Positions 1-64,000 of a stretch of 64,000 bases of DNA are shown in pieces; position 1 is the first letter of the stretch, and each line of letters begins with the position of its first letter. The notes under the pieces are model-generated. The model saw only the letters and a list, made by a program, of their open reading frames with translations. It had not been told where the DNA came from and ran no database searches. The translations under genes and the position numbers were made by a program. Origin of the DNA: Streptomyces dioscori (GTDB taxonomy: Bacteria; Actinomycetota; Actinomycetes; Streptomycetales; Streptomycetaceae); contig NZ_KZ679051.1 in assembly GCF_003024195.1 (NCBI RefSeq), positions 245,790 through 309,789 on the forward strand, read 5' to 3'.

Positions 1-1956
1 CGCGGTCGGTTCATTGTCGACAAGTGACCGGTGTGCAAGGAGGGGTAGTTCGTCACTGTCCGCAGTGCCCACGGCGACGACCGCGCCGGGTGCGGTGGCG
101 AGCAGGGCGGCGCGGTGCAGCTCCCTGGTGGCCGGATTGTCATTGGGCCCGACGACAGCCACCTCGCGCGGTCCGTCCAACTGCGCCTCGGCGGTGGCCA
201 GTCCCCAGCCGATGAACCGCGGGGCGCGCGGCCCGAGCGCCCTGACCACGCCCAACGCCCCTTCGGCAGCGGTCCGATGGGGCTCCGAACCGGTCTGGGC
301 CGCGTAGCTCAGCAGGGCGCCGGCCGCCGCGCTCCAGCCGGAGGGCGTGGCGTTGTCGGTCGGGTCCTGCGGGCGCCGGATGAGCTTCTCGGCGTCGGCC
401 GCCGTGTCGTACAGGGCTCCCGACTTGTCATCGGTGAACTGCACGAGGACGTGGTCGAGCAGGAAGCCGGCGAATTCCAGCCAGACGCCTTCACCGGTGA
501 CCGAGGCCAGCGCGAGGAAGCCCTCCGCGACGTCCGCGTAGTCCTCCAGCACGCCCGCGTGCGCGCCGACGCGGCCGTCCTTGCTGGTACGGGCGAGCCG
601 CGCGTGCTCGTCCAGATGGAGCCGTACGAGCAGGTCGGCCGCCGCGAGCGCCGCGTCGACGAGGTCGGGCCGGTCGAAGTACGCGCCGGTCTCGGCCAGG
701 GCGGCGATCGCGAGCCCGTTCCAGGCGGCGACGACCTTGTCGTCGCGGCCGGGCGCGGGACGGCGGTCGCGCGCCTCCTTCAGCCGGGCCTTGACGGACT
801 CGATCCGTCCGGCGTCGAACACGCCCTCGCTCTGCGGCAGTTGCAGCACGGAGGCGCCCTCCTCGAAGGTGCCCTCCTCCGTCACGCCGAAGTAGTCGGT
901 GGCGAGGCGCGCGTCCTCGTCGCCCAGCACGTCACGCAACTGCTGCGGCGTCCACGCGTAGTACGCGCCCTCGACGTGCTTTCCCGTGCCGTCGTCGCTG
1001 TCTGCGTCGAGCGCGGAGGCGAACCCGCCCTCGTTCGTGCGCAGTTCGCGGACCATGAAGTCGGCGGTCTCCAGAGCGACCCGGCGGGCCAGGTCCGACC
1101 CGGTGGTCCGCCACAGGTGCGCGTACACGCGGCACAACAACGCGTTGTCGTACAGCATCTTCTCGAAGTGGGGCACGACCCACTCACGGTCGACGGAGTA
1201 GCGGGCGAAGCCACCGCCGAGCTGGTCGTAGATCCCGCCGCGGGCCATGTGCTCACAGGTGTCGGCGGCCATCTGGAGCGCGCCCTCGGACCCGGTGCGG
1301 GCGTGGTGGCGCAGCAGGAACTCGACCGCCATGGACGGCGGGAACTTGGGCGCCCCGCCGAAACCGCCGTGGGTGGCGTCGTAGTCGCGGGTGAGCCCGA
1401 GCAGCGCCTGCGCGAGGTCGCCCTCGCCGGGCACCTGCGCGTCGCCGAAGCCGATCTCGCGGTCGGCGAGATCGCGCACGATCTTCCGGGCGACCTCGCC
1501 GACCTCGTCCCGCCGGTCGGTCCACGCGCCGCTCACGCCTTCGAGGACCTGCCGGAAGGAGGGGCTGCCGTGCCGGGGCTCGGGCGGGAAGTAGGTACCG
1601 AAGTAGAACGGCTCGGCGTCGGCCGTCAGGAAGACGGTCATGGGCCAGCCGCCCTGCCCGGTCGCCGCCTGCACGGCCTCCATGTACACGGCGTCGACGT
1701 CGGGACGCTCCTCGCGGTCGACCTTGATGTTCACGAAGTGCGCGTTCATGTACGCGGCGACCGCTTCATCCTCGAAGCTCTCCCGAGACAGGACATGGCA
1801 CCAATGGCAGCTCGAATAGCCCACGCTCAGGTGTACGGGCAGATTTCGCCGCCGTGCCTCCGCGAAGGCCTCTTCCGACCAGGGCCACCAGTCGACGGGG
1901 TTGTCGGCGTGCTGAAGGAGGTAGGGGGACGTCTCGTGGGCCAGTCGGTTCGGCAT
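1..1956 (-). CDS. Thioredoxin-fold (DUF255/YyaL-type) protein, 3' end beyond window
   Basis: The frame is open from an ATG at 1956 down to base 1, so the window holds about 652 residues and lacks the C-terminus; relatives are about 670-690 residues. An N-terminal thioredoxin-like domain carries the redox motif CHWC at residues 50-53 in the context SSCHWCHV, which is diagnostic of the YyaL/spermatogenesis-associated-20 family. The rest is a long helical region of the kind seen in (alpha/alpha)6 toroid glycosidase-like folds, with [10 protein letters not shown] and [12 protein letters not shown] motifs typical of the family. No signal peptide is visible, so it is probably cytoplasmic. The biochemical role of the family is not established. 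The recombinase gene lies 49 bp upstream on the same strand but looks unrelated in origin. Confidence 0.9.
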
Positions 1957-2005
1957 GTAGCCATCCTGCCTGAGAGGTCCGCCGGACTGGGGGACGGAGT
2001 GGCTG

Positions 2006-3292
2006 TCAACGCCAAACGGGCTCCACCCGCGAATAGTCCCAGGTGTGGTTCCCCTTCATGCCCGGCCGGACGACGCAGCACGTGATGACGGACGCGATGA
2101 TTTTTCGCCTCTCATCGAGTGGCAACTCACCGGCACGCCAGCGCCGGTGCACATTCTCCGACGGCCGCGCCTGCCCCGCAGCTTCGGAGAACACGAGCCT
2201 TTCAAGCACGTCGTCGGCCAAGGGCCCACTGATGCTGCACCGCACGCAGTCACGGCAGGCATAGGTGTAGGGGCTCCTCCTGCTTTTCGCCCTCTGGCCG
2301 CACAACGGGCCGTGGCACACCGTGCCATCGTGGCGTTCGGCTCCGCACCGAAGGATGCCACCGGCAAGGTAGCGGGGAGCGGCTCTCTTCCCATGGAGCC
2401 TCGGTGCCCCACTGCCTCTGTGCATATACAGGCTGCCTGCGGAAAACGTCGAACACACCGCCTGCCACCGGTCCGGCGTGACGATGGGTTCCCACCGACC
2501 GAGCACCGGCTGCCCTGTCTCCGGAACCAGCAGCAGTTCCCCCCTGTTCGCTCGGTAACCGCAGACCCTCGGCGCCGTCATGATCTGCGTGACCGTTGCA
2601 GCGTTGGGCCTGCCGCCTCGGGTTCCGGTCACACCGAGGTCGCGCCATTCGTGTGCGATGGCACGGACGGCTTTCCCGCCCACCCGGTCACCGACGGCCT
2701 TCTCGATCAGTGTCGCCTCAACGGGATGCACGGTGATCCGGTCCTCCTGCCACCCGAACGGCCGCGGCCCGTTGTGCGGCACACCTTCCACAGCGCGAGC
2801 CCAGTGCCAGTCCGCCAGGCGTCGGCTCCTGACCCGCGTTTCCGCGACCGCCGCGTCCAGTGATCGCAACGCCTCCAGTAATCCCTCCTGCGCGTACGGA
2901 TCCCGGACACCCCGCGGGTCGACGTAGATCCGCCCCGGCCGACTGGTCAACGCGGTGAAGAAGCGGGCGAGGTCCTCCGCGCGGCGGTACAACCGGTCGT
3001 CGGCGACACAGACGACCCCTGCGATCCGCTGTCCGTCATCCGTGCACCCGCGTGCGAGGTCCGCGAGCAGGCGGTCGAATTCAGGTCTTGCCGCTCCCGC
3101 CTTCGACGCGCTACGGCCGTTGTCGCCGTACACGGCAACCACCGCGCAGCCGTTCTGATGCGCAGCCCGTTCATTGATCCGCAACTGATAGCGCACACCG
3201 TGGCCATCACCCTGCCGAAAGTCCTCCGACGTACGTGCGTACGACGCAACCGGGATCGATCCCGTCGGCTCATCCACCTCAAGGTTGCTCAC
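2006..3292 (-). CDS. Large serine recombinase/integrase, short C-terminus
   Basis: A site-specific recombinase of the serine family. The N-terminal resolvase domain has the YARTS motif with the likely nucleophile Ser22 and a DRLYRR segment contributing catalytic arginines. A recombinase DNA-binding domain follows at about 165-260, then a cysteine-rich zinc ribbon at about 290-345. Integrases of this class usually have 450-600 residues with a long coiled-coil insertion after the zinc ribbon; here only about 80 residues follow, so that part is reduced. I chose the GTG at 3292 because GGAGGC lies about 5 nt upstream; a TTG at 3310 would add six residues. The DNA is visibly less GC-rich at third positions than its neighbours, which suggests acquisition by transfer. 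I see no flanking att direct repeats. It may be the remnant integrase of an element or a solo recombinase. Confidence 0.88.
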
Positions 3293-3448
3293 ACTGCCTC
3301 CGTTCGACAATCTGCCCGACCGTCATAAAAACGATCGAGTGATTCAAAGGTCACCGAACCGATGCCGTTGATCGCCGCCCTCTCGCGTTCAGGCCCCTTA
3401 CGAAGGACACTTGACAGCCAAGGAGTTGCTGCTGGAGGGGGACGCGAA

Positions 3449-6400
3449 ATGCGGGACAGCCATCGGGCGGAGGCCGAACGGCTGTTGGTGCGGGCCGTGG
3501 AGGAGGAGGTCCGGCGGTCCGGCGGACGGACCGCCGGGAACGTACTGCTGTCACGGGCACGGGCCTCGCTGGACACCATGGCGCAGACGGCCGCCGAGGA
3601 GTACGAGGCCTACACGAAGGCGACGGACGAGGCCGAGGCGGGCCGGCTGACCTTCGGGCAGCGCTACGCGCGCGAGGGCGCCGGAACTCCCCTGCTGGTG
3701 GCGGCCGTCGCCGCCCTCGCGGCCGCCGTGGCGGACCTGGCACTCGGCGCCGGCACGGGCACGGCCATGGCCGCAGGCGCGATCGTCGGCGTCGCGGGCG
3801 CCGCGACCACGGTGGCGAAGGTGACGGCCTCCCACCTGCCGGCCGCGAGCCGCCGGGCGGGAGCCCTCGGCCAGCCCGGCGGCCCCGAACAGCTGCGCCT
3901 GACCTGGCTGACCGCCCTGGAGGTCCGCGGGATCCGCCCCTTCTTCGACCAGCAGCGCGTGTACAACGCCGCCACCGGGGCGAAGAAGGGCGCGCCCCAG
4001 TTGCGGCGTACGGACAAGAGCGCGGCGGCCCGGCGGCGCAGCGTCCTGGAGCAGTCGTTCGGGCAACTCCCGGAGCCGGTCGGGCCGTTCGCGGGCCGCC
4101 GCCAGGAGTTGCAGCGGATCACGCAGTGGGTGCACGCGGCCCGCGCGAGCACCGAGACCCGGCCGACGGTGGTCGTCCTGCACGGCGCGCCGGGTTCCGG
4201 CCGCAGCACCCTCGCCGTCCGCGCGGCGCACGAGCTGAAGGATCAGTTCCGCGGCGCGTGCGTGGTGGACCTGCGGGGCGACAGCGCGGAGGAGTCACCG
4301 CTGACCACCCGCGACGCGCTGCTCCACCTGCTGAACCGGCTGGGCGCACCCCGCGAACAGCTCCTGTTCCGTGAGCGTTCCTCGCAGGATCAGCAGGTCA
4401 GGCGGCTCGCCGAGCTGTACCACCAGCATCTGACCGGCCTGGCGGTGACGATCGTGCTGGACGACGCGAGCGACCTGGAGCAGGTGCGCACGCTCGTGCC
4501 GGAGCGCTCCGACAGCCTGGTCGTCGTCACCGCCCGGAAGCCCCTGGACCTGCCTGCCGACCTGCCCGCCTGGGTGCACCAGCTCGCGGTGGAACCGCTG
4601 GCCGCGCCGGGCGCCGAGGAACTGCTGAAGGCGTCCGCCCAGGACGCGTCGGCCCCGTACGACGCCGAAGCCGCGGACGAGATCCGGGAGTTGTGCGGCG
4701 GGCTGCCCCTGGCGCTGCGTGTCGCCGGCTCGTCCCTCGGCCCGCGTACACCGCGCCGGCTGGCCACCGATCTGGCGGCGTACGGTCCGGTCGAGCCGGT
4801 CGAACGGGTCCTGTGGCTGCGCTACACGGACCAGCCGGACCCGGCGAGGCGGCTGCTGCGGCGGCTCGCCCTGGCGGGCCGCGCCTCGCTGGGGGCCGCC
4901 GCCGCGGCGGCCCTGCTCGCGACGGACGAGGCGGAGGCGACCCGTCATCTGGAGGCCCTGTCCCGCGCGGGTCTGATCGACCACGTCCGCGGCAGCCGCT
5001 ACCGCCTGCACGATCTCGTACGGGCCTTCGCGCAGGCCCGTCTCCTCGACGAGGAGGACCCGGCCGAGCGCACGGCCGCGCAGGAACGTCTCATCGTGAA
5101 CTACGGCGAGCTGGCCGACTCGGTGATCCGCCTGGTCGACGGCAAGACGTCCACGCGCGCGGACACGTCTTTCCAATCGAGCACGGTCGGGCCGCACGGC
5201 TTCACCTCGCTGGACGCGGCCCTGCGCTGGCTGGACGACGAGTCGAGCTTCATCACGGCGGCACTGCGGCACGCGGAGGGCGTCAACCAGGCGGCGGTGC
5301 TCAACCTCCTGGGCGCCCTGTGCGACTACTGCCTGCTGCGCGGCGACCTCTACCGGCTGGGTGAGATCAGCGAGTTGACGCAGGCCGTCGACCAGGGGCT
5401 GCTGGTCCGCTCGGTCCAGTGGCGCACGGGCATCGCGGCCCGTCAGCTCGGCGAACTCGACAAGGCCCGTACGACCCTGACGTCGGTGGTCGACCTCTAC
5501 TTCGAGGCCCATCACGACGCGGGCGCCGCACGGGCGTTGTGTTCGCTCGGCATCACCCTCCACCACCAGGGCAACCTCACCGAGGCCGCCGTGAAGCTCC
5601 AGGAGGCCCTGGACCTGCAGGCCTCCCCCGCCCTCGCGGCGGACCGTGCCTGGACGATGCACGCGCTGGCGGCCGTGGAGCGCGACCGGGCGAGGCTGGG
5701 CGAGGCGCTCGACCTCCTCACCCGGGCCCTGGACCTGCACCGCGAGGGCGAGTCCGTGCACGGCGAGGCATGGGCGCACTACCAGCTCGGCCAACTGGGC
5801 CTGCGGATGGGCGACGTACCGCGCGCCGAGTCCGAACTGCGCGACGCCCTCGACCTGTACGGGCGTACGCGCGACGCCCGCGGCGAGGCCTGGGCGCTGA
5901 CCCAGCTGGCCCGGGCCCGGCTCGTCGACGGCGACCCGTCGGCCGCCGTGGACGGTCTGCGCCAGGCGGCCTCCCGCCACCGCGAGAACGAGGACGCCCG
6001 CGGCGAGGCCTGGACGGTGTACTACCTGGGCCAGTCACTGGAGGAGACGGGCAACCTCGACCAGGCGGTCCGTGAACTGGAGCGGTCCCGGACGATGTTC
6101 TCCCGCATCCGCGACGTCTACGGCCTGGCCTGCGCCCGCCACCACTCGGCCCGGGTGACCCGCGACCAGCGCGCCGCGCAGACCGGCTCACTGCGCAACT
6201 CCGGCTTCGCCCGCCAGCTCCTGGTCGACGCGCGCGCCGACTTCCAGCGGATCGGCGTCGCCCACGGCGAGGCCTGGACCTGCCTGGAACTGGCGGTGGT
6301 CGACGCGGGCAACGCCCGTACGCAGTCGGCCCTGGCCCTGTGCGACGAGGCGACCGCGCTCTTCGCGTCCTACGGCGACCGCCGCGGCGAGGACTGGGCC

Positions 6401-6670
6401 CGCTTCCTGCGCTGCACCCTCCTGCCGTACGCGTCCCCCGGCGGCGTCGAGGTGGGCACCGCCGTGGCCCAGGAGGAACTGTCCCAGCTCTCCCGCACCG
6501 GCCACCCGTCCCGCGACGGAAAACTGGACGACTACATCGAGGCGTACCAGCTCCTCCTGGAGCGAGGAGCCGACCTGGAGGCCGGCTGGCAGGCCTGGCG
6601 CCTGGGAATGGTCCCGAACCGGCATGCGCGAGAGGTGATGGGGGTGACGGTCTCGGCGGGACGGGCGTGA
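3449..6670 (+). CDS. STAND-type NB-ARC ATPase with membrane hairpin and C-terminal TPRs
   Basis: A 1073-residue signal-transduction ATPase. After an alpha-helical N-terminus, residues about 80-125 form two Ala/Gly/Val-rich hydrophobic stretches that look like a membrane hairpin. The nucleotide-binding module has the P-loop GAPGSGRST at 246-254, Walker B IVLDDA at 335-340 and the NB-ARC motif GLPLAL at 418-423. Residues about 650-970 are TPR-like repeats with recurring GEAW and A-x-x-x-Y-LGQ signatures. No SARP or HTH DNA-binding domain precedes the ATPase, so it is not a classical AfsR/SARP regulator. The ATG at 3449 has GGAGGGG 8 nt upstream. By analogy with other STAND proteins, ligand sensing by the TPR arm would trigger ATP-dependent oligomerisation; the effector here would be the N-terminal/membrane part. 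It diverges from the recombinase gene. The ligand and function are unknown. Confidence 0.85.
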   Translation: MRDSHRAEAERLLVRAVEEEVRRSGGRTAGNVLLSRARASLDTMAQTAAEEYEAYTKATDEAEAGRLTFGQRYAREGAGTPLLVAAVAALAAAVADLALGAGTGTAMAAGAIVGVAGAATTVAKVTASHLPAASRRAGALGQPGGPEQLRLTWLTALEVRGIRPFFDQQRVYNAATGAKKGAPQLRRTDKSAAARRRSVLEQSFGQLPEPVGPFAGRRQELQRITQWVHAARASTETRPTVVVLHGAPGSGRSTLAVRAAHELKDQFRGACVVDLRGDSAEESPLTTRDALLHLLNRLGAPREQLLFRERSSQDQQVRRLAELYHQHLTGLAVTIVLDDASDLEQVRTLVPERSDSLVVVTARKPLDLPADLPAWVHQLAVEPLAAPGAEELLKASAQDASAPYDAEAADEIRELCGGLPLALRVAGSSLGPRTPRRLATDLAAYGPVEPVERVLWLRYTDQPDPARRLLRRLALAGRASLGAAAAAALLATDEAEATRHLEALSRAGLIDHVRGSRYRLHDLVRAFAQARLLDEEDPAERTAAQERLIVNYGELADSVIRLVDGKTSTRADTSFQSSTVGPHGFTSLDAALRWLDDESSFITAALRHAEGVNQAAVLNLLGALCDYCLLRGDLYRLGEISELTQAVDQGLLVRSVQWRTGIAARQLGELDKARTTLTSVVDLYFEAHHDAGAARALCSLGITLHHQGNLTEAAVKLQEALDLQASPALAADRAWTMHALAAVERDRARLGEALDLLTRALDLHREGESVHGEAWAHYQLGQLGLRMGDVPRAESELRDALDLYGRTRDARGEAWALTQLARARLVDGDPSAAVDGLRQAASRHRENEDARGEAWTVYYLGQSLEETGNLDQAVRELERSRTMFSRIRDVYGLACARHHSARVTRDQRAAQTGSLRNSGFARQLLVDARADFQRIGVAHGEAWTCLELAVVDAGNARTQSALALCDEATALFASYGDRRGEDWARFLRCTLLPYASPGGVEVGTAVAQEELSQLSRTGHPSRDGKLDDYIEAYQLLLERGADLEAGWQAWRLGMVPNRHAREVMGVTVSAGRA

Positions 6671-6715
6671 CAGCGCCGTGCCCGAAGGGGCCCCGCGGCG
6701 TCCTGCGGATGTGAC

Positions 6716-6750
6716 TGATCCGGCGATGCCTCCCGGGCATCACCGGATCA
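6716..6750. terminator. Bidirectional hairpin between convergent genes
   Basis: Two 15-nt arms (TGATCCGGCGATGCC and GGCATCACCGGATCA) pair with one mismatch around a 5-nt loop. The hairpin lies 46 bp after the STAND ATPase stop and 52 bp after the stop of the convergent small membrane protein gene, so it can serve both. There is no clear T-tract, as is usual in streptomycetes. Confidence 0.7.
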
Positions 6751-6801
6751 GGACGCCGACGCGGTCGTCATCACGGTCGTGATCGCGGTCGCGTCCGGGG
6801 C

Positions 6802-7077
6802 TCAGCCCTTCGCAGGCGAAGCCGTCCCCCCGGAACCGGAACCGCTGCCGGAGCCGGTCGAGGTGGATGTCGCCTTCCCGGCGGGTTCCGCCTTCGGGTC
6901 GGCGTCCTCCTTGAAGTCGACCCTCGTCAGCTGCCGGTTCATGCTCTTCATCAGGCCCCATACCGCCAGGGCCATCACCGCGAAGACGATGAAGCCGAGG
7001 ACACCGGGGGTGACCTTGTTCTCGTCGACCTCCTTGGCGAGGGGGACGAGGTGCGTCAGTGCCAGGCTTGCGCTCAT
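6802..7077 (-). CDS. Small single-pass membrane protein downstream of mca
   Basis: A 91-residue protein with one strongly hydrophobic segment at about residues 24-43 (GVLGFIVFAVMALAVWGLM), then a basic stretch and a Ser/Gly/Thr-rich tail. The ATG at 7077 follows the mca stop (7081-7079) by one base; another ATG at 7086 would overlap mca by 8 bp. No independent Shine-Dalgarno is obvious, so translational coupling to mca is likely. I do not recognise a characterised family; short membrane proteins in this position are common in streptomycetes. Confidence 0.75.
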   Translation of the reverse strand: MSASLALTHLVPLAKEVDENKVTPGVLGFIVFAVMALAVWGLMKSMNRQLTRVDFKEDADPKAEPAGKATSTSTGSGSGSGSGGTASPAKG

Positions 7078-7078
7078 A

Positions 7079-7960
7079 TCAGGCATTGTCGCGGATGCCC
7101 GCGAAGAGGTCGTCCTCGGGGAGGGATGTGTCGACGAGGGACTTCGCCAGCTCGTACTCCTCCGTCGGCCAGACCTCCTTCTGGAGCTCCATCGGGACGC
7201 GGAACCAGCCGCCCTCGGGGTCGATCTGCGTGGCGTGCGCGATGAGGGCCTTGTCGCGGATCTCGTAGAAGTCCGCGCACGGGACATGCGTCGTCAGCGT
7301 GCGCTCGGCGCGCTCGAACTCGTCCCACCGCTTGAGCCAGTCCCCGTACGGCGACTCCAGGCCCCGGTCCAGCAGGGCGTGGTGCAGCGCCTCGGTGCGC
7401 GGTCGGTTGAAGCCCTGGTTGTAGTAGAGCTTCTGCGACCGGAAGGCCGGGCCGAACTCCGACTCCGGGTACTTCTCGGTGTCGGCCGCGCCCTCGAACG
7501 CCACCATCGAGATCTTGTGGGTCATGATGTGGTCGGGGTGCGGATAGCCGCCGTTCTCGTCGTAGGTGGTGATCACCTGCGGGCGGAACGAGCGGATCTT
7601 GCGGACCAGCTCACCGGCGGCCTTGTCGACGTCCTCCAGGGCGAAGCACCCCTCGGGCAGCGGCGGCAGCGGGTCGCCCTCGGGCAGGCCCGAGTCGACG
7701 AAGCCCAGCCACTCCTGCTTGACGCCGAGGATCTCGCGGGCCTCGTCCATCTCCTTCTTGCGCACCTCGTGGATGTGCTCCTCGACGTACTTGTCGCCCT
7801 GCAGCTTGGGGTTGAGAATGGAGCCGCGCTCCCCGCCCGTGCAGGTCACGACCAGCACGTCCACCCCCTCGGACACGTACTTCGCCATGGTGGCCGCGCC
7901 CTTCGACGACTCGTCGTCGGGGTGGGCGTGCACGGCCATCAGTCGCAGCTGGTCAGTCAA
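7079..7960 (-). CDS. mca: Mycothiol S-conjugate amidase
   Basis: A zinc amidase of the LmbE/MshB/Mca family. It cleaves mycothiol S-conjugates of electrophiles or antibiotics, releasing mercapturic acids for export and recycling GlcN-inositol, in the cytoplasm. The 293-residue length fits Mca. The N-terminal AHPDDES supplies zinc ligands and YPHPDH the later histidine, and a CTGGERG motif near residue 40 matches the family. The assigned start is a TTG at 7960 with TGAGGAT about 8 nt upstream; the AHPDDE motif lies only about ten residues in, so the start cannot be much further downstream. It runs with the downstream small membrane protein gene, and DUF4307 is divergent. Mca is favoured over MshB because of length and motif context. 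Confidence 0.93.
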   Translation of the reverse strand: MTDQLRLMAVHAHPDDESSKGAATMAKYVSEGVDVLVVTCTGGERGSILNPKLQGDKYVEEHIHEVRKKEMDEAREILGVKQEWLGFVDSGLPEGDPLPPLPEGCFALEDVDKAAGELVRKIRSFRPQVITTYDENGGYPHPDHIMTHKISMVAFEGAADTEKYPESEFGPAFRSQKLYYNQGFNRPRTEALHHALLDRGLESPYGDWLKRWDEFERAERTLTTHVPCADFYEIRDKALIAHATQIDPEGGWFRVPMELQKEVWPTEEYELAKSLVDTSLPEDDLFAGIRDNA

Positions 7961-7991
7961 GACTCAATCCTCAGTAAGTCGGCGCCCCAGT

Positions 7992-8021
7992 GTGAAACGG
8001 CGCGATCGGCCCTCCTATAGT
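7992..8021 (+). promoter_or_regulatory. Putative sigma-HrdB-type promoter of the DUF4307 gene
   Basis: TATAGT at 8016-8021 is a near-consensus -10 element in otherwise very GC-rich DNA. A weak -35 (GTGAAA, 7992-7997) lies 18 bp upstream. Transcription would start near 8028, about 60 nt before the ATG at 8087. Confidence 0.5.
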
Positions 8022-8086
8022 GACCGAACCGGCGGGCGAAAAATTCCGGGCCCCGGCCCGGCGGACCCGCCCCGGAAAGGACGATC

Positions 8087-8479
8087 ATGAGTACGGTGCA
8101 GCTGCCCGAGGGCCGCTACGGTCGCTCCGCGGACGCGCGCGCCGACCGCAGACTCAAGATCATCGGTTCCGTGCTCGGGGCGGCCCTGCTCGCACTGATC
8201 GGCTATTTCGCCTTCCACTACGTGGCCGGCAACAAGATCAGTGCCGAGGTCATCAGTTTCGACGCCTCCGGTTCCGCCGTGAAGGTGCATCTTGAGGTCC
8301 GTAAGGACTCGGGCGTGACGGGCTACTGCACGATCCGCTCCCAGGCCGAGGACGGCGCCGAGGTCGGCCGCGCGGACTTCCGGTTCGACCAGGACGCGTC
8401 CCGTGTCGACAAGGTCCTCACGCTGCGCACGACGGCTCCCGGCACGACCGCGGAACTCCTCGGCTGCCACGCGGACTGA
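8087..8479 (+). CDS. DUF4307 membrane-anchored protein
   Basis: A 130-residue protein with a short basic N-terminus, one membrane segment at about residues 25-47, and an extracytoplasmic beta-rich domain with two cysteines (GYCTI and GCHAD) that could form a disulfide. The layout and the VSGYC-like segment match DUF4307, an actinobacterial family usually found beside mca and greA. The ATG at 8087 has GAAAGGAC about 7 nt upstream. The function is unknown; the extracytoplasmic domain suggests an envelope role. Confidence 0.85.
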   Translation: MSTVQLPEGRYGRSADARADRRLKIIGSVLGAALLALIGYFAFHYVAGNKISAEVISFDASGSAVKVHLEVRKDSGVTGYCTIRSQAEDGAEVGRADFRFDQDASRVDKVLTLRTTAPGTTAELLGCHAD

Positions 8480-8736
8480 GCCTCGGGACGCGTTCACCGC
8501 CGCCCCTGCCCCACCGTGCGAGCCGTGCGCCTCCCCGGCCACACCGGACCACACGCGACACTGACGGATGTCACTCCCGACGCCTCCGCACTGACCTGCG
8601 TGGACGCAATTCTGATGGCTTATGTCCTCCCCCTTCGGCCCGTGAATTGTTAGGCTCGTGGTTTCGCCCACCCGAGAAGGAACATTCTTCTGGGTAGGGC
8701 GATGCTTTGTATTCCCAGTACCTACGAGGAGCACCT

Positions 8737-9234
8737 GTGACCCAGACCAGCGAGAACGTCACCTGGCTGACCCAGGAGGCGTACAACCAGCTCAAGGCCG
8801 AGCTGGAGCACCTGTCTGGTCCTGCGCGCGCGGAGATCACGGCCAAGATCGCGGCCGCGCGCGAGGAGGGCGATCTGCGTGAGAACGGCGGGTACCACGC
8901 GGCCAAGGAGGAGCAGGGCAAGCAGGAGCTCCGGGTGCGCCAGCTGACCCAGCTCCTGGAGAACGCCAAGGTGGGCGAGGCTCCGTCGGCCGGTGGTGCG
9001 GTCGCGCCCGGCATGGTCGTCACCATCGCCTTCGACGGCGACGAGGACGACACGCTCACCTTCCTGCTCGCCTCGCGCGAATACGCGAGCTCCGACATCG
9101 AGACGTACTCGCCGCAGTCCCCGCTGGGCTCCGGTGTGAACGGCAAGAAGATCGGCGAGGACGCCCAGTACGAGCTGCCGAACGGCAAGCTCGCCTCGGT
9201 GAAGGTCCTCGAAGCCAAGCCGTACGCCGCCTGA
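8737..9234 (+). CDS. greA: Transcription elongation factor GreA
   Basis: A 165-residue cleavage factor that enters the RNA polymerase secondary channel and stimulates hydrolysis of backtracked transcripts. The N-terminal coiled coil carries the family signature EEGDLRENGGYHAAKEEQ at about 43-60; Asp46 and Glu49 correspond to the acidic tip residues. The C-terminal FKBP-like domain starts at about residue 85 and ends in the conserved NGKLASVKVLE segment. The start is GTG 8737 with GAGGAG 6 nt upstream; an in-frame ATG at 8707 is too far from any ribosome binding site. A TAGGCT at 8651-8656 is a candidate -10. A strong hairpin follows the stop. Confidence 0.95.
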   Translation: MTQTSENVTWLTQEAYNQLKAELEHLSGPARAEITAKIAAAREEGDLRENGGYHAAKEEQGKQELRVRQLTQLLENAKVGEAPSAGGAVAPGMVVTIAFDGDEDDTLTFLLASREYASSDIETYSPQSPLGSGVNGKKIGEDAQYELPNGKLASVKVLEAKPYAA

Positions 9235-9259
9235 CCCCGTCCCCGGCGTCGCCCTGGCG

Positions 9260-9287
9260 AGCCCCCGGTGCCTGCGCGCCGGGGGCT
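9260..9287 (+). terminator. greA terminator
   Basis: A 9-bp GC-rich stem (AGCCCCCGG with CCGGGGGCT), a 10-nt loop and a following TTCT lie 25 bp after the greA stop codon. Confidence 0.7.
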
Positions 9288-9339
9288 TCTGCGTGCCCGG
9301 CCGCCGGGGGCTCCCCCGTGCCTGCCCGAACGGGCCCGC

Positions 9340-10209
9340 TCAGCCGTCCGCCTTGCGGTACTTGCGTACCGCCAGGGTGCGGAAGGCGACGATGATCAGC
9401 ACGGACCAGATCACCGAGGCCCAGACGGGATGCTGCATGGGCCAGGCGCTGGACTCCACCACGCCCGGGTTGCCGAACAGCACGCGGCACGCCTGCACCG
9501 TGGCACTGAACGGGTTCCACTCGGCTATGTGCCGCAGCCAGGGAGTCATCTGGCTGGAGTCCACGAAGGCGTTCGAGATGAACGTCACCGGGAACAGCCA
9601 GATGATCCCGCCCGAGGTCGCCGCCTCGGGGGTGCGCACGGACAGGCCGATCAGGGCGCCGATCCAGGTGAACGCGTATCCCAGGAGGAGCAGCAGACCG
9701 AAGGCGGCCAGTACCCTGGCCGCGTTGGTCGGCTCCGCGGAACCGGTGCGCCAGCCCACGAGCAGTGCGACGACCGCGAGGACGAGCAGGGTGATGGCCG
9801 TCTGTACGAGGTCGGCGACGGTCCGGCCGGTCAGCACCGCGCCGCGGGCCATCGGCAGGGAGCGGAAGCGGTCGACGAGCCCCTTCTGCATGTCGTCCGC
9901 GATACCGGCGGCCGATCCCGCCGTGGCGAACGTGACGGTCTGCGCGAAGATGCCCGCCATCAGGAAGTTCTTGTAGACGTCCGGGTCGGTGGTGCTCCCG
10001 ATCTGCATCGAGCCGCCGAAGACGTACGTGAACATGACCACGAACATCACTGGCTGGATGATCCCGAACAGGATCATCTCGGGGATCCGGGTCATGCGGA
10101 TCAGGTTGCGTTTGGCGACGACCAGGGAGTCCCGGACGGACTGCCCGAGGGAGCCTCCCGGGGCCGGGGCCGGGGCCACGCTTCGCGCGGCATCGGTGAC
10201 GGCGCTCAC
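9340..10209 (-). CDS. ABC-2 type drug-export permease (DrrB-like)
   Basis: A 289-residue integral membrane protein with about six hydrophobic segments, the first beginning near residue 45 (MILFGIIQPVMFVVMFTYVF), consistent with the ABC-2/DrrB permease family. A mid-protein segment AFTWIGALIGLSVRTPEAA is typical of the conserved ABC-2 region. Its ATG overlaps the stop of the upstream ATPase gene by 4 bp (ATGA), so the two are translationally coupled and form one exporter. The substrate is unknown; daunorubicin-type or other hydrophobic compounds are typical for the family. Confidence 0.9.
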   Translation of the reverse strand: MSAVTDAARSVAPAPAPGGSLGQSVRDSLVVAKRNLIRMTRIPEMILFGIIQPVMFVVMFTYVFGGSMQIGSTTDPDVYKNFLMAGIFAQTVTFATAGSAAGIADDMQKGLVDRFRSLPMARGAVLTGRTVADLVQTAITLLVLAVVALLVGWRTGSAEPTNAARVLAAFGLLLLLGYAFTWIGALIGLSVRTPEAATSGGIIWLFPVTFISNAFVDSSQMTPWLRHIAEWNPFSATVQACRVLFGNPGVVESSAWPMQHPVWASVIWSVLIIVAFRTLAVRKYRKADG

Positions 10210-11234
10210 TTGTCGGCCTCCTTCTTGCGCTTGGATCCCTTGGACCTCTTGAGCCCTTCGGTGTCGGCGCTCTCGCCGTTCTCCGCGTCCTTCTGCTCGG
10301 CGAGGTGGCCGGTCAGGGACAGGAACACGTCGTCGAGCGTGGGGCGGCGCAGACCGATGTCGTCGATCTCTATGCCGCGGGCGTCCAGCTCACGGATGAC
10401 CTCCGCGAGGAGCTTCGCGCCGCCGGAGACGGGCACGGTGAGCCGGCGGGTGTGGTCCTCGACGGTGGTCTCGCCCTTGCCGAAGCCCCGCAGGACCTCG
10501 GCCGCTGTCGCGATGTGCTCGCGGTCGTGCACCACGACCTCCACGCGCTCGCCGCCGGTACGGGCCTTGAGCTGGTCGGAGGTGCCGCGGGCGATGACCT
10601 TGCCGTGGTCGACGACGCAGATGTCGTGGGCGAGGTGGTCGGCCTCTTCGAGGTACTGGGTGGTCAGCAGCAGCGTCGTACCGCCGGAGACCAGCTGCTT
10701 GATGACCTCCCACAGCTGCTGGCGGTTGCGCGGGTCGAGGCCGGTCGTCGGCTCGTCCATGAACATGACCGGCGGCGAGACGACGAGCGCCGCCGCGAGG
10801 TCGAGCCGACGGCGCATACCGCCGGAGTACGTCTTCGCCGTCCGGTCGGCGGCCTCGGTGAGGTTGAACTGCTCCAGCAGCTCGACCGCGCGGACCTTCG
10901 CCTGCTTGGCCCTCATCTGGTAGAGCTGGCCGACCATGTGGAGGTTCTCACGGCCTGTCAGATACTCGTCGACCGCGGCGAACTGGCCGGACAGACCGAT
11001 CGAGCGCCGTACCTCGTTCGGGTGCTTCAGTACGTCGATGCCCGCGACGACCGCTTTGCCGCTGTCGGGCCGGAGCAGGGTGGTGAGGCAGCGGACGGCG
11101 GTGGTCTTGCCCGCGCCGTTCGGTCCGAGCAGGCCGAGGACCGTGCCCTCCGGGACATCGAGATCGACGCCGTCCAGAGCCCTTACGTCGCCGAAGGTCT
11201 TCACCAGGCCTTCGGCGTAGATGGCTCCTGGCAT
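10206..11234 (-). CDS. ABC transporter ATPase (DrrA-like)
   Basis: A 342-residue ATPase of the daunorubicin-resistance type. It has Walker A GPNGAGKTT near residue 37, signature YSGGMRRRLDLA, Walker B MFMDEPTTGLD, and a C-terminal extension matching DUF4162. The tail is Lys/Ser-rich. The start ATG 11234 has GGGAG about 7 nt upstream; the upstream in-frame extension has no ribosome binding site and reads through the promoter. It is followed by the permease gene with a 4-bp overlap. An inverted repeat next to a candidate -10 in the leader suggests repression, perhaps relieved by the substrate. Confidence 0.92.
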   Translation of the reverse strand: MPGAIYAEGLVKTFGDVRALDGVDLDVPEGTVLGLLGPNGAGKTTAVRCLTTLLRPDSGKAVVAGIDVLKHPNEVRRSIGLSGQFAAVDEYLTGRENLHMVGQLYQMRAKQAKVRAVELLEQFNLTEAADRTAKTYSGGMRRRLDLAAALVVSPPVMFMDEPTTGLDPRNRQQLWEVIKQLVSGGTTLLLTTQYLEEADHLAHDICVVDHGKVIARGTSDQLKARTGGERVEVVVHDREHIATAAEVLRGFGKGETTVEDHTRRLTVPVSGGAKLLAEVIRELDARGIEIDDIGLRRPTLDDVFLSLTGHLAEQKDAENGESADTEGLKRSKGSKRKKEADK

Positions 11235-11359
11235 GTGAGTCTCCCAAGTGGTTGGGGATTCTGTGAAAAGTGATGAGTGGGCGACTATTTTCGCCCGCTT
11301 TGCGTCTCGGGGCGAGTGAATATCGCACCTCGCCCCCGGCGGCATGTGAGGAGAGACAC

Positions 11360-11382
11360 ACCATAACGCGATGTATCGCGTT
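11360..11382 (-). promoter_or_regulatory. Operator-like inverted repeat abutting -10 of the ABC exporter operon
   Basis: AACGCGATGTATCGCGTT (11365-11382) is a perfect 8-bp inverted repeat with a 2-nt centre. On the minus strand it directly abuts TATGGT (11365-11360), a good -10. Transcription would start near 11352, about 118 nt before the ATPase start. The site would occupy the -35/spacer region, where a repressor would block RNA polymerase. No TetR or PadR gene is adjacent. Confidence 0.6.
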
Positions 11383-11497
11383 TCCTCAAGTGATTTTCCC
11401 GGCCCGGTTTTCCATGCGTTTCTCCCCCGCCGCGCGCGCTCGCCGCGCCCCCGTCACGCGCCCCCGTCACACACTCGTCGCGCTCCCCCGCCCGGCC

Positions 11498-12727
11498 TCA
11501 GTCGATGACCGTGTAGCCCGCCCGCCGCAGTGCCGAGTTCACCTCGGCGCAGTGCTCAGGCCCCTTCGTCTCCAGGTGCAGCTCGACCTCCACCTCCGTG
11601 AGCCCGAGCCGGGGATCGGTCCGTACGTGACTCACATCGAGGACGTTAGCGTCCACCACTGACAACACCCCGAGAAGCGTGGCCAGGGCCCCGGGCCGGT
11701 CCGTCAGGCGCAGTGTGACCGCGAGGTAGCGGCCGTTCGCGGCCATGCCGTGCCGCAGGATGCGCTGCATCAGCAGCGGATCGACGTTTCCGCCGGACAG
11801 CAGCGCGACGACCGGGCCCTCGAAGGCGTCCGGCTCGCTCATGATCGCCGCGACCGGGCTCGCGCCGGCCGGTTCGACGACCAGTTTGGCCCGCTCCAGG
11901 CAGAGGAGGAGCGCGCTGGACAGGGCGTCCTCGGACACCGTGCGGATCTCGTCCACCAGGTCGCCGATGATCCGGAACGGCACGTCCCCGGGCCGCCCGA
12001 CCTTGATGCCGTCGGCCATCGTCGCCGGATTCTCGACCGACACGGGGCGCCCGGCCGCCAGCGAGGGCGGGTACGCGGCCGCGCCGGCCGCCTGCACGCC
12101 CACGATCCGCACGTCCGGCCGCAGTGCCTTCACCGCGACCGCGATGCCCGCGGCGAGCCCGCCACCGCCGATCCCCACGACGATCGTGCGTACCTCGGGG
12201 CACTGTTCCAGGATCTCCAGGCCCACCGTGCCCTGCCCGGCGATGATGTCGGGGTGGTCGAAGGGATGGATGAAGACGGCGCCCGTCTCCGCCGCGTACT
12301 CCTGCGCGGCGGCCAGCGTCTCGTCCACCACCGTGCCGTGCGTCCGCACCTCGGCGCCGTAGTGCATGGTCGCCGCGACCTTCGGCAGGGGGGCGCCCGA
12401 CGGCATGAACACCGTGGAGTGCACCCCGAGCAGCGAGGAGGCCAGGGCCACACCCTGCGCGTGGTTGCCCGCGCTGGCCGCGACCACTCCCGCCGCCCGT
12501 TCCTCGGGGAGGAGCCCGGCGATCCGCACGTACGCGCCGCGCAGTTTGAACGAACCGGTGCGCTGGAGGTTCTCGCACTTGAGGTGGACCGGCGCGCCCA
12601 CCAGGCCGGACAGGTGCCTGCTGCCCTCCATGGCGGTCATCCGTGCCACGCCGGAGAGCATCTTCTGGGCGCCGCGCACATCGTCGAGGGTCACCGGCGG
12701 CAAGGGGTCGGCCGTGCGATAGCTCAT
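11498..12727 (-). CDS. ilvA: Threonine ammonia-lyase (catabolic-length, ACT domain)
   Basis: A 409-residue PLP enzyme converting threonine to 2-oxobutanoate and ammonia. The Schiff-base lysine is Lys61 in TGSFKLRGA; a glycine-rich PLP phosphate loop (IGGGGLAAG) lies mid-protein. A single C-terminal ACT domain begins near residue 325 (LTDRPGALATLLGVL), giving a length between the short catabolic TdcB and the long biosynthetic IlvA with two ACT-like domains. The ATG at 12727 is divergent from the MarR gene. The protein could feed isoleucine synthesis or propionate metabolism; the ACT domain argues for allosteric control. Confidence 0.92.
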   Translation of the reverse strand: MSYRTADPLPPVTLDDVRGAQKMLSGVARMTAMEGSRHLSGLVGAPVHLKCENLQRTGSFKLRGAYVRIAGLLPEERAAGVVAASAGNHAQGVALASSLLGVHSTVFMPSGAPLPKVAATMHYGAEVRTHGTVVDETLAAAQEYAAETGAVFIHPFDHPDIIAGQGTVGLEILEQCPEVRTIVVGIGGGGLAAGIAVAVKALRPDVRIVGVQAAGAAAYPPSLAAGRPVSVENPATMADGIKVGRPGDVPFRIIGDLVDEIRTVSEDALSSALLLCLERAKLVVEPAGASPVAAIMSEPDAFEGPVVALLSGGNVDPLLMQRILRHGMAANGRYLAVTLRLTDRPGALATLLGVLSVVDANVLDVSHVRTDPRLGLTEVEVELHLETKGPEHCAEVNSALRRAGYTVID

Positions 12728-12876
12728 GACCGTCAGTCTCGCAGTTCACACCGCACCCCACCGTCCGTGACCAACGTCCGAGACCGGTTTGCCCAGCGCC
12801 CGTACGGCCCGCCCCCCGTCCGCGTACTCTGTCCCCCAACCCAAGCCAGCCCCACGCATGAATAGAGCCCCCGGCC

Positions 12877-13395
12877 ATGCCCACAACACCTGGAATGTCG
12901 ATGGACATGACGACCGTCGGTGACACCGGTCTTCTCGAAACGCTGCAGCACGAGGTCGCGGTGTTCGCCCGCCGTGCCGAACAGACCCGGCTCGGCGGGG
13001 TCGGCCAGGTGCGCAACTCGATGGACCGCGCCGCCTACCTGCTGCTCAACCGCCTTGACAAGGAAGGCCCGATGGGCGTCAAGGCGCTCGCCGCGAGCAT
13101 GGGGATCGACTCGTCGACGGTCACCCGGCAGGTGGCCCCGCTGGTCGACACCGGCCTCGTCAAGCGCACCTCCCACCCGGAGGACGGGCGGGCCGTGGTG
13201 CTCCAGCTGTCGCCGCGCGGACTCTCCCGTCTGGACGAAGTGCGTTCCTCCAGGCGCCAGTTGATGGCGGAACTGACCCAGGAGTGGTCACCCGAGGAGC
13301 GCGAGGCCTTCTGCACGCTGCTCACGCGCTTCAACACCGCTCTCTCCACCCGCATGGCCGCGTCGCCGTCCGCGGAGGCACCGGCAACCTCCTGA
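12877..13395 (+). CDS. MarR-family transcriptional regulator
   Basis: A 172-residue winged-helix regulator. The HTH lies at about residues 60-85 (VKALAASMGIDSSTVTRQV) and the wing has HPEDGRAVVLQLSPRG, both characteristic of MarR. Long helices at both ends would form the dimer interface. The start is uncertain: ATG 12877 has no clear ribosome binding site, and ATGs a few codons later are possible. TACTCT at 12825-12830 is a candidate -10. It is divergent from ilvA, which it might control. The ligand is unknown. Confidence 0.88.
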   Translation: MPTTPGMSMDMTTVGDTGLLETLQHEVAVFARRAEQTRLGGVGQVRNSMDRAAYLLLNRLDKEGPMGVKALAASMGIDSSTVTRQVAPLVDTGLVKRTSHPEDGRAVVLQLSPRGLSRLDEVRSSRRQLMAELTQEWSPEEREAFCTLLTRFNTALSTRMAASPSAEAPATS

Positions 13396-13579
13396 CCGCC
13401 CGTACGCCGCCCACCGCCCGCCACCGCTCCGGGCCACACCGGCCGGATCCGGGCGTACCGTCTCGTGCCGGCCTCTTGACCAGGGGCCCGCGCCTGGCCT
13501 CATATGAAGTCGGGTCCCGGCGTACGCGACCGTTCACGGCGTACGTCTCCAGGGCCCGCTTTTCCCACGGGGAGGCGCG

Positions 13580-14083
13580 GTGCGAGAGCGGCAGGCGTCC
13601 CGGAACGCCCGCCGTGCCCGGGAGTTCGAGGCGTTCGTCGCGGGCGCGGCAGGGCGGTTGCTGCATGCCGCCACACTGCTCACCGCGGAGCCCCCGGACG
13701 ACAACCCGCGCGCGCGGCGCCTGCTCACCGCGTCCCTGGCCCACACGTACGCCGTCTGGGACCGTCTGCACGGCGAGGACCCGTACGACCGGACCCGGCA
13801 GTATCTGGCGGTGCGCTTCGCGCGCGGGGCCTGGCACCAGTACGGCGGCCTCGGCCGGCCGTATCCCCGTGGCCGCCCCGACAGCGCCCTGCGCCACCTC
13901 ACCCCTCAGGAACGGCTGATCCTCGTGCTGCGCATGTACGAGGGCGTCGCCGAGGAACAGGCCGCCGCGCTGCTGGGGCTGCCCACGGAACGCGTACGGG
14001 CGATCTGCGCCCGCGCCATGGCAACGCTCCTGCATCCGCCCCGGCAGGCCGCCCCGCCGGTCGCGAAAGTGGTGCCTTCATGA
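13580..14083 (+). CDS. Sigma-factor-like protein (region 4 HTH)
   Basis: A 167-residue basic protein. The C-terminal half contains LTPQERLILVLRMYEG and an HTH (QAAALLGLPTERVRAICARAMATL), the standard sigma-70 region 4 pattern of ECF sigma factors. The N-terminal half has the right length for a region 2 but no clear match to its promoter-melting motif, so it is either a divergent sigma factor or a sigma-like regulator. The start is GTG 13580 with GGGGAGG about 4 nt upstream. Its stop overlaps the start of a small membrane protein gene (ATGA), the usual layout of a sigma/anti-sigma pair. Confidence 0.75.
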   Translation: MRERQASRNARRAREFEAFVAGAAGRLLHAATLLTAEPPDDNPRARRLLTASLAHTYAVWDRLHGEDPYDRTRQYLAVRFARGAWHQYGGLGRPYPRGRPDSALRHLTPQERLILVLRMYEGVAEEQAAALLGLPTERVRAICARAMATLLHPPRQAAPPVAKVVPS

Positions 14084-14331
14084 GCCCCGTCAACCGCAGG
14101 GAGGCCGATGTCCGGCGCATTCTGGAGGAACCGCAGCCGCCCGTACCGCCGGATCTGTACACGGAGGCCGTCCGCAGGGGCGGGCGCATGCTGCGCCGCC
14201 GGACGTTCGCCCGGCGGCTGATGTGGCTGGTGCTGCTCGCGGCGACCGTGGCCCTCGTGGTGTGGCTGTCGGTCGCCCAGCCGTGGGTGGAGCCGCCGTC
14301 GGAGACGACTCCACCGCTGACCGGCTGGTGA
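14080..14331 (+). CDS. Small membrane protein coupled to the sigma-like gene
   Basis: An 83-residue protein with a charged cytoplasmic N-terminus, one membrane helix at about residues 48-67 (MWLVLLAATVALVVWLSVA) and a short Pro/Thr-rich exterior tail. Its ATG overlaps the preceding stop by 4 bp, so it is translationally coupled. The position invites an anti-sigma role, but it is shorter than known anti-sigma factors and has no zinc-binding HxxxCxxC motif. Confidence 0.8.
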   Translation: MSPVNRREADVRRILEEPQPPVPPDLYTEAVRRGGRMLRRRTFARRLMWLVLLAATVALVVWLSVAQPWVEPPSETTPPLTGW

Positions 14332-14332
14332 A

Positions 14333-14388
14333 AGGTCCGGCGGGCGGCCTCTGCGGGGCAGCAGCCTCTGAAAGGCCGCCTGGGACCT
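14333..14388. terminator. Imperfect hairpin between convergent genes
   Basis: GGCGGCCT pairs with AGGCCGCC and, after a small internal loop, AGGTCC pairs with GGACCT. It sits between the small membrane protein stop (14331) and the cystathionine gamma-synthase stop (14406). Confidence 0.45.
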
Positions 14389-14405
14389 CGACCGGGCCTG
14401 TCGGG

Positions 14406-15560
14406 CTACGCGAGGGCCTGCTTGAGGTCCTCAAGGAGGTCGTCGATGTTCTCGATGCCCACGGAGAGGCGTACGAGATCGGCGGGGACCTCAAGGAGGG
14501 ACCCGGCCACGGACGCGTGCGTCATCCGCCCCGGGTGCTCGATCAGGGACTCGACGCCGCCCAGGGACTCGCCCAGGGTGAACACCTTGGCGCGGTTGCA
14601 GACCTCGACGGCCGCCTCCTCGCCGCCCTCGACCTGGAAGGAGACCATGCCGCCGAACGACCGCATCTGCTTGGCGGCGGTCTCGTGACCGGGGTGCTCC
14701 GGAAGGCCGGGGTACAGGACGCGCGTCACGCGCGCGTGCCGGGTGAGCATCTCGGCGACCTTGCCGGCGTTCTCGCTGTGCCGGTCCATCCTGACGGCGA
14801 GCGTCTTGATGCCGCGCAGCACCAGCCAGGCGTCCATCGGGCCGGCGACCGCGCCCATCGCGTTCTGGTGGTAGGCCAGCTCCTCGCCGAGCGCCTGGTC
14901 GGCGACCACGAGGGCGCCGCCGACGACGTCGGAGTGGCCGCCCATGTACTTGGTCAGCGAGTGCACGACGACGTCCGCGCCGAGCGCGAGCGGCTGCTGG
15001 AGGTAGGGGCTCGCGAAGGTGTTGTCGACGACCAGCTTCGCGCCGGCCTCCCGTGCGACGTGCGAGAGCGCGGCGATGTCGGTGATGCCGAGGAGCGGGT
15101 TGGAGGGCGTCTCCACCCAGACCGCCTTGGTCTTCGGGGTGATGGCGGCCCGTACGGCCGCGGGGTCGCTGGTGTCGGCGACCGACCACTCCACCCCCCA
15201 CCGCGAGACGACCTTCGCGAAGAGGCGGAACGTACCGCCGTACGCGTCGTTGGGGATGACCACGTGGTCGCCGGGACTGAGCAGCGTACGCAGCAGGCAG
15301 TCCTCGGCCGCCAGTCCGGACGCGAACGCGAGCCCGCGGCTGCCGCTCTCCAGGGCGGCGAGGTTCTCCTCAAGCGCGGTCCTGGTCGGGTTGGCGCTGC
15401 GGCTGTACTCGTAGCCGCCGCGCAGACCGCCGACGCCGTCCTGCTTGTAGGTCGAGACCTGGTAGATCGGCGGGACGACCGCGCCGGTGAGGGGATCGGC
15501 GGTGTTGCCCGCGTGGATCGCCACGGTTTCGAAGTGCTGACTGATGTGCCTGTCGCTCAT
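14406..15560 (-). CDS. metB: Cystathionine gamma-synthase/gamma-lyase family PLP enzyme
   Basis: A 384-residue Cys/Met-metabolism PLP enzyme. The PLP lysine is Lys204 in HSLTKYMGGHSD. The N-terminal YEYSRSANPTR motif and the C-terminal SLGGVESLIEHP are family signatures. Transsulfuration from O-acylhomoserine and cysteine, or the reverse lyase reaction, are both possible; gamma-synthase is the usual assignment in streptomycetes. ATG 15560 is chosen because the homologous region begins at residue 4; the upstream in-frame extension translates the tandem repeat. A TACCCT lies 8 nt before the ATG and no Shine-Dalgarno is visible, so the mRNA may be leaderless or nearly so. Confidence 0.9.
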   Translation of the reverse strand: MSDRHISQHFETVAIHAGNTADPLTGAVVPPIYQVSTYKQDGVGGLRGGYEYSRSANPTRTALEENLAALESGSRGLAFASGLAAEDCLLRTLLSPGDHVVIPNDAYGGTFRLFAKVVSRWGVEWSVADTSDPAAVRAAITPKTKAVWVETPSNPLLGITDIAALSHVAREAGAKLVVDNTFASPYLQQPLALGADVVVHSLTKYMGGHSDVVGGALVVADQALGEELAYHQNAMGAVAGPMDAWLVLRGIKTLAVRMDRHSENAGKVAEMLTRHARVTRVLYPGLPEHPGHETAAKQMRSFGGMVSFQVEGGEEAAVEVCNRAKVFTLGESLGGVESLIEHPGRMTHASVAGSLLEVPADLVRLSVGIENIDDLLEDLKQALA

Positions 15561-15654
15561 GGGCACCGAGGGTAGTGCGCCCGCGGGCATGATGACGGCG
15601 GACGTCCACCTCCTGGCCCGAGCCCGTCGCCGGGGTTCCTGGTGGAACCGCCCC

Positions 15655-15720
15655 CTCCGGCCTCCCTCCGGCCTCCCTCCGGCCTTTCTCCGGCCTTTCT
15701 CCGGCCTTTCTCCGGCCTTC
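15655..15720. repeat. Tandem repeat, six 11-bp units
   Basis: Six head-to-tail 11-bp units of the form CTCCGGCCTYY fill 66 bp exactly, two ending in TCC, three in TTT and one in TTC. The array lies upstream of the metB-like gene and in front of the divergent gene at 15791. Its graded variation suggests copy-number change by slippage. Confidence 0.85.
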
Positions 15721-15790
15721 GACGAAGGTTTTCCACAGGAGCCGCCGCCCTGGTTGGCCAATTGTCGGACGCGTCTGGTTCGCTTGTGGC

Positions 15791-16912
15791 ATGGAGATTC
15801 TCTGGGTCCTGATAGCGCTGGTCATGATCGGATTCGTTGTCGGACCGATCGTGTCGCGCAGGCGTGCCGGTGGTATCCAGCAGGTCGCCCCCGGCGACCC
15901 GGACGCCGCGGACCCGGCGAACTACGGTTTCCTTCGGCAGGAGGAGCTGGACATCCGCATGCCCGGCCCCGACCAGGACCTGCTGGAGGTCCTCGACCTG
16001 GTGCAGCGCAGCCAGGACCACCGCGCCGCGTCGCAGCTCCTCGCCGGTACGGAGGCGGAGGGCGAGCGGCGCTGGCAGCGCGTCCAGGCCTTCGCGGGGG
16101 CCGCGTCGCTGGAACTGCAGCAGCGCCCCGGCGGGGTGAGCGACAACCCCGGCGGGCAGTGGCTGCGGGTGTGGCGGGCCGAGCAGCCCAAGGACGCGGG
16201 CGGCGCGGCGGTGCACGCGGAGTTCCTGGTGCAGCAGGCGTGGCGTACGTCGTCACCGGGGACGGACGAGTTCCGGATCATCATGGAGGAGGCGCGGTCG
16301 GCCTGCGGTGACGCGGCGCTGCTGGCTCCGGGCGACCCGATCCCGTACATCATCGAGCTCTCCGTGGCCCGCGGGCTCGCCTATTCGCAGCCGGAGTTCG
16401 AGAAGCTCTGGCTGAAGATCCTGGACCGGGATCCCGCGCACATGGGGGCGCATCTGGCGGCGCTGCACTACTGGTGCGAGAAGTGGCACGGCTCGCGGGA
16501 GACGGCCTACTCGTTCGCGGAGGCGGCCGCGGCGCGCGCTCCCCGGGGTTCCCTGCTCGCCGCCATGCCGCTCTTCGCGGTCTTCGAGCACCTTCCCGAG
16601 GTGAACCTCGTCAGCAGCTTCTACCAGAGCGAGGTCGTGACGAAGGCGGTCCACGGCGCGCTCTTCGCGGTCCACGCGGCCCGCCCGGACGACCCGATGC
16701 TCGCCCATGTCCGCCATCTGCTCGTCTTCTTCCTGGTACGCGGCGAGCGCTGGGCGGAGTCGATGAACCAGCTGGTGCATGTCGACGGCCACGTGGGCGC
16801 CCTGCCCTGGACCCTGACGCCCGACCCGGCGGCGGACTACGCGGTGTACCGGGCCCTGTCGGTGGCGGGCTACGAGGCGAACGGGGGGAGCCCGGCGACG
16901 CTGCCGCACTGA
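15791..16912 (+). CDS. Membrane-anchored helical-repeat protein of unknown function
   Basis: A 373-residue protein with a hydrophobic N-terminal segment (residues 3-21, ILWVLIALVMIGFVVGPIV) followed by a basic stop, so it is anchored with the bulk probably cytoplasmic. The remainder is alpha-helical with TPR-like spacing but no clear TPR consensus; a motif around LKILDRDPAHMGAHLAALHY stands out. The ATG at 15791 lacks a clear ribosome binding site. I do not recognise a named family. The gene is free-standing, with the metB-like gene divergent. Confidence 0.85.
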   Translation: MEILWVLIALVMIGFVVGPIVSRRRAGGIQQVAPGDPDAADPANYGFLRQEELDIRMPGPDQDLLEVLDLVQRSQDHRAASQLLAGTEAEGERRWQRVQAFAGAASLELQQRPGGVSDNPGGQWLRVWRAEQPKDAGGAAVHAEFLVQQAWRTSSPGTDEFRIIMEEARSACGDAALLAPGDPIPYIIELSVARGLAYSQPEFEKLWLKILDRDPAHMGAHLAALHYWCEKWHGSRETAYSFAEAAAARAPRGSLLAAMPLFAVFEHLPEVNLVSSFYQSEVVTKAVHGALFAVHAARPDDPMLAHVRHLLVFFLVRGERWAESMNQLVHVDGHVGALPWTLTPDPAADYAVYRALSVAGYEANGGSPATLPH

Positions 16913-17001
16913 GCGCGGCCCGGGCCCGCCCGAACTGGGGGGCTTTCCGCCCCGGCGAAAATGGGTGGCCGCCCGAACCGGCCGCCCCCACGCTGTACGC
17001 C

Positions 17002-17595
17002 ATGGAAGAACCGCAACACAGGATCCGCGCGGCGCACTCGGAATCCACGATCACCGTCTACCAGGCCTACTCCCCGGAGATCGGCCTGCCCGCCGTCCGC
17101 GACGGGCGTTTCCCGGCGATGTGGAAGCGGGACAGGATGACGTGGATCAAGCCGTCGTTCCTGTGGATGATGTACCGCTGTGGGTGGGGCGCCAAGGAAG
17201 GGCAGGAGGTCGTTCTCGCTGTCGAGATCGAGCGGGAGGGTTTCGAGTGGGCGCTGCGCCACGCCTGTCTGTCGGGTTACGCGCGCGGGGTCCACCCGGA
17301 TCGTGCCGCATGGCAGCGTCGGTTGAAGCGCGCGCCGACTCGTGTGCAGTGGGACCCCGAGCGGGACCTGCGCCTCCAGCCCCTGCCGTACCGGTCCCTG
17401 CAGCTCGGCCTCTCCGGTGAGGCCGCACGGCGTTACGCGGACGAGTGGACGGTCGCGATCCGCGACGTGACTCCGCTCGCCCGTGAGATCCACGCACTCG
17501 TCAGCGGCGGAGACCTCGACTCGGCGGCACGGCTGCTGCCCCAGGAGCGTCCCTACCCGGTCGGAGAGGAGCTTCTTGCCCAGCTGGGTGAGTGA
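17002..17595 (+). CDS. DUF4291 family protein
   Basis: A 197-residue cytoplasmic protein. The segments ITVYQAYSPEIG, MTWIKPSFLWMMYRCGW and VQWDPERD are the characteristic blocks of DUF4291, a widespread family without an established activity. The start ATG 17002 precedes the conserved N-terminal block by about 15 residues. It converges on msrA across a strong hairpin. Confidence 0.9.
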   Translation: MEEPQHRIRAAHSESTITVYQAYSPEIGLPAVRDGRFPAMWKRDRMTWIKPSFLWMMYRCGWGAKEGQEVVLAVEIEREGFEWALRHACLSGYARGVHPDRAAWQRRLKRAPTRVQWDPERDLRLQPLPYRSLQLGLSGEAARRYADEWTVAIRDVTPLAREIHALVSGGDLDSAARLLPQERPYPVGEELLAQLGE

Positions 17596-17641
17596 AGGGA
17601 ACGCTCGCCCGTCCCCACGAGGCCCCGCGTCCACGCGAACA

Positions 17642-17676
17642 GGCCCGTCGGTCACAGGTGGTGTGACCGACGGGCC
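17642..17676. terminator. Perfect 15-bp hairpin between DUF4291 and msrA
   Basis: GGCCCGTCGGTCACA and TGTGACCGACGGGCC form a perfect 15-bp stem with a 5-nt loop between two convergent stops (17595 and 17685), serving both strands. Confidence 0.85.
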
Positions 17677-17684
17677 CCTGGCGG

Positions 17685-18197
17685 TCAGCCTTCCGCGCGG
17701 GCCGGCAGGCGCCACCCCGGGCGGGGGAAGTGGCAGGTGTAGCCGTCCGGGTAACGCTGCAGGTAGTCCTGGTGCTCGGGCTCGGCCTCCCAGAAGGGGC
17801 CGACCGGCTCCACCTCGGTGACGACCTCGCCCGGCCACAGACCGGAGGCGTTCACGTCCGCGATCGTGTCCTCGGCGATCCGCTTCTGCTCGTCGTCCAC
17901 GTAGTAGATCGCCGAGCGGTAGCTGAGCCCCAGGTCGTTGCCCTGGCGGTTCTTGGTGCTCGGGTCGTGGATCTGGAAGAAGAACTCCAGGATCGTACGG
18001 AAATCGGTCCCCGCGGGGTCGAAAAGGATCTCGATGGCCTCCGCGTGCGTCCCGTGGTTACGGTACGTCGCGTTCGGCACGTCGCCCCCGGTGTATCCGA
18101 CCCGGGTCGCCGTCACGCCGGGGAGTCGGCGGATCAGGTCCTCCATCCCCCAGAAGCATCCGCCCGCCAGCACGGCCCTCTGTGTCTGCGCAACCAT
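17685..18197 (-). CDS. msrA: Peptide-methionine (S)-S-oxide reductase MsrA
   Basis: A 170-residue repair enzyme reducing methionine-S-sulfoxide. The nucleophilic Cys14 lies in GGCFWG. Other family blocks are [20 protein letters not shown] and [18 protein letters not shown]. Only one later cysteine (YTCHF, near the C-terminus) is available as resolving cysteine. The ATG at 18197 is preceded by GGAAGG at about 7 nt; the ATG at 18212 would place the ribosome binding site inside the gene. Confidence 0.96.
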
Positions 18198-18321
18198 TGC
18201 GGCCCCTTCCAAATGTCAGTCAGCTCGGTCACTCGGGCCGCTCGGCTCGCTCACCACCGGCTTCCATGCCCACTCCCCTCAACGCACGAGGGTTCCGGCC
18301 GATTCCGTACCCGGCCGAACG

Positions 18322-18362
18322 GGGGCAGGGACCCCCGGATGTCGTACGGGAGTCCCTGCCCC
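18322..18362 (-). terminator. Terminator of the DUF3455 gene
   Basis: GGGGCAGGGAC (18322-18332) pairs perfectly with GTCCCTGCCCC (18352-18362). It lies 62 bp beyond the DUF3455 stop codon on its strand. Confidence 0.6.
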
Positions 18363-18423
18363 TGTCCAGCCCCTCTTCAGCCCCTTTTCAGCTCTCAGCC
18401 TCAGTCGGCGCTGCTTCAGGCCG

Positions 18424-18975
18424 TCACGCGGTGGGCTTGTAGAAGGTGTACGTGGCGGAGTACGGGACGCCGACCTGCTCGGTGCCGGTGCAGGCGGCGG
18501 TGGGGGCCACGCCGCCGTCGGTGGCGAGGCGCTGGATGTAGGAGACGTCGGCGAAGACGCCGGCGCCGCGGGTGGCGGTGGACTTGAGCAGCAGCTCGGG
18601 GATGGTGCCGGTCTTGGGCGAGGTGGCGACGGCGGCGGCGTTCACGGCACTGCCGTCCACCGTGGACACCCAGACGGGTCCGCGGGAGTGCAGGGCCACC
18701 GGGCGGTGGTGGCGGTCGCCCTTCACCGACAGGGTGGCGGCGGGCTCCAGCAGCTTCCAGGCACCGTCGGTACAGGTGTACGTCTGGACGCCGGTGGCGG
18801 CGAAGACACCGGTGAGCCGGTTGCCGTCCGGGACCTTCAGCGCGTCGGGAACGCCGACGCCGACCCGTACGGGCTGCGAGACCGCGGCCTGGTCGGCCGA
18901 CGCGCCGGAGAGCGTGCCGGCGGTCACGGCGGCGAGTGCCGCGGTGGTGAGGACAAGTCGCTTGGCGAGCTTCAT
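18424..18975 (-). CDS. Secreted DUF3455 protein
   Basis: A 183-residue protein with a Sec signal peptide: MKLAKRL, a hydrophobic Ala/Thr/Leu core, and probable cleavage after SGASA near residue 27. The mature part is a small beta-rich domain with two cysteines (QTYTCTDG and TAACTG). GVFAATGVQTYTC and ADVSYIQRLAT match DUF3455, common in streptomycete and fungal secretomes and of unknown function. The ATG at 18975 has CTGGAGAC about 10 nt upstream; the upstream frame is low-complexity hexamer DNA, not protein. Confidence 0.85.
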   Translation of the reverse strand: MKLAKRLVLTTAALAAVTAGTLSGASADQAAVSQPVRVGVGVPDALKVPDGNRLTGVFAATGVQTYTCTDGAWKLLEPAATLSVKGDRHHRPVALHSRGPVWVSTVDGSAVNAAAVATSPKTGTIPELLLKSTATRGAGVFADVSYIQRLATDGGVAPTAACTGTEQVGVPYSATYTFYKPTA

Positions 18976-19339
18976 CGGATGCGTCTCCAGAGATCCAGAA
19001 AACCAGAAATGATGTCTGTACGAGGTCACGGGCGCGGGAGCGGCAGCGGGAGTGGCAGCGGACGGGCACGCGGATTCGGATGCGGGCGCGAACACGGCCG
19101 CCTGCACCGGCACGGGCACGGGCACCGGCACCGGCACCGCACGGACACCGACGCCGTTCCGCCGTGCGGGGACCATCGCCGGGGCGACGGCCCGGGCCGC
19201 CCAGCTGAGCGCGGGCGCGCAGCACGTGACGGAGCAAGGAGTATCACCGGCCCCGTACCGCCTGGCGAGGGCCTGGGGGGCATACGGCCGGTCACGTCAC
19301 GGCGGTCCCGGCGGACACCCCGCATGCCCCGTCACCTCC
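18976..19339. other. Intergenic region with GC-rich hexamer repeats, no gene
   Basis: About 360 bp between two minus-strand genes. Bases 19105-19140 are runs of GGCACG/GGCACC hexamers, and 19030-19065 has related GGCAGCGGGAGT units. No start codon with a ribosome binding site and no plausible codon bias is present on either strand. The promoter of the DUF3455 gene should lie at its lower end. Confidence 0.6.
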
Positions 19340-19984
19340 TCAAGAGACCTTGGGTATCGCGGAGTTGGGGTCCACGCCCGCGAACGCGAGACCTATGACG
19401 AAGCCCGCGACCTCCTCCAACTGGCGGACCCGGTCCAGCGACCCCAGAGTCGCCGGGGCTCCGCCGACGTCGCTCACCAGGTCGCCGACGACCCGCAGGG
19501 CCGCCGGCTCGTCGCCGCACATCGCCACGGTCGGACGGGGCCGGCCGTCGTCGGCGGGGGCCGTCCACAGTCCGGCGGGGAAGAGATGGAACGCCTTCAC
19601 CACATGAGCGCCCGGTGCGAGCCCGGCGATCCGCGTCGCCATCGACTCGCCGTGTCCGGTGAGCAGATCGCCGACACCGTGCGCGACGGCGTTCGTCGGG
19701 TCGATCAGGGGCGTGCCCGCGAGGACGCCCTCGGCCGCGCCCGCCAGTCCCAGCATGTCCTCGACGCCGTCCCACGACACGGCGAGGAGTACGGCGTCGC
19801 GGTCCGTGGCCGCCTCCCGCGGGGTGCCGGCGAACGCCCCCCGACCCAGGCGCCCCAACCGTCCGGCGAGCTTGTCCGCCTTGGCCTGCGACCGTCCGCC
19901 GATCCACACCTCGTGCCCCGCCCGGATCCAGCCCTCGCCCAGGGCCGCCGCCAGTGTTCCCGTTCCCAGGATCCCGATACGCAT
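19340..19984 (-). CDS. NADPH/F420-type dinucleotide-binding oxidoreductase
   Basis: A 214-residue Rossmann protein beginning MRIGILGTGTLA, which gives the GxGxxA dinucleotide loop, followed by IGGRS as the expected phosphate-recognition turn for NADP. The fold and length resemble NADPH:F420 oxidoreductases and related NAD(P)-binding proteins (KAFHLFPAGLW is similar to the KAFN segment of the family). The ATG at 19984 has GAGG about 8 nt upstream. It is divergent from an HxlR regulator, which probably controls it. Whether F420 is the partner cannot be decided here. Confidence 0.8.
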   Translation of the reverse strand: MRIGILGTGTLAAALGEGWIRAGHEVWIGGRSQAKADKLAGRLGRLGRGAFAGTPREAATDRDAVLLAVSWDGVEDMLGLAGAAEGVLAGTPLIDPTNAVAHGVGDLLTGHGESMATRIAGLAPGAHVVKAFHLFPAGLWTAPADDGRPRPTVAMCGDEPAALRVVGDLVSDVGGAPATLGSLDRVRQLEEVAGFVIGLAFAGVDPNSAIPKVS

Positions 19985-20120
19985 CGTCGCCGCCTCACAA
20001 ACCGCTGTCCGCTGCTGTCAGTTGCGTAGTCACGGTAGGGAGCCCGTCGCGCACCGATCGGTGCGCGACCGACGCGCGATGATGGCGGAGAGGGCCGGCG
20101 GAAAGGCGGGGGAAGCGGAC

Positions 20121-20582
20121 ATGGCCGACGACGACGCGCACTGCTACGAGCTGGTCGCCGACTGCCGGCTGCGTGCCGGCGCCGATCTGTTCGCGCACAC
20201 CTGGGACCCCGTCGTCCTGGCGGCCCTGCGCGCGGGACCGTGCCGGCGCCGTGATCTGCGGGCCGCGATCGGCGGCATCAGCGACAAGGTGCTGACCGAC
20301 ACACTGCGCCGCCTCCTCGCCAACGGTCTGATCGGCCGCCGGGCCCATGCCGAGGCGCCGCCGCGCGTCGAGTACGCCCTGACCGCGCTGGGGCGGAGCC
20401 TGGTCGAGGGCCCCATGACGGCGCTCGGCCGCTGGGTCACCGAGCACGGCGACGAACTCCTCGAAGCCCAGGAGGCTGGGGAAGCGGAGGGGGCTGTGGA
20501 AGCGGAGGCAGTCGAGGAGGCCGGGGAAGCCGAGGCAGCCGGGGAAGCCGGAGCAGCCGGAGCAGCCCGAAGGTCGCGGTAG
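20121..20582 (+). CDS. HxlR-family regulator with an Ala/Glu low-complexity tail
   Basis: A 153-residue winged-helix regulator. FAHTWDPVVLAALRAGP, DLRAAIGGISDKVLTDTL and RVEYALTALGRSL are the standard HxlR blocks. The ATG at 20121 has GGGGGAAG about 6 nt upstream; ATGs at 20080/20083 would add a segment without homology. After about residue 113 the protein ends in a 40-residue Glu/Ala/Gly tail coded by imperfect GAAGCxGxx repeats, unusual for the family. It is divergent from the oxidoreductase gene and its stop lies 9 bp from that of the convergent Mrr-TerD gene. Confidence 0.85.
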   Translation: MADDDAHCYELVADCRLRAGADLFAHTWDPVVLAALRAGPCRRRDLRAAIGGISDKVLTDTLRRLLANGLIGRRAHAEAPPRVEYALTALGRSLVEGPMTALGRWVTEHGDELLEAQEAGEAEGAVEAEAVEEAGEAEAAGEAGAAGAARRSR

Positions 20583-20591
20583 GTCGGCGGG

Positions 20592-22700
20592 TTACTCCAC
20601 CTCTATGCCGTGGTCCCGGACGAGTTCCGTCAGGCCCCCGGTGTAGCCCTTGCCGCCGAGGACGAAGTCCCAGTCGCCGCCCGCCCGTCGGCGGAAGGAG
20701 CCGAGCACCAGCGCGGTCTCGCGCGGTCGCCCGTCGGAGACCTCCAGCTGTCCCAGTTCGGACATCTCCGGGTCGAGCAGCCGGATACGGGCGTCGGTGA
20801 ACCCGGAGAGGTCGGCGTCCGGATCGGCCTCGGGGTCGACCGCGGCCACGAGGACGAACCGGTCCGCCCGCTCCGGCAGCCCGTCGAAGGACACGCAGAT
20901 CGCGGCCTTGTCGGACCCGGTGGCGGGCAGGGTGCGCACCGAACCGTCGGGCGTCCGCGGGTTGTTGAAGAAGACGAAGTGCTCGTCGCTGAGGACGCGG
21001 TTGCCGGCGCAGACGAGCGCGCACACGTCCAGGGCCACGTTCCCGGACCACGACATGCCGAGGACGTTGTAGTCGTCGGGCAGCCGGTCGCCGGTGTCCG
21101 GCGGCGCCCCCGCCGCCGCCGTGCTCGCCGCACCCGCCGACCGCGTGCCGCCACCGCTCACCCGGTCACCCGCCCGGTCGCCCTCCCCCAGCCGCCCCCG
21201 CAGCCCGTGCCGGTGCAGCAGGTCGACGAGCTGGGGGCCGGAGACGAGTTCCAGCGGTTTGCCGTTGGCGAAGGTGTGCGAGCCGGGGCCGAAGCCCGAA
21301 GTCGTCACCAGGACACCCTTGTTGGCCCCGGCGTCCTGCACGGTCCCGTACAGGTCTCGTACGGCGGTGGGCGGCACGGTGTTGCGGTACCGCTTGACCT
21401 GTACGACGATCTTGCCGCCCCGGATCGGTGCCGGGTCCAGCGCGTCGACGTCCACGCCGCCGTCGCCGGAGCGCTGGGTCGTCACCGCCTGCATCCCCAT
21501 GGCCCGGAAGAGTTCGGCGACGAGGTTCTCGAAGGCGATGGGGTCCATGGCGTACAGGTCGGGTTCCTCGTCGCCGCCGTGGGCGACGACACGGTTGCCG
21601 ACGTCCTGCGGCCGACGCCCCGTCCGTACCGGTGTGAGCTGGTCCGGCCGGGCCGAGAGCTGTCCCCGCAGCGCGTCGGACAGGCAGCTGCCCGCGTCCA
21701 CCTGTGCGAGGTGCAGGTCGCGGAACGACGAGCGGGAGGCCATGACGGTCGCGAGGAAGATCTGGCCCGGCCTGCCCGTGGTCGGGTCGTGTCCGTCCAC
21801 GAACCCGTTCAGGGTCACCGCTTCGAGTGCGCCCAGTTCATCCGCGGCGAAGAGTTCGTGCAGGACGAGCAGCATGCACTGCGCGAGAACGTCCCGGTAC
21901 AGCGCCCGCCGCCGGCTCACGGGCTGCGGGGTCTCCTTGTCCTGGTCGGTCCCGGCCACGTACCGGACGGATTTGACCTCGGGGACGATGCCGAAGCCGG
22001 GCAGCTCCCAGTCCAGCACCAGTTCCCGGGCCGCCGGGTCGTAGGCCGCCGCGACCTGGCGCGGCAGGTCCTCCGGCCACGCCGTCGAGGCGTAGAGAGC
22101 GGCGGAGAAATACTCGATCACCGCGTCGGGATCCAGCCGCCGGACGCCGTCGGTCACCTCGGCGACGCTCGCGTTGTGGCGGCGTACGTCGGCCAGCTGG
22201 GCGTCGGCCCACTGCTGGTACTGCCGCTGGTAGGCGGCCAGTTGCTGCTGCCGGTGCGCCTCGGCGGCCTGGGCGGCGTGCCAGTCGTGCTCGAAGCGCG
22301 CCCGGGCCTCGGCCTGCGCCTGGGCCCGGCGGTTCGCGGTCCAGCCGCTCTGCACCTGGTACCGGCCGGCGTCCGGCATGCGGACCGGCTGGGCCAGCGG
22401 TCCCGGCGCGAAGGGCTCGACCGCCTCGGGCCGCAGGAGCGAGGCGGCCCTGAAGGGAGGCGTCCGACAGCCTGCGGCGAGCAGGCCCTGCAACGAGGCG
22501 ACCTGCGCGTCCAGTTCGTCGGTACGGCGCTGTGCCTCGGCCTGCCGGTACTGGCGGTGGTTCTGGGCCGCTCGGCGCTGGTAGGCGAGCGTCTGCTGTT
22601 CCGCGCGCCTGCGCTGCCTGGCTTCGACTTCCAGCTGGCGCTGCTGCTGCCGTTGCACTTCAGCCCACACGCCGACAAAACCGGTAGAGCGACGAGACAT
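20592..22700 (-). CDS. Mrr-type nuclease fused to TerD domain
   Basis: A 702-residue three-part protein. Residues 1-180 are Gln/Arg/Ala-rich and strongly coiled-coil. Residues about 180-380 are a globular region without recognised relatives. Residues about 385-505 form an Mrr_cat/PD-(D/E)xK nuclease domain with GDGGVD (Asp417) and QVK (434-436), the metal-binding and catalytic pattern. After a Gly/Ala linker, residues about 538-702 are a TerD domain (FVFFNNP, RIRLLDPEMSELGQLEV, ETALVLGSFRRR). Its early Asp-rich calcium site is partly altered (ALDVCALV rather than DLDxS). The ATG at 22700 has GGGGAGGG about 8 nt upstream. The gene stands alone, with no TerA/TerC or methylase nearby. A role in DNA processing or phage/stress defence is inferred from the domains. 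Confidence 0.85.
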   Translation of the reverse strand: MSRRSTGFVGVWAEVQRQQQRQLEVEARQRRRAEQQTLAYQRRAAQNHRQYRQAEAQRRTDELDAQVASLQGLLAAGCRTPPFRAASLLRPEAVEPFAPGPLAQPVRMPDAGRYQVQSGWTANRRAQAQAEARARFEHDWHAAQAAEAHRQQQLAAYQRQYQQWADAQLADVRRHNASVAEVTDGVRRLDPDAVIEYFSAALYASTAWPEDLPRQVAAAYDPAARELVLDWELPGFGIVPEVKSVRYVAGTDQDKETPQPVSRRRALYRDVLAQCMLLVLHELFAADELGALEAVTLNGFVDGHDPTTGRPGQIFLATVMASRSSFRDLHLAQVDAGSCLSDALRGQLSARPDQLTPVRTGRRPQDVGNRVVAHGGDEEPDLYAMDPIAFENLVAELFRAMGMQAVTTQRSGDGGVDVDALDPAPIRGGKIVVQVKRYRNTVPPTAVRDLYGTVQDAGANKGVLVTTSGFGPGSHTFANGKPLELVSGPQLVDLLHRHGLRGRLGEGDRAGDRVSGGGTRSAGAASTAAAGAPPDTGDRLPDDYNVLGMSWSGNVALDVCALVCAGNRVLSDEHFVFFNNPRTPDGSVRTLPATGSDKAAICVSFDGLPERADRFVLVAAVDPEADPDADLSGFTDARIRLLDPEMSELGQLEVSDGRPRETALVLGSFRRRAGGDWDFVLGGKGYTGGLTELVRDHGIEVE

Positions 22701-22774
22701 GCGCTGCAGGCCCTCCCCAGGACACAGGACAATGGCAGCCGAAAAGCACATCGTAGGCGTGCCGGCTGCCCCGC

Positions 22775-23164
22775 CTACTCCCGCGTCCCGCTTCCGTAGG
22801 GCCGGGTGAGGATCTCCAGGCTGTGGCCGTTCGGGTCCTCGAAGTACGTGCCGCGACCGCCGTCGTTCGTGTTGATCTCGCTGACACGGCGGTGGTACGG
22901 GTCCGCCCAGTAGGTGAGACCCGCGTCCTGGACACGGGCGAAGATCGTGTCGAAGTCGTCCTCGGAGACCAGGAAGGCGTAGTGCTGGGGCGGGATGGAG
23001 CCGACGGCGTCCATGTAGTCGAGGGTCACCCCGTTCGGGATCCGCACGGGGATGAAGGGCCCGTACGCGGGACTCACCTCCAGGCCCAGGATGTCGGCGA
23101 GAAAGCGGGCGGACGTCTTCTTGTCATGGGCGGCGACGATCGTATGGTTCAGCTCGACGGTCAT
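22775..23164 (-). CDS. VOC-family (glyoxalase/bleomycin-resistance) protein
   Basis: A 129-residue vicinal-oxygen-chelate protein with two beta-alpha-beta-beta-beta modules. Candidate metal ligands are His8 (ELNHTIV), a mid-protein histidine (QHYAFLV) and the C-terminal glutamate in GHSLEILTRP. The ATG at 23164 has a perfect GGAGG about 8 nt upstream. The substrate is unknown; it may be a dioxygenase, a lyase or a binding protein. It is downstream of the alcohol dehydrogenase gene on the same strand, separated by repeat DNA. Confidence 0.88.
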   Translation of the reverse strand: MTVELNHTIVAAHDKKTSARFLADILGLEVSPAYGPFIPVRIPNGVTLDYMDAVGSIPPQHYAFLVSEDDFDTIFARVQDAGLTYWADPYHRRVSEINTNDGGRGTYFEDPNGHSLEILTRPYGSGTRE

Positions 23165-23318
23165 CGTACGGACCTCCTCGGTTCGCCGGCTGCTCGGCAC
23201 GTTCCATGCTCCCGTACACATCAACGCCGGGGCCCGTACCTGTACGACAGTGCCCCCACCGGAATATCCCGATGGGGGCACATAGGGGCGCGGAGAACAG
23301 CGCAGTCTCTTGCTTTTA

Positions 23319-23360
23319 GGGGCGCGGGGAACTGCGCGACCAGCCACAGCGGACCCGCAG
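23319..23360 (+). repeat. Dispersed repeat family 1 copy
   Basis: The core GCGCGGGGAACTGCGCG is followed by a CAGCCAC...CCCGCAG tail, identical in layout to the other family members in this window. A decayed copy (GCGCGGAGAACAGCGCAG) lies at 23287-23304 just upstream. It sits between the adh stop and the VOC start. Confidence 0.85.
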
Positions 23361-23382
23361 AGGACAACGCACCCCAGCGGAG

Positions 23383-24423
23383 CTAGATCGTGGCCGCGTC
23401 GATCACGAACCGGTACCGCACATCACTCGCGAGCACCCGCTCGTACGCCTCGTTGATCTCAGCCGCAGAGATCAGCTCGATCTCCGCCCCGAACCCGTGC
23501 TCCGCACAGAAGTCCAGCATCTCCTGCGTCTCCCGAATCCCCCCGATCCCGGACCCCGCAAGCGTCTTGCGCCCACCGATCACGGAGAACAGGTTCAGGG
23601 AAACAGGCTCCTCGGGCGCGCCCACGTTCACGAACGCGCCGTCGGTCCGCAGCAGCGACAGGAACTTGTCCAGGTCCAGCGGAGCGGAAACGGTCGAGAG
23701 GATCAGATCGAACGACCCCCGCAGCTCCTCGAAGGTCTGCGGGTCACTGGTCGCGTAGTAGTGGTCGGCGCCCAGCTTCAGCCCGTCGTCCTTCTTGCGG
23801 AGCGACTGCGAGAGCACGGTCACCTCGGCGCCGAGCGCGTGCGCGATCTTGACGCCCATGTGCCCGAGGCCGCCCATGCCGAGGATCGCGACCTTCTTGC
23901 CGGGCCCGGCGTTCCAGTGCTTGAGCGGGGAGTACGTGGTGATGCCGGCGCACAGCAGCGGCGCGGCCTCGTCCAGGGCGATGCCTTCGGGGATACGGAC
24001 GGTGAAGGCCTCGTCGACCACGATGTGGGTCGAGTAGCCGCCGTAGGTGTTCTCGCCGCTGCGGTCGACGGCGTTGTACGTGCCGGTGTTGCCCTCGACG
24101 CAGTACTGCTCAAGGCCGGCCTTGCAGTTCTCGCACTCGCGGCAGGAGTCGACCATGCAGCCGACACCGACGCGGTCGCCGACGGCGAACTTGGTGACAC
24201 CGGAGCCGACCTCGGTGACGACACCGGCGATCTCGTGCCCGGGGACCATCGGGAAGATGGCCTCGCCCCAGCCCTCACGGGCCTGATGGATGTCGGAGTG
24301 ACAGATGCCGGCGAACTTGATCTCGATGAGGACGTCCTGCTCGCCGACCGGGCGACGCTCGATGGTGGTGCGCTCCAGCGGAGCCTTGGCGGCGGGGGCG
24401 GCGTATGCGGCGACAGTGGTCAT
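23383..24423 (-). CDS. Zinc-dependent alcohol dehydrogenase (class III-like, NAD(P))
   Basis: A 346-residue medium-chain dehydrogenase. The catalytic zinc ligands are in GICHSD and PGHE, with a third cysteine near residue 150. A structural-zinc cluster CxxCxxCxxxxxxxC is in the region of [16 protein letters not shown]. The Rossmann loop is [11 protein letters not shown]. The overall pattern matches the cinnamyl-alcohol/AdhC-type branch that often uses NADP. The ATG at 24423 has AGGAG about 9 nt upstream. It is divergent from an XRE/MmyB regulator gene, a pairing typical of streptomycetes in which the regulator controls the dehydrogenase. Confidence 0.92.
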
Positions 24424-24594
24424 GCGGAGGGTTCTCCTAAGGAGTGGATCCGTGCCCGGCCTGCCTTCCGGCCGGGTACGGCGTCCAGCCTGCCCCCTTT
24501 GCCGTCCTTCACCCAGACCACGGTGTTTCGTACGTCCACTGGTCCTACTACTGGCGGGGGCAGGCTCGTATGCGTACGACCGTGTAGCAGCGTG

Positions 24595-24600
24595 AATACT
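24595..24600 (+). promoter_or_regulatory. -10 element of the MmyB-type regulator, leaderless
   Basis: AATACT ends 6 nt before the ATG at 24607, so transcription should start at or next to the A of the start codon. No Shine-Dalgarno is present. Confidence 0.55.
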
Positions 24601-24606
24601 GGACGT

Positions 24607-25536
24607 ATGGACGAACAGGCCTCTCAGGAGCCCACCGGCGGGACCGGACAGGAGCCGGGACGGCCGCTGGACCGGCGCGCCGAGCTCAGCGAGTTCCTGC
24701 GCACCCGCCGGGCCCGGCTGAAGCCGGAGGACGTGGGGCTGCCGGACTTCGGGCGGCACCGCCGGGTGCCGGGGCTGCGCCGCGAGGAGCTGGCGCAGCT
24801 GGCCGGGGTGTCCGTGGCGTACTACACCCGCCTTGAGCAGGGCAACGGCCGGAACGTGTCGGCGGAGGTGCTCGACGCGATCGCGCGCGCCCTGCGGCTG
24901 AGCGGCGCCGAGCACGCGCATCTGACGCATCTCGCGAAGCCCAAGCAGCACAAGAAGAAGGTGTCGGCCCGGCCGCAGCAGGTGCGGGTGGCGATGCGGC
25001 AGCTGATCGACACGTTCGACAGTGTGCCCGCGTACGTCGTGGGGCGGCGCTCGGACATCCTCGTGTGGAACCGGATGAGCGCGGCGGTCTTCGGGGACTG
25101 GGCCCAGCTGCCGGCGCAGGAGCGGAACTGGGCGCGGATGGTGTTCCTGCGGCCCGAGTACCGCGAGCTGTTCGTGGAGTGGGAACAGAAGGCGTCCGAC
25201 ATGGTGAGTTTTCTGCGGATGGACGCGGGGTGCCATCCGGACGATCCGCGGTTGTCGGCTCTCGTCGGGGAGCTGTCCGTGAAGAGCGAGGAGTTCCGGC
25301 GGCTCTGGGCGACGCATGACGTCAAGGAGAAGAGTCATGGGGTGAAGCGGCTGCATCACCCTCTGGTGGGTGAGCTGACGCTCTCCTTCGAGACGTTCAA
25401 GCTCGTCGACGACGAGGAGCTGTCGATGGTGACGTATCACCCGGAGCCGGGGTCCGCCTCTGCCGAGGCGCTGCGCTTGCTCGCGAGCTGGGGTACGGAC
25501 GCGGTGCGGGCGGGCACGTCGGCGCCGAGGCAATAG
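24607..25536 (+). CDS. XRE-family HTH regulator with MmyB-like ligand domain
   Basis: A 309-residue regulator. The HTH lies at about residues 57-80 ([21 protein letters not shown]), preceded by the conserved RRVPGLR. Residues about 125-300 match the MmyB-like domain thought to bind a small ligand such as a fatty acid ([41 protein letters not shown]). The family typically represses or activates the neighbouring short- or medium-chain dehydrogenase; here the adh gene is divergent with a 183-bp shared promoter region. The transcript appears leaderless. Confidence 0.92.
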
Positions 25537-25576
25537 CCTTTTCCCTCGCCCCCGCCGCCCCTACCCGTCCCGTCCC

Positions 25577-25683
25577 GCACTCAGGGGCTCCGCCCCCGAA
25601 CCCCCGCTCCTCAAACGCCGGAGAGGCTGAAAACCTCCTAGGGGCGCGGGGAACTGCGCGGCCGGCCCCCACCGGACCCGCAG
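25577..25683. repeat. Repeat cluster: family 2 unit plus family 1 copy
   Basis: Between two convergent stops. 25583-25600 is a small GGGGCTCCGCCCC palindrome. 25609-25634 is a family 2 unit (CTCAAACGCCGGAGAGGCTG), and 25641-25683 is a family 1 copy with the GCGCGGGGAACTGCGCG core. Confidence 0.8.
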
Positions 25684-25697
25684 CCGGAATCGCCCCC

Positions 25698-26474
25698 TCA
25701 GGCCCCGGCCCGGTACGGCGGAGCCGAACCCCAGGACCATTGCGGGACCGGCTGCTCGGCCGGCGGTGTCGCGTCCGGGCCTGAGAAGTACACGGCCAAC
25801 CGCGTCCCCCACTCCGCGTAAGCGAGAAACGCGGACCGGAACTCCGCGTCCGAAGGCAGCCCCGCCTCGTCCGCCGCGTCCTGCAGCAGGTTCACCCACC
25901 GCCGCCGCTGCACCTCGGTGATCCCCTTCCCCAGGTGCTTGGCGACCATGTGTCCGTGCCCTCCCTGCGTCTCGGAGTACACGGGCGGCCCCCCGAAGAC
26001 CTCCCCGAACCAGGAGGCCACATGCGCCGCGTGCTCGGCGGCGAGCCCTTCGAAGACGGGGGCCAGGACGTCGTCCTTGAGGACCTTGTCGTAGAACACC
26101 TCGGTGAGGCGCGCGAAGGCTTCGGTACCCCCGGCCCAGGCGAACAGCGTGGGCACGGCCGCCCCCGTCCCCCGTACCGTCGTCGGCTTGTAGTGGCGTG
26201 TCTCCTCCACGAACCCGGTGAAGGGGCCGATCTCGGCGACGAAGTCGGTGAACAGCTCGGACTCGCGGAACCCCTCGACATGGTCCTCGGTGGACGTCCA
26301 GGTGATCCGGAGCACGTAGTGCTGGAAGTCCTCCTCGCTGCGGGCCAGCTCGTAGTCGACGCACTGCGGGGCCGCCGCGAGGTGCGAGGCGGCCCGGGAG
26401 TACGCGGCGAGGAACAGCGCCGACTGCTCCTCGGGGATGAGGTACCTGATGTATTCAACGGTGTGCGCGGTCAT
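25698..26474 (-). CDS. Antibiotic-monooxygenase domain fused to group II truncated hemoglobin
   Basis: A 258-residue fusion. Residues about 1-100 form an ABM-like ferredoxin fold (EYIRYLIPEE through HYVLRITW), the fold of heme-degrading and quinone-forming monooxygenases. Residues about 108-235 are a group II trHb: Tyr128 at B10 (VFYDK), proximal His180 (MVAKHLGKGI), Trp193 at G8 (RRRWVNLL) and the GGPPVY turn. Such a chimera has been described from S. avermitilis; its physiological role is unsettled, with oxygen/NO chemistry or oxidation of a small aromatic plausible. The ATG at 26474 follows GGGGGAGGAC. It is cytoplasmic, with no signal peptide. Confidence 0.9.
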   Translation of the reverse strand: MTAHTVEYIRYLIPEEQSALFLAAYSRAASHLAAAPQCVDYELARSEEDFQHYVLRITWTSTEDHVEGFRESELFTDFVAEIGPFTGFVEETRHYKPTTVRGTGAAVPTLFAWAGGTEAFARLTEVFYDKVLKDDVLAPVFEGLAAEHAAHVASWFGEVFGGPPVYSETQGGHGHMVAKHLGKGITEVQRRRWVNLLQDAADEAGLPSDAEFRSAFLAYAEWGTRLAVYFSGPDATPPAEQPVPQWSWGSAPPYRAGA

Positions 26475-26592
26475 GTCCTCCCCCTACCCGAACGGCCCGC
26501 CGGCAGCTGTGCTTCCGGCGGGCCGTTCGTGCGTATCAGCGTTCAGCGAACCTGTCGGTGATCCATGTGATCCACCGGATCAACCCGACGGG

Positions 26593-29500
26593 TCACTTGC
26601 CGTAGTACGCGTTGTAGATCGAGATCGTCGACTTGTTGCCCTTCTTGTCGGCGATCTTGGCGTGGAACGAGATCGCCTTGCCCTTGGCCGGGTTGGTGAT
26701 CGCGATCTTGCCGTTCTTGACGGTGACCTTCTTCCAGGTCTGGCCGTAGTCGTACGACACGTACACGGCGAGGGACTTCAGGTTCGAGCCCGCCGCCGAG
26801 CCCTGGACGGTCACCGGGACGGAGACCTTCTTGTCCGCCGGGGCCCTGCTGTCCAGGCCGACGGCCGCGTCGAAGCGGATCGAGGACGCGGGCAGTTTGG
26901 CCAGGTCGGCCTTCTTGGAGCGGAAGGTCCAGCTGGCGTCGACGCGGGTGGAGGCCGCGGCGACCTTGACGGTCCGCTTGACCGAGGTGGTCAGCTTGTA
27001 CGCGGCGTCACCGGCCGGGACCTTGAAGATGCCGTCCCCGACCAGCGGGTCGCTGTTCGAGCCGACCTTGGCGCCGTTGCGGTAGAGGGTCGTGGTGACC
27101 GACGAGTAGAGCGAGGAACCGGAGTGGGTCTTGCCGTCGGCGAACAGCGGCAGGTAGCCGTAGATGCCGTTGCCCTCGCGGTAGAGACCGAAGGAGGAGG
27201 TCAGGCGAGGGCCGAAGACCGCCGTGTTGAAGGTCTTCTCGTAGCTCTTGCCCGCCGCGAGGGTCTGCGGGGTGCCGAGCGTGTAGAAGGCCTCGACGAT
27301 CGGCCAGCCCCATTCGTCGACTCCGCCGTGCTGCTCGAAGTCGAGGTTCCACTTGACCCCGCCGGCGGTGGACAGGTGAACCGTCCGGGTGCCGGGGAGC
27401 GTCTGCGGGACACTGATCGCGGAGGAGCCGGAGCTGCCGGGCAGGCTGCCCCAGGCGGTGAGCGCGCCCTTCTTGCCGCTCGCCGAGGCGCCCAGACCGG
27501 TCTTCACCGTGGCCAGTTCGCTCGCCTTGTAGTGCTTGGTGTAGCCGGTGGCGAGCTGCTTGACCTTGGCTCCGGCGGTGGTGTCGTACTCCTCGGCGGG
27601 CTTGGCCCAGTGGCCGTCCCACTGCTGGTACAGCGTGCCGTCGGTGATCTGCGGACCGGCGTGCGCGGAACGGAAGTTGTCGTACGAGTCCAGCCACCAG
27701 CCGAACCCGTAGCTGTTGTTGCCGACGTCAACCGTGTAGTCGGGTGAGGCGAACTCGGACTTGGCCGCCGCGTCGGGCACGGTGATGTCCACCGGCTTGG
27801 CGGTCCGCGCGTCCACCGTGATCGTGGCGTTCTTGGTGACGCTCAGCTTCGGCTGGGCCACCCAGTCGGCGCCCTTGGCGAAGTCCTCCGGGTCGACGAA
27901 GAGCGCCGAGTCGAGGATGTAACCGCCCTTGGGGACACGGACCTTGACGGTGCCGGACGCGTCGTAGGGCGAGTACCACTTCTCCTTGGAGAGCCCGGAG
28001 ACCCCGGAGAGGTTGGCGTTGTAGTACTCCGCCGCGTTGCCGTCACGGCCGATGAACTTGAGCGTGAGGTCGTACGACTCCACCTCACGCTGCACCGCCG
28101 CCGCCGTGCGTACGCTCTGCCCACCGCCGGTGGCGGTCACGTACGCGGAGTAGGCGCCGTCGACCGTGCCGCCGAGCTTGCTGTTGGCCGTGAGGTCGGC
28201 GGAGGCCGTGCCGCCCGCCGGGACGGTCAGCGTCTTGGCGCCGAGCGTGAAGAAGCCGGCCGGCGCGGCCTGCCCCTTCGGGTCGGTGGCCGCCACGGTG
28301 AGGTTCAGCGTGACGTCGGTCTTGCCGAGGTTGCGGTACGTGACCTTCTTGGTGACCGGGGTGTCGTCGGTGTGCGGCCACTGCTGGACGCCGAAGCTCA
28401 CCGACGACGGCTCGGCGACGACGGTCTGCTTGATGGCCTTGTCGACCTGGATGCGGCCCGAACCCTGCTGGAACGGCGTGTACTTGCCGCCCTTGGCGGA
28501 GCCGGTCAGCGCGCCCTTGAGCTCGGCGTACGTCCAGTCGGGGTGCTGCTGCTTGAGGATCGCCGCGGCGCCCGCGACATGCGGGGTCGCCATCGACGTA
28601 CCCGAGATGGTCACATAGCCGGCCGGCTTCTCGCCGACTTCCTTGGCGATGACGCTGCCGGGGGCCGAGGCGGCCGTGATGTCCACGCCGGGCGCGGTCA
28701 CGTCGGGCTTGATCTGCCCGTCGAGGCCGGGGCCCCGGCTGGAGAACGAGGCCAGCTTGTCCGTGTCGTCTACGGCGCCCACGGTGAGCGCGGCCTCCGC
28801 GCTGCCCGGGGAGCCGATCGTCTGCTCGCCGAAGTCGCCGTCGTTGCCCGCGGCGATGGCAAAGAGGATGCCCTTCTCCTTGGACAGCTTGTTGACCTGC
28901 GCTTCGAGCGGGTCGATGTCGGCGGTGTCCCCGCCGCCCAGGCTGAGGTTCACGACGTCGGCGCCCTGTTCGGCCGCCCAGTCCATACCGGCGAGGATGC
29001 CGGAGTCGTCGCCGTAGCCGCTGTCGTCGAGGACCTTGCCGTTGAGCAGCTTCGCGCCCGGTGCGACGCCCTTGTACTTGCCGGCCGACTTGGCGCCCGT
29101 ACCCGCCACGATGGACGCGACGTGCGTGCCGTGACCGTACTTGTCGGTCGCGTCGGGGGCGGCGGAGAAGTTCTTCGCGGCCACGACCTGGTTCTTCAGG
29201 TCGTCGTGGGTCGCGTCGACACCGGTGTCGAGGACGGCGACCTTGATGCCCTTGCCGTCGAAGCCGGCGGCCCACGCCTTGTCGGCGCCGATCTGCTTGA
29301 CGGACTTGTCGAGGCTGGCCTTGCGGACCCCGTCGAGCCACACGTGGGCGATGCCGGAGGCGGTGCTCGCACCGCCGGACCGGGTGTCGGTGACCGCGGC
29401 CCACAGGTCGGGCGCGTCGCCCTTGGGCGTCAGCACCGCGTCCGCGTTCAGCGACTTCAGGGTCCTGCGGACCTCGGTGTCGCCGGCCTCGCGGACGTCC

Positions 29501-29928
29501 GCCTTCGCCGCCGCGGCCGTGCCGCGGTAGCCGACGATCAGCTTGAGGCCCTGCTTCTGCGCCTTGCGGCTGGCCGCGGTGCTCAGTTCGGTGACGTCGA
29601 ACAGCCGCTGGTCGAGCTTGCCGCCGGCTATCAGCCGGGCCGCGTCGGCCGGCACGACGAGGGTGTGCCCGTCGGCCTTGCGTATCTGGACGGGTATCCC
29701 CTCGCGGCCCTTGGCCCGTTCCAGGCCGAGGACACGGCCCTTGGCGTCGACGACCACACGGTCGCCGGTGATCAGGGTGACGCGGTGCTTGGGCGTGGTC
29801 TGTACGGCCCGGTCGGTTGCCGTACGCTCGGCCTCCGCCGACGCCGGGCTGGTCATGCCCGCCGCCAGGGCCACGGCTGCCGCCGCGGCGATCGTGGCCG
29901 TGCACGCTCTCTTCACTTGTCTGCGCAA
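26593..29928 (-). CDS. Secreted subtilisin-like serine protease (S8), 1111 aa
   Basis: A large secreted subtilase. The signal peptide ends near residue 31 (SPASAEA), followed by a propeptide of about 180 residues. The catalytic triad is Asp near 234 (AVLDTGVD), His near 267 (GHGTHVAS) and Ser near 442 (SGTSMATPHVAG), with the oxyanion Asn in AAGNDGD. Residues about 500-1111 are beta-sandwich repeats without a sorting signal, so the protein should be released. The start is TTG 29928, where GGGGGAG is only 2 nt away; GTG 29916, 14 nt from it, is the alternative. It probably degrades extracellular protein during development. A hairpin from the upstream ABC gene separates the units. Confidence 0.95.
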   Translation of the reverse strand: MRRQVKRACTATIAAAAAVALAAGMTSPASAEAERTATDRAVQTTPKHRVTLITGDRVVVDAKGRVLGLERAKGREGIPVQIRKADGHTLVVPADAARLIAGGKLDQRLFDVTELSTAASRKAQKQGLKLIVGYRGTAAAAKADVREAGDTEVRRTLKSLNADAVLTPKGDAPDLWAAVTDTRSGGASTASGIAHVWLDGVRKASLDKSVKQIGADKAWAAGFDGKGIKVAVLDTGVDATHDDLKNQVVAAKNFSAAPDATDKYGHGTHVASIVAGTGAKSAGKYKGVAPGAKLLNGKVLDDSGYGDDSGILAGMDWAAEQGADVVNLSLGGGDTADIDPLEAQVNKLSKEKGILFAIAAGNDGDFGEQTIGSPGSAEAALTVGAVDDTDKLASFSSRGPGLDGQIKPDVTAPGVDITAASAPGSVIAKEVGEKPAGYVTISGTSMATPHVAGAAAILKQQHPDWTYAELKGALTGSAKGGKYTPFQQGSGRIQVDKAIKQTVVAEPSSVSFGVQQWPHTDDTPVTKKVTYRNLGKTDVTLNLTVAATDPKGQAAPAGFFTLGAKTLTVPAGGTASADLTANSKLGGTVDGAYSAYVTATGGGQSVRTAAAVQREVESYDLTLKFIGRDGNAAEYYNANLSGVSGLSKEKWYSPYDASGTVKVRVPKGGYILDSALFVDPEDFAKGADWVAQPKLSVTKNATITVDARTAKPVDITVPDAAAKSEFASPDYTVDVGNNSYGFGWWLDSYDNFRSAHAGPQITDGTLYQQWDGHWAKPAEEYDTTAGAKVKQLATGYTKHYKASELATVKTGLGASASGKKGALTAWGSLPGSSGSSAISVPQTLPGTRTVHLSTAGGVKWNLDFEQHGGVDEWGWPIVEAFYTLGTPQTLAAGKSYEKTFNTAVFGPRLTSSFGLYREGNGIYGYLPLFADGKTHSGSSLYSSVTTTLYRNGAKVGSNSDPLVGDGIFKVPAGDAAYKLTTSVKRTVKVAAASTRVDASWTFRSKKADLAKLPASSIRFDAAVGLDSRAPADKKVSVPVTVQGSAAGSNLKSLAVYVSYDYGQTWKKVTVKNGKIAITNPAKGKAISFHAKIADKKGNKSTISIYNAYYGK

Positions 29929-30008
29929 GTCTCCCCCTGGAGATCAGGTCCGGGATGAACCCCCGTTCATCCGGCCGGGGGACATCCCGTACGCATGCTC
30001 GCGCGTAA

Positions 30009-30037
30009 CCCCCCGGAATACTCAGTATGCCGGGGGG
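30009..30037 (-). terminator. Hairpin after the MacB-type ATPase gene
   Basis: CCCCCCGGAATACT and AGTATGCCGGGGGG form a 14-bp stem with one mismatch and a single-base loop, 30 bp past the ATPase stop. It could instead be an operator for the downstream protease gene, whose start is 81 bp away. Confidence 0.5.
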
Positions 30038-30066
30038 TGAACTGGTGCTCAATAGCAAGACAGGCG

Positions 30067-30750
30067 TCAGGAGTTGGCGTTTTCCTTGACGGTGATCCTC
30101 CCCTTCCGGATCGTGGCGACCCGGGGGGCCTTTTTCGCGAGTGCGGAATCGTGCGTGACCATGATGAAAGTGAGCCCGTGCTCCTTCCACATGGTGTCGA
30201 GTACGTCCATGATCTCGTCGCGCATCGACTCGTCGAGGTTGCCGGTCGGTTCGTCGGCGAGCAGCACCTTCGGCTGCTTGACCAGGGCACGGGCGATGGC
30301 GACGCGCTGCTGCTGACCGCCGGAGAGCTCGGCGGGCAGATGCCCGGCCCGCTCGGCGAGCCCGACGGACTCCAGTGCGGCGGCGGCCCTTTCCCGCCGT
30401 TCCCTCACCTTCACCTTCAGCGGTACGAGGGCGGTCTCCACGTTCTCCTGGGCGGTGAGGGTGGGAATGAGATTGAAGCTCTGGAATACGAATCCGATGT
30501 TCTCGCTGCGCACGTTCGTCAGTTTGGTCTCGGACAATCTGGCGAGATCTGTTCCGTCCAGTTCGATGCTTCCGCCAGTGGGGCGGTCCAGGCCGCCGAG
30601 CATCTGGAGGAGGGTGGATTTGCCGCCGCCGGTGGGGCCCTGGATGACCAGGCGGTCGCCGTCCGGGATGGTCAGGTCGACGCCTGCGAGGGCGTGGACG
30701 GTCTCCTTGCCGCGCTTGTACTGCTTGGTGATGCCTCTTAGTTCGTACAT
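30067..30750 (-). CDS. ABC transporter ATPase (LolD/MacB type)
   Basis: A 227-residue ATPase: Walker A GPTGGGKST near residue 39, signature LSGGQQQRVAIARAL, Walker B VLLADEPTGNLD and switch histidine MVTHD. The FVFQSFNLIPTLTAQENV segment is typical of the LolD/MacB group, which powers FtsX-like permeases that act on envelope substrates rather than driving transport through a pore. It follows the permease gene on the same strand with about 200 bp of repeat DNA between. The start ATG 30750 has GGAGCC upstream. Confidence 0.94.
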   Translation of the reverse strand: MYELRGITKQYKRGKETVHALAGVDLTIPDGDRLVIQGPTGGGKSTLLQMLGGLDRPTGGSIELDGTDLARLSETKLTNVRSENIGFVFQSFNLIPTLTAQENVETALVPLKVKVRERRERAAAALESVGLAERAGHLPAELSGGQQQRVAIARALVKQPKVLLADEPTGNLDESMRDEIMDVLDTMWKEHGLTFIMVTHDSALAKKAPRVATIRKGRITVKENANS

Positions 30751-30800
30751 GTGTGGCTCCTGGGCCGGGCGCTCCGCCGGGGGGGCGCGGTAGGAAAAGG

Positions 30801-30915
30801 TGCGGGCCGTCCGGGGCTGGTCGCGCAGTTCCCCGCGCCCCTGGAGGGGCGGGGTGGCGGCCGTGCCGGAAGTGCGGGTTGTACGTGGCTGAGCGCGCCG
30901 TTCCCCGCGCCTTTG
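30801..30915 (-). repeat. Two family 1 repeat copies inside an ABC operon
   Basis: Copies at about 30801-30844 and 30878-30915, both with the family core on the minus strand (AACTGCGCG and AACGGCGCG variants). They fill the gap between the permease and ATPase genes, an unusual location because most copies lie past 3' ends at operon boundaries. Confidence 0.8.
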
Positions 30916-30954
30916 ACGGGGCTCGGGGTGCGGGGCCGCCCCGTAGCAGTTCGG

Positions 30955-32439
30955 CTACTCGACCCGGCGGAGTGCGTCCGCCGGGCGGAGGCGGGAGGCG
31001 CGCCAGCCGCCGAACGCGCCGGCGATCAGGCCGCCCGCCACCGCGAGGCCCACCGCGATCGCGATCGTGTTGAGGGCCACGGGTGCCGTGAGGGTCACGT
31101 CGAGGGCCTTGGAGGCCGCCTGGCGGGCCGGGCCGCCCATGCCGCCGCCACCGGGGCCTCCCCCGCCGCCGGGGCCGCCCATGCCCCCGCCCGTGGAGGC
31201 GAGTTCGGCCTGGAGCGTCGGGCTGATCGCGGTGACGGCGTACGCGCCGCCGAGGCCGAGGGCGATGCCGAGGACACCGCCGACGAGGCCGTTGACGACG
31301 GCCTCCCCGACGACCTGCCGGGTGACGCGGCCGGACTTCCAGCCGAGTGCCTTCAGCGTGCCGAACTCCCGTACGCGCCGGGACACGGCGGACGAGGTGA
31401 GCAGTCCCGCGACCAGGAACGCGGCCACGAGCACCGCGATCGAGAGCCACTTGCCGACGTTCGAGGCGAGGTCGGACGCGGTGGACAGGGACCCGGACAC
31501 CGTGTCCGCCAGGTCGGCGGAGGTCGTCACCGTCGTACCGTCGATGTTCTTCTGGATGGTCGACTTGACGCTGTCGATCTGCTGCGAGTCGGACGCCTTG
31601 ACGTAGATCGTGGTGACCTTGTTCTTGGAGTCACTGAGCGTCTGCGCCTGCTTGAGCGGGATGTACAGGTTGGCCGCCGCGTCACCGCTGTCGGGTGTCG
31701 CGATACCGATGACCTTGTACTTGACGCTCTTGACGGTGACGGTGTCACCGAGGGCGAGCTTCTTCTCCTTGGCGTAGGACGTGTCGGCGACGACGACCTT
31801 CGCGTCGGTCTCCGAGGTCTTGAACGTACGGCCGCTGGTGATCTTCGACGAGGTCAGCGGGCCGAGGTCCGGCTTGGTGACGTCGGTGCCGTACACCGAG
31901 TAGTTGTTGACGTCGAAGTCGGCGCCGCCGCCCTCGACGCGGCCCTGCGGGGACTGCTGGGCACCGGGGCCGCCGCCCTGCTGGTTGCCACCGCCGCCGC
32001 CCTGCTGCTGGTCCTGCCGGAACTCACCCCGCTGGAACTGGCCGCTGACCTTGATGACCTGGAGGCTGAGCCCGCCGACGGCGTCCGAGACGCCCTTCTG
32101 CGTATCGACCTTGGAGACCGTGCCGGCCGCCAGGGTCTGGAAGCCCTGCACCATGACGCGGTCGCTGCTCTGCTCCTCGTCGGAGTCACCGTCCCGGGCG
32201 TCGAACTGGAAGCGCGGGCGCTCGCCCGTGCCCGACTGGGCCTGGGCCGCCTTGGTGACCGTCATGTCCGTGCCCAGCCCGTACAGCGACTGGAGGACCT
32301 TGCCCTGCGCCTTCTCCATGCCGGACGACACGGAGCTGACGACGATGACCAGGGCGATGCCCAGGGCGAGTCCGGAGGCGACGACGAGCGCCGCCTTTCT
32401 GCGGCGGCGCAGTTCGCGCCTCAGATAGGTGAAGAACAT
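30955..32439 (-). CDS. FtsX/MacB-type ABC permease
   Basis: A 494-residue permease. One membrane helix at about 18-40 (ALVVASGLALGIALVIVVSS) precedes a large extracytoplasmic domain (about 45-330) containing a Gln/Gly-rich linker near residues 135-165. An FtsX-type bundle of three helices follows (about 335-360, 385-410, 455-480), with VREFGTLKALGWK as the conserved cytoplasmic loop. A second Gly/Met/Pro-rich insertion (near 425-445) interrupts the last two helices. Together with the ATPase it resembles MacB/LolCE-like mechanotransmission systems. The substrate is unknown. Confidence 0.9.
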   Translation of the reverse strand: MFFTYLRRELRRRRKAALVVASGLALGIALVIVVSSVSSGMEKAQGKVLQSLYGLGTDMTVTKAAQAQSGTGERPRFQFDARDGDSDEEQSSDRVMVQGFQTLAAGTVSKVDTQKGVSDAVGGLSLQVIKVSGQFQRGEFRQDQQQGGGGGNQQGGGPGAQQSPQGRVEGGGADFDVNNYSVYGTDVTKPDLGPLTSSKITSGRTFKTSETDAKVVVADTSYAKEKKLALGDTVTVKSVKYKVIGIATPDSGDAAANLYIPLKQAQTLSDSKNKVTTIYVKASDSQQIDSVKSTIQKNIDGTTVTTSADLADTVSGSLSTASDLASNVGKWLSIAVLVAAFLVAGLLTSSAVSRRVREFGTLKALGWKSGRVTRQVVGEAVVNGLVGGVLGIALGLGGAYAVTAISPTLQAELASTGGGMGGPGGGGGPGGGGMGGPARQAASKALDVTLTAPVALNTIAIAVGLAVAGGLIAGAFGGWRASRLRPADALRRVE

Positions 32440-32567
32440 GGCCGCAAGCTAGGGACGGCGTGTGATGGAGGGATAAGCCCCGCATAAGAGAAGGATGAGA
32501 AGGCTGTGCAGAACCTCGGAAAGGCCCCCCGGCGGGCTGTGCGGGCCCCGGGAAGGCTGTGAAAACG

Positions 32568-32604
32568 CCGAGGGCGGCTGCTCGTGGTGAGCAACCGCCC
32601 TCGG
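32568..32604 (-). terminator. L,D-transpeptidase terminator
   Basis: CCGAGGGCGGCTGCTC and GAGCAACCGCCCTCGG form a 16-bp stem with one mismatch and a 5-nt loop, 26 bp past the stop codon of the L,D-transpeptidase gene. Confidence 0.75.
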
Positions 32605-32629
32605 TGCGAGGTGTGTTCGGGTCCAGGGG

Positions 32630-33886
32630 TCAGGCGGCCGAACCGGCCTTCCACGCCGCCCAGTCCAGGTTCCAGCCGTTGAGGCCGTTGTCCGGGGCGA
32701 TGGTCTTGTCACCGGTGTTCCGCACGTCCACGACGTCACCGACGATCGAGTTGCTGAAGAACCAGCCACCCTCGGACTTCGTGTCGTTGGCGCCCTTGGT
32801 GTCCGACAGGCCCACGCAGCCGTGGCTGGTGTTGACGCTGCCGAAGATGGACTTGGCGGCCCAGTAGTTGCCGTGGATGAACGTGCCGGAGTTCGACAGG
32901 CGCATCGCGTGCGGTACGTCCTTGATGTCGTACTCGCCCTTGCCGTCGTCGTCCGTGAAGCCGACGGTCGCGCCGTTCATCCGGGTCTCCTTGAACTTCT
33001 CGGAGATCACCATCTGGCCCTGGTACGTCTTGTTCTCGGGCGAGCCGGCCGAGATCGGGATGGTCTTGATGGTCTTGCCGTCCTGCGTGACCTTCATCGT
33101 CTTGGTCTTGGCGTCGACGATGGAGACCTGGTTGCGGCCGATCTTGAAGGTGACCGTCTTCTGCTGCACGCCGTACACGCCGTTCGCGCCCTCGACACCG
33201 TCGAGGTTCAGCTTCAGGGTGACGGTGGAGTTGCCCTTCCAGTACTCCTCGGGGCGGAAGTCCAGGCGGTTGGCGCTGAACCAGTGCCCGACGACCTCCT
33301 GGCCGCTGGTCGAGGAGACGGTGATGCCCTTCTGGACGTCCGCCTTGTTCGTGATCGCCTTGTCGAAGTTGATCGAGACCGGCATACCGACGCCGACGGT
33401 GGAACCGTCCTCGGGCGTGAAGTTGCCGATGAAGCTGTTGGCCGGCGAGACCGTCGTGAACGACGCGTTCTCGTGGGCGGCACGGCCGGCCGAGTCCTCG
33501 GCCGTCGCGGCGATCTTGTAGGCGGTGGCGCGCTCCAGCTGACCGCTGGGCTTCCAGCTCTTCTTGTCGGCGGATATCTCGCCCTCGACGGCGGCACCGG
33601 CCGCCGTCTTCATGGTCACTTCACTCAGTGTGCCCTTGGTCACAGTGACCGCGGCGGCGCTGTTGATGGAGGCGTTGTCGGAGCCGTCCTTGGGCGTGAT
33701 CTTGATCTGGGCCTCGGAGGTCTTCTTCGCCGCGGCCTCGTCGACCTTCGACTGCGAGGAGCCGTCCCCTTCGTCGTCGCCCTTGGGGTTGTCGCCGCCC
33801 CCTCCGCTGCACGCAGAGAGCATCAGCACCCCGCCGAGCAGTGCGGACGCGACCGTCAGGCCCTTGCGCCGCTTACTGTCCGTCAT
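32630..33886 (-). CDS. L,D-transpeptidase lipoprotein (Ig-like domains plus YkuD)
   Basis: A 418-residue lipoprotein. The lipobox LSAC gives a lipidated cysteine near residue 26, followed by an acidic Ser/Gly linker. Two Ig-like domains occupy about 60-275. The C-terminal YkuD domain has GTFIHGNYW and SHGCVGL, the catalytic pattern with Cys357 as nucleophile. The enzyme makes 3-3 cross-links in peptidoglycan at the outer face of the membrane and is insensitive to most penicillins. The start ATG 33886 has GGAG about 9 nt upstream; ATG 33901 is an alternative adding five residues. The trailing WNLDWAAWKAG motif is common to actinobacterial members. Confidence 0.94.
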   Translation of the reverse strand: MTDSKRRKGLTVASALLGGVLMLSACSGGGGDNPKGDDEGDGSSQSKVDEAAAKKTSEAQIKITPKDGSDNASINSAAAVTVTKGTLSEVTMKTAAGAAVEGEISADKKSWKPSGQLERATAYKIAATAEDSAGRAAHENASFTTVSPANSFIGNFTPEDGSTVGVGMPVSINFDKAITNKADVQKGITVSSTSGQEVVGHWFSANRLDFRPEEYWKGNSTVTLKLNLDGVEGANGVYGVQQKTVTFKIGRNQVSIVDAKTKTMKVTQDGKTIKTIPISAGSPENKTYQGQMVISEKFKETRMNGATVGFTDDDGKGEYDIKDVPHAMRLSNSGTFIHGNYWAAKSIFGSVNTSHGCVGLSDTKGANDTKSEGGWFFSNSIVGDVVDVRNTGDKTIAPDNGLNGWNLDWAAWKAGSAA

Positions 33887-34063
33887 CACACGCTTCTCCA
33901 TCGTTGCCGAATCCCCTGAACCACGAGAGTCCCCGTAACACCAATTAACGCTACGACCGGTTCGTCCCGTTCCACATCCATCGAGGGTGTGGGGCATGCC
34001 ACGTCGATCCACAGGGATACGCCTGGTGCGGGTGTCGGTCACTGCGTCCCATGAGACGACAGG

Positions 34064-34093
34064 ACCCCGGGTGGCGGTTGCCGCCCGGGGTCA
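34064..34093 (-). terminator. Hairpin after the acidic-protein gene
   Basis: GACCCCGGGTGGC and GCCGCCCGGGGTC form a 13-bp stem with one G-U-type mismatch and a GGTT loop, 19 bp past the stop at 34113. Confidence 0.7.
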
Positions 34094-34112
34094 TGAATTC
34101 TCCCGAGCGGTG

Positions 34113-34454
34113 TCAGCCGGCCGTTTCTTTCTCGTCCGAGGCGTCATCATCCTCGTCCAGGTCCCAATCCGGCGAATCGGGGTCGTAGTCGATGTGCTCG
34201 CTGCTCCACGAGGCCTGCGCGAGTTCGACCCCGGGCAGGTCCGCGACCAGGTCGAACGGGTCGACGAGGTACGCGAGGGCCTCGGCCGTGTTGTGCGTCA
34301 CGGTGCTCTCGGCGTGGGCCCGCTCGTCGGCCGGGATCTCGGCGTCCTCGGCCATGCTGCCCAGCGCCGCCTTGGTCAGCGCGTTCTCGTCGTCGACCTC
34401 GACGACCAATTCGACGTGCAACCGCACAAATCGTGATGTCTCAGGTGTGCTCAT
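34113..34454 (-). CDS. Small acidic protein of unknown function
   Basis: A 113-residue, strongly acidic cytoplasmic protein. It has a beta-alpha N-terminal half (RFVRLHVELVVEVDDENAL) and a C-terminal Asp/Glu-rich tail (DSPDWDLDEDDDASDE). Codon bias and a clear terminator show it is a real gene. ATG 34454 is followed directly by the conserved-looking part. I do not recognise the family. Confidence 0.78.
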   Translation of the reverse strand: MSTPETSRFVRLHVELVVEVDDENALTKAALGSMAEDAEIPADERAHAESTVTHNTAEALAYLVDPFDLVADLPGVELAQASWSSEHIDYDPDSPDWDLDEDDDASDEKETAG

Positions 34455-34564
34455 ACCTCGGAGCGTACGACTCCTGGCCACCGTGACTTTCCCGTGACCC
34501 GCACCTTTCACTAACATCGCCCCACACGGCCAATTCGCCAGCGTCACAAGGGGATCGATATTCC

Positions 34565-34921
34565 GTGTCCGCACGTCGATCGTTGCTGACCGCCACCGCC
34601 GCGGGGACCCTCCTGGGTGCCCTGTGGTTCGTTCCGTCCGCCAACGCGACGGACGACAAGCCGGCGGAGCACAGAACACAGACGACGACCACAACGGTGG
34701 TCCGCACCGCGGCACACACCTCCACGGACACGTCCGCGGAGGCCGCCACAGAGGATTCCGGCACGACCGACGACACGACCACGGAGGAGACCCAGACCCA
34801 CCTGGCCGACACGGGAAGCTTCGACACGACCCCGTACGTAACAGGCGGAACGCTGTTCCTGGCCCTGGGTGCGGGATTCGTCGTCTACTCGGTGCGCAGG
34901 GAGCGCATGGCGGAGTACTGA
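34565..34921 (+). CDS. Sortase-sorted surface protein (LADTG)
   Basis: A 118-residue secreted protein. The signal peptide ends near residue 28 (PSANA), followed by a Thr/Glu/Asp-rich spacer of about 50 residues. The C-terminus is a sorting signal: LADTG, then a hydrophobic segment (VTGGTLFLALGAGFVVYS) and a basic tail RRER. LAxTG is the motif used by class E sortases in streptomycetes, so the protein should be linked to peptidoglycan. The mature part is almost pure spacer and has no recognisable domain. The GTG at 34565 has AAGGGGATC about 9 nt upstream. No sortase gene is in the window. Confidence 0.82.
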   Translation: MSARRSLLTATAAGTLLGALWFVPSANATDDKPAEHRTQTTTTTVVRTAAHTSTDTSAEAATEDSGTTDDTTTEETQTHLADTGSFDTTPYVTGGTLFLALGAGFVVYSVRRERMAEY

Positions 34922-34929
34922 CCCCCGCA

Positions 34930-34972
34930 AGGGACGCGGGGAACTGCGCGGACGGCCACGACGTACGCGCAG
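34930..34972 (+). repeat. Dispersed repeat family 1 copy
   Basis: A copy with core GACGCGGGGAACTGCGCGGA and a divergent tail (GCCACGACG...GCAGC), between the convergent LADTG and helicase genes. Confidence 0.75.
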
Positions 34973-35016
34973 CCGCCGCACAACACTTCCCCCCCCCCGA
35001 GCTCTCAGACGGAGCC

Positions 35017-36636
35017 TCAGGCGGACCGACGCCCACCCTGCTGTCCACCGCGCGTACGCGACGCTGCGGCACCCCCGCGCCCACGCGAGGCCGCCGCCCC
35101 GGCGCCGGACCCGCTGCGAGCCCCGCCGCCACCGGCCCGCGTACCGGCGGACCGAGTACCGGCGGCAGCCGCGCCACGGCCACCCCCGCCACCACCGCGC
35201 CGCGCCCGCGGCTTGCCCTGCGAAGGCTGGGCAACCGCGGGCTCCGGTACGGGAATGACGACCGGCACGCCGGAAGGCTCCCGCGCCCCGGTGATCCGGA
35301 CCAGTTCCTCGTCGCTGGACCTGACGCGGGCCGTGTGCGGGTTGATCCCCGCGTTGGCCATCAGCTGGGTCATGTCCCGCTTCTGCTCGGGCAGGACCAG
35401 CGTGACGACGCTGCCGGACTCCCCCGCGCGAGCGGTACGGCCGCCGCGGTGCAGGTAGTCCTTGTGGTCGGTCGGCGGGTCGACGTTCACGACGAGGTCG
35501 AGGTCGTCGACGTGGATGCCGCGCGCCGCCACGTTGGTCGCGACGAGGGCGGTCACCAGACCGGTCTTGAACTGGTCGAGCGTGCGGGTGCGCTGCGGCT
35601 GCGAGCGTCCGCCGTGCAGGGCGGAGGCGCGTACGCCGCTCGCGAGCAGCCGCTTGGTGAAGCGGTCGGCCGAGCGCTTGGTGTCGACGAACAGGATCAC
35701 GCGCCCGTCGCGGGCGGCGATCCGCATCGCGACGGCCTTCTTGTCCGTCTCGTCGGCGACGTGCAGCACGTGGTGCTCCATCGTCGTCACGGCGCCCGCG
35801 GAGGGATCGACGGAGTGCACGACGGGGTCCGTGAGGTACATCCGCACGAGCCGGTCGATGTTCTTGTCCAGGGTCGCCGAGAACAGCATGCGCTGACCGT
35901 CCGGCTCGACCTGGTTGAGGAGCCCGATGACCTGCGGCATGAAGCCCATGTCGGCCATCTGGTCGGCCTCGTCGAGGACGGTGATCGACACCTGTGCGAG
36001 GGTGCAGTCACCCCGGTCTATCAGGTCCTTGAGGCGCCCCGGCGTGGCGACGAGCACCTCGGCACCGCGCCGCAGCAGGGCGGACTGCTTGCCGATGGAG
36101 AGCCCGCCGACGACGGTCGCGAGGCGCAGGTTCACGGCCGTGGCGTACGGCGTGAGCGCGTCGGTGACCTGCTGCGCGAGTTCGCGCGTGGGCACCAGGA
36201 CGAGCGCGAGCGGCGCCTTGGGCTCGGCGCGGCGGCCCGCGGTGCGGGCGAGCAGCGCGAGGCCGAAGGCGAGGGTCTTGCCCGAGCCGGTGCGGCCCCG
36301 GCCGAGGATGTCGCGCCCGGCGAGGGAGTTGGGCAGGGTGGCGCCCTGGATCGGGAAGGGGTCGGTCACACCCTGGGCGCTGAGGGTCTTGCCGAGCGCG
36401 GCCGGCATGTCCAGCGCGTCGAAGGACTCGACGGAGGGCAGTGCGGGCGTGAGCGTCTGCGGCAGGGTGAACTCGCGCGGCGGGGCGGCCTGCGCGATGG
36501 GCTTCTTGCGTACGTTTCTGCCGCCGCCGTTGGCGGGGGCCGCCTGGCCGCCGCGTGTGCCACGAGTACCGCGGGAACCCCGGGAATTCGCCGGCCGCCC
36601 GCCGGCGGTTCGTTCAGGACGTTCGGATCGAGTCAT
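35017..36636 (-). CDS. DEAD-box RNA helicase
   Basis: A 539-residue helicase with all the motifs: Q-motif (PFPIQ), I GRTGSGKT, Ia PTRELA, Ib TPGR, II DEAD, III SAT, and V/VI ARGIHV...HRGGRTARAG. The N-terminal 65 residues and the C-terminal 85 residues are Arg/Gly-rich and disordered, an RNA-binding tail common in RhlE-like proteins. It lies 140 bp downstream of the cold-shock protein gene on the same strand, separated by a hairpin. The shared strand and RNA-remodelling theme suggest a cold or stress role. The ATG at 36636 has no strong Shine-Dalgarno. Confidence 0.95.
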   Translation of the reverse strand: MTRSERPERTAGGRPANSRGSRGTRGTRGGQAAPANGGGRNVRKKPIAQAAPPREFTLPQTLTPALPSVESFDALDMPAALGKTLSAQGVTDPFPIQGATLPNSLAGRDILGRGRTGSGKTLAFGLALLARTAGRRAEPKAPLALVLVPTRELAQQVTDALTPYATAVNLRLATVVGGLSIGKQSALLRRGAEVLVATPGRLKDLIDRGDCTLAQVSITVLDEADQMADMGFMPQVIGLLNQVEPDGQRMLFSATLDKNIDRLVRMYLTDPVVHSVDPSAGAVTTMEHHVLHVADETDKKAVAMRIAARDGRVILFVDTKRSADRFTKRLLASGVRASALHGGRSQPQRTRTLDQFKTGLVTALVATNVAARGIHVDDLDLVVNVDPPTDHKDYLHRGGRTARAGESGSVVTLVLPEQKRDMTQLMANAGINPHTARVRSSDEELVRITGAREPSGVPVVIPVPEPAVAQPSQGKPRARRGGGGGGRGAAAAGTRSAGTRAGGGGARSGSGAGAAASRGRGGAAASRTRGGQQGGRRSA

Positions 36637-36719
36637 GCTGGATCTGGAATTCCTTCCTGGGCCGCACGGTTTCCCGTGCTTTCACGGTTTCCCGTGCTCT
36701 GGGACACACGGACAGCACA

Positions 36720-36755
36720 AGCCGGGGCCCGCACCCGAAGGTGCGGACCCCGGCT
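36720..36755 (-). terminator. Hairpin between csp and the helicase gene
   Basis: AGCCGGGGCCCGCACC and GGTGCGGACCCCGGCT form a 16-bp stem with one mismatch and a CGAA tetraloop, 21 bp past the csp stop and 84 bp before the helicase ATG. It would terminate or attenuate readthrough into the helicase gene. An 18-bp direct repeat (CACGGTTTCCCGTGCT) at 36665-36700 follows it in the helicase leader. Confidence 0.7.
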
Positions 36756-36776
36756 CGCGTGATGCGCGTCCCGGAA

Positions 36777-36980
36777 TTAGGCGGGAACGATGTTCTCCGC
36801 CTGCGGGCCCTTCTGGCCCTGCGTGACGTCGAAGGAGACCTTCTGGCCCTCCTGCAGCTCACGGAAGCCAGAGGTGGCGATGTTGGAGTAGTGGGCGAAG
36901 ACGTCGGCGCCGCCGCCGTCCTGCTCGATGAAGCCGAAGCCCTTTTCGCTGTTGAACCACTTCACGGTGCCAGTAGCCAT
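36777..36980 (-). CDS. Cold-shock domain protein (CspA family)
   Basis: A 67-residue single OB-fold protein. RNP1 is KGFGFI and RNP2 is VFAHY, with the usual [14 protein letters not shown] start. It binds single-stranded RNA and DNA as an RNA chaperone. The ATG at 36980 has AAGGAG about 8 nt upstream. The upstream leader is relatively AT-rich and contains a hairpin, as in many csp genes. The helicase gene lies downstream on the same strand. Confidence 0.96.
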
Positions 36981-37037
36981 GTCATTTCTCCTTGGATAGG
37001 TGTGGCTCCCATCCGGAAATGACCGGAAAAACAAAAC

Positions 37038-37065
37038 GCGCCTGAGAGAGAATCCTTTCAGGCGC
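37038..37065 (-). promoter_or_regulatory. Hairpin in the csp 5' leader
   Basis: An 8-bp stem (GCGCCTGA with TCAGGCGC) with a 12-nt loop lies 58-85 nt upstream of the csp ATG in locally AT-rich DNA. It could be an RNA thermosensor-like leader structure; the promoter probably lies near 37070-37110. Whether the leader changes with temperature cannot be told here. Confidence 0.4.
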
Positions 37066-37117
37066 ACAAGTTAATGGGTACCAAAAACGTTTCGCTATGA
37101 ACCCTAGCACACGAATC

Positions 37118-37152
37118 GGCGGGGCTGCCGTGACGCGCACGACAGCCCCGCC
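37118..37152 (-). terminator. hutH terminator
   Basis: A 15-bp stem with one mismatch (arms GGCGGGGCTGCCGTG and CACGACAGCCCCGCC), 5-nt loop, 17 bp past the hutH stop. It also insulates the csp leader. Confidence 0.75.
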
Positions 37153-37169
37153 CCCGGTCGGGAGATCCG

Positions 37170-38714
37170 TCAGGACAGCGGGCCCGTCACCGGTTCCACG
37201 GCCGCGACCAGGCCGCCGGCGCGTACGAACGCGTCCGCCGCGGCGAGGTCCGGGGCGAGGAAACGATCCGGCCCGGGGCCCGCCACCCCGGCGGCCCGGA
37301 CGGCGGCGATCGCGGCCCGCGAGGCCGGCGCGGGCGTGAGTCCGGTACGCAGTTCGACGGCGCGCGTGGCGGCGTACAGCTCGATGGCGACGATCCGGGT
37401 CAGGTTGTCGACGGCCGTGCGGAGCTTGCGGGCGGCCGACCAGCCCATCGAGACGTGGTCCTCCTGCATCGCGGAGGACGGGATGGAGTCGGCGGAGGCC
37501 GGTACGGCGAGCCGCTTCATCTCGCTGACCAGGGCGGCCTGCGTGTACTGGGCGATCATCAGGCCCGAGTCGACGCCCGCGTCGTCCGCGAGGAAGGGCG
37601 GCAGCCCGTGCGAGCGGTTCTTGTCGAGGAGCCGGTCGGTGCGGCGCTCGGCGATGGAGCCGAGGTCGGCCGCGACGATGGCGAGGAAGTCCAGCACGTA
37701 CGCGACCGGGGCGCCGTGGAAGTTGCCGTTCGACTCGACTCGCCCGTCGGGCAGGACGACCGGATTGTCGACGGCGGAGGCCAGCTCACGGTCGGCGACC
37801 AGCCGGGCGTGGACCATGGTGTCGCGCCCGGCACCGGCGACCTGCGGGGCGCAGCGCACGGAGTACGCGTCCTGCACGCGCGGCGCGTCGTCCTGGTGAT
37901 GCCCTGTCAGCTCCGAACCCTTCAGCACGGCCAGCATGTTGGCGGCGCTGACGCTCTGGCCGGGGTGCGGCCGGATGGCGTGCAGTTCGGGCGCGAGGAC
38001 CTTGTCGGTCCCGAGGAGCGCCTCCAGGCTGAGGGCGGCCGTGATGTCGGCGGACTTGTAGAGGGTGTCGAGGTCGGCGAGGGCCATGATCAGCATGCCG
38101 AGCATGCCGTCGGTGCCGTTGAGGAGGGCCAGCCCCTCCTTCTCGCGCAGTTCGACGGGCTCGATGCCGTGCTCGGCGAGCAGTTCACCGGCGGGGCGGA
38201 CCACACCGTCAGGGCCCTCGGCGTCCCCCTCCCCCATCAGGGTCAGGGCGCAGTGGGAGAGCGGGGCGAGGTCCCCGGAGCAGCCGAGCGAGCCGAACTC
38301 GTGGACGACGGGGGTGATTCCGGCGTTGAGGACGTCGGCCATGGTCTGCGCGACGGACGGGCGCACCCCGGTCCGGCCCGAGCAGACGGTCTTCAGCCGC
38401 AGGAACATCAGCGCCCGGACGACCTCGCGTTCGACGCGCGGCCCCATCCCGGCGGCGTGCGAGCGCACGATGTTGCGCTGCAGCTGCGCCCGCAGCTCCG
38501 GGCTGATGTGCCGGCTCGCGAGGGCTCCGAAGCCGGTGGAGACCCCGTAGACGGGTTCGGGTTTGGCGGCCAGCGCCTCGACGATCTCGCGGGCCGCGGC
38601 GAGCGCCGCCACCGCCTCGCCGGAGAGCTCGACCCGGGCGCCGCCGCGCGCCACGGCCAGCACGTCGGACGCGGTGACCCCGCTCGTCCCCACCACCACA
38701 GAGTGCATATCCAT
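37170..38714 (-). CDS. hutH: Histidine ammonia-lyase
   Basis: A 514-residue lyase converting histidine to urocanate and ammonia, first step of histidine degradation. The MIO prosthetic group forms from Cys145-Ser146-Gly147 in GSLGCSGDLAPL; most family members have Ala-Ser-Gly, and CSG is a known variant. Other signatures are YGVSTGFGALA near the N-terminus and the central NGTDGML. The start ATG 38714 gives MDMHS and the usual length; an ATG six bases later is possible. No other hut genes are adjacent. No strong Shine-Dalgarno is seen. Confidence 0.95.
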   Translation of the reverse strand: MDMHSVVVGTSGVTASDVLAVARGGARVELSGEAVAALAAAREIVEALAAKPEPVYGVSTGFGALASRHISPELRAQLQRNIVRSHAAGMGPRVEREVVRALMFLRLKTVCSGRTGVRPSVAQTMADVLNAGITPVVHEFGSLGCSGDLAPLSHCALTLMGEGDAEGPDGVVRPAGELLAEHGIEPVELREKEGLALLNGTDGMLGMLIMALADLDTLYKSADITAALSLEALLGTDKVLAPELHAIRPHPGQSVSAANMLAVLKGSELTGHHQDDAPRVQDAYSVRCAPQVAGAGRDTMVHARLVADRELASAVDNPVVLPDGRVESNGNFHGAPVAYVLDFLAIVAADLGSIAERRTDRLLDKNRSHGLPPFLADDAGVDSGLMIAQYTQAALVSEMKRLAVPASADSIPSSAMQEDHVSMGWSAARKLRTAVDNLTRIVAIELYAATRAVELRTGLTPAPASRAAIAAVRAAGVAGPGPDRFLAPDLAAADAFVRAGGLVAAVEPVTGPLS

Positions 38715-38807
38715 ATTCAGGAGCGTACGCAGTGAATGCGATGGTGTCACTAGTGGGTACGGGGTTGGGTCCTTACATCTACGTCACACCGAGGCCTCAC
38801 CCGCGGC

Positions 38808-39950
38808 CTACCGCCGCCCGCGGAACCGCCGCCGTTCGGCCGCCGCGGGCGGGGGCGCGTCGGCGAGGCGTACGACGGGATCGTCGGGGCCCTCACGCCC
38901 GGCGACGACGGGCTTCGTGGCACGTACGGCCTTGGCGCGGTACTGGGCCGCGTCGGCGAGGCGGAAGAGGCGGCGGGCCGAGCGGACGGGTCCGAGGGGG
39001 TCCCCGGTCGAGGCGATCCCGCACGCGACCCCCTCGCCCAGCTCCAGCTCACCGGCCCGGCGGCACAGCTCCTCGGCGACCCGGACCACCTCGTCGGCGG
39101 CGGGACCCACCGCGACCAGGCAGAACTCGTCACCGCCGAGACGGGCGGCGAGCGTGCCGGGCAGCATCGCGCCGCACAGCGAGAGCACCGACCCGAAGCG
39201 TTCGAGGAGCCGGTCGCCGACGGCGTGCCCCCGGGTGTCGTTGACGCGCTTGAGTCCGTTGAGATCACACACCACCAGGCTGACGACCACTCCCTGCGCG
39301 CGATGGCACTCGATGGCCTCGTCCAGACGCACGTCCACGGCCCGGCGGTTGGCGAGCCCGGTCAGCGCGTCGGTGAAGGCGAGCCGCCGGGCCTCCTCCA
39401 GCCGTTCGGTCTGCGCGATCCCGGCGGCGACCACGGAAGCGAGGACGGTCGCGAAGTCGGCGTCGGCACGGCCGAAGGCGGGCGCGCCGGCCGACCGGGC
39501 GACATACAGCTCGCCCCAGGCGCGCCCGTGCAGCACGATCGGCGCGACGACGCAGCAGCCGCGCCCGCGCCGTCGCAGCGCGGCGACTCTCTGATGGCAG
39601 TACTCGGCGCTCCCGGCGGCCGGACCGTCCGCCGTCTCGACCCAGGCGTTGGGCTCGCCGCCGCCCACCCAGCGCTCGTGCAGGAACTCGGTGATCTCGG
39701 GGAACTGATGGACGGGGTACGTCTCCGACTCCGGGAACTCCTCCTCGCCCGGGGCCCGCTCCCCCGTGTTCACCAGGACCCGCAGCCGCCCCAGCTGCCG
39801 CTCCCACACGGACAGCGCGGCGAAGCTCCCGCCCAGCGCCAGGCGGGCCCCGTCCGCCGCCGCGCGCCACGACTCATGCGGGGCGTGCGCGGCGGCCATG
39901 CCCTGCGCCAGCGCCACCACGGCCCTCAGTCGCACATCGTCACCACCCAT
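38808..39950 (-). CDS. GAF-GGDEF diguanylate cyclase
   Basis: A 380-residue protein. Residues about 15-180 form a GAF-like sensor (CCVVAPIVLHGRAWGELYVARS is the typical strand pair). The GGDEF domain follows from about 195, with the intact active-site motif ARLGGDEF, so it should make cyclic di-GMP from GTP. The product-inhibition site RxxD, normally ending five residues before GGDEF, is absent (LPGT in that place). No membrane helix is present, so it is cytoplasmic. Cyclic di-GMP controls the BldD developmental switch in Streptomyces; this enzyme could contribute. No clear ribosome binding site precedes the ATG. Confidence 0.9.
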   Translation of the reverse strand: MGGDDVRLRAVVALAQGMAAAHAPHESWRAAADGARLALGGSFAALSVWERQLGRLRVLVNTGERAPGEEEFPESETYPVHQFPEITEFLHERWVGGGEPNAWVETADGPAAGSAEYCHQRVAALRRRGRGCCVVAPIVLHGRAWGELYVARSAGAPAFGRADADFATVLASVVAAGIAQTERLEEARRLAFTDALTGLANRRAVDVRLDEAIECHRAQGVVVSLVVCDLNGLKRVNDTRGHAVGDRLLERFGSVLSLCGAMLPGTLAARLGGDEFCLVAVGPAADEVVRVAEELCRRAGELELGEGVACGIASTGDPLGPVRSARRLFRLADAAQYRAKAVRATKPVVAGREGPDDPVVRLADAPPPAAAERRRFRGRR

Positions 39951-40045
39951 TACCCTAGGTTAGGTAGGTTTGTACGACTATGAGAGGTCGACGCGGCGAA
40001 CAGGGGTTCCGCCACGGACGGCCCGCTGGGATGATCGACCCGGAA

Positions 40046-40061
40046 GTTAACCCACGTTAAC
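40046..40061. promoter_or_regulatory. GTTAAC inverted/direct repeat before the enoyl-CoA hydratase gene
   Basis: GTTAACCCACGTTAAC places two palindromic GTTAAC hexamers 4 bp apart, 14 nt before the start codon and overlapping the region just upstream of the ribosome binding site. This is rare in DNA of this GC content and looks like a regulator site, but the regulator is unknown. Confidence 0.35.
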
Positions 40062-40074
40062 CGGGGAGTGCGAC

Positions 40075-40932
40075 ATGACGGAGCAGGACGGCAACGGGCC
40101 CGACCAGGCGGATCGAGCGGACCGGGCGGACCAGGACTCGACGCGACGGTTCGGGGAGTACGTGGCGGTGCACCGCCCCGCCCCGTACGTCGCCGAACTC
40201 TCCCTGGACCGGCCCAAGGCCATGAACGCCGTGTCGTCCCGGATGGCCCGCTCGATCGCCGCGGCCTGCGAGGCGCTGGCCGCCGACCGGGACGTACGCG
40301 TCGTGGTGCTGACCTCGACGCACGAGCGGGCGTTCTGCGTCGGCGCCGACCTCAAGGAGCGCAACTCCCTCACGGACGCCGAGCTGGTCCGGCAGCGGCC
40401 GGCCGCGCGGGCGGCGTACACCGGGGTGCTGGAGCTTCCGATGCCGACGGTGGCCGCCGTGCACGGCTTCGCGCTGGGCGGCGGTTTCGAACTGGCCCTG
40501 GCCTGCGACCTGATCGTGGCCGACGGCACCGCCGTGGTGGGCCTGCCCGAGGTGTCCGTCGGCGTCATCCCCGGCGGCGGCGGTACGCAGCTGCTGCCGC
40601 GCCGGGTGGGCGCCGCGCGGGCCGCCGAGCTGATCTTCACCGCTCGGCGGGTGGCGGCGGGGGAGGCGCGGGAGCTGGGGCTGGTCGACGTCCTGGTCGA
40701 TGACGGTCAGGACCGGACGGAGGCGCTGGCGCTGGCCGCGCGCATCGCCGGGAACTCGCCCGTGGGGCTGCGGGCCGCGAAACGGGCGCTGCGGCTCGGG
40801 CACGGGCTCGATCTCCGGGCCGGCCTGGAGATCGAGGACGCGGCGTGGCGGTCGGTGGCGTTCTCGGGGGACCGGGCGGAGGGGGTGGCGGCGTTCAACG
40901 AGAAGCGCCGGCCGGAGTGGCCCGGGGAGTGA
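40075..40932 (+). CDS. Enoyl-CoA hydratase/isomerase family protein
   Basis: A 285-residue crotonase-fold protein. Oxyanion-hole segments are FCVGADLKERN and HGFALGGGFELALACD. Candidate catalytic glutamates are in PEVSVGVIPGGGGTQ and in GGFELAL. After about 20 residues of acidic N-terminal extension, the domain fits hydratases of fatty-acid or amino-acid degradation. The ATG at 40075 has GGGGAG about 7 nt upstream. No CoA ligase or dehydrogenase gene is adjacent, so the substrate is not defined. Confidence 0.88.
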   Translation: MTEQDGNGPDQADRADRADQDSTRRFGEYVAVHRPAPYVAELSLDRPKAMNAVSSRMARSIAAACEALAADRDVRVVVLTSTHERAFCVGADLKERNSLTDAELVRQRPAARAAYTGVLELPMPTVAAVHGFALGGGFELALACDLIVADGTAVVGLPEVSVGVIPGGGGTQLLPRRVGAARAAELIFTARRVAAGEARELGLVDVLVDDGQDRTEALALAARIAGNSPVGLRAAKRALRLGHGLDLRAGLEIEDAAWRSVAFSGDRAEGVAAFNEKRRPEWPGE

Positions 40933-40950
40933 TTCCCTCGCCCCCCATTG

Positions 40951-40999
40951 TCCTCAAACGCCGGACGGGCTGAGTATCAGCCCGTCCGGCGTTTGAGGA
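40951..40999. repeat. Perfect 23-bp palindrome (family 2 repeat) as terminator
   Basis: Two family 2 units (starting TCCTCAAACGCCGG) meet head-to-head with a 3-nt loop to give a perfect 23-bp stem, 18 bp past the hydratase stop. It should act as a strong terminator. Further repeat-like DNA continues to about 41025. Confidence 0.85.
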
Positions 41000-41144
41000 C
41001 CGGGGGTTCGGGGGCAGCGCCCCCGAGTCAGTGACGGGAACGGGTAGGGGCGGTGGGGGCGAAAAACCCCGTTCGGGTGACGCCGCGCCGGACACCGTCC
41101 GAACCCCCACGCGCGTGCATACCCTGCGCATCGGGGGGATCGGC

Positions 41145-41708
41145 ATGACTAAGACGGCACAGCAGACGGACGACCCGACGGCCACAGCGGCAGCGCCTCG
41201 CGGACGCCACCGCAGACCCCGCCCCCACCGCACCCTCCTCACGGTCACCGGCCTCGCCCTGGCGGCAGGCGCGCTCGGCATGCTGCGCCTCGCGGTCCCC
41301 ACCCCGTCGCAGGCCGGCGGCGAACGCGTGGAGGCGACGGAGCTGGACCCCAGCGCGTCGGCGGTACCCGAGAAGCAGCCGCGGCACGACCCGACGGCGG
41401 CCCCGGCGACGCCCGCGTCCCCCTCCGCCACCCCGTCCCCGGACACCACCCCGGTGCCGCCGCGGGCGAATCCACCGAGCCACACCGCACCGGCAAGGAC
41501 CGCAGCCCCGACGGCCGTCCACCCCTCACCCACAGCCGCACCCACGCGCCCGGTCACCGCCCGGCACCCGGAACGGCGCCCACCCGCCGCCACCGCCGAG
41601 CCCTCGGCACCCGCCCGGCCGCCCGGAACGGCGCTCCCGCCCCCGGTCCCGCCGGACGCCATCTGCGTACCGATCGTGGGTCTGTGCCTCGACAGCGACG
41701 GCAAGTAG
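41145..41708 (+). CDS. Secreted or anchored Pro/Ala/Thr-rich protein of unknown function
   Basis: A 187-residue protein. After a basic segment a hydrophobic stretch at about 38-55 (TLLTVTGLALAAGALGML) acts as signal peptide or anchor. The remainder is a Pro/Ala/Thr-rich linker ending in a compact C-terminal motif CVPIVGLCLDSDGK, in which two cysteines could form a disulfide. The ATG at 41145 has GGGGGGAT about 6 nt upstream; longer in-frame starts extend into repeat DNA. No family is recognised; it could be a cell-wall spacer protein. Confidence 0.65.
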   Translation: MTKTAQQTDDPTATAAAPRGRHRRPRPHRTLLTVTGLALAAGALGMLRLAVPTPSQAGGERVEATELDPSASAVPEKQPRHDPTAAPATPASPSATPSPDTTPVPPRANPPSHTAPARTAAPTAVHPSPTAAPTRPVTARHPERRPPAATAEPSAPARPPGTALPPPVPPDAICVPIVGLCLDSDGK

Positions 41709-41723
41709 GACCGGCGAGAGCCC

Positions 41724-43049
41724 TCAGCCCCGCCGGCTCATCAGCCAAGGCTCGACCACGCCGAGCCCACGCACCGCCCGCTGCCACATCGGCTGGAGTC
41801 CGAAGCGGTACGCTGGCGGCTCCTCGCCCTCCTTCTCCGCGGCGACGGCCTCCTCGACGGCCACGGCCTCGGAGGCGGGCGCGTCGCCCGTGCGGATCAG
41901 CTCCTCCGCGAACGCCCCGTCGACCAGGACGGCGTCCTTGGGAGCTATCGACGTCAGCCGGGAGGCGAGGTTCACGGTCGTACCAAACACGTCACCCATG
42001 CGTGTGGTCACCGTGCCGAACGCGATGCCCACGCGCAGCTCCGGCATCGTCTCGTCGTTGGCCATCGTCTCGATGAGGCGCAGCGCGATCTCGGCGGCCA
42101 CCCCCGCGTCGTCGGCCGCGTACAGCACCTCGTCGCCCAGGGTCTTGATGAGCCGTCCGCCGTGGGCGGCGACGAGGTCGGCGGCGGTGGTCTCGAAGGC
42201 CTCGACGAGTTCGCCGAGCTCCTCCTCCTCCATGCGCCGGGTGAGGCGGGTGAAGCCGACGAGGTCGGCGAAGCCGACGGCGAGGCGCCGGTCGACCATC
42301 TCCTCGTCGTCCGCGGCCTGCACGACCCGCCCGGTCGCGGCGGCGAGCTGGCGCCGCCAGACGTAGATCAGGAACTCCTCCAGCTCGGGCAGCAGCAGCT
42401 CGATGAGGGGGTACGTGACCTCGGTGCGCGTCATGCCCGGCTCGGGCGGCTCGGTGAGGCCCTCCAGGAACGAGTCGATCTGCCACTCGGCCAGCCGGGC
42501 CGTGGTCTGGCCGGTGGAACGGGCCACCTGGACCGCCATCGCCTCGCTGAGCAGTCCGGCCTCGACGAGACCGGCGAGGCGCCGCAGGGCGAGTACGTCC
42601 GCCTCGGTCAGCGCCTTGGCCTGGCCGATGTCGGCGAAGCCCATGGCCCGCCAGAAACGGGAGGCCAGCTCCATGGAGACACCGGCGCTGCGGGCCGCCT
42701 GGAAGGGGGTGTAGCGGCGCTCGGCGCCGAGGATGAGCTGTTCGAGCCGGAGCGCGAGCGGGTCGTCGTCGGACTCGGCGCCGGGCTGGTCGGTCCGGCC
42801 GTCCGGCCCGCCCGTCCGGCTGTTCTGCACGTCGGTGCGGCTGTCCCGCACGTCCGCCCGGCCGTTCTGCACGTCGGTCCGGCCGTCCTGCGCGTCCACT
42901 GGGTCCTGTTCCTCTTCCTCCACGCGCGCGTGGAGCTCGGCGCGGTCGACCCGCGCGGCCGCCGTGTCGGCGACAGACCCGGCGGCACGCCCGGGCTCCC
43001 CGTCGGAGGCGGGGTCACCCGTGCCCGAACCGCTGTCGTCGACCGTCAC
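41724..43049 (-). CDS. cya: Class III adenylate cyclase
   Basis: A 441-residue cyclase. The N-terminal 95 residues are acidic and disordered and contain five heptapeptide repeats at 51-85. Residues about 95-225 resemble the helical regulatory domain seen in pH-sensing mycobacterial cyclases. The catalytic domain (about 255-415) has every key residue: metal Asp in FADLVGFT and in TLGDEV, adenine-specifying Lys (LIKTLGD) and Asp (GDVFG), and the transition-state pair Asn/Arg in VNLASR. It should make cAMP, which controls germination and development through Crp in Streptomyces. The ATG at 43049 carries on directly into the disordered region. birA is upstream on the same strand. Confidence 0.93.
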   Translation of the reverse strand: MTVDDSGSGTGDPASDGEPGRAAGSVADTAAARVDRAELHARVEEEEQDPVDAQDGRTDVQNGRADVRDSRTDVQNSRTGGPDGRTDQPGAESDDDPLALRLEQLILGAERRYTPFQAARSAGVSMELASRFWRAMGFADIGQAKALTEADVLALRRLAGLVEAGLLSEAMAVQVARSTGQTTARLAEWQIDSFLEGLTEPPEPGMTRTEVTYPLIELLLPELEEFLIYVWRRQLAAATGRVVQAADDEEMVDRRLAVGFADLVGFTRLTRRMEEEELGELVEAFETTAADLVAAHGGRLIKTLGDEVLYAADDAGVAAEIALRLIETMANDETMPELRVGIAFGTVTTRMGDVFGTTVNLASRLTSIAPKDAVLVDGAFAEELIRTGDAPASEAVAVEEAVAAEKEGEEPPAYRFGLQPMWQRAVRGLGVVEPWLMSRRG

Positions 43050-43302
43050 GCCTGCTGCCCTTCCGATCTGCCGCGGTCAGGTATCGACCGGCCTCAACTC
43101 TACGGCAGGTGTGCTCTGGCTCACTCCCGACTGCCGAGGCCGGACGGCTCCTGACCCACTCCGTCCCCGTACGTCCGGCGGACCGCTCCGGCCCGCTCCC
43201 TGTCGTACGGCCCGTCCGCGCCCCTTGCTCACCACCGGCACGAACAGGCACGCCACGCGGGGAACGCACGGAACGCCCCGCGTACCCCGCTGGGCGCGTA
43301 CG

Positions 43303-44229
43303 TCACTCGCTTCCCGGGGATCCCGCCGATCCCGCCGGGCGCAGGTGCACGATGTCCCCGGCGCCCACGGGCTGCTGCACGCCTTCCGCGGTGGCCAGCA
43401 CCAGCCGTCCGTCACCGTCGAGGGCGACCGCCTCGCCGGTGATCGAGGTGTTCCCGGGCAGTTCGGCCCGTACCTCCCGGCCGAGCGTCGCGCAGCCGGC
43501 GGCATAGGTGTCCTGGAGACCGGACGCGGCGGGGTCGCCTCCCACACTCCGCCATTTCTCGAACCACTGTTCGAGCGAGCGCAGGACGGTCCGCAGGATG
43601 GTGTCCCGGTCGGTGGTCGCCGCTCCCGCGAGGGCGAGCGATCCGGCGCCCGGTACGGGCAGCTCGTCGGCGCGGAGCGTGACGTTGATGCCGATGCCGA
43701 CGACGACCGCGTCGTCCCCGGCGCGTTCGGCGAGGATGCCGCCGACCTTGCGTTCCGCGCCCTCGACCGTCACCAGCAGGTCGTTGGGCCACTTCAGCGC
43801 CGTGTCCACGCCGGCCGACCGCGAGAGCCCCGTCGCCATCGCGACCCCGGCGAGCAGCGGCAGCCAGCCCCACCGCTCGACGGGGACGCCGGTGGGCTTC
43901 AGCAGGACGGAGAAGAAGAGGCCCGAGCGGGCGGGCGCCGTCCACCGCCGGTCCAGGCGCCCGCGCCCGGCGTCCTGCTCCTCGGCGATCAGGACCGTGC
44001 CCTCCGCCGCCTTGCCTTCGGCGGCGAGGGCGACGAGGTCGGAGTTGGTGGAGCCGGTACGGGCGACCACCCGCACGTCGGACCAGAGCCCTCCACGCCC
44101 TCCGTCACGCCCCCCGTCGCGCACGAGCGCGCGGCGCAGCGCCACGGCGTTGAGCGGCGGACGGTCCAGGTCGGACCACGGGTTGCTGTGCGCGTCGCTG
44201 TTCGCGTCTGAGTCATCTCGCGGCGTCAT
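43303..44229 (-). CDS. birA: Biotin-[acetyl-CoA carboxylase] ligase
   Basis: A 308-residue enzyme attaching biotin to the acceptor lysine of carboxyl carrier domains. The biotinyl-AMP loop GRGRLDRRW, the ALKWPNDLL motif and KVGGILAE are conserved. The N-terminal 50 residues are charged and lack an HTH, so it is a monofunctional (group I) ligase without repressor activity. The ATG at 44229 has GGGTGGG about 8 nt upstream. The likely substrate is the AccA2 encoded at 49451, and pccB is divergent immediately upstream. Confidence 0.93.
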   Translation of the reverse strand: MTPRDDSDANSDAHSNPWSDLDRPPLNAVALRRALVRDGGRDGGRGGLWSDVRVVARTGSTNSDLVALAAEGKAAEGTVLIAEEQDAGRGRLDRRWTAPARSGLFFSVLLKPTGVPVERWGWLPLLAGVAMATGLSRSAGVDTALKWPNDLLVTVEGAERKVGGILAERAGDDAVVVGIGINVTLRADELPVPGAGSLALAGAATTDRDTILRTVLRSLEQWFEKWRSVGGDPAASGLQDTYAAGCATLGREVRAELPGNTSITGEAVALDGDGRLVLATAEGVQQPVGAGDIVHLRPAGSAGSPGSE

Positions 44230-44283
44230 GCAACCCACCCTAGGTGTGGTAAACGCCGCACTGCCGAACGGTAGGCACGCCAC

Positions 44284-44289
44284 TACGCT
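44284..44289 (+). promoter_or_regulatory. -10 element for pccB
   Basis: TACGCT, a good -10 in the birA/pccB divergent gap. Transcription would begin near 44296, giving an 87-nt leader that holds an 8-codon reading frame (ATG 44294 to TGA 44317). Confidence 0.4.
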
Positions 44290-44382
44290 ACGGATGAGTA
44301 GCCAATCCCCCATCTGAGCCCGATCCCCTTCTGAGCACCTCACCCTCACGTCCCCACTGAGCAGGCAGGGAGCCGCATCCCG

Positions 44383-45981
44383 ATGTCCGAGCCGGAACAG
44401 CAGCATGAGATCGACATCCACACCACCGCGGGCAAGCTCGCGGATCTGCGGCGCCGCATCGACGAGGCGACGCACGCCGGCTCGGCACGCGCCGTCGAAA
44501 AGCAGCACGCCAAAGGCAAGTTGACGGCCCGTGAGCGGATCGAGCTGCTGATGGACGAGGACTCCTTCGTCGAGTTCGACGAGTTCGCGCAGCACCGCTC
44601 GACGGACTTCGGGCTGGAGGACAACCGCCCGTACGGGGACGGGGTGGTGACCGGTTACGGCACGGTGGACGGCCGTCCGGTGGCCGTGTTCTCGCAGGAC
44701 TTCACGGTCTTCGGCGGCGCCCTCGGCGAGGTCTTCGGCCAGAAGATCATGAAGGCGATGGACTTCGCGCTGAAGACCGGCTGTCCGGTCATCGGCATCA
44801 ACGACTCCGGCGGCGCCCGCATCCAGGAGGGCGTGGCGGCGCTCGGCATGTACGGCGAGATCTTCCGCCGCAACACCCACGCCTCCGGAGTGATCCCGCA
44901 GATCAGCCTGGTCGTCGGCCCGTGCGCGGGCGGCGCGGTCTACTCCCCCGCCATCACCGACTTCACGGTCATGGTCGACCAGACCTCGCACATGTTCATC
45001 ACCGGCCCCGACGTCATCAAGACGGTCACCGGCGAGGACGTCGGCTTCGAGGAGCTGGGCGGCGCGCGCACCCACAACGCGGTCTCCGGCGTGGCCCATC
45101 ACATGGCGGGCGACGAGAAGGACGCGATCGAGTACGTCAAGTCGCTGCTGTCGTACCTGCCGTCGAACAACCTCAGCGAGCCGCCCGCCTTCCCCGAGGA
45201 GGCGGACCTGACGACGACGGACGAGGACCGCGAGCTCGACACGCTGATCCCGGACAGCGCGAACCAGCCGTACGACATGCACACGGTGATCGAACACGTC
45301 CTGGACGACGCCGAGTTCTTCGAGACGCAGCCGCTGTTCGCGCCGAACATCCTCACCGGATTCGGCCGCGTCGAGGGGCAGCCGGTGGGCATCGTCGCCA
45401 ACCAGCCCATGCAGTTCGCGGGCTGTCTGGACATCGACGCGAGCGAGAAGGCGGCCCGCTTCGTGCGCACCTGCGACGCCTTCAACGTCCCCGTGCTCAC
45501 CTTCGTGGACGTCCCCGGCTTCCTCCCGGGCGTCGACCAGGAGCACACGGGCATCATCCGCCGCGGCGCCAAACTGATCTACGCGTACGCCGAGGCCACC
45601 GTCCCCCTGATCACGGTGATCACCCGCAAGGCCTTCGGCGGCGCCTACGACGTCATGGGCTCCAAGCACCTGGGCGCGGACCTCAACCTGGCCTGGCCGA
45701 CGGCCCAGATCGCCGTGATGGGCGCGCAGGGAGCGGTGAACATCCTGCACCGGCGCGCCATCGCGGCCACCCCCGCCGACGAGCAGGAAGCCACCCGGGC
45801 CCGGCTGATCCAGGAGTACGAGGACGCGCTCCTCAACCCCTACACGGCGGCCGAGCGCGGCTACATCGACGCGGTGGTCCTGCCCTCCGACACCCGCGCC
45901 CACGTCGTACGCGGCCTGCGGGCCCTGCGCACCAAGCGGGAGTCCCTGCCACCGAAGAAGCACGGCAACATCCCCCTCTAG
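44383..45981 (+). CDS. pccB: Propionyl/acetyl-CoA carboxylase beta subunit
   Basis: A 532-residue carboxyltransferase that moves carboxybiotin CO2 to propionyl- or acetyl-CoA, giving methylmalonyl- or malonyl-CoA for fatty acid and polyketide synthesis. Two crotonase-like halves with the oxyanion glycines in [13 protein letters not shown] and GAYDVMGSK are present. Asp423 in GGAYDVMG corresponds by motif to the residue (Asp422) that sets acyl-CoA preference in S. coelicolor PccB. The ATG at 44383 has GCAGGGAG about 9 nt upstream. PccE follows 33 bp downstream, and AccA2 supplies the biotinylated subunit. Confidence 0.95.
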
Positions 45982-46014
45982 CCAGCACGCCGGTCGTCGA
46001 GAACGGGAGCGGTC

Positions 46015-46224
46015 ATGAACATCAAGGTCGTACGGGGCAACCCGACCCCCGAGGAGCTGGCCGCCGCCCTGGCAGTGGTCAGAGCCCGCGCCGCGGCGGC
46101 GGAGACACCCCCGCCCGGCGCGGCACGGCACAGGGACGCCTGGTCGGACCCGTCCCGCCTGGCCCAGACCCGCCTGCCGTCCCCGGGCCCCCGGTCCTGG
46201 TCCCACACCTTCTGGCCCCGCTGA
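46015..46224 (+). CDS. pccE: Acyl-CoA carboxylase epsilon subunit
   Basis: A 69-residue subunit that stabilises the acyl-CoA carboxylase complex in streptomycetes. IKVVRGNPTPEELAAALAVV is the family signature, ending in a short C-terminal WSHTFWPR. It lies 33 bp after pccB with GGGAGCGG upstream of the ATG, clearly one operon. Confidence 0.93.
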   Translation: MNIKVVRGNPTPEELAAALAVVRARAAAAETPPPGAARHRDAWSDPSRLAQTRLPSPGPRSWSHTFWPR

Positions 46225-46233
46225 CCCCCTGAT

Positions 46234-46252
46234 CGGGCCCCTCCGGGGCCCG
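46234..46252. terminator. Hairpin after pccE
   Basis: CGGGCCCC and GGGGCCCG form a perfect 8-bp stem with a 3-nt loop, 9 bp past the pccE stop, facing the convergent SGNH hydrolase gene. A family 1 repeat follows at 46256. Confidence 0.6.
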
Positions 46253-46255
46253 TAA

Positions 46256-46297
46256 GGGGCGCGGGGAACTGCGCGACCAGCCACGACGCACCCGCAG
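46256..46297 (+). repeat. Dispersed repeat family 1 copy
   Basis: Core GCGCGGGGAACTGCGCG and tail CGACCAGCCAC...CCCGCAG. It abuts the stop codon of the convergent SGNH hydrolase gene at 46298. Confidence 0.85.
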
Positions 46298-47461
46298 TCA
46301 AAGAAGCACCCCCACGGCTTCGGCCATCACCTCGTACCCGAGATCATTCGGGTGCAGGTGATCGCCGAAGTCGTAAGCACCCCGAAGCCGTTCGGACGCG
46401 ACGGGATCGGCGAGCGCCCGATGGAGATCGACCACGCCGTCGTACTCCCCCGAGCAACGAACCCACTCGTTGAACTCGTGACTCACCTTCGCGGCCCGCT
46501 CCCCCCAGTGATCGGACCCCCCGAAGGGCAACAGCGTCGCCCCGACCGCCCGCACCCCCCGACCCCGCACCTGCCGTATCAACTCCCGGTGCCCCGCGAT
46601 GAGTTCATCCACCTCGACACGCGGCGCGGGCCGGTACGTGGGCTCCGCCGCCCCCTCACTGAACCCGATGTCGTTGAGCCCGAGCAGCACCACGAGGGTG
46701 TCGACGCCGGCCAGGGAGAGCACGTCCCGTTCCAGCCGGTGGACGCCCTTCTCCCCGTACCAGGCGGAGTCGTTGAGCAGCAGGTTCCCGCCGATACCGG
46801 CGTTGAGCACGGGCCGTCCGGTGCGCGCGGCGAGGGCGTCGGACCATCGGCGGTTCGCGCCGGGCGTGGACCCGAACCCGTCGGTGATCGAGTCGCCGAA
46901 GAGCGCCACGCCGTCCGTGCGCCCGGCGGAGACGTCGACCGCGGTCAGGAAGTACCAGGACTCGGTGGTCTCGTCGAAGCCCGCGCCCCCGGTGTCCGCC
47001 AGGAGGTCGCCCGCACCCCGGTAGCTGGTCGTGAAGGCCTGCGCGTGGAAGGTGGCGGGGCCGGTGACGGCGTCGAGGTGCAGGGTGACGGTCACGGACT
47101 CCCCGGCCGCCACGGCGAACTCGGCCGCGTCGCCGACGGTCTCCCCGCGCGCCGGGATCTCGACGGACGCGGCCCCGCCGAAGGTGAGCCGCACGGGCTC
47201 GGCCCGCACGGCGGCACCGGCGCCAGCGCCGGCAGCGGCATCTACTCCGGCGCCGAGGGCCGTACGCGCGAGGGTCGCGCCCGCGATCCGCAGCGGCGAG
47301 GTCCCGTACGCGTTCGAGAGGCGGATGCGGACGCGGTCGCCGCCCGCGGTCAGGCGGACGACCTGCCGCAGGGACTGGCGCCAGAAGCCCTCCTGGGACC
47401 AGTTGGGGGTGAAGCCGGTGCTGGGCGACTGCGGAGAAGCGGTCCAGGCGGTGGTGAACAC
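46298..47461 (-). CDS. SGNH/GDSL-type hydrolase
   Basis: A 387-residue protein. An N-terminal beta-sandwich-like domain (about 1-150) precedes an SGNH hydrolase domain: block I FGDSITDG, block II glycine in NAGIGGN, block III GLNDIG and block V DHLHPND giving the catalytic Asp and His. The layout matches carbohydrate or lipid deacetylases/esterases. The start GTG 47461 has GGAGGG about 8 nt upstream; no signal peptide is seen, so it may be cytoplasmic. The substrate is unknown. Confidence 0.9.
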   Translation of the reverse strand: MFTTAWTASPQSPSTGFTPNWSQEGFWRQSLRQVVRLTAGGDRVRIRLSNAYGTSPLRIAGATLARTALGAGVDAAAGAGAGAAVRAEPVRLTFGGAASVEIPARGETVGDAAEFAVAAGESVTVTLHLDAVTGPATFHAQAFTTSYRGAGDLLADTGGAGFDETTESWYFLTAVDVSAGRTDGVALFGDSITDGFGSTPGANRRWSDALAARTGRPVLNAGIGGNLLLNDSAWYGEKGVHRLERDVLSLAGVDTLVVLLGLNDIGFSEGAAEPTYRPAPRVEVDELIAGHRELIRQVRGRGVRAVGATLLPFGGSDHWGERAAKVSHEFNEWVRCSGEYDGVVDLHRALADPVASERLRGAYDFGDHLHPNDLGYEVMAEAVGVLL

Positions 47462-47578
47462 AGCGGTTCCCTCCAGTTCCTCAGGGGCGTACTAATGGGA
47501 TTCGAGTCCCCTTAGTGATGCCGGGAACGGTAGCAGGAAGCGAGCATCTAATGGAACCAGCGACCCTTTTACTCAAGA

Positions 47579-47594
47579 TGAGTACGCGTACTCA
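47579..47594. promoter_or_regulatory. Perfect 16-bp palindrome upstream of the 42-aa membrane protein gene
   Basis: TGAGTACGCGTACTCA is perfectly palindromic and ends 36 bp before the ATG at 47631. It probably overlaps or lies just downstream of the promoter and could be an operator. Confidence 0.6.
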
Positions 47595-47630
47595 GGCGTC
47601 CGGAGCCGTGCCGGAGTCACGATCGGAGAC

Positions 47631-47759
47631 ATGCTGTGGTCCGACCCGGAGAACGAGCCGCCGAAGGAGCTGCGCGACATGCAGGACATGTTGCGGCGGC
47701 TCGGCGTCCTCATGGCGCTTGCCGTGGTGTTCGCGATGATCATCCTCGGCCTCATGTGA
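47631..47759 (+). CDS. 42-aa membrane protein
   Basis: A 42-residue protein: an acidic N-terminal half (MLWSDPENEPPKELRDMQDM) and one membrane helix (LGVLMALAVVFAMIILGLM). GC bias at third positions and a sensible topology support a real gene. GGAG lies close (about 3 nt) to the ATG. It resembles, as far as I recall, short streptomycete proteins annotated as morphogenic membrane proteins (MmpB), but I could not check this. The preceding palindrome may control it. maf follows 66 bp later with its own promoter. Confidence 0.7.
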   Translation: MLWSDPENEPPKELRDMQDMLRRLGVLMALAVVFAMIILGLM

Positions 47760-47813
47760 GACCGGCCCGACCGGCAGTCCGGCCTCCGGCAAAACCGGCC
47801 GGCAGCGGCTCGC

Positions 47814-47819
47814 TACGCT
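47814..47819 (+). promoter_or_regulatory. -10 element of leaderless maf
   Basis: TACGCT ends 6 nt before the ATG at 47826, with no Shine-Dalgarno, so transcription should start at or beside the start codon. Confidence 0.55.
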
Positions 47820-47825
47820 GACCGC

Positions 47826-48446
47826 ATGACTGATCAGCCACGCCGCAGGCTCGTTCTCGCCTCCCAGTCCCCCGCCCGGCTCGGACTGCTGCGGCAGGCC
47901 GGACTCGACCCCGAGGTCGTCGTCAGCGGGTTCGACGAGGACGCCGTGACCGCCCCGACCCCCGCCGAACTGGCGCTCGCCCTCGCCGAGGCGAAGGCGT
48001 CCGTGGTCGCCGCACGGCCCGAGGTCGCCGGCGCCCTGGTGATCGGCTGCGACTCGGTGCTCGAACTGGACGGCGTGGCGTACGGCAAGCCGGTCGACGC
48101 CGAGGAGGCGACCGCGCGCTGGAAGTCGATGCGCGGCCGGGCGGGCATCCTGCAGACCGGCCACTGCGTGTGGGACACACAGGCCGGCCGGCACACCTCG
48201 GGGGTCGCGTCCACCGTCGTCCGCTTCGGCGAGCCGACCGACGCCGAGATCGCCGCGTACGTCGCCACGGGCGAGCCGCTGCACGTCGCAGGGGCGTTCA
48301 CACTGGACGGCCGCTCGGCCCCCTTCGTCGACGGCATCGACGGCGACCACGGCAACGTCATCGGGCTCTCGCTGCCGCTGGTACGCCGCCTGCTGGCCGA
48401 ACTGGGCGTCGGCATCACCGACTTGTGGACCCCGCGCGAGCACTAG
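47826..48446 (+). CDS. maf: Maf family nucleotide pyrophosphatase
   Basis: A 206-residue house-cleaning pyrophosphatase. It begins with [18 protein letters not shown], the diagnostic Maf block, and has the acidic [10 protein letters not shown] and KPVDAEEA segments and the later [19 protein letters not shown]. Maf proteins hydrolyse modified or canonical NTPs and are linked with septum formation. The transcript looks leaderless. A membrane protein gene converges on it. Confidence 0.94.
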
Positions 48447-48526
48447 GGCCCACCGAGCCGATCGGGAGCGGCGGGCCCAGCGGGCCGGGGTCGGAGGCGG
48501 TTCAGGGGCGCTTCAGGAAACGCGGT

Positions 48527-49078
48527 TCAGGAGACGGAGGGCGCCGGGGGCGGAGGCAGCACACCGTCCCCGGAGCCCCCGGCACTCCCGGAACCGCCGA
48601 CGCTCCCGGGGCCGCCGGGACTCCCCGGGCCCGCGTCCGGTCCGGCGTCCGGCCCCGCGTCCGGCTTCGCGTCGGACCTCGTGGCCTCCAGCCGGTCGTA
48701 CGTCATGAAGATGAGCACGATCAGGCCGAGCACGACCATCGTGAACGCGAACGCGCCCCAGCCCACCAGGCCGACCGCGAACGCGCCGAGCAGGGCGTGC
48801 ACCACCGCCGCGCTGATCAGCAGGATGCGGCCGAGGCCCGCGGGCGCGCGGTCGCGCAGGCCGACGCGCAGCGCGGTGAAGCCGCAGAGCGCGAAGTAGA
48901 GGCCGAAGACGAGCCCGGCGACCTTCGACGACGTGGACATCACGTCAGGGTCGAGCCCCGCGAGGGACATGTCCTGCCGGTCGACGACGACCCCCATGAA
49001 CCAGTTGACCCACGCGATGCCCACCGCCTCCACGAAGAGCACGATCGCGGTCACGAATGCCACCGGTCTGCGGATCAC
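48527..49078 (-). CDS. Four-helix membrane protein with Gly/Pro tail
   Basis: A 183-residue protein. Four hydrophobic segments are seen at about 6-30, 50-70, 83-105 and 107-128. The last 45 residues are a repetitive Asp-Ala-Gly-Pro and Gly-Ser tail, coded by near-repeats. Start GTG 49078 with GGTGGGG upstream. No family is recognised; the upstream accA2 gene is divergent and unrelated in type. Confidence 0.75.
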   Translation of the reverse strand: MIRRPVAFVTAIVLFVEAVGIAWVNWFMGVVVDRQDMSLAGLDPDVMSTSSKVAGLVFGLYFALCGFTALRVGLRDRAPAGLGRILLISAAVVHALLGAFAVGLVGWGAFAFTMVVLGLIVLIFMTYDRLEATRSDAKPDAGPDAGPDAGPGSPGGPGSVGGSGSAGGSGDGVLPPPPAPSVS

Positions 49079-49450
49079 CGGGCCCCACCCACTTTCGACT
49101 TCCGCCCGAGCAGGGCCCTGTTACCTCAAGTATCCGTACGCCAGCGAGCACGCTACTAACGAGTAAACCCAGGGACAAGGGATCTGCGGAGGGCAAAGAA
49201 TCGTTGGGCCATTCGTAGGGTCTCCACAAAGAAACCGAGTGGCGCGCAGCACGGACTCACAGAGACCTTGGCCACACCGGAGAGCTAGGGTTCAAGGCAA
49301 GCCCCCTGCGTACCGAGGTAGGGCAAGGGAAATCGCGGGCGAGCAGGCCTTGTATCACGCTCCGTGTGGGCAAGCTCACCATCGGGGACGGGTCGAAACG
49401 ACGTGTCGGCAGTCCCTAAACTCGGCTTGTTTCAAGGAGAGGGAGCCAAC
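49079..49450. other. accA2 / membrane-protein divergent region, no gene
   Basis: About 370 bp with no reading frame of good codon bias. Bases 49130-49230 are locally AT-rich and are the likely place for divergent promoters, for example TAGGGTTC at 49286-49293. The accA2 ribosome binding site GGAGAGGGAG is at 49437-49446. Confidence 0.5.
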
Positions 49451-51223
49451 GTGCGCAAGGTGTTGATCGCCAACCGTGGCGAAATCGCTGTTCGTGTCGC
49501 CCGGGCGTGCCGAGACGCCGGCATCGCGAGCGTGGCGGTGTACGCCGAGCCGGACCGGGACGCCCTGCATGTGCGGGCCGCGGACGAGGCGTTCGCGCTG
49601 GGCGGTGACACCCCCGCGAGCAGTTACCTCGACATCGCCAAGGTGCTGCAGGCCGCCAAGGACTCCGGGGCGGACGCGATCCATCCCGGATACGGCTTCC
49701 TCTCGGAGAACGCCGACTTCGCCCAGGCCGTCCTGGACGCGAACCTGACCTGGATCGGCCCGCCGCCGCAGGCGATCCGCGACCTCGGTGACAAGGTCGC
49801 CGCCCGGCACATCGCGCAGCGCGCGGGCGCCCCGCTGGTCGCCGGTACGCCGGACCCGGTGCCCGGCGCCGACGAGGTCGTCGCCTTCGCCCGGGAGCAC
49901 GGCCTCCCGATCGCGATCAAGGCGGCCTTCGGTGGTGGCGGCCGCGGTCTGAAGGTGGCCCGTACCCTCGAAGAGATCCCCGAGCTGTTCGACTCCGCGG
50001 TGCGCGAGGCCGTGGCCGCGTTCGGCCGCGGCGAGTGCTTCGTGGAGCGCTACCTCGACAAGCCCCGGCACGTGGAGACCCAGTGCCTGGCCGACTCCCA
50101 CGGCAACGTGGTGGTCGTCTCCACCCGTGACTGCTCCCTGCAGCGCCGCCACCAGAAGCTGGTCGAGGAGGCGCCCGCGCCGTTCCTCTCCGACGCCCAG
50201 GTGGCCGAGCTGTACGCGTCCTCCAAGGCGATCCTCAAGGAGGCCGGGTACGTCGGCGCCGGGACCGTCGAGTTCCTGGTCGGCGCGGACGGCACGATCT
50301 CCTTCCTGGAGGTCAACACCCGTCTGCAGGTAGAGCACCCGGTCACCGAGGAGGTCTCCGGCATCGACCTCGTACGGGAGATGTTCCGCATCGCCGACGG
50401 CGAGGAACTGGGCTACGACGACCCGCCGCTGCGCGGCCATTCCTTCGAGTTCCGCATCAACGGCGAGGACCCGGGCCGCGGCTTCCTGCCGGCCCCCGGC
50501 ACCGTGACCCTGTTCGCCCCGCCCACCGGTCCGGGCGTGCGCCTGGACGCGGGCGTGGAGTCCGGCAGCGTGATCGGCCCGGCGTGGGACTCGCTGCTCG
50601 CCAAGCTGATCGTCACCGGCGCCACCCGCGAGCAGGCCCTGCAGCGGGCCGCGCGTGCGCTGGAGGAGTTCACCGTGGAAGGCATGGCCACGGCCATCCC
50701 CTTCCACCGCGCGGTCGTCGCCGACCCCGCCTTCGCGCCCGAACTGACCGGCTCCACCGACCCGTTCACGGTCCACACCCGCTGGATCGAGACCGAGTTC
50801 GTCAACGAGATCCCGGCCTTCACCGCTCCCGCGGACACCGACACCGAGGACGAGCCGGGCCGTGAGACGGTCGTCGTCGAGGTCGGCGGCAAGCGCCTCG
50901 AAGTCTCCCTGCCGGTCTCGCTGGGCATGTCCCTGGCCCGTACGGGACTCGCGGCGGGCGCCAAGCCCAAGCGGCGCGCGGCCAAGAAGTCCGGCCCGGC
51001 CGCCTCCGGCGACACCCTCGCCTCGCCCATGCAGGGCACCATCGTGAAGGTGGCCGTCGAGGAGGGCCAGGAGGTCAAGGAGGGCGACCTGATCGTCGTC
51101 CTGGAGGCCATGAAGATGGAACAGCCCCTGAACGCCCACCGCTCGGGCACCGTCAAGGCCCTCGCCGCGGAGGTCGGCGCCTCCCTCACCTCAGGCGCGG
51201 TCATCTGCGAAATCAAGGACTGA
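49451..51223 (+). CDS. accA2: Acyl-CoA carboxylase alpha subunit (biotin carboxylase + BCCP)
   Basis: A 590-residue fused subunit that carboxylates its own biotin. An ATP-grasp biotin carboxylase (about 1-450) has the [12 protein letters not shown] loop and [11 protein letters not shown] active-site block. The C-terminal carrier domain holds the biotinylated Lys555 in EAMKMEQP. The 590-residue length equals that of AccA2 of S. coelicolor. It pairs with PccB and PccE and is biotinylated by BirA. The GTG at 49451 has GGAGAGGGAG about 5 nt upstream. A very strong hairpin ends the transcript. Confidence 0.95.
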
Positions 51224-51240
51224 CACCAGCCAGCTGTCCC

Positions 51241-51280
51241 GCCGGACGGGGTGCGCCTCTGGAGGCGCACCCCGTCCGGC
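51241..51280 (+). terminator. accA2 terminator, perfect 18-bp stem
   Basis: GCCGGACGGGGTGCGCCT and its exact complement enclose a CTGG loop, followed by GCTTTTC. This is one of the most convincing intrinsic terminators in the window. The stem shares the CCGGACGGG core with family 2 repeats. Confidence 0.9.
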
Positions 51281-51288
51281 GCTTTTCA

Positions 51289-51404
51289 GGGGCGCGGGGA
51301 ACTGCGCGGGCAACCCCCACCGGCCCGCAGACACAAGACACCCGCGGCACCCGTGCATTTCAGGGGCGCGGGGAACTGCGCGACCAGCCACATACGGCCC
51401 GCAG
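51289..51404 (+). repeat. Two family 1 repeat copies in tandem
   Basis: Copies at 51289-51330 and 51363-51404 in the same orientation, separated by 32 bp, each with the GCGCGGGGAACTGCGCG core and CCCGCAG-type end. They lie between the accA2 terminator and the TetR gene. Confidence 0.85.
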
Positions 51405-51495
51405 CACCCAGCCGGTGGTCAGGGGGCAGACGGATAGGGTTCGAGGGCGGCCACCATCCCCGCCCGAAGGACCGAGGAGAGGGTAGGTAGGACAC

Positions 51496-52062
51496 ATGGC
51501 CAACCCCCCGGCAGGGATGCGCGCCGACGCCCGCAGAAACCACGCCCGCCTGGTCACCGAGGCAAGAGCCACATTCGCCCAGCACGGCGCAGACGCCTCC
51601 TTGGAGGACGTGGCGAAACGCGCAGGCGTAGGAATCGGCACCCTCTACCGCCACTTCCCCAACCGCCACGCCCTGCTGAACGCGGTCTTCGCGGACGCGG
51701 TGAGCGACCTGCTGACCCGCTCCCGTGAACTCCTCGACGCCCCGAACCCGTGCACGGCGCTCGTGGAATGGCTGCGCGCCGTCATCACCCATGCGAGTGA
51801 GTACCGCGGACTGTCACGCGCGCTCATGTCGGCCTCGCACGACGACGCGTCGGCGCTCGCGCAGTGCAGCGGCCCGATGCGCGAGGCGGGCGACGCCCTC
51901 CTCACGCGCGCGCAGCAGGCAGGCTCCGTACGCACCGGTGTCGCCATCGGTGATCTGCTTCAGCTGACCAACGCGATCGCGCTGGCCGCCGAAGAGACCC
52001 CGGGCGACCCGGAGTTGGCCGACCGCCTGCTGGCGCTGACGCTGCGGGGCCTGAAGGCCTGA
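51496..52062 (+). CDS. TetR-family transcriptional regulator
   Basis: A 188-residue regulator. The N-terminal HTH is classic (ATFAQHGADASLEDVAKRAGVGIGTLYRHF at about 25-55). The C-terminal helical part would bind a small ligand. The ATG at 51496 follows GAGGAGAGGGTAGG. TAGGGT at 51435-51440 is a candidate -10. It faces the DeoR gene and has no divergent partner, so its target is not clear. Confidence 0.92.
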   Translation: MANPPAGMRADARRNHARLVTEARATFAQHGADASLEDVAKRAGVGIGTLYRHFPNRHALLNAVFADAVSDLLTRSRELLDAPNPCTALVEWLRAVITHASEYRGLSRALMSASHDDASALAQCSGPMREAGDALLTRAQQAGSVRTGVAIGDLLQLTNAIALAAEETPGDPELADRLLALTLRGLKA

Positions 52063-52141
52063 CCCCGCGCACACCGAACGTAGCCACTGGCGCGGTGCGT
52101 TCCGACGTACGGACTGGACCCCCGTCCGTCCTCGGCACCGG

Positions 52142-52182
52142 CCCTGCTGTACCGCCCTGCTGTACCGGCCCTGTTGTACCGG
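52142..52182. repeat. Three ~14-bp tandem repeats
   Basis: Three copies of CCCTGYTGTACCG(G) in a row between the convergent TetR and DeoR stop codons. The first unit is 13 bp, the others 14 bp. Confidence 0.8.
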
Positions 52183-52187
52183 CCGCT

Positions 52188-53150
52188 TCAGCGTCTGCGC
52201 ATGTCGGCGACCCGGGCCCGCTCGCTCTGGGCCTGGTCGCCCAGCACCGCCGCGGCGCTGCGCAACTGCGGTCCCGCACCGGGCACCTGACCGCGTCGGG
52301 GGCCGGGCAGCGGCACGTCCCGGCGTGGCGGCTGGCGCCCCGCCGGGACCGTATCGCCGCCCGAACCACCCGCTCCCGCCACCGCGATCTGTACGCCCTG
52401 GTCGGCCAGGGCCTGCAGTTCGGTGGCCGCGCGGTCGTCCTGGGCCGGTGGCTCGTCCGTGACCAGGCGGGTGATCACATCGGTCGGCACCGTCTGGAAC
52501 ATCGTGTCGGCGCCGAGCTTGGTGTGATCGGCCAGGACGACGACCTCGGCGGCCGCCTGGACGAGCGCGCGGTCGACCGAGGCCGACAGCATGTTGGAGG
52601 TGGACAGGCCGCGTTCGGCGGTGAGGCCGCTTCCCGACAGGAAGGCCCGGGAGACCCGCAGCCCCTGGAGGGACTGTTCGGCCCCGCTGCCCACCAGGGC
52701 GTAGTTGGAACCGCGCAGGGTGCCGCCGGTCATCACGACTTCCACCCGGTTGGCATGGGCCAGCGCCTGGGCCACCAGCAGGGAATTGGTGACGACGGTC
52801 AGCCCCGGCACCCGCGCGAGCCGGCGAGCCAGCTCCTGCGTGGTGGTTCCCGCCCCCACCACAATGGCCTCGCCCTCTTCGACGAGACCCGCGGCGAGGT
52901 CGGCGATGGCCGTCTTCTCTGCGGTCGCGAGATGAGATTTCTGCGGAAAGCCGGACTCCCGCGTGAACCCGCCCGGCAATACCGCACCGCCATGTCGGCG
53001 GTCGAGGAGTCCTTCTGCCTCCAGTGCGCGCACGTCCCGCCGTACGGTCACTTCGGAGGTCTGGACGACGCGGGCGAGCTCACGGAGCGACACGGCTCCA
53101 TTTGCTCGCACCATTTCGAGGATCAATTGACGACGTTCTGCAGCGAACAC
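52188..53150 (-). CDS. DeoR-family transcriptional regulator
   Basis: A 320-residue repressor-type protein. The N-terminal winged helix begins ERRQLILEMVRANGAVSLRELARVV and ends RRHGGAV. The sugar-phosphate-sensing domain has EGEAIVVGAGTT and VVLADHTKLG motifs typical of the family. The last 70 residues are a basic, Pro/Gly-rich extension that is not part of the usual fold. The start GTG 53150 gives the family-standard N-terminus but has no clear Shine-Dalgarno. The regulator is a natural candidate for the nucleoside genes at 55.6-64 kb, and TACGCGCCTA about 90 bp upstream of its start is close to their shared palindrome. Confidence 0.9.
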   Translation of the reverse strand: MFAAERRQLILEMVRANGAVSLRELARVVQTSEVTVRRDVRALEAEGLLDRRHGGAVLPGGFTRESGFPQKSHLATAEKTAIADLAAGLVEEGEAIVVGAGTTTQELARRLARVPGLTVVTNSLLVAQALAHANRVEVVMTGGTLRGSNYALVGSGAEQSLQGLRVSRAFLSGSGLTAERGLSTSNMLSASVDRALVQAAAEVVVLADHTKLGADTMFQTVPTDVITRLVTDEPPAQDDRAATELQALADQGVQIAVAGAGGSGGDTVPAGRQPPRRDVPLPGPRRGQVPGAGPQLRSAAAVLGDQAQSERARVADMRRR

Positions 53151-53398
53151 GAAACTGACAGTAACCCCAACGACCGTCTGCTTTCAGCAGTTTGCGCCGA
53201 ATAACAGAAGTTGTTCGCATGGCACTACCCGGAGTGGTATACGCGCCTAATCCGGGCGCCTATGCCGGGCGAATGGTCGACGACTCCCCGTGACCAGAGG
53301 GACGCCCGATCCTCGTGACCAGCGAAAAACCGCGCACGGCACCGCTTTCCACGCCGCGTCGGCCCCGCTTCGGGGTCCCCCGCCACCCGCGTCGGCGC

Positions 53399-54847
53399 TC
53401 AGCCCTCGCCGGTGGACTTCCGGGTGTGCAGCTGACGGGCCACCTCGGCGATCGAGCCCGACAGGGACGGATAGACGGTGAACGCCTTCGCGATCTGCTC
53501 GACGGTCAGGTTGTTGTCGACCGCGAGCGAGATCGGGTGGATGAGTTCCGAGGCGCGCGGCGCGACGACCACACCGCCGACGACGATCCCCGTGCCCGGA
53601 CGGCAGAAGATCTTCACGAAGCCGTCCCGGATGCCCTGCATCTTGGCGCGCGGGTTGCGCAGCAGGGGCAGCTTCACGACCCGGGCGTCGATGACGCCGC
53701 CGTCGACGTCCGACTGCGAGTAGCCGACGGTGGCGATCTCGGGGTCGGTGAAGACGTTCGACGAGACCGTCTTCAGATTGAGCGGGGCGACCGCGTCGCC
53801 GAGGAAGTGGTACATGGCGATACGGCCCTGCATGGCGGCCACGGAGGCGAGCGCGAAGATCCCTGTGACGTCACCGGCCGCGTACACGCCGGGGGCCGTG
53901 GTCCTGGAGACCTTGTCCGTCCAGATGTGCCCGGACTCCTGGACCTTGACCCCGGCCTCCTCCAGGCCCATGCCGTCGCTGTTCGGGATCGCGCCGACGG
54001 CCATCAGACAGTGCGAGCCGGTGATGACACGGCCGTCGGCGAGCGTCACCTCGACCCGGTCGCCCACCCGCTTGGCGGAGGCGGCGCGCGAGCGGGCCAT
54101 GACGTTCATGCCGCGCCTGCGGAACACGTCCTCCAGGACGGCCGCCGCGTCCGGGTCCTCGCCCGGCAGCACGCGGTCACGGCTGGAGACGAGCGTGACC
54201 CGCGAGCCGAGGGCCTGGTAGGCGCCGGCGAACTCGGCTCCGGTGACACCGGAGCCGACCACGATGAGCTCCTCGGGGAGCTCGTCGAGGTCGTAGACCT
54301 GCGTCCAGTTCAGGATGCGCTCGCCGTCGGGCTGCGCGTCGGCCAGCTCGCGGGGGTGCCCGCCGGTGGCGATGAGGACGGCGTCGGCGACGAGCGTCTC
54401 CTCGCTGCCGTCCGCGGCCCGCACGACGACCTTGCGGGAGCCGTCCAGGCCCTGCATGCCCTCCAGCCGGCCGCGGCCGCGCAGCACCCGCGCCCCGGCA
54501 CGCGTCACGGAGGCCGTGATGTCGTGGGACTGGGCGAGCGCGAGGCGCTTCACCCGGCGGTTGACCTTGCCGAGGTCCACGCCGACGACGCGCGCGGGCT
54601 GGTCGATGTGCGGGGTGTCGTCGGCGACGATGATCCCCAGTTCCTCGTACGAGGAGTCGAAGGTGGTCATCACCTCGGCCGTCGCGATGAGGGTCTTGGA
54701 CGGCACGCAGTCGGTGAGCACCGACGCACCGCCCAGGCCGTCGCAGTCGACGACGGTCACCTCCGCGCCGAGCTGCGCGGCCACCAGGGCCGCTTCGTAT
54801 CCGCCGGGTCCGCCGCCAATGATCACGATCCGAGTCACGTACTCCAT
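53399..54847 (-). CDS. lpdA: NAD(P)H-quinone dehydrogenase of the LpdA type
   Basis: A 482-residue flavin reductase of the pyridine-nucleotide-disulfide family. FAD binding loop IIGGGPGGYEAA, a second Rossmann loop GSGVTGAEFAGA, and the C-terminal dimer domain are present. The redox disulfide of true lipoamide dehydrogenases is missing: where they have CxxxxC, this protein has Ser42 and Cys47 (GGASVLTDCVPSK). It therefore cannot cycle a disulfide and fits the LpdA quinone reductases known from mycobacteria. The ATG at 54847 is used; GTG 54838 is an alternative. It may protect against quinones or oxidative stress. Confidence 0.9.
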   Translation of the reverse strand: MEYVTRIVIIGGGPGGYEAALVAAQLGAEVTVVDCDGLGGASVLTDCVPSKTLIATAEVMTTFDSSYEELGIIVADDTPHIDQPARVVGVDLGKVNRRVKRLALAQSHDITASVTRAGARVLRGRGRLEGMQGLDGSRKVVVRAADGSEETLVADAVLIATGGHPRELADAQPDGERILNWTQVYDLDELPEELIVVGSGVTGAEFAGAYQALGSRVTLVSSRDRVLPGEDPDAAAVLEDVFRRRGMNVMARSRAASAKRVGDRVEVTLADGRVITGSHCLMAVGAIPNSDGMGLEEAGVKVQESGHIWTDKVSRTTAPGVYAAGDVTGIFALASVAAMQGRIAMYHFLGDAVAPLNLKTVSSNVFTDPEIATVGYSQSDVDGGVIDARVVKLPLLRNPRAKMQGIRDGFVKIFCRPGTGIVVGGVVVAPRASELIHPISLAVDNNLTVEQIAKAFTVYPSLSGSIAEVARQLHTRKSTGEG

Positions 54848-54975
54848 TGTCCCGCACGCTTCAAGGTGCTTCCGCACGGGGGCGCTGTCCGGGTGTCGCG
54901 GGGCGGGCGGCCGGGGTGGCACGGGTGTGCGATCCGGGACCACGGTTACGGGAGAGTCACCTGCGTCCCCTGCCG

Positions 54976-54981
54976 TACCCT
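54976..54981 (+). promoter_or_regulatory. -10 element, leaderless gamma-glutamylcyclotransferase gene
   Basis: TACCCT ends exactly 7 nt before the ATG at 54989, with no Shine-Dalgarno between, so the mRNA is probably leaderless. Confidence 0.6.
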
Positions 54982-54988
54982 CGGTCCC

Positions 54989-55426
54989 ATGTCGCTCTAC
55001 GCCGCGTACGCCGGCAATCTCGACCCGCGGCTCATGACGCGCCGCGCACCCCATTCGCCGCTGCGCGCCACGGGGTGGCTCAACGGCTGGCGGCTGACGT
55101 TCGGCGGCGAGCACATGGGCTGGGAGGGCGCGCTGGCGACGATCGTCGAGGCCCCGCGCTCACAGGTCTTCGTCGCCCTGTACGACATCGCTCCCCCGGA
55201 CGAGGAGTCCCTGGACCGCTGGGAGGGTGTCGGCCTCGACATCTACCGGCGGATGCGCGTACGGATCCACACGCTGGAGGGCGAGGAGTCGGCGTGGCTG
55301 TACGTCCTCAACGGTTACGAGGGAGGGCTCCCCTCGGCCCGCTACCTCGGCGAGCTGGCCGACGCGGCGGAGTCGGCGGGCGCCCCGCACGACTACGTGA
55401 TGGAACTGCGCAAGCGCCCCTGCTGA
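54989..55426 (+). CDS. Gamma-glutamylcyclotransferase-like protein
   Basis: A 145-residue protein of the GGCT/AIG2 fold. YAAYAGNLDP is the substrate-loop motif (YGSN-type), followed by GWRLTFGG and a glutamate-bearing VALYDI...LDRWEGVG segment. It may cyclise gamma-glutamyl dipeptides to 5-oxoproline. The transcript appears leaderless, with the LpdA gene divergent. The true substrate is open, since streptomycetes lack glutathione. Confidence 0.85.
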   Translation: MSLYAAYAGNLDPRLMTRRAPHSPLRATGWLNGWRLTFGGEHMGWEGALATIVEAPRSQVFVALYDIAPPDEESLDRWEGVGLDIYRRMRVRIHTLEGEESAWLYVLNGYEGGLPSARYLGELADAAESAGAPHDYVMELRKRPC

Positions 55427-55533
55427 ACCCCTGCCGTCCCCTGCCGACCCAGGGGACGCGTCCCGGAACAGGCCGTCGCCGGGCTTCGTCGGAAACAACA
55501 AGACAACGATCGCAAACCCGTGACCATCAACAT

Positions 55534-55563
55534 CTACGCGCGTAGGCCGCGAGCGGCTACCCT
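55534..55563 (+). promoter_or_regulatory. CTACGCGCGTAG operator and -10 of the PNP gene
   Basis: A perfect 12-bp palindrome (55534-55545) lies in the -35 region, and TACCCT (55558-55563) is the -10. The same 12-mer occurs before deoC at 62593-62604. The -10 ends 7 nt before GTG 55571, so the transcript should be leaderless. Confidence 0.65.
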
Positions 55564-55570
55564 CATGCGC

Positions 55571-56395
55571 GTGAACGCATCTCTTCTTCCGGACGACATC
55601 CAGGGCGACCCGTACGCCGCCGCCGACGCCGCCGCCGCGCGCCTGCGGGAACTCTCGGGCGCCGAGACCCACGACGTCGCCCTCGTGATGGGCTCCGGCT
55701 GGGCGCCGGCCGTGAACGCCCTCGGCGATCCCGAAGCCGAGTTCCAGGTCACCGATCTGCCCGGTTTCCCGCCGCCGGCGGTCGAGGGGCACGGCGGCAC
55801 GGTCCGCTCGTACCGGATCGGCGACAAGCGGGCGCTGGTCTTCCTGGGCCGCACCCACTACTACGAGGGCCGCGGGGTCGCCGCCGTCGCGCACGGCGTC
55901 CGGACGGCCGTGGCCGCCGGCTGCAAGACCATCGTGCTGACCAACGGCTGCGGTGGACTGCGCGAGGGCATGCGGCCCGGACAGCCGGTCCTCATCAGCG
56001 ACCACATCAACCTCACGGCGACGTCCCCGATCGTCGGCGCGAACTTCGTCGACCTGACGGATCTGTACTCGCCGCGGCTGCGCGCGCTGTGCAAGGAGAT
56101 CGACGCGACGCTCGAAGAGGGCGTGTACGCGCAGTTCCCCGGCCCGCACTACGAGACTCCCGCGGAGATCCGGATGGCCCGCGTGATCGGGGCCGACCTG
56201 GTGGGGATGTCGACCACGCTCGAAGCGATCGCCGCGCGGGAGGCGGGGGCCGAGGTGCTCGGCATCTCGCTCGTCACCAACCTCGCCGCGGGGATGACGG
56301 GCGAGCCGCTGAACCACGAGGAGGTGCTCCAGGCCGGCCGGGACTCGGCGACGCACATGGGAGCGCTCCTCACCCAGGTCCTGGACCGGCTGTAG
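55571..56395 (+). CDS. Purine nucleoside phosphorylase
   Basis: A 274-residue phosphorylase giving free purine and (deoxy)ribose-1-phosphate from nucleosides. MGSGWAP near residue 40, [20 protein letters not shown] and NGCGGL match the trimeric PNP (PNP/MTAP) family, in which the glycine-rich loops bind phosphate. [12 protein letters not shown] and [11 protein letters not shown] are further signatures. GTG 55571 is preferred over ATG 55565 because the -10 is positioned for a leaderless GTG. It is the first gene of the apparent nucleoside-salvage group. Confidence 0.9.
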
Positions 56396-56901
56396 TTCTT
56401 CGCCCCCGCCGCCCCTACCCTCCCCCACCGTCACTGCATGGGGGCTGCGCCCCCTCGCCCCCTGATCGCGCTGCGCGCTCGTCCTCAAACGCCGGACGGG
56501 CTGAAAGAACAGCGGCCGGCCCAAATGACGCCGAAGGCGCAGACGGCGCCGACGGATCGGCGGCGCACCGGCGGCGGACCCGAAATGCCGGGGCGCAGCC
56601 CCGCATTTCAGGGGCGCGGGGAACGGCGCGGCCCACCCCCACCGGCCCGCGGACAAACCCGTGGGAAGGGGCGCGGGGAACGGCGCGACCGGCTCCACCC
56701 GCCCGCGGACAAACCCGGGGGCCGGGGCGCAGCCCCGCCTTCGAGGGGCGCGGGGAACTGCGCGGCCGGCCCCCACCGGCCCGCGGACGGATCCCGGCAG
56801 CCCGTCCGGCGTTTGAGGACACCCGGGGGGCCGGGGGCAGCGGCCCCGGGGGAAACCGGGGTACACCACCACGTACAGACGACGAAAAGAGGTCGACCCT
56901 C
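56396..56901. repeat. Repeat-rich 500-bp intergenic cluster
   Basis: It holds a family 2 unit at 56482-56505 and its reverse at 56797-56820, three family 1 copies at about 56611-56652, 56668-56709 and 56744-56787, and short GGGGCGCAGCCCC palindromes at 56590 and 56724. Together they separate PNP from the phosphosugar mutase gene. No coding signal is present. Confidence 0.8.
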
Positions 56902-58551
56902 GTGCAGGACGAACTCATCGCGCGGGCCACGGCATGGCTGGCCGAGGACCCCGACACGGACACCCGCGAGGAACTCGCCAAGCTCATCGACGCCCAGGAC
57001 ACCGCGGAGCTGACCGCCCGCTTCTCCGGCACGCTCCAGTTCGGCACGGCAGGCCTCCGCGGCGAACTGGGCGCGGGCCCGATGCGGATGAACCGCGCGG
57101 TCGTCATCCGCGCCGCCGCCGGCCTCGCCGCGTACCTGAAGGCGAAGGGGCGGACGGGCGGCCTCGTCGTCATCGGCTACGACGCCCGCCACAAGTCCGC
57201 CGACTTCGCCCGCGACACCGCCGCGGTGATGACGGGCGCGGGCCTGCGCGCCGCGGTGCTCCCCCGCCCGCTCCCCACGCCCGTACTCGCGTACGCCATA
57301 AGGCATCTGGGCGCGGTGGCGGGCGTAGAGGTGACGGCCAGCCACAACCCCCCGAGGGACAACGGCTACAAGGTGTATCTGGGGGACGGCAGCCAGATCG
57401 TGCCCCCGGCGGACGCCGAGATCGCCGCGGAGATCGCCGCGGTCGCGCGCCTCGCGGACGTCCCGCGCCCGGACTCCGGCTGGGAGACCCTCGACGAGGG
57501 CGTCCTGAACGCCTATCTGGAGCGCACGGACGCGGTTCTCGCTCCCGGTTCCCCGCGGACCGCCCGCACGGTCTACACGGCCCTGCACGGCGTCGGCACG
57601 GAGACCCTGCTCGCCGCGTTCGAACGGGCCGGCTTCCCCGCGCCCGTCCTCGTCGCCGAGCAGGCGGAGCCGGACCCGGACTTCCCGACCGTCGCCTTCC
57701 CCAATCCGGAGGAGCCCGGCGCGATGGATCTCGCCTTCGCGAAGGCCCGCGGGAGCGACCCGGACCTGATCATCGCGAACGACCCGGACGCGGACCGCTG
57801 CGCCGCGGCCGTCAAGGACCGCGGGACCGGCGGGAACGGCGGTGACTGGCGCATGCTGCGCGGCGACGAGGTCGGCGCGCTCCTCGCCGCGCACCTCGTC
57901 CGCCGGGGCGCGCGCGGCACCTTCGCGGAGTCGATCGTCTCCTCCTCCCTCCTCGGCCGCATCGCCGGGAAGGCGGGTCTGCCGTACGAGGAGACCCTGA
58001 CGGGCTTCAAGTGGATCGCCAGGGTGGAGGGCCTGCGGTACGGCTACGAGGAGGCGCTGGGCTACTGCGTCGACCCCGACGGCGTACGGGACAAGGACGG
58101 CATCACGGCGGCCCTGGCCATCACGGAGCTGGCCTCGGAGCTGAAGGAGGAGGGGCGCACGCTCCTCGACCTGCTGGACGACCTCGCCGTCGAGCACGGG
58201 CTGCACGCCACGGACCAGTTGTCCGTCCGGGTGGACGACCTCTCCGTCATCTCCGACGCGATGCGCCGGCTGCGCGAACAGCCGCCCACGCGGCTGGCGG
58301 GCCTGTCCGTCACCGGGAGCGAGGACCTCGCCCTCGGGACGGACCTGCTGCCGCCCACGGACGGCCTGCGCTACACGCTGGACGGCGCCCGTGTCATCGT
58401 CCGGCCCAGCGGTACGGAGCCGAAGCTGAAGTGCTATCTGGAGGTCGTGGTGCCGGTGGGCACCCACGACGACCTCCCGGCGGCGCACGCGAAGGCGGCG
58501 GAGCTGCTGGCGGAGATCAAGCGGGATCTGTCGGCGGCGGCCGGCATCTGA
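56902..58551 (+). CDS. Phosphosugar mutase (PGM/PMM; possible phosphopentomutase)
   Basis: A 549-residue alpha-D-phosphohexomutase. The phosphoserine is Ser147 in VTASHNP, the Mg loop is DPDADR, sugar binding is in TGFKWIA, and the phosphate loop is RPSGTEPK near the C-terminus. The length fits the PGM2/phosphopentomutase branch better than short PMMs. Its place between PNP and deoC would give ribose-5-P and deoxyribose-5-P from their 1-phosphates. The GTG at 56902 has AGAGG about 10 nt upstream. Confidence 0.9.
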   Translation: MQDELIARATAWLAEDPDTDTREELAKLIDAQDTAELTARFSGTLQFGTAGLRGELGAGPMRMNRAVVIRAAAGLAAYLKAKGRTGGLVVIGYDARHKSADFARDTAAVMTGAGLRAAVLPRPLPTPVLAYAIRHLGAVAGVEVTASHNPPRDNGYKVYLGDGSQIVPPADAEIAAEIAAVARLADVPRPDSGWETLDEGVLNAYLERTDAVLAPGSPRTARTVYTALHGVGTETLLAAFERAGFPAPVLVAEQAEPDPDFPTVAFPNPEEPGAMDLAFAKARGSDPDLIIANDPDADRCAAAVKDRGTGGNGGDWRMLRGDEVGALLAAHLVRRGARGTFAESIVSSSLLGRIAGKAGLPYEETLTGFKWIARVEGLRYGYEEALGYCVDPDGVRDKDGITAALAITELASELKEEGRTLLDLLDDLAVEHGLHATDQLSVRVDDLSVISDAMRRLREQPPTRLAGLSVTGSEDLALGTDLLPPTDGLRYTLDGARVIVRPSGTEPKLKCYLEVVVPVGTHDDLPAAHAKAAELLAEIKRDLSAAAGI

Positions 58552-58560
58552 ACGGCCCGA

Positions 58561-58590
58561 CGGACCGGCGCCGCCGAAAGCGCCGGTCCG
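58561..58590. terminator. Bidirectional hairpin between mutase and protease genes
   Basis: CGGACCGGCGC and GCGCCGGTCCG form a perfect 11-bp stem with an 8-nt loop, between convergent stops at 58551 and 58610. Confidence 0.75.
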
Positions 58591-58609
58591 TGGCCCCTTC
58601 AGCCCCGCC

Positions 58610-59509
58610 TCAGAGCCCGTACCGGCTCTTCAGGTGGCGCCAGAAGTCGCGGAACATCCACTTGTCGAACTCGGTGATCTGCGTGGCGCTGCCCGCGTTC
58701 ATGAGGAAGCAGCACTGGCCCGTCGGCGTCCAGTCGTAGAAGTCGTCGAGGCCGAAGGTGTGGCCGACCTCGTGCAGATAGATGTGGATGTCCTCCTGGG
58801 ACAGCGCGCCGGTGAAGTACTCCTGGCCGACCCGCTGGCCCCAGTCGCCGCCCGCGCCGCCCTGGAAGCCCTTGGTCAGCCAGAGGGACTGGTCGTAGTG
58901 GCGGGCCGCGCCGCCCGGACACTTCGTGTAGTCGCCGTCCTGGTGGAAGAACCGGCCGCAGTCGGGCGCGCACTGCGGGGCGCCTCCGCTGTCGAGGTTT
59001 CCGGCATAGACGTCGACGGAGTTGTCGGTCCACTGGAGGGTGGAGCGGTTCTTGACCGCCCAGCCGACGATGTTGACGGGCACGCTGGTGTACGGCCAGG
59101 CGTTGTGGCCCGTGCCGTTGTCCAGCATGGCCGCCGTCCACTTGCCGAACTGCTTCTTCAGGGCGGCGTGGACCTGGTCGCGCAATGCCGTACCGACCGG
59201 GGCGTCGGACTCCCAGCGGACGCAGTAGTTGATGCTTCCCCGGTTGGCCATGACCTGGTCCCAGCCGTAGTTGCGGAAGCCGTACAGGTCCGGGTAGGTC
59301 GTCGAGACGTGGTTCCACACCTCGTTCAGCGGCTGCACCAGGTTCGCGGGCGGGTTCCACTGGTCGGCGGCCTGCGCCGGGGCGGCCCGCGTGAGGGGCG
59401 AGGCGGCCAGCACCACGAGCGCGACCAGGACGGTGACCAGACGCGCCCGGCGCCTGTGCGGACGACCGGGCGGACAGCTCTGCAAACGCCTGTGCGGATG
59501 TCTGCGCAC
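58610..59509 (-). CDS. Secreted metzincin-like metalloprotease
   Basis: A 299-residue secreted protein. The signal peptide is long and Arg-rich (resembling a Tat or extended Sec type) and ends near AAPAQAA about residue 47. The zinc motif is H246EVGH250TFGLDD with Asp256 as third ligand, the HExxHxxGxxD pattern of snapalysin-type (M7) metzincins. Later CCFLMNAGSATQ resembles a Met-turn. Six or more cysteines suggest disulfides. The GTG at 59509 has AGGGAG about 7 nt upstream. It probably acts on extracellular protein; it is larger than classical snapalysins, so family placement is tentative. Confidence 0.8.
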   Translation of the reverse strand: MRRHPHRRLQSCPPGRPHRRRARLVTVLVALVVLAASPLTRAAPAQAADQWNPPANLVQPLNEVWNHVSTTYPDLYGFRNYGWDQVMANRGSINYCVRWESDAPVGTALRDQVHAALKKQFGKWTAAMLDNGTGHNAWPYTSVPVNIVGWAVKNRSTLQWTDNSVDVYAGNLDSGGAPQCAPDCGRFFHQDGDYTKCPGGAARHYDQSLWLTKGFQGGAGGDWGQRVGQEYFTGALSQEDIHIYLHEVGHTFGLDDFYDWTPTGQCCFLMNAGSATQITEFDKWMFRDFWRHLKSRYGL

Positions 59510-59594
59510 GGTGAACTCCCTTGGTGGGGGACGGGATTTCACCCTCAGGTCGCCACCGGTGCCCCCGCGGTTGCCCGCCGTGTAGCGATTCGGC

Positions 59595-61289
59595 TCAGCC
59601 CCACACCACCAGGACCGCCGCCCACACCAGCGCCAGTACGACGGCCAGCGGCCAGAGCGGGCGGCCCCGTTCGGGGGTGGTGCTCTCACCGGTGGGGCGC
59701 AGCGCCGGGTCCTCGCGCATGGCCGACAGCTCGGCGGCCAGCGCGTCGTACGGATGGACCAGGCCGCGCCGGCGCTCGAACCACGCCCAGCGCGGCGCCG
59801 CGACCGACCAGTCGTCGTCCCGCCAGCGCAGCTTCAGTTCGAAGGACCGGCGGCGTACGGAGCGGATGTCGTCCCAGGGGACGTGCCGGGGGCCGCGCAG
59901 CCCGGTGACCCACAGGCCCGAGCGGTCCGCGGTGATGCGCCAGGCGAGTTTCACGGGGACGCGGGCGGCTCCGTAGAGGCCGAGTGCGGTGGCCAGGCCC
60001 AGTTTCCAGGAGGGCAGTTCGGCCTCGGTGAACCCGGCCCAGGTGAGCCAGACGCCCCACTGCACCAGCAGTGCGGCGGCCACCCAGTCCAGCCAGCCCG
60101 CACGCCAGCGGCGTACCGGGGCGGGCGCGCGGTCCACGACCGACTCCCTTGCCTGCCGCTCCAGTTGGCGGTTCCGCTCCTCGCGGGCCTTCTCCTTGGC
60201 GATGCGCCGCATTCCCGCGCTCGGCGACAGCGGGCGGACCGGGCCCGCCGACCACTCCGTCAGCGGGGGCTGGTCCGGGTCCTCGTCGGCGCTGAGGACC
60301 ACGACCTCGGCGCCGTCGAAGGGCGCCCCGAAGAGGACGGCCTCGCGGACCGGGCCGGGGACGTCGTCGTCGACGGCGTCGAGGAGCCGCTCCAGTTCCT
60401 CGGCCCCGGTACCGGCGCCGGCATCGGGGCTGTCCGTCCCGCCCTCGCCCCCGTCCTCGCCCTCGTCGTCCTCGTCGTCCTCGTCGGATTCGCCGTCGTA
60501 CGACGTCAGTTCCACCGTGAACAGGGGCCGCATGGCCGCGAGGTCGTCCGCCGCGTACACCTCCGTGGTGCCCTGTGCGTCGTCGCGTACGAGGACACGC
60601 AGTACGGGTGCGGGGGTCCGGCGCAGGGCGACGGCCCGGTGGCGGCCGAGCCACGCCGAGACCAGGGCGGTCAGGCCGAGCCCCGTCAGATAGAAGGCCA
60701 TGACCCAGGAGCCGCGCTGGTCGTCGACCGTGCCCCACAGGTTCGCGGTGACGCCGGTGAGCACACCGAGCACGAGCACCACGACGCCGAGCGGTAGCAG
60801 GAAGCGGCCGCGCCGCACCGGGGCGTGGGCGGCCGGGACCTGTGCGGTGCCGTCCCCGGCGGCCTCCAGCGCCTGTGCCAGCTGGGTACCGCGGGCCCGC
60901 AGGCGTACGGCGACGGCGGTCCAGGAGGCCACGACGACGAACGCCCCGACGGCGGTCACCGCCCAGGGCAGCGACGATGCCTGCACCGCGAGCCCGAGGA
61001 GCAGCGCGGGCGCTCCGGCCCAGACCAGTTCGGGGCGGGCGAGCACCCACAGGACGTACACCGCGAAGCCCGCCGCGACGAACGGCCACAGCCCGCCGAG
61101 CATCGCGGCCCAGGCGCCCGCGCAGAGCGCGAGGGTGGTCACGGCGCCGGCGATCGACCGGCGCACCCGCAGGAACGTCCAGCGCGACGGCAGCGCGGCC
61201 GACCAGTTCGCCGCCCGGCCGGCCGTCCAGTCCCGGCAGTCGTCGGGTATCGCGGCCGCGGGCAGTCGCAGCGGCTCGTCGTACGACAC
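59595..61289 (-). CDS. Large membrane protein with C-terminal PH-like domain
   Basis: A 564-residue protein. Hydrophobic helices occur at about 45-95 and 100-125, 160-210 and 410-450, with an acidic Asp/Glu-rich cytoplasmic loop near 280-310. The region 455-525 (SGLWVTGLRGPRHVPWDDIRSV) resembles a bacterial PH domain, as in the next gene. The GTG at 61289 has AGGAG 5 nt upstream. Function unknown; it forms a pair with the PH protein at 61537. Confidence 0.75.
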   Translation of the reverse strand: MSYDEPLRLPAAAIPDDCRDWTAGRAANWSAALPSRWTFLRVRRSIAGAVTTLALCAGAWAAMLGGLWPFVAAGFAVYVLWVLARPELVWAGAPALLLGLAVQASSLPWAVTAVGAFVVVASWTAVAVRLRARGTQLAQALEAAGDGTAQVPAAHAPVRRGRFLLPLGVVVLVLGVLTGVTANLWGTVDDQRGSWVMAFYLTGLGLTALVSAWLGRHRAVALRRTPAPVLRVLVRDDAQGTTEVYAADDLAAMRPLFTVELTSYDGESDEDDEDDEGEDGGEGGTDSPDAGAGTGAEELERLLDAVDDDVPGPVREAVLFGAPFDGAEVVVLSADEDPDQPPLTEWSAGPVRPLSPSAGMRRIAKEKAREERNRQLERQARESVVDRAPAPVRRWRAGWLDWVAAALLVQWGVWLTWAGFTEAELPSWKLGLATALGLYGAARVPVKLAWRITADRSGLWVTGLRGPRHVPWDDIRSVRRRSFELKLRWRDDDWSVAAPRWAWFERRRGLVHPYDALAAELSAMREDPALRPTGESTTPERGRPLWPLAVVLALVWAAVLVVWG

Positions 61290-61491
61290 ATGCACTCCTG
61301 GATCGCGTGGGAACGCCGGTGCCGACACCGGCGCGGGCACCGGTGGTGACAGTAGCGAGCGAAACGACCCGCCCAGGCCGGCGGACGTCCCGGCGCCCGA
61401 TGCGGGTGCCGCCCTCTCGTACGGGCGGGCATGGCCATCCGCCTCAAGCGGGCCCGCTCGGAGTGCGGCGGAGGTGACGCCGGGTGGTGCG

Positions 61492-61530
61492 GTGCCGGGT
61501 GGTGCCGGGTGGTGCCGGGTGGTGCGGTGC
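61492..61530. repeat. 10-bp tandem repeat
   Basis: About three and a half copies of GGTGCCGGGT between the two PH-domain genes. Confidence 0.75.
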
Positions 61531-61536
61531 GCGGGA

Positions 61537-62196
61537 TCAGGCCACTGACAGGAGGATCGCCAGCAGGACGGCTCCGGCCGCCGCGGGGGCCATGACCTCG
61601 TAGGCCCAGCGCACCGAGACGTCGCCCTGGGCCTGCGGGTCCTTGCCGCGGGCCTCGACCAGTTCGCGCAGCTCGTCGATGATCTGGTCGCCCTGGGCAC
61701 GTACGGGGCCGGTGGCGACCGCGGCGGGGTGCGGGGCCGGGCGGGTCTGGCGGGTCTGGCCGCGGGCCTCCTTACGGGCCGCCCGGTTGCGGGCCCGCAG
61801 GGAGACCGGCACGGCCCAGACCTGGTACTTGGTGCCGGTCTTGTCGAGTACCTCGTTCGAGTAGCCGGACCTGAACGCCTCGACCGTTCCCCAGGGCAGC
61901 GTGATCACCCGGAAGGGGTTACGGATACGCATGCGCTGCTCGTTCGCGTGGACGGCGGGGCGCAGGGTGAAGGCGGCGACCAGGGGGACCAGCACGAGCA
62001 GTGTGGCCAGCGCGACCCAGGGGGTGCGGCCCTCGCCCGTGAGCAGCGCGTCGATGCCGAGCCAGGCCGCGATGCCGAGCAGCAGGGCGCCGCCCGCGAC
62101 ACCGGACGGGGACCGGTAGACCCTGTCCTTGAACTGGGGTTCCGCCGGGGGGTGCGGGGCGTCCGGTGCGGGTGGCTGGTGGTCCGGGGTCGTCAT
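61537..62196 (-). CDS. PH-domain membrane protein
   Basis: A 219-residue protein. After a Pro/His-rich N-terminus two membrane helices (about 35-55 and 60-80) are followed by a PH-like fold (MRIRNPFRVITLPWGTVEAFRS) and a basic linker; a last helix lies at the C-terminus. Such two-helix/PH proteins are common in actinomycetes with no known role. The ATG at 62196 has a CAGAAT ending 6 nt upstream, so it may also be leaderless. Confidence 0.8.
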   Translation of the reverse strand: MTTPDHQPPAPDAPHPPAEPQFKDRVYRSPSGVAGGALLLGIAAWLGIDALLTGEGRTPWVALATLLVLVPLVAAFTLRPAVHANEQRMRIRNPFRVITLPWGTVEAFRSGYSNEVLDKTGTKYQVWAVPVSLRARNRAARKEARGQTRQTRPAPHPAAVATGPVRAQGDQIIDELRELVEARGKDPQAQGDVSVRWAYEVMAPAAAGAVLLAILLSVA

Positions 62197-62313
62197 ACCC
62201 CGATTCTGCCTGACCGTCCCCTTGGGGGTCGCTCCGCGGGTGGGGCCGTTGCCGCGTGCGGGCCCGCCGGGGCGTCCCACGCCCCATCCGGACCCGCCCG
62301 AGGCGTCGCCACC

Positions 62314-62564
62314 TGCGGGGCGATGGGGGCGGGCGGCGCCGTTCCCCGCGCCCCCATCGGGGCCCAGCCGGAGCGTTGTCGGCTGCAGCGGCGTGGGGGT
62401 TGCCCGCGCCGTTCCTCGCGCCCCTGTCGGGGCACGGCCGGGGCGTTGTCGGCTGCGGGGCGGTGGGGGTTGCCCGCGCCGTTCCTCGCGCCCCTTGCGG
62501 GGCTCGGCCGGGGCGCCCCGTCAGGGGCGCGGGGAACTGCGCGGCCGACCCCCACGCCGCTGCA
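62314..62564. repeat. Cluster of four family 1 repeats in a divergent promoter region
   Basis: Three copies in minus orientation (about 62314-62356, 62385-62425, 62453-62495) and one in plus (62524-62564). The minus copies have variant cores (GCGAGGAACGGCGCG type). They fill the gap between the PH-domain gene and deoC, an unusual position since both 5' ends face it. Confidence 0.8.
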
Positions 62565-62592
62565 GGCGAACGCACCCGGGGGTATACAGCCG

Positions 62593-62611
62593 CTACGCGC
62601 GTAGATATGCT
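62593..62611 (+). promoter_or_regulatory. CTACGCGCGTAG operator and -10 of deoC
   Basis: The perfect 12-bp palindrome (62593-62604) identical to that of the PNP gene sits directly before TATGCT (62606-62611), a good -10. A repressor bound here would block open-complex formation. The -10 ends 6 nt before GTG 62618. Confidence 0.65.
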
Positions 62612-62617
62612 CGGGTG

Positions 62618-63583
62618 GTGACCATGCCCACCACTGCACCCCCCGCAGCCCACGCATTCACGGACGTGACCGCGTCAGACAGCACCCTGCGCCGCTTCCT
62701 GCACGGGCTGCCCGGCGTGGACACGGTCGGTCTGGAGGCGCGTGCCGCCGCCCTCGGCACCCGTTCGATCAAGACGACCGCGAAGGCGTACGCCATCGAC
62801 CTCGCCATCTCGATGGTCGACCTGACGACGCTGGAAGGCGCGGACACCCCCGGCAAGGTCCGGGCGCTCGGCGCCAAGGCCGTCCACCCGGACCCCACGG
62901 ACCGCACCGCCCCGACGACCGCCGCCGTCTGCGTCTACCCCGACATGGTGGCCGCCGCGAAGGAGGCCGTCGCCGGCTCCGGCGTGCTGGTCGCCTCCGT
63001 GGCGACCGCCTTCCCGGCCGGCCGCGCCGCGCTCGACGTGAAGCTGGCCGACGTGCGCGACGCCGTCGCCGCGGGCGCCGACGAGATCGACATGGTCATC
63101 GACCGCGGCGCGTTCCTCGCGGGCAGGTACCTGAAGGTGTACGACGAGATCGTCGCCGTGAAGGAGGCCTCGGGCGCCGCCCGCCTGAAGGTCATCTTCG
63201 AGACCGGCGAGCTGTCGACGTACGACAACATCCGGCGCGCGAGCTGGCTCGGCATGCTGGCGGGCGCGGACTTCATCAAGACGTCGACGGGCAAGGTCGC
63301 CGTCAACGCGACCCCCGCGAACACGCTCCTGATGCTGGAGGCCGTCCGCGACTTCCGCGCGCAGACCGGGATCCAGGTCGGGGTGAAGCCCGCCGGCGGT
63401 ATCCGCACCACGAAGGACGCCGTCAAGTTCCTGGTGCTGGTCAACGAGACGGCGGGCACGGACTGGCTGGACAACCACTGGTTCCGCTTCGGCGCCTCCT
63501 CGCTCCTCAACGACCTGCTGATGCAGCGCCAGAAACTGGCCACCGGCCGCTACTCCGGCCCCGACTACGTGACGGTGGACTGA
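62618..63583 (+). CDS. deoC: Deoxyribose-phosphate aldolase
   Basis: A 321-residue class I aldolase cleaving deoxyribose-5-phosphate to acetaldehyde and glyceraldehyde-3-phosphate. The Schiff-base lysine is in DFIKTSTGK, the second lysine in VGVKPAGGIRT, and DEIDMVIDRG is the conserved core strand. GTG 62618 is chosen because of the -10 spacing; ATG 62624 is the alternative. The aldehyde dehydrogenase follows 5 bp after the stop, so acetaldehyde can be oxidised on the spot. Confidence 0.93.
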   Translation: MTMPTTAPPAAHAFTDVTASDSTLRRFLHGLPGVDTVGLEARAAALGTRSIKTTAKAYAIDLAISMVDLTTLEGADTPGKVRALGAKAVHPDPTDRTAPTTAAVCVYPDMVAAAKEAVAGSGVLVASVATAFPAGRAALDVKLADVRDAVAAGADEIDMVIDRGAFLAGRYLKVYDEIVAVKEASGAARLKVIFETGELSTYDNIRRASWLGMLAGADFIKTSTGKVAVNATPANTLLMLEAVRDFRAQTGIQVGVKPAGGIRTTKDAVKFLVLVNETAGTDWLDNHWFRFGASSLLNDLLMQRQKLATGRYSGPDYVTVD

Positions 63584-63588
63584 TCCAC

Positions 63589-64000
63589 ATGGCTTCCGAA
63601 ATGGTTTCCGCGAAGGCTTCCGCATTCGCCTACGCGCCGGCGCCCGAGTCCCGCTCCGTCGTCGACATCGCGCCCTCGTACGGCCTGTTCATCGACGGCG
63701 AGTTCACCGAGGCCGCCGACGGCAAGGTCTTCAAGACCGTCAGCCCGAGCACCGAAGAGGTCCTGTCCGAGGTCGCCCGGGCGGGCGAGGCGGACGTCGA
63801 CCGCGCGGTCGGGGCCGCCCGCCGGGCCTTCGGGAAGTGGTCCGCGCTGCCCGGCTCCGAGCGCGCCAAGTACCTGTTCCGTATCGCCCGGATCATCCAG
63901 GAGCGCAGCCGCGAGCTGGCGGTCCTGGAGACGCTGGACAACGGAAAGCCCATCAAGGAGACGAGGGACGCCGACCTCCCCCTGGTGGCGGCGCACTTCT
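63589..64000 (+). CDS. Aldehyde dehydrogenase, 5' part only
   Basis: The first 137 residues of an ALDH-family enzyme. FIDGEFTEAADGKVFKTVSPST and ETLDNGKPIKETRDAD are typical N-terminal ALDH blocks. The catalytic cysteine and glutamate lie beyond the window. It starts 5 bp after the deoC stop without a strong ribosome binding site, implying translational coupling. Acetaldehyde from DeoC is the expected substrate. Confidence 0.88.
   Translation, partial: MASEMVSAKASAFAYAPAPESRSVVDIAPSYGLFIDGEFTEAADGKVFKTVSPSTEEVLSEVARAGEADVDRAVGAARRAFGKWSALPGSERAKYLFRIARIIQERSRELAVLETLDNGKPIKETRDADLPLVAAHF

Follow-up and report, generated by a model that had tools for sequence, protein, structure and literature searches.

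Why should a Streptomyces gene join a Mrr-type nuclease to a TerD domain in a single chain, and what could the resulting protein do? The question is raised by an open reading frame in a stretch of 64,000 nt from Streptomyces dioscori (GCF_003024195.1, NZ_KZ679051.1, positions 245,790-309,789 of the forward strand). This whole stretch is referred to as the window, and positions given without a locus label are counted within it.

Overall architecture

The start of the gene was placed at 22700 because its relatives conserve MSRRSxGLVGVWAE as their N-terminus. A longer in-frame start at 22751 (719 aa) was ruled out, since the homologues begin at MSRRS. The resulting features are:

20592..22700, minus strand: coding sequence of the N-module-Mrr-TerD fusion, 702 aa (open reading frame; start backed by the conserved MSRRS)
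22641..22700, minus strand: N-terminal motif MSRRSxGLVGVWAEAQRQQQ, residues 1-20 (conserved among homologues)
22488..22685, minus strand: long helix or coiled coil, residues 6-71 (AlphaFold2 model)
22140..22337, minus strand: second long helix, residues 122-187 (AlphaFold2 model)
21666..22139, minus strand: middle α/β domain, residues 188-345, approximate limits (AlphaFold2 prediction for residues 184-374, pLDDT 93)
21189..21587, minus strand: Mrr PD-(D/E)xK nuclease domain, residues 372-504 (Pfam, fold comparison, conservation, dN/dS)
21450..21452, minus strand: predicted catalytic Asp417 (invariant in 80/80 homologues)
21393..21401, minus strand: predicted catalytic Q434-V435-K436 (invariant in 80/80 homologues)
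21072..21188, minus strand: variable, mostly disordered linker, residues 505-543 (AlphaFold2; mean column identity 27%)
20595..21071, minus strand: TerD domain, residues 544-702, lacking the canonical GDNxTGEGxGDDE loop (Pfam, fold, loop alignment)

The AlphaFold2 model of the 702-aa protein, calculated with 80 homologues as input, reached a pLDDT of 86 and a pTM of 0.56, the latter leaving the relative placement of the domains unsure. It comprises two long helices (residues 6-71 and 122-187), an α/β domain (residues ~188-345), the nuclease domain (372-504), a disordered segment (508-538) and the TerD domain (545-696). Pfam, the model and the homologues thus confirm the fusion of a coiled-coil N-terminus, a PD-(D/E)xK nuclease and a TerD domain described in the sequence-only reading. 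That reading had overlooked the middle α/β domain between coil and nuclease. We refer to the coiled coil and the middle domain together as the N-module.

The middle domain has no Pfam match. Its best PDB match (Z = 6.7) lies within the noise, with none at Z ≥ 8, which by itself does not establish a new fold. The N-terminus of the protein is conserved, basic-aromatic and amphipathic. A simple hydropathy scan of the 702 residues predicted no transmembrane helix (maximum 19-residue value 1.49).

Nuclease domain

Residues 383-495 match Mrr_cat far above the curated cut-off of Pfam (E = 1.5e-31, 109 bits). A structure comparison of the predicted domain with the PDB gave AF1548 (Z = 13.2), AspBHI (Z = 12.3) and MspJI (Z = 12.0). 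The lack of a PD-(D/E)xK fold in structure models had been named beforehand as the observation that would speak against the assignment; the fold was predicted, with Z-scores of 12-13.2. The proposed catalytic set of Asp417 and QVK also held, as D417, Q434 and K436 are invariant in the 80 full-length homologues, together with D413, G414 and G415.

The Mrr domain is the most conserved part of the fusion. Invariant columns among the 80 homologues number 70/133 in Mrr, 55/159 in TerD and 0/39 in the linker. Median pairwise dN/dS values of close pairs were 0.066 for Mrr, 0.117 for the middle domain, 0.124 for TerD, 0.130 for the N-terminus and 0.315 for the linker. These ratios indicate purifying selection on all domains, and a catalytically dead enzyme or a passenger role of TerD is therefore unlikely.

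TerD domain

Pfam assigns residues 553-697 to TerD (E = 7.6e-23, 81 bits against a cut-off of 25.3), and a superposition of the predicted domain with 3ibz resulted in a Z-score of 18.5 and an r.m.s.d. of 3.0 over 156 residues. The domain shares the fold of the TerD family (3ibz, 2kxt). It differs from the family in a shortened N-terminus, in its fusion to a nuclease, in the lack of ter neighbours and in the loss of the acidic loop GDNxTGEGxGDDE, which is replaced by a short LPATGSDKAA. The loop is also missing in the other Mrr-linked TerD domains that we compared. In TerD proteins the acidic loop is associated with Ca2+ binding, and the entry 2kxt carries a calcium-binding study as its title. 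The analogy to Ter proteins drawn from the sequence accordingly carries over only in part: it extends to fold and profile, but not to the acidic loop or the ter neighbours.

Relatives of the fusion

The PADLOC model mREase_IV (PDLC03663) stands for putative type IV enzymes composed of a coiled coil, a middle domain and Mrr_cat. It covers residues 16-498 of the fusion (E = 4e-56), which is homologous over this range and has the same domain order, but adds the TerD domain. A full-length member without TerD is present in the same genome (L123, G000:C8:315433-316920). This paralogue fits PDLC03663 end to end (1131 bits) and is about 33% identical to the fusion; it lies ~16 kb from a cluster of stand-alone TerD genes (G000:C8:332710-337471). 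Further TerD-less relatives, ~40% identical over residues 170-488, are found on proteobacterial plasmids, from Methylobacterium, Agrobacterium and Xanthomonas. On a Pseudochrobactrum plasmid, an N-module-Mrr gene (L176:6338-9492) is placed between genes for a LexA-type regulator and tcmP/DUF5131, near recT, a setting that suggests a prophage-like or defence cassette.

Mrr and TerD are combined in three architectures: the N-module-Mrr-TerD fusion, a short Mrr-TerD protein of 335-358 aa that lacks the N-module (found in relatives within the same family, flanked by ordinary genes) and a reverse-order TerD-linker-Mrr protein (~450 aa, in another actinobacterial family, the single family covered by that search). 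The latter two are encoded at:

L124:1755-2831, L125:2388-3395, L130:1686-2762: short Mrr-TerD
L171:985-2337, L186, L187 (family f18, genus g80): reverse-order TerD-linker-Mrr

In a tree of the Mrr domains, the reverse-order group forms a separate clade (support 100/99), and TerD-less N-module-Mrr proteins lie between it and the clade of the fusion. The simplest reading would be two separate Mrr-TerD couplings, some of the intermediate branches being weak.

Distribution and genomic context

Among 199 sampled Streptomyces species, about 65 have a full-length copy that is essentially unbroken, and the number of carriers rises to 74 when split, truncated or frameshifted copies are included. Homologues reach other genera of the Streptomycetaceae. 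At least four genomes (L163-L166) retain just the TerD end as a decayed remnant. Nearly full-length copies were also found in three plasmid records, among them a linear Streptomyces plasmid of 790 kb on which transposases lie close by. Phage records contained stand-alone TerD or Mrr matches only, and none had the fusion.

The neighbourhoods of 81 loci fall into 18 groups, and chromosomal sites are unrelated between clades. Within some clades the site is stable, for example next to parC in 18 genomes. Strict clustering with housekeeping genes, which would have spoken against a defence role, was thus not seen. Across these groups no neighbour recurs as a conserved partner, whether defence, ter or methylase gene. 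A survey of 146 neighbours at 20 representative loci yielded no recurrent DNA methylase, and generic methyltransferase folds occurred in 2 among the 25 families listed. An operon with a neighbour was also rejected: the gap to a co-directional upstream gene is never below 60 nt, and a co-directional gene follows within 60 nt in 3/78 loci. PADLOC matches among neighbours elsewhere include MADS, IetA and SspH besides others, each in small raw numbers.

In the window the gene is surrounded by a glyoxalase-fold protein, an alcohol dehydrogenase, an HxlR regulator, an F420-type oxidoreductase and MsrA. Among its near neighbours there is no ter gene, DNA methylase or recognised defence gene, and terZABCEF-type genes, as in the Ter operon system, were not found next to it. 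The lack of the usual ter partners and of a methylase had been read correctly from the sequence. The region 15791-26474, which separates the metB flank from the alcohol dehydrogenase/globin flank, looks variable, as relatives sharing both flanks hold different genes in it. A DUF4291 protein (17002-17595; Pfam E = 1e-74) is encoded near the fusion, with no relation seen between the two.

The gene is accessory and mobile, because it is patchy in Streptomyces, is found at scattered sites, on plasmids and as remnants, and has no constant partner, though in the window it lies outside a classic defence island.

The N-module accompanies a second nuclease

A number of homologues consist of the N-module only (coiled coil and middle domain, ~420 aa, no Mrr or TerD). 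They match the N-terminal part of PDLC03663 with an E-value of 9e-37 and are ~28-30% identical to the N-module of the fusion. At 13 of the 15 N-only loci examined, a DUF4041-GIY-YIG gene lies directly downstream on the same strand. Four of these partners were scanned and match PADLOC PD-Lambda-1, with E-values down to 1e-103. The two exceptions are a locus where a transposase adjoins the gene (L212/L238) and one where the gene resembles a truncated N-module-Mrr protein (L233/L239). Nearly all other N-module homologues examined from that search have Mrr in cis, and no SNIPE-like neighbour was present beside them in the flanking DNA examined. The paired loci, which span several actinobacterial families, include:

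L126:1501-4370, L127:1220-3858, L128:1710-4366, L140:1974-4633: N-module and DUF4041-GIY-YIG, two genes
L207:5338-7958, L208-L211, L213-L215: further loci of the same kind

PD-lambda-1 has been renamed SNIPE, described in the main text of its report as an experimentally proven, membrane-bound anti-phage nuclease that cleaves the phage DNA as it is injected (PMC13190303). According to the same text, homologues without a transmembrane helix often have other membrane-targeting N-terminal regions, for example DivIVA-like ones (PMC13190303). Term searches of that main text turned up neither Mrr nor a neighbouring partner gene (PMC13190303). In our set, a simple hydropathy scan of the SNIPE-like partner proteins found no transmembrane helix, and the pair of genes possibly represents a two-protein form of SNIPE.

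The N-modules associated with SNIPE-like genes begin with MGRRRGFFAELxYQxQQ, which resembles the MSRRSxGLVGVWAEAQRQQQ of the fusion, and in both cases the motif precedes the coiled coil. In the pair found on a plasmid from Kocuria, the genes overlap by 1 base and are adjoined by HEPN and DUF262 genes. The SNIPE-like partner encoded there (L207:6585-7958) starts with proline/tryptophan-rich repeats (PPPGW) rather than a transmembrane helix.

Comparison of the loci shows that one N-module is exchanged between two nucleases, Mrr in cis and a SNIPE-family enzyme in trans, the latter in other Actinobacteria. Because 13/15 N-only loci pair it with a SNIPE-family gene, we regard the N-module as a nuclease-associated defence module. 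The fusion resembles SNIPE in that an adaptor region is paired with a nuclease, and actinobacterial relatives of SNIPE share their two-gene loci with a homologue of its N-module. It differs in that its nuclease is Mrr in cis, in the lack of DUF4041 and GIY-YIG (Pfam) and of a predicted transmembrane helix, and in the added TerD domain.

Proposed function and alternatives

Based on the domain models and the comparison of loci, we lean towards the fusion being a single-gene, portable antiviral DNase that would be guided by its N-module and tethered additionally by TerD. The intact Mrr PD-(D/E)xK active site and the strong purifying selection on it predict a working nuclease. The N-module would oligomerise and place the nuclease on its target, which could be a feature of the incoming phage DNA, for example a modification, or the place in the membrane where injection occurs. 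The Mrr domain would then cut the DNA. Since its acidic loop is gone, we read TerD as a tether to proteins or membrane complexes or as a regulator, rather than as a Ca2+ sensor; the tether role is a guess.

The anti-phage activity is inferred. Support for the stand-alone defence role suggested earlier is indirect: it comes from the PADLOC type IV model, from the accessory and mobile spread and, above all, from the pairing of the N-module with SNIPE-family genes. Several points run against it. The neighbours in the window are metabolic and regulatory and do not form a defence island. The N-only modules appear as rather distant relatives at the identities given above. Persistence at one locus within clades, as at parC, could also be explained by a domesticated role in the cell.

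The protein may instead be a conventional type IV enzyme that depends on DNA modification, which we consider quite possible though less likely: N-terminal and middle domains would read the modification, Mrr would cut and TerD would be dispensable. Such an enzyme would agree with the mREase_IV match, the intact D...QxK set of Mrr_cat and the lack of a cognate methylase at the locus. The closest catalytic folds include the modification-dependent MspJI and AspBHI (Z about 12), and Streptomyces is known for systems of this type, including ScoA3Mrr (PMC3874153). The accessory domains of MspJI and AspBHI are different, however, and the middle domain shows no clear match to their DNA-reading domains or to other known modification readers. 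We also looked for incompatibility with 5mC methylases of the host and saw no signal: PF00145 enzymes occur in 48/74 carriers and 76/125 non-carriers (p = 0.65), a weak counter-argument, as the specificity may be narrow. HsdM-type N6 methylases are uninformative because they are present in 169/199 genomes, and dnd, found in 3 genomes, none of them carriers, is too rare to judge. In addition, the N-module is paired elsewhere with a GIY-YIG enzyme, and the known relative of that enzyme distinguishes its targets by location and not by modification.

There is also a tentative variant that we think rather improbable. The N-module may be a portable adaptor that brings defence nucleases, SNIPE-type GIY-YIG enzymes in trans and Mrr enzymes in cis, to the membrane or injection site, and the fusion a location-guided, modification-independent "Mrr-SNIPE" with TerD as a second tether to Ter or membrane complexes.

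It is unlikely that the protein is an effector through which the cell's own Ter network responds to stress or DNA damage, with TerD recruiting the nuclease to Ter complexes that process chromosomal DNA. The host genome does contain 17 TerD-domain matches including the fusion, and Ter proteins have been tied computationally to DNA processing (Anantharaman 2012, as cited in PMC3710099 and PMC11090510). Yet the gene is missing from ~2/3 of Streptomyces, scattered, plasmid-borne and decayed in several genomes, ter genes do not adjoin it, and its TerD is divergent. The earlier suggestion of a DNA-damage effector found no support.

That the protein is a sensor which binds DNA or nucleotides and has no nuclease activity, like the inactive-REase family NA-iREase1, is highly improbable: this family also matches the nuclease domain above its Pfam cut-off, but with 41 bits against 109 for Mrr_cat, and the catalytic set is invariant.

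Relation to known systems and implications

Coiled-coil nuclease tandems (CoCoNuTs) are presented in PMC11090510 as type IV-like systems often accompanied by TerY-P modules. The fusion shares with them the combination of coiled coil, nuclease and a Ter-linked component. It differs in being a single gene, in having TerD instead of TerY-P and in lacking HEPN; a McrB-type GTPase and a CnuH helicase are absent from the protein (Pfam) and from its near neighbours in the window.

The individual domains are known, and N-module-Mrr proteins are already catalogued as putative type IV enzymes. As far as the literature shows, two things appear to be new: the TerD-bearing variant with its reverse-order counterpart, an earlier mention of Mrr-TerD fusions being possible, and the finding that Mrr and SNIPE-family nucleases share an exchangeable N-module.

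The fusion ties together three subjects that are mostly considered separately: the putative type IV Mrr enzymes, the proteins of the Ter family and SNIPE, the recently described nuclease of the injection site. Recurrent coupling of Mrr and TerD, in both orders, makes the function of TerD addressable in a single enzyme. The association of one N-module with Mrr in cis and with SNIPE-family nucleases in trans suggests that some enzymes classed as modification-dependent restriction may recognise foreign DNA by other means.
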